Source of the DNA: an uncultured Actinomyces sp.
GTDB taxonomy: Bacteria > Actinomycetota > Actinomycetes > Actinomycetales > Actinomycetaceae
DNA length: 17,542 bases
Assembly (NCBI GenBank): GCA_945949035.1
Contig: CAMFDH010000008.1
Location: 1-17,542, forward strand
Direction of reading: 5' to 3'
Shown here piece by piece: positions 1 through 17,542 of the stretch (the stretch's first letter is position 1; the number at the start of each line of letters is the position of its first letter). The position numbers and the translations under genes are program-made. The notes under the pieces were generated by a model. It was given only the letters and a program-made list of their open reading frames with translations, had not been told where the DNA came from and did no database searches.

Positions 1-633
1 CAGCCCCCGGGCGGAGAAACCTTGCAGAATGGACAGGAGAGCCTGCCCCGCGTCGAAACTCTCATCCAGGCCACTGGCCACAGATGCCCAGGCCCGGCCC
101 GAGGAGTCGACTGAGGAGTTGAAGTTCTCCGTGAAGTACAAGACGTTACTCACATCTCGCGCCTCCTGGATGAACGTCTGGAGGATGCGCCCGACTGTCG
201 CGTTCTTGAAGGTGCGGCGACCATCTGCATCGAACGTCGAATCTCGAATGTTCAGGATCTTCTTCATCATCCAGCCGTAGCCCGGAAGTTCGAACTGCCA
301 CTCGCCATCACGAGTCTGAGTACCGGACATCATGTTTCCGGTCTGCTTGATGTTCAAGAAGCGGCAGTTCGGAAACTCCTGATAGGCCCCCGACGGATAA
401 GGCCGTCCGGTGTCCGGGTTGACCGCGTTGGAGTTGAAGACCTCAAACGCCACATCGAGAGGACGATTGATCAACTTGTAGTTGCTCGTGTTCTCATGAA
501 GATTGATTCGCAACGAAGGAATGTCGTTGAGTGGAAGCCCAATCTCCCACGATGAAGGCTGAAGGAGGAACCCCCGATAGTCGCCGTCCGCCCAGCGCAC
601 CCGAAGACGCGCCTTCATCAAGTCGCCAGCCAT
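1..633 (-). CDS. minor tail protein, N-terminal part (Gp37/Tal-like), truncated by window edge
   Basis: The frame is open from an ATG at 633 to the left edge, giving 211 residues with no stop, so the C-terminus is outside the window. The start follows an AAGGGG ribosome site and lies 12 nt after the stop of the upstream tail-tip gene, so the two are probably cotranscribed. The protein starts MAGDLMKARLRVRWADGDYR and has short beta-rich segments, then a motif EWQFELPGYGWMMKKIL around residue 115, of the sort seen in actinobacterial siphovirus Gp37-like and Tal-like proteins that sit just after the Dit protein. From gene order it should form part of the tail tip or adhesion hub. No signal peptide, transmembrane segment or catalytic motif is visible in this part. 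The tail-protein role is fairly sure from position; the exact family is an inference. Confidence 0.7.
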   Translation of the reverse strand, partial: MAGDLMKARLRVRWADGDYRGFLLQPSSWEIGLPLNDIPSLRINLHENTSNYKLINRPLDVAFEVFNSNAVNPDTGRPYPSGAYQEFPNCRFLNIKQTGNMMSGTQTRDGEWQFELPGYGWMMKKILNIRDSTFDADGRRTFKNATVGRILQTFIQEARDVSNVLYFTENFNSSVDSSGRAWASVASGLDESFDAGQALLSILQGFSARGL

Positions 634-645
634 GATTCCCCTTAC

Positions 646-3600
646 TCACCTATTGGCGGCACGCGCACGAATGACCAGCTCACGATCGACCGCGTCACCG
701 TCGATGGCGGTCATCGAAATGTTCACCCCGGATGTGTGATCCAGCTTCTGCGCCGCCTCGTTCCATGTCAGCTTGTGCGTCAGCATCAACGGGCCATTAC
801 GGATGTAACGGAAGTTAGACCAGGCAGCCACCCCGTCAATCCGGTCGATGAACTCGGACCAGGACTCGCCCGTCTCCAACATGGTCTTCTTGTTGGAGAT
901 GTAGCACCTCATGTTGTCCGTGTTGCAGTACAGCCACTCCCCGTTGTTCAGGTTCACGCCGACCGGATCATCCCAGGCCACGCCGGTCTGCGACCAGCGG
1001 TCCACCAGCGACCACGACGCAAGATTCCGGTTTCCCCCCGGACCGCCCTGCACCCGGATGATCATCGAGTAGACAGGCACTGAGGAAACCTTGGCAACGA
1101 CACACCGCTGCGAGTTCCCTCGACCCTCGAACGCCTGCATGTAGACCTTGTGGCTGCGCCACTGGCCCGTCGGCACGTTGAAGACCGCCGTGGTCGTCAG
1201 CCGCAACGCCGCATGGTCGTACTCCGGCGCCGAAAGCGACTCCAGCTGAGCGTTGGCGAACTCCCCGTACGGACGGTTCGTGTCCGTCGGATCGTGCTCC
1301 GTGTCCGACATCAGGAAGATGCCCCGATACCGCTCCAGCCTGACCGACACCCACTTGCCTGTCCCGCACAGGGAAACAAAGTCGTTGTACCGCTGCCGCA
1401 GCATCGACTGGCTCTTCGCGGTGATCTCCACCTCGAAGGTGACCTTCATGGTGTCGAGCGGGTCATGCCACATGGCGATCTGGCCGTGCCACATCGGGAT
1501 CTCCAGGTCGAACCGCCGAGGAGAGATCGCCGACGCCCACTCAGTACCCTGCATCAGCTTGATGCCGTACTGCGGCTGAGTCAGGTTGAAGTCGTTGATG
1601 AAGTACCTGATGCACCGGTCCTTCGGCTCTTCGACCTCCTTCCCCTCGGGGTCCTGCGCGATCTGCCCGACAGCCTCGACGAAGTCCGTGAAGACCTCCG
1701 TAGTGCCCTGGCTCAGGTCGGCGGCACTCCCCGACGCCGACATGCGGTTGCGCAGAGTGCGTGAGACCTCGATCTGCACACCACCCCCGTTGAGCAGTGC
1801 GGTGGGGGTCACCTGCCCGGTAGCCGCCATGGTGGCGCCTGCCACGTTCCGGTTGACGATGTTGGCCGGGTACTGCTGATCCCCCCAGCCGCCCCCTTCG
1901 CGCCCCCCGTCGACAACATTGAAGCCCTTCTGGCGGAGAGCCTGGATGGTGCGCTGGCGGTTGTACGTGTCCAGCCCTCCGACGTAGGCCACCCCACCGT
2001 CCGGGTCATCCAGGTCATCAGCCCGGCCGTGATAGCTCCAGGAGTACTCGACCTGGTTCTGTAGGGCGAGGCAGTCAGGGTGGTCGAAGAGGACGGAGGG
2101 AATGCGGAGAAGGTTGCTGTTGTCCGGCGCCGTGGTTCCCTTCTTGCTCTCGACGCCGAAGAACTCGTGCCCGTACTGATCGGCGACGCCCTGGGCCATG
2201 GCGAGTGTCATCAACTCCTGCTGGTCGCCATGGATCGCCAGGTGCGAGACGTTGCTTCCCCGGGTGACCAGGTGCGTCTCATAATTGTCGGCGCTCTCGT
2301 TGTTGACGACCTCCTGCCAGCTCCGGTACGGAAACCGGTTGGCGATGGTCCTCAGGTGCGCCCGGCGAGGCAGTGTCTCAGACACCGACCAGCCGAACAT
2401 CAGCTTCGGCTCGCCGAGCTGGTCCCAGATGTTCAGCGCCTCCGGCTCGCGGATCTCCAGGCTCAGCTCGGTGTTGCGGATGTGATCCTCGATCAGCGTC
2501 GCCGTCGGCGCGTGGATGATCGTGAAGTGCGTGTTTCCGATGCTGGCCGGGTACTTCGGATTGGTTGAGGCGTTCCACATGTTGCCGTACACGGAGTAGA
2601 TGTACTCACCGAACAAGCACCAGGACTGCCGCACCACCGGGGCAGGTACTTCCGGAACCACCCAGATCGGTGCGGTGAAGTTCTTGTTCCGGAAGGCGGT
2701 CATGTCGTACACGTAATACGAGTCGATACCTCCCTGCCGCCGGAATACGCCCACCCGGTTGTTCGCCCAGTCCATCGACGGCGCTAGCCGCGTCGACCCG
2801 GAGGGGAAGACATCATAGATGTCAATATCACTGTCGCCCTTGTTGTACACCTTGTCGGCGACATACCGAATGCGGCAAATCTTCTTGCCGTAGGCGTTAC
2901 TGCCGATCGACAGTTCCGTGGCATCCGTGGCAAGCCACAGGTAGTACTGGCCCCCAACGTATTCGACGCCTCCCAGTGATGCGCCGTGATCGAAGCCCTT
3001 GCACCACATCCTGGAGACCAGGTTCCCGCTCGCGTCGACACGGTTCACGCAGATGTCCCCACGCGCCGAACGTGCGCCCGCCGGAGGAGCAACAGACTCC
3101 CCAGGGACGACCTGGTTGTCCGAAATGATCTGCGTGAAGAACATCTCCATAGTCGTCGGCTCCTGGCACGCCTGCTGATGCGCTCGGCCGTAGGCCAGAG
3201 TCACCTCCTTGCCGAGCACCTGCGTGGAGAACTCGCCGACATCGAACGGCCGGTCCGCCGCCGACACGGCGCTCTCATGCACCACGGAGGAGATGGCGGC
3301 AACGAAGTCGGCGAACGTCTGCGTGGTCGGCGAGGTGTCCTCGTCCGAGGCGTTACCGGACTCCACGAACTGATTCCGTAGCGCCCGGTTCAGCTCAATC
3401 TGCACACCCTTTCCGGACGCGGTCCGGTTGGCGATGTTGGCCGGATCGTCACCGTTCAGAGAGCCGTCCGTCGCCACCACGGCCGCGATGCCCTTGGCGT
3501 TCAGCGCCGCCACGACCCGATCGCGGTTGTAGAGGTCCAAACCGCCGACAAACGCGGTCGGTGTGGTGGTCCCGGCGGTTGCGTCCGAAACGCCGTGATA

Positions 3601-4533
3601 GCTGACGCAGTACTGCGACTGGGCGACCAGCGCCACGCACGCGGGATTGTCGAACCGGGTCGAGGTGATGTGCAGGTCGGCGTTGTTGATGGGCTTCCGG
3701 CCCACCATCGACCAGTACTTCTGGCCCTCCGCGCTGGCCACCTCACGGGCCAACGTCGTAGTCATCCGCTCGACCGCACCGCCGTGGATCGCAATGTGCG
3801 CCCACTTGGACGACGCCGAGATCTGCTCGACCTCGTAATCCGTGTCCAGTACCTCACCAGCGGCGAGATCAGCCCACCTGTTGTACTTGTCGTACGTTCC
3901 GAGGTAGTCCGACAAAGCCTTGACAAAAGCGGTGTAACGAGCCGATTTCGGGCTCGACAGGTCATCTGGGTCAGTGACAAGCGTCTTGCGGAACGTCAGA
4001 TCCAGCTCGACATTGACGCCCCGGCCGGTCCTGTTCCGGGCCGCAACGTTGTTCGGATCCAGCGCGTCCCCGCGCTCACCTCCTGTGGCGTTACCCTCCT
4101 CGGACTTCTTCACCACCTGAAATCCGGCAGCTGTCAGCACCTCGGCGACGCGATTCTGCCGCGTGGTGTCCAGGCCCCGAACCCGGACCTTACCCAGATC
4201 CCCCGGCAGCTCAGCCACGTCCGAGATGGCGTGCACAGCGAGGGTGTACGAGGCATTCTTCTGAAGCGCCAAGCACTGCGGCTCGTCGAAGTTCGGCGCC
4301 TGGATACGCAGCCGTTGGTTGTCGGCCGGGACTGTGGTGTCGTGCAAATCCAGCGCGTACCAGCTGTATCGATTGGCCGTCGCCACGTCCGTGACGATGT
4401 CCGTGGTCAGTCGCTCCAGCGCTCCACCGTGAATGGCAATGGCCGACCACTGCGACCTCCGGTCGTTCTTCGTGACCGTGTAGTTCGCCGTGGACTCGGA
4501 GGCCACCAGGGCAGCCCAGTTCGCGTAAGCCAT
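646..4533 (-). CDS. tail-tip protein: three PGA-hydrolase-like domains, TagC-like propeller and Dit-like C-terminus
   Basis: This is a 1295-residue protein with an ATG start behind GAGGAA, 10 nt after the tape measure stop. Three copies of a poly-gamma-glutamate hydrolase (PghP/YjqB, Gamma_PGA_hydro) pattern are visible. Domain 1 (about 1-210) has AIHGGALE (H35, E40), LAVH (H101) and VNVEL (E176). Domain 2 (about 215-425) has AIHGGAVE (H250, E255), SYHG (H313) and VQIEL (E380). Domain 3 (about 738-965) has AIHGDQQE (H768, E773), SYHG (H835) and VQIEV (E922). The family is a zinc-dependent, carboxypeptidase-like hydrolase of gamma-glutamyl links; these H/E residues are the expected metal and catalytic positions. 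Between domains 2 and 3 (about 430-735) lies a region with DHGASLG and YLWLAT that resembles the P68 RBP/TagC-like propeller. The end (about 970-1295) resembles a distal tail protein, as expected directly after a tape measure. The likely role is a tail-tip depolymerase acting on the target cell surface; the substrate is inferred. Confidence 0.83.
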   Translation of the reverse strand: MAYANWAALVASESTANYTVTKNDRRSQWSAIAIHGGALERLTTDIVTDVATANRYSWYALDLHDTTVPADNQRLRIQAPNFDEPQCLALQKNASYTLAVHAISDVAELPGDLGKVRVRGLDTTRQNRVAEVLTAAGFQVVKKSEEGNATGGERGDALDPNNVAARNRTGRGVNVELDLTFRKTLVTDPDDLSSPKSARYTAFVKALSDYLGTYDKYNRWADLAAGEVLDTDYEVEQISASSKWAHIAIHGGAVERMTTTLAREVASAEGQKYWSMVGRKPINNADLHITSTRFDNPACVALVAQSQYCVSYHGVSDATAGTTTPTAFVGGLDLYNRDRVVAALNAKGIAAVVATDGSLNGDDPANIANRTASGKGVQIELNRALRNQFVESGNASDEDTSPTTQTFADFVAAISSVVHESAVSAADRPFDVGEFSTQVLGKEVTLAYGRAHQQACQEPTTMEMFFTQIISDNQVVPGESVAPPAGARSARGDICVNRVDASGNLVSRMWCKGFDHGASLGGVEYVGGQYYLWLATDATELSIGSNAYGKKICRIRYVADKVYNKGDSDIDIYDVFPSGSTRLAPSMDWANNRVGVFRRQGGIDSYYVYDMTAFRNKNFTAPIWVVPEVPAPVVRQSWCLFGEYIYSVYGNMWNASTNPKYPASIGNTHFTIIHAPTATLIEDHIRNTELSLEIREPEALNIWDQLGEPKLMFGWSVSETLPRRAHLRTIANRFPYRSWQEVVNNESADNYETHLVTRGSNVSHLAIHGDQQELMTLAMAQGVADQYGHEFFGVESKKGTTAPDNSNLLRIPSVLFDHPDCLALQNQVEYSWSYHGRADDLDDPDGGVAYVGGLDTYNRQRTIQALRQKGFNVVDGGREGGGWGDQQYPANIVNRNVAGATMAATGQVTPTALLNGGGVQIEVSRTLRNRMSASGSAADLSQGTTEVFTDFVEAVGQIAQDPEGKEVEEPKDRCIRYFINDFNLTQPQYGIKLMQGTEWASAISPRRFDLEIPMWHGQIAMWHDPLDTMKVTFEVEITAKSQSMLRQRYNDFVSLCGTGKWVSVRLERYRGIFLMSDTEHDPTDTNRPYGEFANAQLESLSAPEYDHAALRLTTTAVFNVPTGQWRSHKVYMQAFEGRGNSQRCVVAKVSSVPVYSMIIRVQGGPGGNRNLASWSLVDRWSQTGVAWDDPVGVNLNNGEWLYCNTDNMRCYISNKKTMLETGESWSEFIDRIDGVAAWSNFRYIRNGPLMLTHKLTWNEAAQKLDHTSGVNISMTAIDGDAVDRELVIRARAANR

Positions 4534-4543
4534 CAGGGTTTCC

Positions 4544-7500
4544 TCACAGCGTTCCGTTGAGCGCCGCCGCGTATGCCAGCGAGCGGTTGATCGAGATCGA
4601 GGTGGGCTCGTCCCTTGGGTAGGTGTTGTTCACCGTGATGACGGGTCCCATGTTCGTGCGGGGGAGCTGAACCTTGCGGTCCGCGTTGCGGCTGACCTGA
4701 TTGACGAGAGTGTTAGCGGCTGCATTCATGGACGCAGCGGCACGCTGCATCATCAAGGACGAATGACGGTCGCCTCCGCCCTGCACCATGCCCCCGTTGG
4801 CGTAGTGGAAGGGCTGAGAGACCGACGCCTTCGCTCCCCGAGCGTTGATCTTCTCCAGCAACGCCCGGTGCTTCTTCGTCGCGGCGGCGTTGACGACGAA
4901 CTCGCCGTTGGACAGCCAAGCGGAGATCTTGTCGTCCCTGGGGCCGCCGGGCCCAGTGATGTATCCACCCGAAGCGGCCTGCACACTGCGCGAACCCTGA
5001 TCGATCTGGCGTCGGTAGGTGGTCTGCACCGTGTTCGCGTACGCCGTGGCAGTGCGACCGTTCAGACTACTCAGCGCGGTGGAGATCTGGGCGATCTTCG
5101 GCGAGGCGTTGTCGATGAGGTTCGCGGTCCCGGCGACGGTCTTCCCGTTGAAGCCGTCCATCACCTTGATGATCCCGCCGAGCTTGTTCGTCACCAGGTC
5201 TTCCAGCTCTGCCTTGCCCTCGGCGTCGAGCTGCGACTCGTTGCCGAGCACAAAGTTGATGAGAGCCTGGAAGAGCGCACGGAACTCGGTGTCGTTGAAC
5301 TTGCCGTCGCCGTTGACGTCGAATTTTCCGGTTGCTTCCTCGCCAAGCACAAGGTTGGCCAGTCCGGTCACCTTGGACCGGAACTCGGAGTCCTCCATCG
5401 CGGCCTTGCCCTTGACGTCGAGCAGCCCCATGACCTCCTGGAGCCGGACCCACGCCTCCAGCTGAACGATCGACGCCTTGGCCGGGGCGTCGTCCATGTC
5501 GATGGGGATCTTCGCCTTCTCCGCCGAGGCCAAGGTCTTGACGATGGCGGCGATGCGGTTGAAGTCGGCAGCTGTCTTCGCCTGGTCAAAGAGCACATCG
5601 ACCTCGGGCCGGATCTTCAGCTTGTCGGCCGTGGCGTACGTCTTCATGAGCTTGCCGATGTCAGCCCCGGCCTTGACCGCATCGAGAGCCACCTCGACGT
5701 CGATCTTCGGCTTCTTCTTGCCCAGCTCCTTGATCATCTTGTCGTAGGAGGCGACGATGTTGTTGAAGTCCTCCGGACTATCGGCGTCCTTCAGGGCCTT
5801 GCTCAAGCCGGAGGCGATGGTGTTGCGGGCCTTGGCCGACACGTTCTCCAGGGAGGCGATGCCCTTCAGTAGGCCACCTGCCAGCGCCTCGGTACTCTCC
5901 GCGCCGAGCGCCGCCAGGCGCGGCTTCAGCTTCTGAAGCTCTCCCGTGGTCAGCTGCGCCAGCTGCTGAATCATCGGCGCCGCCTCCGGACCCAGCTCGG
6001 CCAAGCCCTGGGTGATGTCCGCACCGAGGGTGCCGGAGATCTTGATGAGGTTGGCCGACCAGTTCTGCTGCGCCTGGGCGATCTTCTCCAGCTCGCGCAG
6101 AAAAGTGTTCAGGTTGCCCTTGGCACTCAACGAGAACTTGGAGACCGCGTCCTCCGAATCGCCCATGGCCTTCTTCGCCGCCGAGGCGAAGGCGTCCAGC
6201 GGAGTGCCGAAACCCTGAAGACTCTTACCCAGATTCGAAACGGCCGTTGCAACACTCTCGGCAGTCTGGTCCAGATCTTCGAGGTTGTCGCTGGTCAGCT
6301 TGATCTTGCCGCCCGCGACCACGGCCTCCTGCCCAGCCGTCTGAAGTGCATCACCCAGAAGGTCCTGGACAGTGCTGGCCTTCAGCGCCTCGTCGCTGGT
6401 GTCCCCGATGGTCTGCCTCAGCGCCTCCAGGAAGTCCTTTGCCCGGGTCGCCGCAGCCGCCTGCTCCACCAAGCTCTTGCCGTACTCCGTGTTCAGCATG
6501 CCTGGAGACGACCCGGCGCGGCCCATGTCGATGGTCTTGTTCAGATCCTTGATCGCCGCGTCAAGGGTTCCAGTGGCGGTTTCCGGGTCCCGCAGCGCCT
6601 TGGTGAGGATGTCCCCAACCTTCACGCCGGAGTCGCCAAGCTGATCCAGGGCCGTCTTGGAGAGCTTCGACCCATCAGCCAGCTTCGAGTTCGACAAGGC
6701 CGCCTCGGTGGCGTTGGTCAGCCACATCTTCGTCTGCGCGCCGATGGCCACTGTCGACTCGGCGAGGGCGGCATTGGTCCGCTTGATGCCCCCTTCAGCG
6801 TCATCGAGCTTGCTCAGGTAGACCTGAGCAGCCTCCGCACCCTTGCCGTGAGCAGCCGCCTGCCGCTCCAGCTCCGCCCGGTTTCCTGCCGTAGCTTCGA
6901 TTGCCCGCTTCTGCGCCTGGGCCTGGTTGAGCTGCCGGTTTGCCAGCTTGTCGTTTTCGGTGGAAAGGTCGCTGTACGCGTTGCGGACGAGGCGAATGTT
7001 CTCGCCAGACTTCTTGAACTCCTCAGTGTCCGCCTTGAGGGCGCTGACCAGACCGTCAGTACCGCCAGCAGCCTTGATCGAGGAGTCGTAGAGCTTGTCA
7101 GACTCCGAGCGAAAGTCCACCATCGACGCGATCAGAGGACCGAGAACCGCCGTCACGCCGAAGATGGCGATACCCCACGGCCCGAAGGCCAATGAAGCCG
7201 CCCGGGCCCGCAGGGCTGCGAGCTGTGTCGCGGTTCCCAGGGCCGTAACGCCTGATGCGCCTGCAAGACCGGCAACGGCTGCCTGTTGCGACGTGGAGGC
7301 CATGATGCGGTTCGCGGTGGCTGCCTGGGTAGCCGCCACTGCCTGGCGCTGAAGAGCGGCAGAAGAGGCAAAAGTCGAATTGGCGAGCACCTGCTGCGAG
7401 GCGACTGCCTGACCCGTCGCCATGACGCTGCGCTGCATCGCGGCGGCACTGGCCGAGCTGGCTACCGCCATCCGGGACCATGATGCGGACGAAGCCTGGT

Positions 7501-9529
7501 TTGCAGCCACCTGGCGCGCCGTCGCAGTGGCTGTGCTGTTCATCGCTGCGCCCATCGCGGTGATGGAGGCGGCAGAACGAGCAGCTGCCGCCTGACCGAC
7601 GGTCATCTGGCTGTTCGCCAGACGAAGACTGTTGGCCATGTTCACCGACGCGGCGGACGTTGCCGCCAGCTCCCCACGCATCGCCCGGTATGCCGTACCG
7701 ATGGTGAGGGTGGATACGCCCAGGTTGCGCTGAAGCTCGGACGTAGCAATGAGTGACTGAATGGTCTTGGAGAGGATGAGCTGGTAGGCAACAAACGCCG
7801 CACCGCCAGCAACCACCAAGGCAGTCAACGTACCGAAGACGGGCACGATGGGCCCGAGGGATGTCAAGGTCTTCATGACCCACGCCAGAGCTTCTGCCGC
7901 TGTTCCGATGGCTGCCGCAAACGGGCCTCCGGCCTGGGCGGCGAAGTTCTTGAACTCATCGGAAAGGTTCTGGAGCTTGGCCGCCGTGGTGTTGAAGATA
8001 TCCTCGGACTGCCGCTGAAGCTCTGTTCCCTTGGACCATTCCAGGTTGGCACTGGCAAAGGACTTGGACAGCACCTCGAAGTTGTTGCCCAGACGGGTGA
8101 AAGTGTCGATATCTCGGACCGCGTTGATGCCGAGGTCCCGCAGTACCGTCTGGAACCCTCCGGACTCCTGAGCGGCCCCCTTAAGGCCACGAACGAAGGC
8201 GAGGAAGAACTGGTCCGGATTGGTGTTGCGGAGGTTCATCACCTCCTTGCCCGTCATGTTCATAAGGGAAGCCAATTTGCCGAGGGACTGGCCGCCGTCC
8301 TGGATCGCGGAGTCCAGCTCCCCGAAGACACGGGTCAAAGAACCTCGGGCCAGCTCAGGACGCACACGCAGGGTCGCCAGAGCTGATGCCAGGCCAGTGA
8401 CCGCCTGGGCCGAGAGGCCGAAGACGTTGGAGACGGTGGCGATGGACTCGTTGATCCGCAGGATCTCCTGCTCGGTGGCGGCCGAGGCCGTACCGAGGGC
8501 GAGGATGGCGGAGCCTAGGTTCTCCATCTGGCTGGTGGGGACCTGCTGCATCTCGGCGATGCGGCCGAGCAGCAGTGTCGTCTCCTCGGCGGCCACGCCG
8601 GTGGTCAGCGAGAACCGGGCCACGGTCTGCGTAAAGGCGTCCAGCTGGTTGGCGGTAACGCCGATCTGGGCGCCGAGCTGACCGATACGGGCGACTTCCT
8701 CGAAGCTGATCGGCATGTCCGCAGCGATGGCCTGGAAGGCGTCCTTGAGCCCGGCAGCTTCCGCTGCCGCAGCTGAGACGACGCGGGTGACCTGGGCGAA
8801 CGCCTGCTCCTGACTGATGGCTGACCCGGCCAGGGTGGTTCCGATGGCCTGGAAGACCTGGAGTAGGCCCCGTCCTTGCTGTTCGATCTCGCCGAGGGAG
8901 GAGCGGACCGCGAACGAGGACTGCCCAAAGCCTCGCATGCCCTGGCTGGACCGCTCCAGCTCGGCGTTGAGGCGCCTCTGGGCGTTCGCGGCGCGCTGGG
9001 CGGCGTTCTCCACCCGCTGCTGCTCAATGGCCAGCCTGGCGGCTGCCTGGGCGTTCCGCTCGGCCGTCTGGGCCTGCTTGACGTCCATCTGGCCGACCGA
9101 GCGGATGATCTGGTAGCTGCGGGCCACCTTCTGGAGTGCAGAGGCCAGCTGGTTGTACAGGTTGACGGTGCGTCCGACGCGTTCCGCTTCCTTGGCGGAC
9201 ATGCCGTTGACGTTGCCGAGCGCGGTGCGGAGCTGGTCGAACGCCTTGGCCATCTGCTGGGGGCCCTTGGAGCCGTCGATGCGGCTGAGGGCCTGCATGG
9301 CGGAGGCGTACTTCTGGGCGGCGGAGGAGATCTGGTTGAACGCGGAGAGGAGCTTGAAGAGGTCGGCCGAGACCTTTTTGTTCGTCGCCTCCAGCTGGTT
9401 CAGCTGTACGTGGAGGTTCTGGAAGATCTTGGTCATGGACCCGCCGGAGCGGGTGACCTCGTTGGCGGCCTGAGAGAAACCACGCAGGTCGACCGAGATT
9501 CGAGCTGTGGCATCGAACTGTGCGGCCAC
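4544..9529 (-). CDS. tape measure protein (TP901-type), 1661 aa
   Basis: The protein sets tail length and fills the tube before injection. It begins at a GTG (9529) preceded by GAGG that overlaps the stop of the second chaperone. Residues 1-200 are coiled-coil-like (Q/A/E-rich). About 206-490 match the TP901 core style, with motifs such as SQEQAFAQVTRVVSA, GAQIGVTANQLDAF and LRVRPELARGSLTRVFGEL. Two hydrophobic segments near 559-586 and 781-801 are probable membrane spans, with an A/S/Q-rich stretch between them. About 1273-1365 hold KxKI repeats, and 1369-1447 three EF-hand-like repeats, the middle one DVNGDGKFNDTE (1404-1415) being a near-canonical calcium loop. The C-terminus has repeated short segments typical of tape measures. 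At roughly 1.5 angstrom per residue this length would give a tail near 250 nm (a rule of thumb). It follows the chaperones and precedes the Dit-like protein, the standard siphovirus order. Confidence 0.95.
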   Translation of the reverse strand: MAAQFDATARISVDLRGFSQAANEVTRSGGSMTKIFQNLHVQLNQLEATNKKVSADLFKLLSAFNQISSAAQKYASAMQALSRIDGSKGPQQMAKAFDQLRTALGNVNGMSAKEAERVGRTVNLYNQLASALQKVARSYQIIRSVGQMDVKQAQTAERNAQAAARLAIEQQRVENAAQRAANAQRRLNAELERSSQGMRGFGQSSFAVRSSLGEIEQQGRGLLQVFQAIGTTLAGSAISQEQAFAQVTRVVSAAAAEAAGLKDAFQAIAADMPISFEEVARIGQLGAQIGVTANQLDAFTQTVARFSLTTGVAAEETTLLLGRIAEMQQVPTSQMENLGSAILALGTASAATEQEILRINESIATVSNVFGLSAQAVTGLASALATLRVRPELARGSLTRVFGELDSAIQDGGQSLGKLASLMNMTGKEVMNLRNTNPDQFFLAFVRGLKGAAQESGGFQTVLRDLGINAVRDIDTFTRLGNNFEVLSKSFASANLEWSKGTELQRQSEDIFNTTAAKLQNLSDEFKNFAAQAGGPFAAAIGTAAEALAWVMKTLTSLGPIVPVFGTLTALVVAGGAAFVAYQLILSKTIQSLIATSELQRNLGVSTLTIGTAYRAMRGELAATSAASVNMANSLRLANSQMTVGQAAAARSAASITAMGAAMNSTATATARQVAANQASSASWSRMAVASSASAAAMQRSVMATGQAVASQQVLANSTFASSAALQRQAVAATQAATANRIMASTSQQAAVAGLAGASGVTALGTATQLAALRARAASLAFGPWGIAIFGVTAVLGPLIASMVDFRSESDKLYDSSIKAAGGTDGLVSALKADTEEFKKSGENIRLVRNAYSDLSTENDKLANRQLNQAQAQKRAIEATAGNRAELERQAAAHGKGAEAAQVYLSKLDDAEGGIKRTNAALAESTVAIGAQTKMWLTNATEAALSNSKLADGSKLSKTALDQLGDSGVKVGDILTKALRDPETATGTLDAAIKDLNKTIDMGRAGSSPGMLNTEYGKSLVEQAAAATRAKDFLEALRQTIGDTSDEALKASTVQDLLGDALQTAGQEAVVAGGKIKLTSDNLEDLDQTAESVATAVSNLGKSLQGFGTPLDAFASAAKKAMGDSEDAVSKFSLSAKGNLNTFLRELEKIAQAQQNWSANLIKISGTLGADITQGLAELGPEAAPMIQQLAQLTTGELQKLKPRLAALGAESTEALAGGLLKGIASLENVSAKARNTIASGLSKALKDADSPEDFNNIVASYDKMIKELGKKKPKIDVEVALDAVKAGADIGKLMKTYATADKLKIRPEVDVLFDQAKTAADFNRIAAIVKTLASAEKAKIPIDMDDAPAKASIVQLEAWVRLQEVMGLLDVKGKAAMEDSEFRSKVTGLANLVLGEEATGKFDVNGDGKFNDTEFRALFQALINFVLGNESQLDAEGKAELEDLVTNKLGGIIKVMDGFNGKTVAGTANLIDNASPKIAQISTALSSLNGRTATAYANTVQTTYRRQIDQGSRSVQAASGGYITGPGGPRDDKISAWLSNGEFVVNAAATKKHRALLEKINARGAKASVSQPFHYANGGMVQGGGDRHSSLMMQRAAASMNAAANTLVNQVSRNADRKVQLPRTNMGPVITVNNTYPRDEPTSISINRSLAYAAALNGTL

Positions 9530-9534
9530 TACAG

Positions 9535-9936
9535 CTACCTCTTGCTTTCCTCCGCGCTGTACATCTCGGACCGGGATGGAAGAGGTTCATCCGGCCAGGC
9601 ACTCTTTGGCACCGGAAACCGGAACTCCCCTCGGGGCTTCTTCCGGTTGCTGCGACGGTCGTTCTCCTGATCCTTCTCAACCTCGGCGCACCCGTAGCAG
9701 GTGGTCGACTCGATCTCGAAGACGATGTTCCGGTCCGTTGAATGACCGATCCACGCAGGAGTGCCGCAGTGCGCGCAGGTCTCCGTCTCCAGGACCGTCA
9801 ACGCCGTGGCCAGCAGCCGGTTCCTCTCGTCAGCCCAGTTCGGGGCCTCCCCCGTCAAGAGCGTCAGGGGCGGCAGGGACCAGGAACGGGCCGTCTTGAG
9901 CACCGGCACCAACCACCGGTTCTTCTCGCGGCTCAT
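9535..9936 (-). CDS. tail assembly chaperone, downstream frame (gpGT-like extension) with zinc-ribbon cysteines
   Basis: This 133-residue reading frame overlaps the end of the first chaperone in the +1 frame and stops just before the tape measure. The ATG at 9936 has no ribosome site, and coding-like sequence continues upstream of it in the same frame (GFLADA before the Met), so it is best read as the C-terminal part of a frameshift product, as in lambda gpGT. The fusion would have about 365 residues: 228 from the first frame, then LADA and the 133 here. Four cysteines (C54, C57, C80, C83) in two CxxC pairs form a zinc-ribbon-like module, with a basic C-terminus. It should act in the cytoplasm with the tape measure during tail assembly. 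The role is inferred from position and the frameshift layout. Confidence 0.8.
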   Translation of the reverse strand: MSREKNRWLVPVLKTARSWSLPPLTLLTGEAPNWADERNRLLATALTVLETETCAHCGTPAWIGHSTDRNIVFEIESTTCYGCAEVEKDQENDRRSNRKKPRGEFRFPVPKSAWPDEPLPSRSEMYSAEESKR

Positions 9937-10633
9937 TGCGTCCGCCAGGAAACCCGGCGTCCACCTTCTCGGCCCAGTCGGCCGACGAGTCGAGGGACTT
10001 GTTGAGGGTAGCCATCAGGCGCACAGACTCCGAGGAGATCAGCGCGTCGAGCAGCTGCATGAAGCCCACGCTGTTCGGCGGGTCCTGCTCGGTGCCGTCG
10101 GCGAGAACGATCTTCGTGCAGTAGGCGGTGAGCTGGGCAGCGAGAATGGCCTTGGACTTGGCGGTCAGGTACTCCAGGTCCGTGTCGTCCTTGCGGCCGT
10201 GCTTCTTGTGGAACTCCTTCTCCGCCTGCCGGACGACCGCGCCGAGCTTCTGGGCAGTTCCGCCCTGGAAGACCAGCTTCAGCGCGGACTGCCGGATCTT
10301 GCGCTCCAGCGCATTGATCTTCGGGGCCAGCTCGGCGGTGACCTTTTCGATCTTCTCCAGCTCTGCCGCCAGGTCTTCCGCTTCCTCGTCCACGAAAGAC
10401 CGGGTGGAGGACTCGGCCATGTTGGCCTGGATGCGCATGATCTCCCGGCCGCGCTCCGCGTGCTTGTCGTACTCCTGCGACAGTTCGTAGAGGTCGATGC
10501 CGCTGCGCTGGTCGAGATAGACCGTGTGCTCAAACTCGGGGAAGGTCGCCGTCCCCGAGATGTAGGCGTTGAAGTCGAAGACGGACGGGTCGGCGGCCCG
10601 GTCCGCCGCCCCGCCCTGGTGCTGCTCATTCAT
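9830..10633 (-). CDS. tail assembly chaperone, upstream frame (gpG-like)
   Basis: This 267-residue protein starts at an ATG behind AAGGGG, 37 nt after the major tail protein stop. It lies between the major tail protein and the tape measure, where siphoviral tail chaperones sit. The N-terminus has VFDFNAYISGTATFPEF and an acidic, helical stretch with coiled-coil character (about 70-140: E/K/A-rich). The last 39 residues, after F228, are out of frame with the downstream chaperone and Pro/Gly-rich, as expected of the unshifted tail of a gpG-type protein. At codons 227-229 (GGG TTT CCT) the ribosome may shift to the +1 frame to make the longer gpGT-like product. It is assigned by position and architecture rather than a diagnostic motif. 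Confidence 0.85.
   Translation of the reverse strand: MNEQHQGGAADRAADPSVFDFNAYISGTATFPEFEHTVYLDQRSGIDLYELSQEYDKHAERGREIMRIQANMAESSTRSFVDEEAEDLAAELEKIEKVTAELAPKINALERKIRQSALKLVFQGGTAQKLGAVVRQAEKEFHKKHGRKDDTDLEYLTAKSKAILAAQLTAYCTKIVLADGTEQDPPNSVGFMQLLDALISSESVRLMATLNKSLDSSADWAEKVDAGFPGGRNEPREEPVVGAGAQDGPFLVPAAPDALDGGGPELG
9947..9955 (-). promoter_or_regulatory. probable +1 programmed ribosomal frameshift site (GGG TTT CCT)
   Basis: On the minus strand, frame 0 reads GCC GGG TTT CCT. The TTT is codon 228 of the upstream chaperone (9952-9950). The downstream chaperone frame is offset by +1, and at this site it reads TTC (9951-9949). A Phe tRNA with anticodon GAA pairs better with UUC than UUU, so a shift by one base gives a stronger match. 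The site resembles influenza PA-X UCC_UUU_CGU and sits about 15 bases before the ATG of the second frame. An SD-like AAGGTGG lies about 9 nt upstream. The +1 frame is open from a TGA near 10016, so the shift must happen between there and the first-frame end; a -2 shift cannot be excluded. Confidence 0.6.
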
Positions 10634-10670
10634 GCCATTCCCCTTGGTGGTTTGGTACTTCAGAAGGACG

Positions 10671-11246
10671 TCAGCTGCCGCACTGCGGGCAGATGTCGAC
10701 CTGCACCAGGCCGTCCGAGGACGCGCCCTGGGCGTAGAAGACGACCTCCATCTGGATCGGCGCCGTGGCGTCGTTCAGGATGTTGGGGTCGCCGGAGTAG
10801 AACTTGAAAACCGTCACCCAGTCGCCTTCCTGGGCCTCCGGCTCACGCGAGGGGTGGCGCGCGATGCGCTGAACGAGGTATCCGCTCCTCAAGGGCTTCT
10901 TGAAGAGCTGCATGACCTCGTTGTAGATCGACTCTTCTTCCTTGTTCGGATTGCGGTCCAGGAAGAAGTTCAGCGTCGACTCGTAGTTCTTCGTGGTCGG
11001 GTTGGCCACCGCCGCGTCGTCACAGAGACCACGCGTGTCGTCGGTGTCCCGCTCCGTCCACTGGAGCGTGAAGTCGGTCGTCATGGCACAGGAGATGTTG
11101 AGACCGGCGTTGATCTCGGCGCTCGTCGGGCACGAGATGTCCTCGAACCCGTTGCCGTACTGGCCTACGTAGCACTCGGCCGTTTGGTCCCCGTCGTCCA
11201 CCCACCACACCGTGATGCTGGGCGGCAGCATCTTGACGGCTGCCAT
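10671..11246 (-). CDS. major tail (tube) protein
   Basis: This 191-residue protein has its start set at 11246 because an excellent AGGAGG lies just upstream; an upstream ATG at 11285 has no such site. It begins MAAVKMLPPSITVWWVDDG and has beta-rich stretches such as LNISCAMTTDFTLQWTERD and GDWVTVFKFYSGD, and it precedes the chaperone pair and tape measure, where the tube subunit is found. The last residues carry CPQC (C186, C189), so the C-terminus may bind metal or form disulfides. It has its own promoter-like element (11282-11311) 35 nt upstream and a hairpin in front of that, which would allow higher expression than its neighbours, in keeping with the many copies needed in a tail tube. Assignment rests on position, size and fold-type pattern. 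Confidence 0.85.
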   Translation of the reverse strand: MAAVKMLPPSITVWWVDDGDQTAECYVGQYGNGFEDISCPTSAEINAGLNISCAMTTDFTLQWTERDTDDTRGLCDDAAVANPTTKNYESTLNFFLDRNPNKEEESIYNEVMQLFKKPLRSGYLVQRIARHPSREPEAQEGDWVTVFKFYSGDPNILNDATAPIQMEVVFYAQGASSDGLVQVDICPQCGS

Positions 11247-11281
11247 GGGTCCTCCTTTCTGCCTGGGGCAGGGGAGGCAAC

Positions 11282-11311
11282 CCACTACCCAGCGTGGTCA
11301 TGCTGTCACGC
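11282..11311 (-). promoter_or_regulatory. promoter-like 30-bp motif, copy A
   Basis: On the minus strand a GTGACA (11309-11304) and a TAGTGG (11287-11282) are separated by 16 nt, with 35 nt to the major tail protein ATG. Copy B (13900-13929) matches 21 of 30 positions with no gap and the same distance (34 nt) to its gene, and copy C (14449-14478) shares the same -35-like and -10-like boxes. The repeated spacing argues for a promoter or for a regulator-binding site at one. Confidence 0.5.
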
Positions 11312-11335
11312 TAAGTGTACGCAGGGTGACACAGA

Positions 11336-11372
11336 GAAGCGACCGCCTCACTCAAAGCGAGGCGGTCGCTTC
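11336..11372 (-). terminator. perfect 14-bp hairpin after the HNH gene
   Basis: The arms GAAGCGACCGCCTC (11336-11349) and GAGGCGGTCGCTTC (11359-11372) pair perfectly around a 9-nt loop. It lies between the HNH stop (11406) and the major tail protein. There is little U-run after the stem, which is common in Streptomyces intrinsic terminators. It would separate the HNH transcript from the tail tube gene. Confidence 0.75.
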
Positions 11373-11405
11373 AGTGGGCTACACGCAACTACAGTGAGTC
11401 ACGCA

Positions 11406-12038
11406 TTACTCAGCTGCTCCGCCAAAGACCAGACCCAACGTCAACTGCTCCCCCGCCCCAAGAGACCGCACCGCCGCTCCCCGCCGCGTGCGCTCCCGCC
11501 CCCGCGCATTCACACACGTACGGCAAGCCCGCCAGCCCGAGGGCGTCATGATCAGGTTGGCTCCGGCGTACGCGTGCCCCTTCGGGCAGTGGGTTTTCCG
11601 GGCGTTCTCCGCACAGAAACCCCTGCCGAGGAGGGAGTTCCCCCGCTGGGTGACCGCCTGGAGGTGCCACGGATTCCCGCAGGGTCGTACCCGGCATCGA
11701 TGATCCAGCTCCACGAGCTTCCCGTTGGGGTGTTCGGGAATTTCACCCCGCAGCTCCTTGTAGGCGTACCGGTGGGCCTTCTCCTGGCCGCCGCCGGTCT
11801 CCTCGTCGAGGTTGAAGACCCCGTATCCGCCGCTATCCAGGGCGCCGCGCCAGATCCAGCAGTCGTCGACCTCCCCCTGGTCGACGTAGAACCAGAATCG
11901 CTCTGACTCCCTGCGGCCGTAGACCTTGGTCGCCTTGGGCGGGTAGCGGGCCGCCCAGGACGCCTGATGAGTGGGGCACATTCCCCACTTGCTCCGGACT
12001 TCCTCGCAGCCTTCCTGCCAGCACCGTCGATCCGTCAT
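11406..12038 (-). CDS. HNH homing endonuclease
   Basis: This 210-residue protein has its start taken at 12038 (MTDRRCWQEGC), because this gives the usual N-terminus of actinophage HNH proteins, though a start at 12074 or 12245 is also possible and the ribosome site is weak. Zinc-binding residues C6, C11, C21 and H24 form an N-terminal knuckle. The HNH core shows CWIWRGAL, then AHRYAYKELRGEIP and LDHRCRV..CGNPWHL (H113, N122, H125). A second knuckle near the end has THCPKGHAY and CRTC (C151, H155, C172, C175). It is flanked by hairpins on both sides (12078-12115 and 11336-11372), as an independent cassette between the tail-terminator-like and tail tube genes. Such enzymes nick or cut DNA and promote their own spread; target and activity are not known here. 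Confidence 0.92.
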   Translation of the reverse strand: MTDRRCWQEGCEEVRSKWGMCPTHQASWAARYPPKATKVYGRRESERFWFYVDQGEVDDCWIWRGALDSGGYGVFNLDEETGGGQEKAHRYAYKELRGEIPEHPNGKLVELDHRCRVRPCGNPWHLQAVTQRGNSLLGRGFCAENARKTHCPKGHAYAGANLIMTPSGWRACRTCVNARGRERTRRGAAVRSLGAGEQLTLGLVFGGAAE

Positions 12039-12077
12039 GCTCGAATGATGAACGATTCTGACGGATTCCGGCATGAT

Positions 12078-12115
12078 GCAGGGGCGCCTCGTCCACCACA
12101 GCGAGACGCCCCTGC
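12078..12115 (-). terminator. hairpin between tail-terminator-like and HNH genes
   Basis: Arms GCAGGGGCGCCTCG (12078-12091) and CGAGACGCCCCTGC (12102-12115) pair at 13 of 14 positions around a 10-nt loop. It lies 10 nt downstream of the stop at 12125 and would stop transcripts of the structural genes before the HNH gene. Confidence 0.65.
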
Positions 12116-12124
12116 GGTATCTGG

Positions 12125-12763
12125 TCAGGCCGGAGAACCCGCCCGTCGAGACCGGGCCCGCGCGTTGATGCAGGTACGGCAGCGCCTCTTCCCGTCCCCC
12201 TGAATCACCGTGTTCACCGCGTCGTACGGGTGCCCCTGCGGGCAATGGGTGCGCTCGGCGTGAGGAGTCACCGTCTGCCGCGTAGAGGCCACCGACAGAG
12301 GCGTGGAGTAGAAGTCGCCTCGGTAGAACGTCGCCTTGTAGAAGCGGATCTGGTCACCGATGCCGACGGGCAGCGGGTCCCTCACGGTCGCCGAGCCGTC
12401 CTCGATCAGGCGCCCCTGACCGGCCGGAGAGAAACCGGTCAGGAGCACCCGTGTGGCGTCCTCCAGCTGGAGCAGCGAAAGTCCGCTGGGGGCCACGCTT
12501 TCCACGGCGAAGTTGCCCTGCTGGGCGTCCGCCTCGTCATCTCCCGGCTCGTCGCACAGACCGGCCACATAGTCGTCGTCCGAGGTCGTTGACCGGGTCA
12601 GCTGACCGAACCACAAGATCACGAAGGGCTTGATGAGCCCCGTCGGGTCATGCGGGACCTTCGAGTTCTCCGGAACGCCCTCCAGGAACACCTTGGTCGA
12701 GGGCAGGTTGTCCCGCAGTCTCTCGTAGATGGCCATCTGCCAGGCCATGACGACGGAGGCCAT
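12125..12763 (-). CDS. tail-terminator-like protein with C-terminal HNH-type zinc knuckle
   Basis: This 212-residue protein starts at an ATG immediately after the stop of the HK97-gp10-like gene (TAG followed by ATG). Residues about 1-165 (MAWQMAIYERLRDNL, IKPFVILWFGQLTR, FYKATFYRGDF) fit a small tail terminator or completion protein by position, between the HK97-gp10-like and major tail genes. The last 43 residues are different: THCPQGHPY, GKRRCRTCINAR (C174, H178, C195, C198) copy the C-terminal knuckle of the neighbouring HNH endonuclease, with 19 of 42 aligned positions identical. This part is not expected in a tail terminator and looks like an added module from a nuclease. The structural call is by position; the fusion is seen directly in the frame, with no internal stop. 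Confidence 0.72.
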   Translation of the reverse strand: MASVVMAWQMAIYERLRDNLPSTKVFLEGVPENSKVPHDPTGLIKPFVILWFGQLTRSTTSDDDYVAGLCDEPGDDEADAQQGNFAVESVAPSGLSLLQLEDATRVLLTGFSPAGQGRLIEDGSATVRDPLPVGIGDQIRFYKATFYRGDFYSTPLSVASTRQTVTPHAERTHCPQGHPYDAVNTVIQGDGKRRCRTCINARARSRRAGSPA

Positions 12764-13159
12764 CTATCGCCCCACGAAGGCGCGGGTGTCGGCGAGCACC
12801 GTGTCGTAGGCCGTCTTGACGGCGAACATCGGGGTGATGCCCTTGCGGGTGCCGAACTCCTGGAAGGGTGCGTAGTACGGGGCCAGGGTTTCCCAGCCGA
12901 AGGAAATCTTCAGGATGTCCGTACCGAAGTCACCGGTACCGGTGACCTGGCGCTTCATCGCCCCCGTGTCGACGCGCGAGCGCGCCCGGACGATGCCTTC
13001 ACCCTTGCGGCGCTCGTTGGACATGAAGAGGATCAGGTCCCGCCGGGTCTTGTTGAGGTGGTCGGTCACGAACGCGCTGAGGCCGAAGTCCATCGCTCCG
13101 GCCGGAGTGCCCCCGCCGTAGTACCGCTGGGCCCCGCCGAAGCTGTAGTTGTACTTCAT
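12764..13159 (-). CDS. HK97 gp10-like head-tail/tail completion protein
   Basis: This 131-residue protein has RSRVDTGAMKRQV (about 61-72) and YYAPFQEFGTRKGITPMFA (about 95-113), the two hallmark motifs of the HK97-gp10-like family, involved in joining or completing tails. Its ATG is at 13159; the nearest SD-like sequence (AAGGGGAA) is about 20 nt upstream, so the start is poorly supported, though an in-frame TGA excludes longer forms. It ends directly next to the ATG of the next gene. Family call is good, role in the particle is inferred from it. Confidence 0.82.
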   Translation of the reverse strand: MKYNYSFGGAQRYYGGGTPAGAMDFGLSAFVTDHLNKTRRDLILFMSNERRKGEGIVRARSRVDTGAMKRQVTGTGDFGTDILKISFGWETLAPYYAPFQEFGTRKGITPMFAVKTAYDTVLADTRAFVGR

Positions 13160-13189
13160 GTCGATGGAAGCGATGACCGTTCCCCTTCC

Positions 13190-13750
13190 TCAGTCTCCAC
13201 ACCCGCAGCCGCTGACCAGCGGCTCAGGAATGTCCTCGGCAGCAACCGGCTCCCCCTCGTAAGGCGGGGGAAGTAGCTGCGGATGGGCCACGTCCACGTC
13301 GCACAGCAGGTTCCGCACCCACATGTTCGAGGACATCATCATGTTGCGGACGTGGAAGATGTAGTGCGTCAGCTCCTGGTCCGGTGCGCAGTGGACCACG
13401 CGGAGAACGTCATGGGCGTGGATCGGCGGGCACTCCCGTTGGGGTACCTGGAAGCGGATCGCATGGATCGTTCCGGAGTCGCCTCGGGTCGTCCTCACCC
13501 GGGCTCGCCAGTCCTTGTTGTTAACTGCGCGGACTTGCCCCCGGTACAGCAGGCTCATCGGCGGATAAACGACACCGCCCGAGCCGTCAGGCTCGGTCAG
13601 ACCACCGGTACCCGGGTCCCAGCCGTAATCGTTCACGTCTCCTGAGCGCCGGAAGATCTCACACACCGCGTTCATGTGCCCGATGGGCACACTCCTCTGG
13701 TGCCACGGCCAGCGCGCGTCAAGCGCCCGGCGGCTCAGGAGTCGGGACAT
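13190..13750 (-). CDS. head-to-tail stopper (head closure)-like protein, DUF6093-like
   Basis: This 186-residue protein begins at an ATG four bases after the stop of the 36-aa gene. Motifs such as MNAVCEIFRRSGDVNDYGWD, LYRGQVRAV and TIHAIRFQVP followed by ELTHYIFHVRN resemble DUF6093-type actinophage stopper proteins, which sit between the head-tail connector and the gp10-like protein. The C-terminus is Pro/Glu-rich and ends SGCGCGD (C182, C184). No signal peptide is visible. The neighbours (connector before, gp10-like after) agree with a role in closing the neck or capping the tail. Confidence 0.75.
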   Translation of the reverse strand: MSRLLSRRALDARWPWHQRSVPIGHMNAVCEIFRRSGDVNDYGWDPGTGGLTEPDGSGGVVYPPMSLLYRGQVRAVNNKDWRARVRTTRGDSGTIHAIRFQVPQRECPPIHAHDVLRVVHCAPDQELTHYIFHVRNMMMSSNMWVRNLLCDVDVAHPQLLPPPYEGEPVAAEDIPEPLVSGCGCGD

Positions 13751-13754
13751 GGGT

Positions 13755-13865
13755 TTAGCTACCTGTTTCCTCGGCGATCACGTCGACCGCGTCCACGTAG
13801 AAGGAGGCGGTGGACACGAAGGGCCGGTCGTTGTCGTACGGGGGTACGTCGTAGATCTCTTCCAT
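13755..13865 (-). CDS. 36-aa small protein between connector and stopper genes
   Basis: The ATG at 13865 follows a strong AGGAG at 7-nt spacing, and the stop comes four bases before the next gene. The sequence starts MEEIYDVPPYDNDRPFVSTA and is acidic, with a hydrophobic stretch SFYVDAVDVIA. The third-position composition fits the neighbouring genes. A promoter-like element (copy B) lies 34 nt upstream, so this gene would be the first in its transcript. I do not recognise a family; a small virion or assembly factor is possible. Confidence 0.6.
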   Translation of the reverse strand: MEEIYDVPPYDNDRPFVSTASFYVDAVDVIAEETGS

Positions 13866-13899
13866 GGTTCTACTCCTGCGTAGGGGCCCGCCACCTGCT

Positions 13900-13929
13900 C
13901 CACTACCCATCGTAGTTGCATAGTTACGC
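13900..13929 (-). promoter_or_regulatory. promoter-like 30-bp motif, copy B
   Basis: GTAACT (13927-13922) and TAGTGG (13905-13900) are separated by 16 nt. The right end overlaps the final codons and stop of the connector gene. An inverted repeat ACTAC/GTAGT lies within it, so binding of a dimeric regulator is possible. See copy A for the shared positions. Confidence 0.45.
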
Positions 13930-14433
13930 CCAGCGACCAAATCCGGAACCGTGATCGTACGTACCGCACCGGCAGCCCCCGCCGACCATCGATCCACAAC
14001 AAGCCGGAAAGCCCCTCAGGCCGTAAGGAAGACAGTCAGCAGGCTGAGGCTGGAAGTCCACGATGACGAAGCCGTACTCCCACTCCTCCGCGTCCTCGTC
14101 GTCCTTGTCGGCCTGGTCCTCCCACGCCTTGGCCCCCGCCATCAGCGCCGTGGCGAGCTTGGCGCCGTCCGTCTGCAAGTCCTCGGTCTTGATGACCTTC
14201 GCGATCAAGCCCTCGGAGACGGCAATGGCGCGAAGACCCATCGCAGCCGCCCGGTAGATCCGGCTCCGACCCCGGCCACGCGCAGCAGCCAGCAGGGCGT
14301 TGAGGTGGGCGTCCGAGAACAGGTACTCGGGGACCCCCTCGCCGGAGAAATCGACCTGCTCCACGTCGGGCAGGAGCGCCCGCACCTTGCCGAGGTCCGT
14401 GGTGAAGTCGGGCGGGTACGTGTCGACGGTCAT
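13924..14433 (-). CDS. head-tail connector (gp6-like) with cysteine-rich tail
   Basis: This 169-residue protein has LGKVRALLPDVEQVD near the start, LFSDAHLNALLAAARG in the middle and IKTEDLQTDGAKLATAL (about 81-97), all typical of phage head-to-tail connector or adaptor proteins. After an acidic stretch (KDDEDAEEWEYGF) it has a cysteine-rich end, DCLPYGLRGFPACCGSMVG followed by CRC (C134, C145, C146, C154, C156), which is unusual for the family. The ATG at 14433 has no clear ribosome site and lies 15 nt after a -10-like box, so the message may be almost leaderless. Upstream neighbours are replication-type genes, not portal or capsid. The family call is good; whether it joins to a head is open. 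Confidence 0.78.
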   Translation of the reverse strand: MTVDTYPPDFTTDLGKVRALLPDVEQVDFSGEGVPEYLFSDAHLNALLAAARGRGRSRIYRAAAMGLRAIAVSEGLIAKVIKTEDLQTDGAKLATALMAGAKAWEDQADKDDEDAEEWEYGFVIVDFQPQPADCLPYGLRGFPACCGSMVGGGCRCGTYDHGSGFGRWA

Positions 14434-14448
14434 GCAGCAAGACTACGT

Positions 14449-14478
14449 GCAGTAGCATCTCGTAACGCGCAGTCACGC
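14449..14478 (-). promoter_or_regulatory. promoter-like 30-bp motif, copy C
   Basis: GTGACT (14476-14471), 16-nt spacer, TACTGC (14454-14449). The ATG of the connector is only 15 nt beyond the -10-like box, so transcription would begin about 8 nt before it and could give a near-leaderless mRNA. It follows directly after a terminator (14481-14514). Confidence 0.45.
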
Positions 14479-14480
14479 AA

Positions 14481-14514
14481 AAGCGGGGTCCGGGCGACAC
14501 ACCGGACCCCGCTT
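14481..14514 (-). terminator. 13-bp hairpin with U-run, intrinsic terminator
   Basis: Arms AAGCGGGGTCCGG (14481-14493) and CCGGACCCCGCTT (14502-14514) pair perfectly around an 8-nt loop. On the minus strand the stem ends in TTTT. It lies 6 nt downstream of the stop of the zinc-finger gene and separates the replication-type genes from the structural genes. Confidence 0.85.
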
Positions 14515-14520
14515 CGCTGC

Positions 14521-15072
14521 TCACCGACCGTCCTGCTCCTCCCGCCACCCCCTGAACGCCTCCATGCGCTCCTCATGCGGCGCCCGGGTATCACCCCGGC
14601 GGTTCCGGCACTGCCTGCCCACCAGAGCCCGGCACTCCGGGTTGGAGCACGCCACCACCATCGGCGTCGCCTCCCGGTTCATGATGTGCTTCGGCATCCG
14701 GCCGATACCCCGCATCAGCTGGAGAACCTGGGGAGGCGCCTCCCCGTCCGCGATTCGCTGCCGCTTGACCCGCTCCCCCTCCAGATACTGAGGCACGTTG
14801 TCCGGGTCGCCCTGAGGAATCTCCCTGCTCAGCCCGGGGCCCTGGTAGTCCTTCAGCAGCTCGGCCCGGATCTTCTTCACGCCCTGGATGATGTGTACCG
14901 GCATCAGCCGCCGGTCGGACGTTGAGAAGTGCTGCCGCATCGCCTCCATCGCCTGCTCGTACTGGACGTTCCACAGCACCGTGTGCCAGGACTGGACGAT
15001 GTCCTCGTTGACCGGACGACCATCGAAAGTGGACACCGCGAGCAGAAGCTTCTGTGCATCCTGGAGGTTCAC
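14521..15072 (-). CDS. G39P/helicase-loader-like protein with C-terminal zinc finger
   Basis: This 183-residue protein starts at a GTG (15072) behind GGAGGAG at good spacing; the GTG overlaps the TGA of the upstream gene, so the two are translationally coupled. Residues about 5-70 (LLLAVSTFDGRPV, VQSWHTVLWNV, MPVHIIQGVKKIRAELL) are helical and resemble loader/inhibitor G39P-like proteins. At the end is a zinc finger: ACSNPECRALVGRQC...APHEER (C142, C147, C155, H166), as seen in actinophage DNA-binding proteins. With the upstream winged-helix protein it may form a replication initiation pair. The zinc finger is seen directly; helicase loading is inferred. Confidence 0.72.
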   Translation of the reverse strand: MNLQDAQKLLLAVSTFDGRPVNEDIVQSWHTVLWNVQYEQAMEAMRQHFSTSDRRLMPVHIIQGVKKIRAELLKDYQGPGLSREIPQGDPDNVPQYLEGERVKRQRIADGEAPPQVLQLMRGIGRMPKHIMNREATPMVVACSNPECRALVGRQCRNRRGDTRAPHEERMEAFRGWREEQDGR

Positions 15073-16064
15073 TGGATCTCCTCCTTGACGCGGGCCTTCA
15101 GCCTCTCGCGCTCCGAATCGGTCATCGGGCGCTTCACCTTCGCCTCGTAGAGGTCCATGAGCTTCTGCATCGCCTCCAGGCGACGGGTCATCAGATCCTG
15201 CTGCGCCTGCTTCCCCTGGGGCGTCGAGGTGTCCTGCTGGTCCTTCCGCGCCCGGATGATGATCTGGTCGAAGTGCTTGGCGAGCTTCGCCATCGTCGTC
15301 GTCCGCGAGGCCCAGAAGTTGTCCGCCTGCGCCCAGCAGATGCCGTCCCGCACCTGCTCGTAGGTGTACGGGTCCTCTCCGCTCAGAAGGTCCCGGGCGG
15401 CGTTCTTCCAGGCATACGTGATCTTCGGGGGCTTCGCCCCGTTCGCCTTCACCTGGTCCACCAGCAGACGGCACAGCTCAGCGATGCGGGTCTCGGTCTC
15501 CTCGGGCGACCACCCCTGGACTCCCTCTCCAGGCGCGGCAGCGCCGTCCTTCGGCGCGGTAGCGCCGAGAGTGTTTTTCTTCTGGTTGGTCTTCTCTTCA
15601 TTGGTCTTCTTATGGGGGCCCTGAGCCAGGGCCTGGTAATCCAGTTCCTGGGAATCCAGTTCCTGGAAACCCGTATCTAGGCTCCCACCTGGCGTTTTTC
15701 CCTGTGACGGGTTTTCCGTCACAGTCTCTGACCAGCGCTTTTCCTCGTTTCCAAAGTCGCAGGAAACGGAAAAACCGTCAGGCATGTCGGTAACGAAGTA
15801 CTCGCTCCCGCCGAGCTTCTTGGTGGAGGGGTCGACGATCCGCCGACGGTGCAGGTATCCGTACCGCTCCAGCTCCTTCAGTGCCCCCGTCACCGCATCA
15901 CGGCCCTCGTGGACCGTGACCAGGTTTGCCACGGTGATGCCGAACCCGTCGGAGTGGGTCAACAGCTCGGCCAGCATGCCCCGGGCTCGTCGGCTCAAGC
16001 GCTTGTCGCGCAACGCTCCGTTGTAAATCTGGGTGAAGTGGCGCCCGAGGGCATCAGCGGCCAT
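15069..16064 (-). CDS. winged-helix replication-initiator-like protein
   Basis: This 331-residue protein is read from the ATG at 16064 (MAADALGRHFTQIYNGALRD), which gives the usual start of phage HTH replication proteins; an in-frame GTG at 16172 would add 36 residues with no conserved look. Residues about 20-80 form a winged helix (LSRRARGMLAELLTHSDGFG, DAVTGALKELERYGYLHRRR). A Gln/Lys/Glu-rich linker (about 115-190) follows, then a C-terminal region (ITYAWKNAARDLL, GICWAQADNFWASR, MAKLAKHFDQIIIRARK) with a DnaD/replisome-organiser look. A G39P-like gene follows with a stop-start overlap. It probably binds DNA and recruits the replication machinery, or regulates transcription. The family is inferred. 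Confidence 0.72.
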   Translation of the reverse strand: MAADALGRHFTQIYNGALRDKRLSRRARGMLAELLTHSDGFGITVANLVTVHEGRDAVTGALKELERYGYLHRRRIVDPSTKKLGGSEYFVTDMPDGFSVSCDFGNEEKRWSETVTENPSQGKTPGGSLDTGFQELDSQELDYQALAQGPHKKTNEEKTNQKKNTLGATAPKDGAAAPGEGVQGWSPEETETRIAELCRLLVDQVKANGAKPPKITYAWKNAARDLLSGEDPYTYEQVRDGICWAQADNFWASRTTTMAKLAKHFDQIIIRARKDQQDTSTPQGKQAQQDLMTRRLEAMQKLMDLYEAKVKRPMTDSERERLKARVKEEIQ

Positions 16065-16178
16065 GGGCCCCCGACGGATTCGCGCTCCGGCGTTCACAGT
16101 GCCACCCCGACATCGCCGCTCTGCCTGGGGCTGGACGTACTGCTGTTCATTGTGTTCTACTTCCTGTGTCACGAGTGG

Positions 16179-16198
16179 GGCCCCCGGTTTCGGGGGCC
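16179..16198. terminator. 8-bp GC hairpin between HTH gene and winged-helix gene
   Basis: GGCCCCCG and CGGGGGCC pair around GTTT. On the plus strand TTT follows. On the minus strand no U-run follows, but it lies just after the HTH gene stop, so it may partly stop its transcript or work in both directions. Confidence 0.45.
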
Positions 16199-16202
16199 TT
16201 TC

Positions 16203-16439
16203 TCACTTCTGGGCCCGAGACTTCAGCTCGTGCATCGAGATCCGGCGCCCGAGGGCCGCAAGGACCTCCCGGGGGTCGTACTCCCCGATGTCGCCGCCCT
16301 GGCCGCTGGGGTTGGGCCGGTACGAGACCGGTTGCACGTTCTTCCTGCGAAGCGCCTGGTACGTGGTGGCCGTGGTGCCGTAGCCGGTCATCTTCTGGAT
16401 CTGTACGAGAGTCCACTTGTCGTGGTGTTCGGCGTCCAT
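16203..16439 (-). CDS. small HTH DNA-binding protein (AlpA/MerR-like), 78 aa
   Basis: It starts at the ATG at 16439 and has WTLVQIQKMTGYGTTATTYQ (about 9-28), a helix-turn-helix of the type used by AlpA-like or small MerR-like regulators and excisionases, then a Gly-rich wing-like stretch and YDPREVLAALGRRISM. It is the first gene of the minus-strand cluster. Its promoter has a -10 box ending 7 nt before the ATG, so the mRNA is probably leaderless, as is common for repressors. A 16-bp near-palindrome lies in the spacer of that promoter, which suggests autoregulation. It could control the downstream genes or excision. Role is inferred. Confidence 0.72.
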   Translation of the reverse strand: MDAEHHDKWTLVQIQKMTGYGTTATTYQALRRKNVQPVSYRPNPSGQGGDIGEYDPREVLAALGRRISMHELKSRAQK

Positions 16440-16446
16440 GGGGATG

Positions 16447-16475
16447 AATCTATATTCGACGGTCTAGGCCGTCAA
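16447..16475 (-). promoter_or_regulatory. promoter of the small HTH gene with palindromic spacer operator
   Basis: -35 TTGACG (16475-16470), 17-nt spacer, -10 TAGATT (16452-16447), 7 nt to the ATG. A 16-bp near-palindrome GACGGTCTAGGCCGTC (16458-16473; 7 of 8 base pairs symmetric) fills most of the spacer and part of the -35 box. It is positioned as an operator would be. Confidence 0.6.
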
Positions 16476-16515
16476 GTCCATTGGCGATCTTTCCTGGACC
16501 GGGCGTGTTGGTACC

Positions 16516-16528
16516 GGTAGGCCCTACC
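16516..16528. repeat. small palindrome GGTAG-GCC-CTACC
   Basis: Five-base arms with a 3-nt centre, in the gap between the HTH gene and the plus-strand gene. A nearby GGTACC (16510-16515) adds to the symmetry. Possibly a regulator site; no further support. Confidence 0.25.
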
Positions 16529-16594
16529 CCCGCCGGGCGAATGTTCTACCGTCGGCTCGGGGTGAGGATTCACCTGGGAAAAAGGGGGTGCAGG

Positions 16595-16888
16595 ATGCCC
16601 GAACCGGCCGACCTCAACGAGCTGCCTCCGGACAAGGGGCGGCAGGCCATCGACGCCTACCAGGCATGGCGCCTAGAGTTCTTCCTGCCCGGACAGCAGG
16701 ACGACGGCAGCCCGTCAGCCGCCGTCGTCCCTGCGCAGCGGCGGGGTACGGGCACCGAGGGTGAAGACTCGACGCATTCCGTACCCCGACACCTACATAG
16801 CCAGGTCTGCCCAGACCCGCTTACCGACGGGTCTCCGGCTGCTACGGACGACTTCCCAGTCCCAGGCGGAGGCGAATGCCGCGATTAA
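16595..16888 (+). CDS. hypothetical 97-aa protein, plus strand
   Basis: The ATG at 16595 follows AAGGGGGTGCAGG, a good ribosome site, so this start is preferred over one further upstream at 16481. The N-terminus MPEPADLNELPPDKGRQAID then AYQAWRLEFFLP is helical and has strong GC3 bias. After about residue 45 the sequence becomes Ser/Pro/Gly-rich with less typical composition. Its last 96 bp overlap the minus-strand HATPase gene antisense, so the C-terminal half may not be real or may be a relic of a frameshift. I do not recognise a family. Confidence 0.45.
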   Translation: MPEPADLNELPPDKGRQAIDAYQAWRLEFFLPGQQDDGSPSAAVVPAQRRGTGTEGEDSTHSVPRHLHSQVCPDPLTDGSPAATDDFPVPGGGECRD

Positions 16889-17209
16889 CAGCATGCCCCG
16901 ACCGCTCTCATCGGTCGGGGCAGCTTCACGTGGTACGGGTTCTTTGAGGCAGGAGTCCTCGACAGTGATCCGGACTCCTGCGGGCGTTCTGGTCATCTCC
17001 ATCGTGACGGGCTTGACGCCGCAGTGGCTGACGGCGTTGGCCATCAGCTCGGCAACGACCTGTGCTGCGGGGTACCGCAGTTCGTCCAGGTGCCACGTTG
17101 ACAGGATCATTTCGACATCGTGCCGGGCTCGCGTTACTGACTCGCGGCTTCCGGTGTACTGGCCTCGGTATCCCTGGGGTCCTGTGGGTGCGGCCATCAG
17201 GCCGGGCAT
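16793..17209 (-). CDS. HATPase-domain (anti-sigma-like) regulatory protein
   Basis: This 138-residue protein has its start at 17209, chosen because GAGGG lies 7-8 nt upstream; longer forms from 17293 or 17512 add a low-complexity extension. It has the HATPase_c_2 pattern: N box ELMANAVSHC (E54, N58, H62), G1-like VEDS (D85) and G2-like ESGRGMLL (G103, G105). Such proteins are very common in Streptomyces and act as kinase-like or binding partners of sigma or anti-anti-sigma factors. It looks chromosomal rather than phage-like. A palindrome lies about 40-60 nt upstream. Confidence 0.85.
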   Translation of the reverse strand: MPGLMAAPTGPQGYRGQYTGSRESVTRARHDVEMILSTWHLDELRYPAAQVVAELMANAVSHCGVKPVTMEMTRTPAGVRITVEDSCLKEPVPREAAPTDESGRGMLLIAAFASAWDWEVVRSSRRPVGKRVWADLAM

Positions 17210-17542
17210 CAGACTGCCCTCATCGCGGTGCTGCCCTCCAGTCGTTGAGTCATGGCTTAGGCCATGATCTTTGTTCTGGTGTTCGCTCTGCATGGTGCGG
17301 GGTATCCGCCGTGTTGTTTCCGGTGCAGGGTCGCCCTGCGATCGGTTGGCGGAAGAGCTACGGTATCGCTGAAGAACGTGTCGGAAGTCACTTTGCGAGC
17401 TTCTTTCCCGTTGCGGGCGACCGCGTTCTACACCCCGGGGGAGAAAAACCTGACAGCGGACCTGAATGTCATGCTCGCCGAGTGGATAGTGATGCGGCAT
17501 CGGACGGATCACAGTACGTGACGGACCTTCACTGTTAGTGTT
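17210..17542. other. non-coding stretch upstream of HATPase gene
   Basis: About 333 bp to the window edge. Frames on both strands lack strong GC3 bias, so no gene is called. It probably holds the HATPase promoter; I cannot place boxes with confidence. It contains the 18-bp palindrome listed separately. Confidence 0.5.
17250..17267. repeat. 18-bp perfect palindrome TCATGGC-TTAG-GCCATGA
   Basis: Seven-base arms around TTAG, 41 nt upstream of the HATPase start. The size and position fit a dimeric-regulator operator; a hairpin in the 5' leader is also possible. Confidence 0.4.

Follow-up and report, generated by a model that had tools for sequence, protein, structure and literature searches.

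A phage distal tail protein bearing PghP-type hydrolase domains: a predicted envelope hydrolase whose substrate may not be gamma-PGA

The tail operon and the layout of the fused protein

The window, that is, the whole stretch of 17,542 bases analysed here, is an entire contig (C8) from a bin of 1.69 Mb in 303 contigs, and its minus strand encodes a phage tail operon. Read along that strand, it holds homologues of gp50, gp52, gp55, gp56 and gp57 of the phage Satis, a chaperone pair, a tape measure gene, a gene for a protein of 1295 amino acids and the start of a Tal-like gene. The main features are as follows.

1..633, minus strand: N-terminal portion of the following tail gene, Tal-like from its position and truncated at the contig end; aligns with residues 1-197 of Satis gp62 (1108 aa) over 221 columns at 32% identity
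646..4533, minus strand: whole gene of the 1295-aa protein, one open reading frame with hydrolase copies 1 and 2, propeller, hydrolase copy 3 and Dit; Pfam PF05908 in three stretches; P0001-P0007 69-92% identical over 100% of the length
649..1623, minus strand: Dit (distal tail ring) domain, residues 971-1295
1639..2319, minus strand: hydrolase copy 3, residues 739-965; PF05908, 68.3 bits; H768/E773/H835, E922, R928; R810-x-P812-S813 at PghP H78-x-T80-S81
2329..3252, minus strand: propeller of the phage receptor-binding type, about residues 428-735
3274..3897, minus strand: hydrolase copy 2, residues 213-420; PF05908, 159.7 bits; H250/E255/H313, E380, R386; intact H288-x-T290-S291
3898..4533, minus strand: hydrolase copy 1, residues 1-212; PF05908, 103 bits; zinc ligands H35/E40/H101, E176, R182; R76-x-Q78-A79 at PghP H78-x-T80-S81
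4544..9529, minus strand: tape measure protein, preceding dit in the operon; phrog_17594, E 3e-64; 48% identity over 728 aa to Satis gp60

The major tail protein of the window is 74% identical to Satis gp57, one frame of the chaperone pair matches Satis gp58, and the order of the major tail protein, chaperones, tape measure, Dit and Tal-like genes is the same in both. The 1295-aa gene thus occupies the position of a siphophage Dit gene, directly after the tape measure and before Tal, and the proposal made from the sequence alone, that it is a structural tail-tip gene adjoining the tape measure, holds. The gene that follows it is a putative Tal, so named from its position and its homology to Satis gp62. 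This gene order was read for the fused form in the window, the relatives P0001-P0012 being seen as proteins without flanks.

Satis and its relatives are Streptomyces phages of 184-200 kb, and Frankenweenie, a member of cluster BM like Satis, is described in the relevant passage of PMC10652959 as a siphovirus with a prolate head that lacks an integrase and a repressor. Another contig of the bin (C147) carries part of a Satis-like primase/helicase (52%) and three pieces of DNA polymerase I (37-49%), and weaker matches lie on contigs C59, C74 and C195; the bin may therefore hold more of such a phage. The GC content is 0.639 for the window, 0.606-0.653 for six other sampled contigs and 0.618 for C147, and base composition does not settle the host.

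All three hydrolase copies exceed the curated PF05908 cut-off of 22 bits, in agreement with the three PghP-type copies that the sequence-only reading had placed in this frame. Its Dit-like C-terminus was likewise verified: the top structural matches of this domain are tail-tip chains of SPP1, 80alpha, TP901-1, p2 and monocin, with the siphophage Dit ring plus a galectin-type fold. The propeller that had been noticed between copies 2 and 3 is present, and by its structure, which matches phage receptor-binding proteins, it is of the receptor-binding type, although against the profile PF21311 (Phage_RBD_prop) it scores 19.0 bits, below the cut-off of 23.7. A PghP-like fold match was found for copy 2, which fills the single row that the match list gives to each entry, so that the list carries no inference on the fold of copies 1 and 3. 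Since the N-terminal model has a pTM of 0.47 and poor linkers, the arrangement of the domains is not readable from it. Finally, the protein is not an evolved Dit in the sense of a galectin domain whose loops have received binding modules, as its extra domains lie N-terminal to the ring domain.

Relatives and evolution of the array

A whole-protein search of 5.8 billion proteins, in which the 7991 candidates sharing most words were scored, returned 18 proteins at E 1e-3. The seven full-length relatives P0001-P0007 have a domain order identical to that of the window protein; P0008-P0011 (1178-1181 aa) combine four hydrolase domains with the same Dit and have no propeller, and P0012 (969 aa) has three hydrolase domains and a Dit. 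The count of four comes from Pfam for P0008 and P0009 and from alignment for P0010 and P0011; of the 18 proteins, the Pfam scan covered seven plus four, the alignment served to assess P0002, P0003, P0005, P0010 and P0011, and the analysis left out P0017 and P0018. Given a contig of only 17.5 kb in so fragmented a bin, one might suppose that separate genes had been joined by chance during metagenome assembly. The probability of this is negligible, and a chance or assembly join is ruled out by the seven full-length relatives and by the two four-copy forms, P0009 and P0011, that are encoded by named Streptomyces isolates.

Other combinations of these domains are found as well. The Dit stands alone in Satis and Frankenweenie (280 aa each), so that the hydrolases, correctly seen by the sequence-only reading as part of the tail-tip gene, are better described as an N-terminal array set before an otherwise free-standing Dit. 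A profile search with the Dit alone yielded 73 proteins; PF05908 is missing from 72, and 70 have a length of 277-298 aa. This search admits no protein longer than 1.75 times the query and so excludes long fusions, and the numbers are no measure of their rarity. Among 50,697 phage records, copy 2 has 214 matches, the first word of the name being Bacillus in 138, Staphylococcus in 74, and Phage and Listeria in one each, with no Streptomyces record matched, and the Dit domain has seven matches, all Streptomyces. In IMG/VR, a scan for the fused protein with a single query and a degenerate pattern for FRYIRNGPL gave no match, and a scan with an alignment gave a single relative, L010, whose open frame of 430 aa holds one hydrolase domain. 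The window itself was the sole match of a Dit search in 396 genomes of the phylum, and in the plasmid collection the best 40 of 51 matches span about one hydrolase domain or the propeller. Further tail fusions in the protein collection are P0013, with a major-tail-protein profile, the propeller and PF05908, and P0014 and P0016, with PF05908 and minor-tail profiles.

The three copies of the window protein are mutually 33-39% identical and no DNA tandem repeats were found in positions 1-4600, so that the copies are old. A maximum-likelihood tree of 78 domains separates the 43 fused copies, without exception, from 30 single domains by a branch with support 100/99, five ungrouped rows falling with the singles. 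This grouping fits, without proving, one capture of the hydrolase domain followed by duplication; when the tree is drawn with a midpoint root, copy 2 of the three-copy proteins joins the singles (98/87), in which case two captures would be possible. Copy 3, which adjoins the Dit, groups weakly (86/85) between the three-copy and four-copy forms. Among the eight three-copy proteins (28 pairs), mean pairwise identity is 81.9 for the Dit, 77.7 for copy 1, 71.6 for the propeller, 71.1 for copy 3 and 62.6 for copy 2, the most variable domain. Moreover, P0001 agrees with P0002 at 95-97% from the propeller to the Dit but at only 76% in copy 1 and 58% in copy 2; with the window protein it agrees at 99% in copy 1, 97% in copy 2 and 83% in copy 3. 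Tails thus seem to have exchanged the front of the array.

Catalytic residues, substrate anchors and the candidate substrate

The hydrolase domains can be compared with PghP of phage phiNIT1 (MEROPS M86, PF05908, PDB 3a9l) and PghL/YndL of B. subtilis. The mutant data given in part of PMC6506827 indicate that alanine at H40, E45, H78, H103 or E165 of PghP is deleterious, that T80A nearly abolishes its activity, and that R171S abolishes the activity of PghL. All window copies share with these enzymes PF05908, the zinc ligands (equivalents of H40, E45 and H103) and the E165 and R171 equivalents, so that the residues of the metal site, whose lack in any segment would have told against the hydrolase assignment, are complete in each copy. 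PghP is a single-domain protein, whereas here three copies, two of them (1 and 3) without H78-x-T80, stand on a Dit. Of the window copies, only copy 2 has both H78 and T80, the substrate anchors; we accordingly place the other two in the sequence family without classing them as gamma-PGA hydrolases.

The same pattern extends to the relatives. Our residue table comprises 43 fused copies from 13 proteins, cut by alignment columns, with approximate copy labels for P0008-P0012 and with P0079 (a partial copy 3 plus Dit) left out. The zinc ligands and the catalytic glutamate (E165) are intact in 38 of the 43, including 16/16 copies 1 and 3 of the three-copy form. The five exceptions are all copy 2: P0002 and P0003 (E45Q, H103R and E165N in both), P0005 (E165V), P0006 (E165D) and P0010 (H103R, E165D); within the three-copy form, copy 2 has thus lost catalytic residues in 4/8 members. 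H78 is replaced by arginine in 31/43 fused copies, in the three-copy form by every copy 1 and copy 3 (16/16), and T80 is absent from 15 of these 16, copy 1 of P0007 retaining it. Both anchors are kept in four of the 43 (copy 2 of the window protein, P0001 and P0007; copy 1 of P0008), in 30/31 single-domain relatives from actinobacterial genomes and one viral contig, and in three of the four other long PF05908 proteins (P0013-P0016), P0013 having alanine for T80. The exception among the singles is L008, a weak match (32.5 bits) kept in the table and not in the tree; L007, a propeller match, lies outside the table, and L009 gave no match. Taken together, these counts mean that the catalytic residues have been retained while the known substrate anchor has been replaced. 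On this table, the informative marker of difference between the copies is His78-x-Thr80; the HGDQQE of copy 3 in place of HGG, earlier taken as a possible sign of differing activity, is uninformative, and we reject it as evidence of altered chemistry.

Alternatively, the array could be a binding device and not an enzyme: the hydrolase fold would have been redeployed to grip an acidic polymer of the envelope, comparable to the carbohydrate-binding modules of evolved Dits, and the metal sites would be leftovers. Such Dits are documented in the literature, copies 1 and 3 of the three-copy form are consistently without the PghP anchor, and copy 2 has been kept in P0002, P0003, P0005 and P0006 despite its catalytic losses. 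We nevertheless regard this explanation as unlikely: the zinc ligands and catalytic glutamate that persist in most fused copies, and in every copy 1 and 3 of the three-copy form, would be superfluous in a pure binder.

That the protein is a true gamma-PGA depolymerase, in which copy 2 does the work on a host coated with gamma-PGA, is quite improbable. In copy 2 both H78 and T80 are kept in only 3/8 three-copy members, and the gamma-PGA synthase PgsB exceeded its cut-off in only 2/99 genomes searched, both of the same order, with none in the bin and none in 60 genomes of the same genus and family. Matches to PgsB at E up to 1e-3 occur in 34/99 genomes, 32 of these far below the cut-off, and among 14 control genomes only B. 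subtilis passes it. As the bin may not be the host, the absence of PgsB is weak evidence. In addition, according to PMC4497714, pghP is accompanied by pgsB in only 13% of non-Bacillales cases. Gamma-PGA is thus not the obvious target of the array.

A predicted hydrolase array on the tail ring

Among known tail-tip proteins, the fused gene most likely represents a variant, an enzyme-armed Dit. In fold and in position after the tape measure and before a Tal-like gene, it resembles the Dits of SPP1 (gp19.1), TP901-1, p2 and Satis (gp61), but its N-terminal extension of about 965 aa has no counterpart in the 280-aa proteins of Satis and Frankenweenie. The receptor-binding propellers of phi11, 80alpha, P68 and NF5 belong to PF21311, whereas that of the window falls below the Pfam cut-off and lies within a Dit extension. 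Staphylococcus Herelleviridae have contractile tails; two of them, Alsa_2 (CDS0251, hydrolase plus GDPD) and PSU4 (single domain), encode PF05908 among tail and baseplate genes, as the window does, but in one copy and with no Dit part found by Pfam, compared with three copies and a Dit here. Evolved Dits with carbohydrate-binding modules are likewise functionalised for host contact; those documented in the part of PMC7291167 concerned have binding modules in the loops of the C-terminal galectin domain, whereas the window protein has enzyme-like domains N-terminal to the ring, a difference that speaks against the enzyme-bearing ring proposed below. PghP itself is seemingly not a virion protein, judging from an extract of PMC6966330. 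Among the open-access matches listed, in the text available from them, no description of PF05908 on a Dit was found.

Our data make it probable that the gene encodes the Dit of a large relative of the Streptomyces cluster-BM siphophages, extended at its N-terminus by PghP-type zinc hydrolases and a propeller that would act on an envelope polymer at adsorption. In this model, the hydrolase domains would have been multiplied in tandem at the N-terminus of the Dit, together with the receptor-binding-type propeller. According to sections of PMC9863714 and PMC7291167, the genes directly behind tmp encode Dit and Tal, which assemble at the tip as a hexamer and a trimer, respectively. We infer that the window protein would be present in the virion as a ring; if this is a hexamer like those of known Dits, it would bear 18 hydrolase domains. 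At adsorption each ring would present its propellers for binding, and the hydrolases would cut locally an envelope polymer with gamma-glutamyl-like linkages, clearing a path for the tail tip. Copies 1 and 3 would be retained as putative catalysts whose substrate pocket has changed, and catalytic residues have been lost in some relatives from copy 2, the most variable one. The predicted product is most likely an envelope hydrolase borne on the Dit ring, and its substrate may not be gamma-PGA.

A bolder form of this model, which we put forward tentatively as a possibility, is that the ring protein acquired a secreted-type hydrolase, raised it to three or four copies and re-tuned their pockets. 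The virion would then carry a crown of zinc peptidases for a gamma-glutamyl-type bond other than that of gamma-PGA in the actinobacterial wall, for example the gamma-D-glutamyl bond of peptidoglycan stems, with copy 2 as a freely evolving specificity or decoy module.

The characterised PghP-type enzymes are free enzymes acting on Bacillus gamma-PGA, and copies multiplied on the conserved tail ring of actinobacterial phages, in which the catalytic residues persist and the gamma-PGA anchors differ, offer a concrete lead to another substrate. In Mycobacteria and Streptomycetes, PghP-like genes are frequent and gamma-PGA production is mostly unreported, according to PMC4497714; the tail-ring hydrolases bear on this puzzle. 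Overall, the predicted array widens the range of what a Dit can carry.

Gene content and reading frames of the tail operon

In the Streptomyces phage Satis the glycosyltransferase genes gp53 and gp54 are located between gp52 and gp55, whereas both are absent from the window, where only about 30 bases (13160-13189) separate the gp52 and gp55 homologues. Two further loci of the operon involve overlapping frames:

9535-10633, minus strand, tail-assembly-chaperone pair in two overlapping frames, both matching the single profile phrog_20192
11406-12763, homologue of Satis gp56 (minus strand) and an overlapping frame, with HNH-type profile matches

In the profile search, the first chaperone match was strong (positions 206-331, E 4e-18) and the second weak (positions 71-200, E 0.014). 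In Satis, gp58 is overlain by gp59, which is annotated as a joined CDS. Two overlapping frames on one profile, together with the joined gp59, therefore make a programmed frameshift likely. The end of the gp56 homologue (12125-12763) seems to be the landing site of an HNH gene, since HNH endonuclease profiles match its tail (approximately residues 160-209). In the frame that overlaps it, 11406-12245, HNH_3 scores 24.7, barely below the cut-off of 24.8. Separately, the C-terminal region of the tape measure (residues 1402-1422, 5264-5326) contains a weak EF-hand/dockerin-like match, below the Pfam cut-offs.

Contig end and another contig of the bin

16793-17512, HATPase_c_2 protein (domain match) at the contig end
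C147 (locus L050, another contig of the bin) 1-4344, part of a primase/helicase resembling that of Satis, together with DNA polymerase I

The HATPase_c_2 protein, of the anti-sigma-factor type frequent in streptomycetes, is perhaps host-derived.

Other long proteins with a PF05908 domain

The long proteins P0014, P0015, and P0016, found with the whole 1295-aa protein, each carry PF05908 at the N-terminus; the two of them covered by the tail-profile scan, P0014 and P0016, also match minor-tail profiles. P0013 (1326 aa, Streptomyces noursei record) combines PF05908, a receptor-binding propeller, and a major-tail-protein profile in one protein. It is a further tail fusion, sharing two modules, the propeller and PF05908, with the 1295-aa protein of the window.
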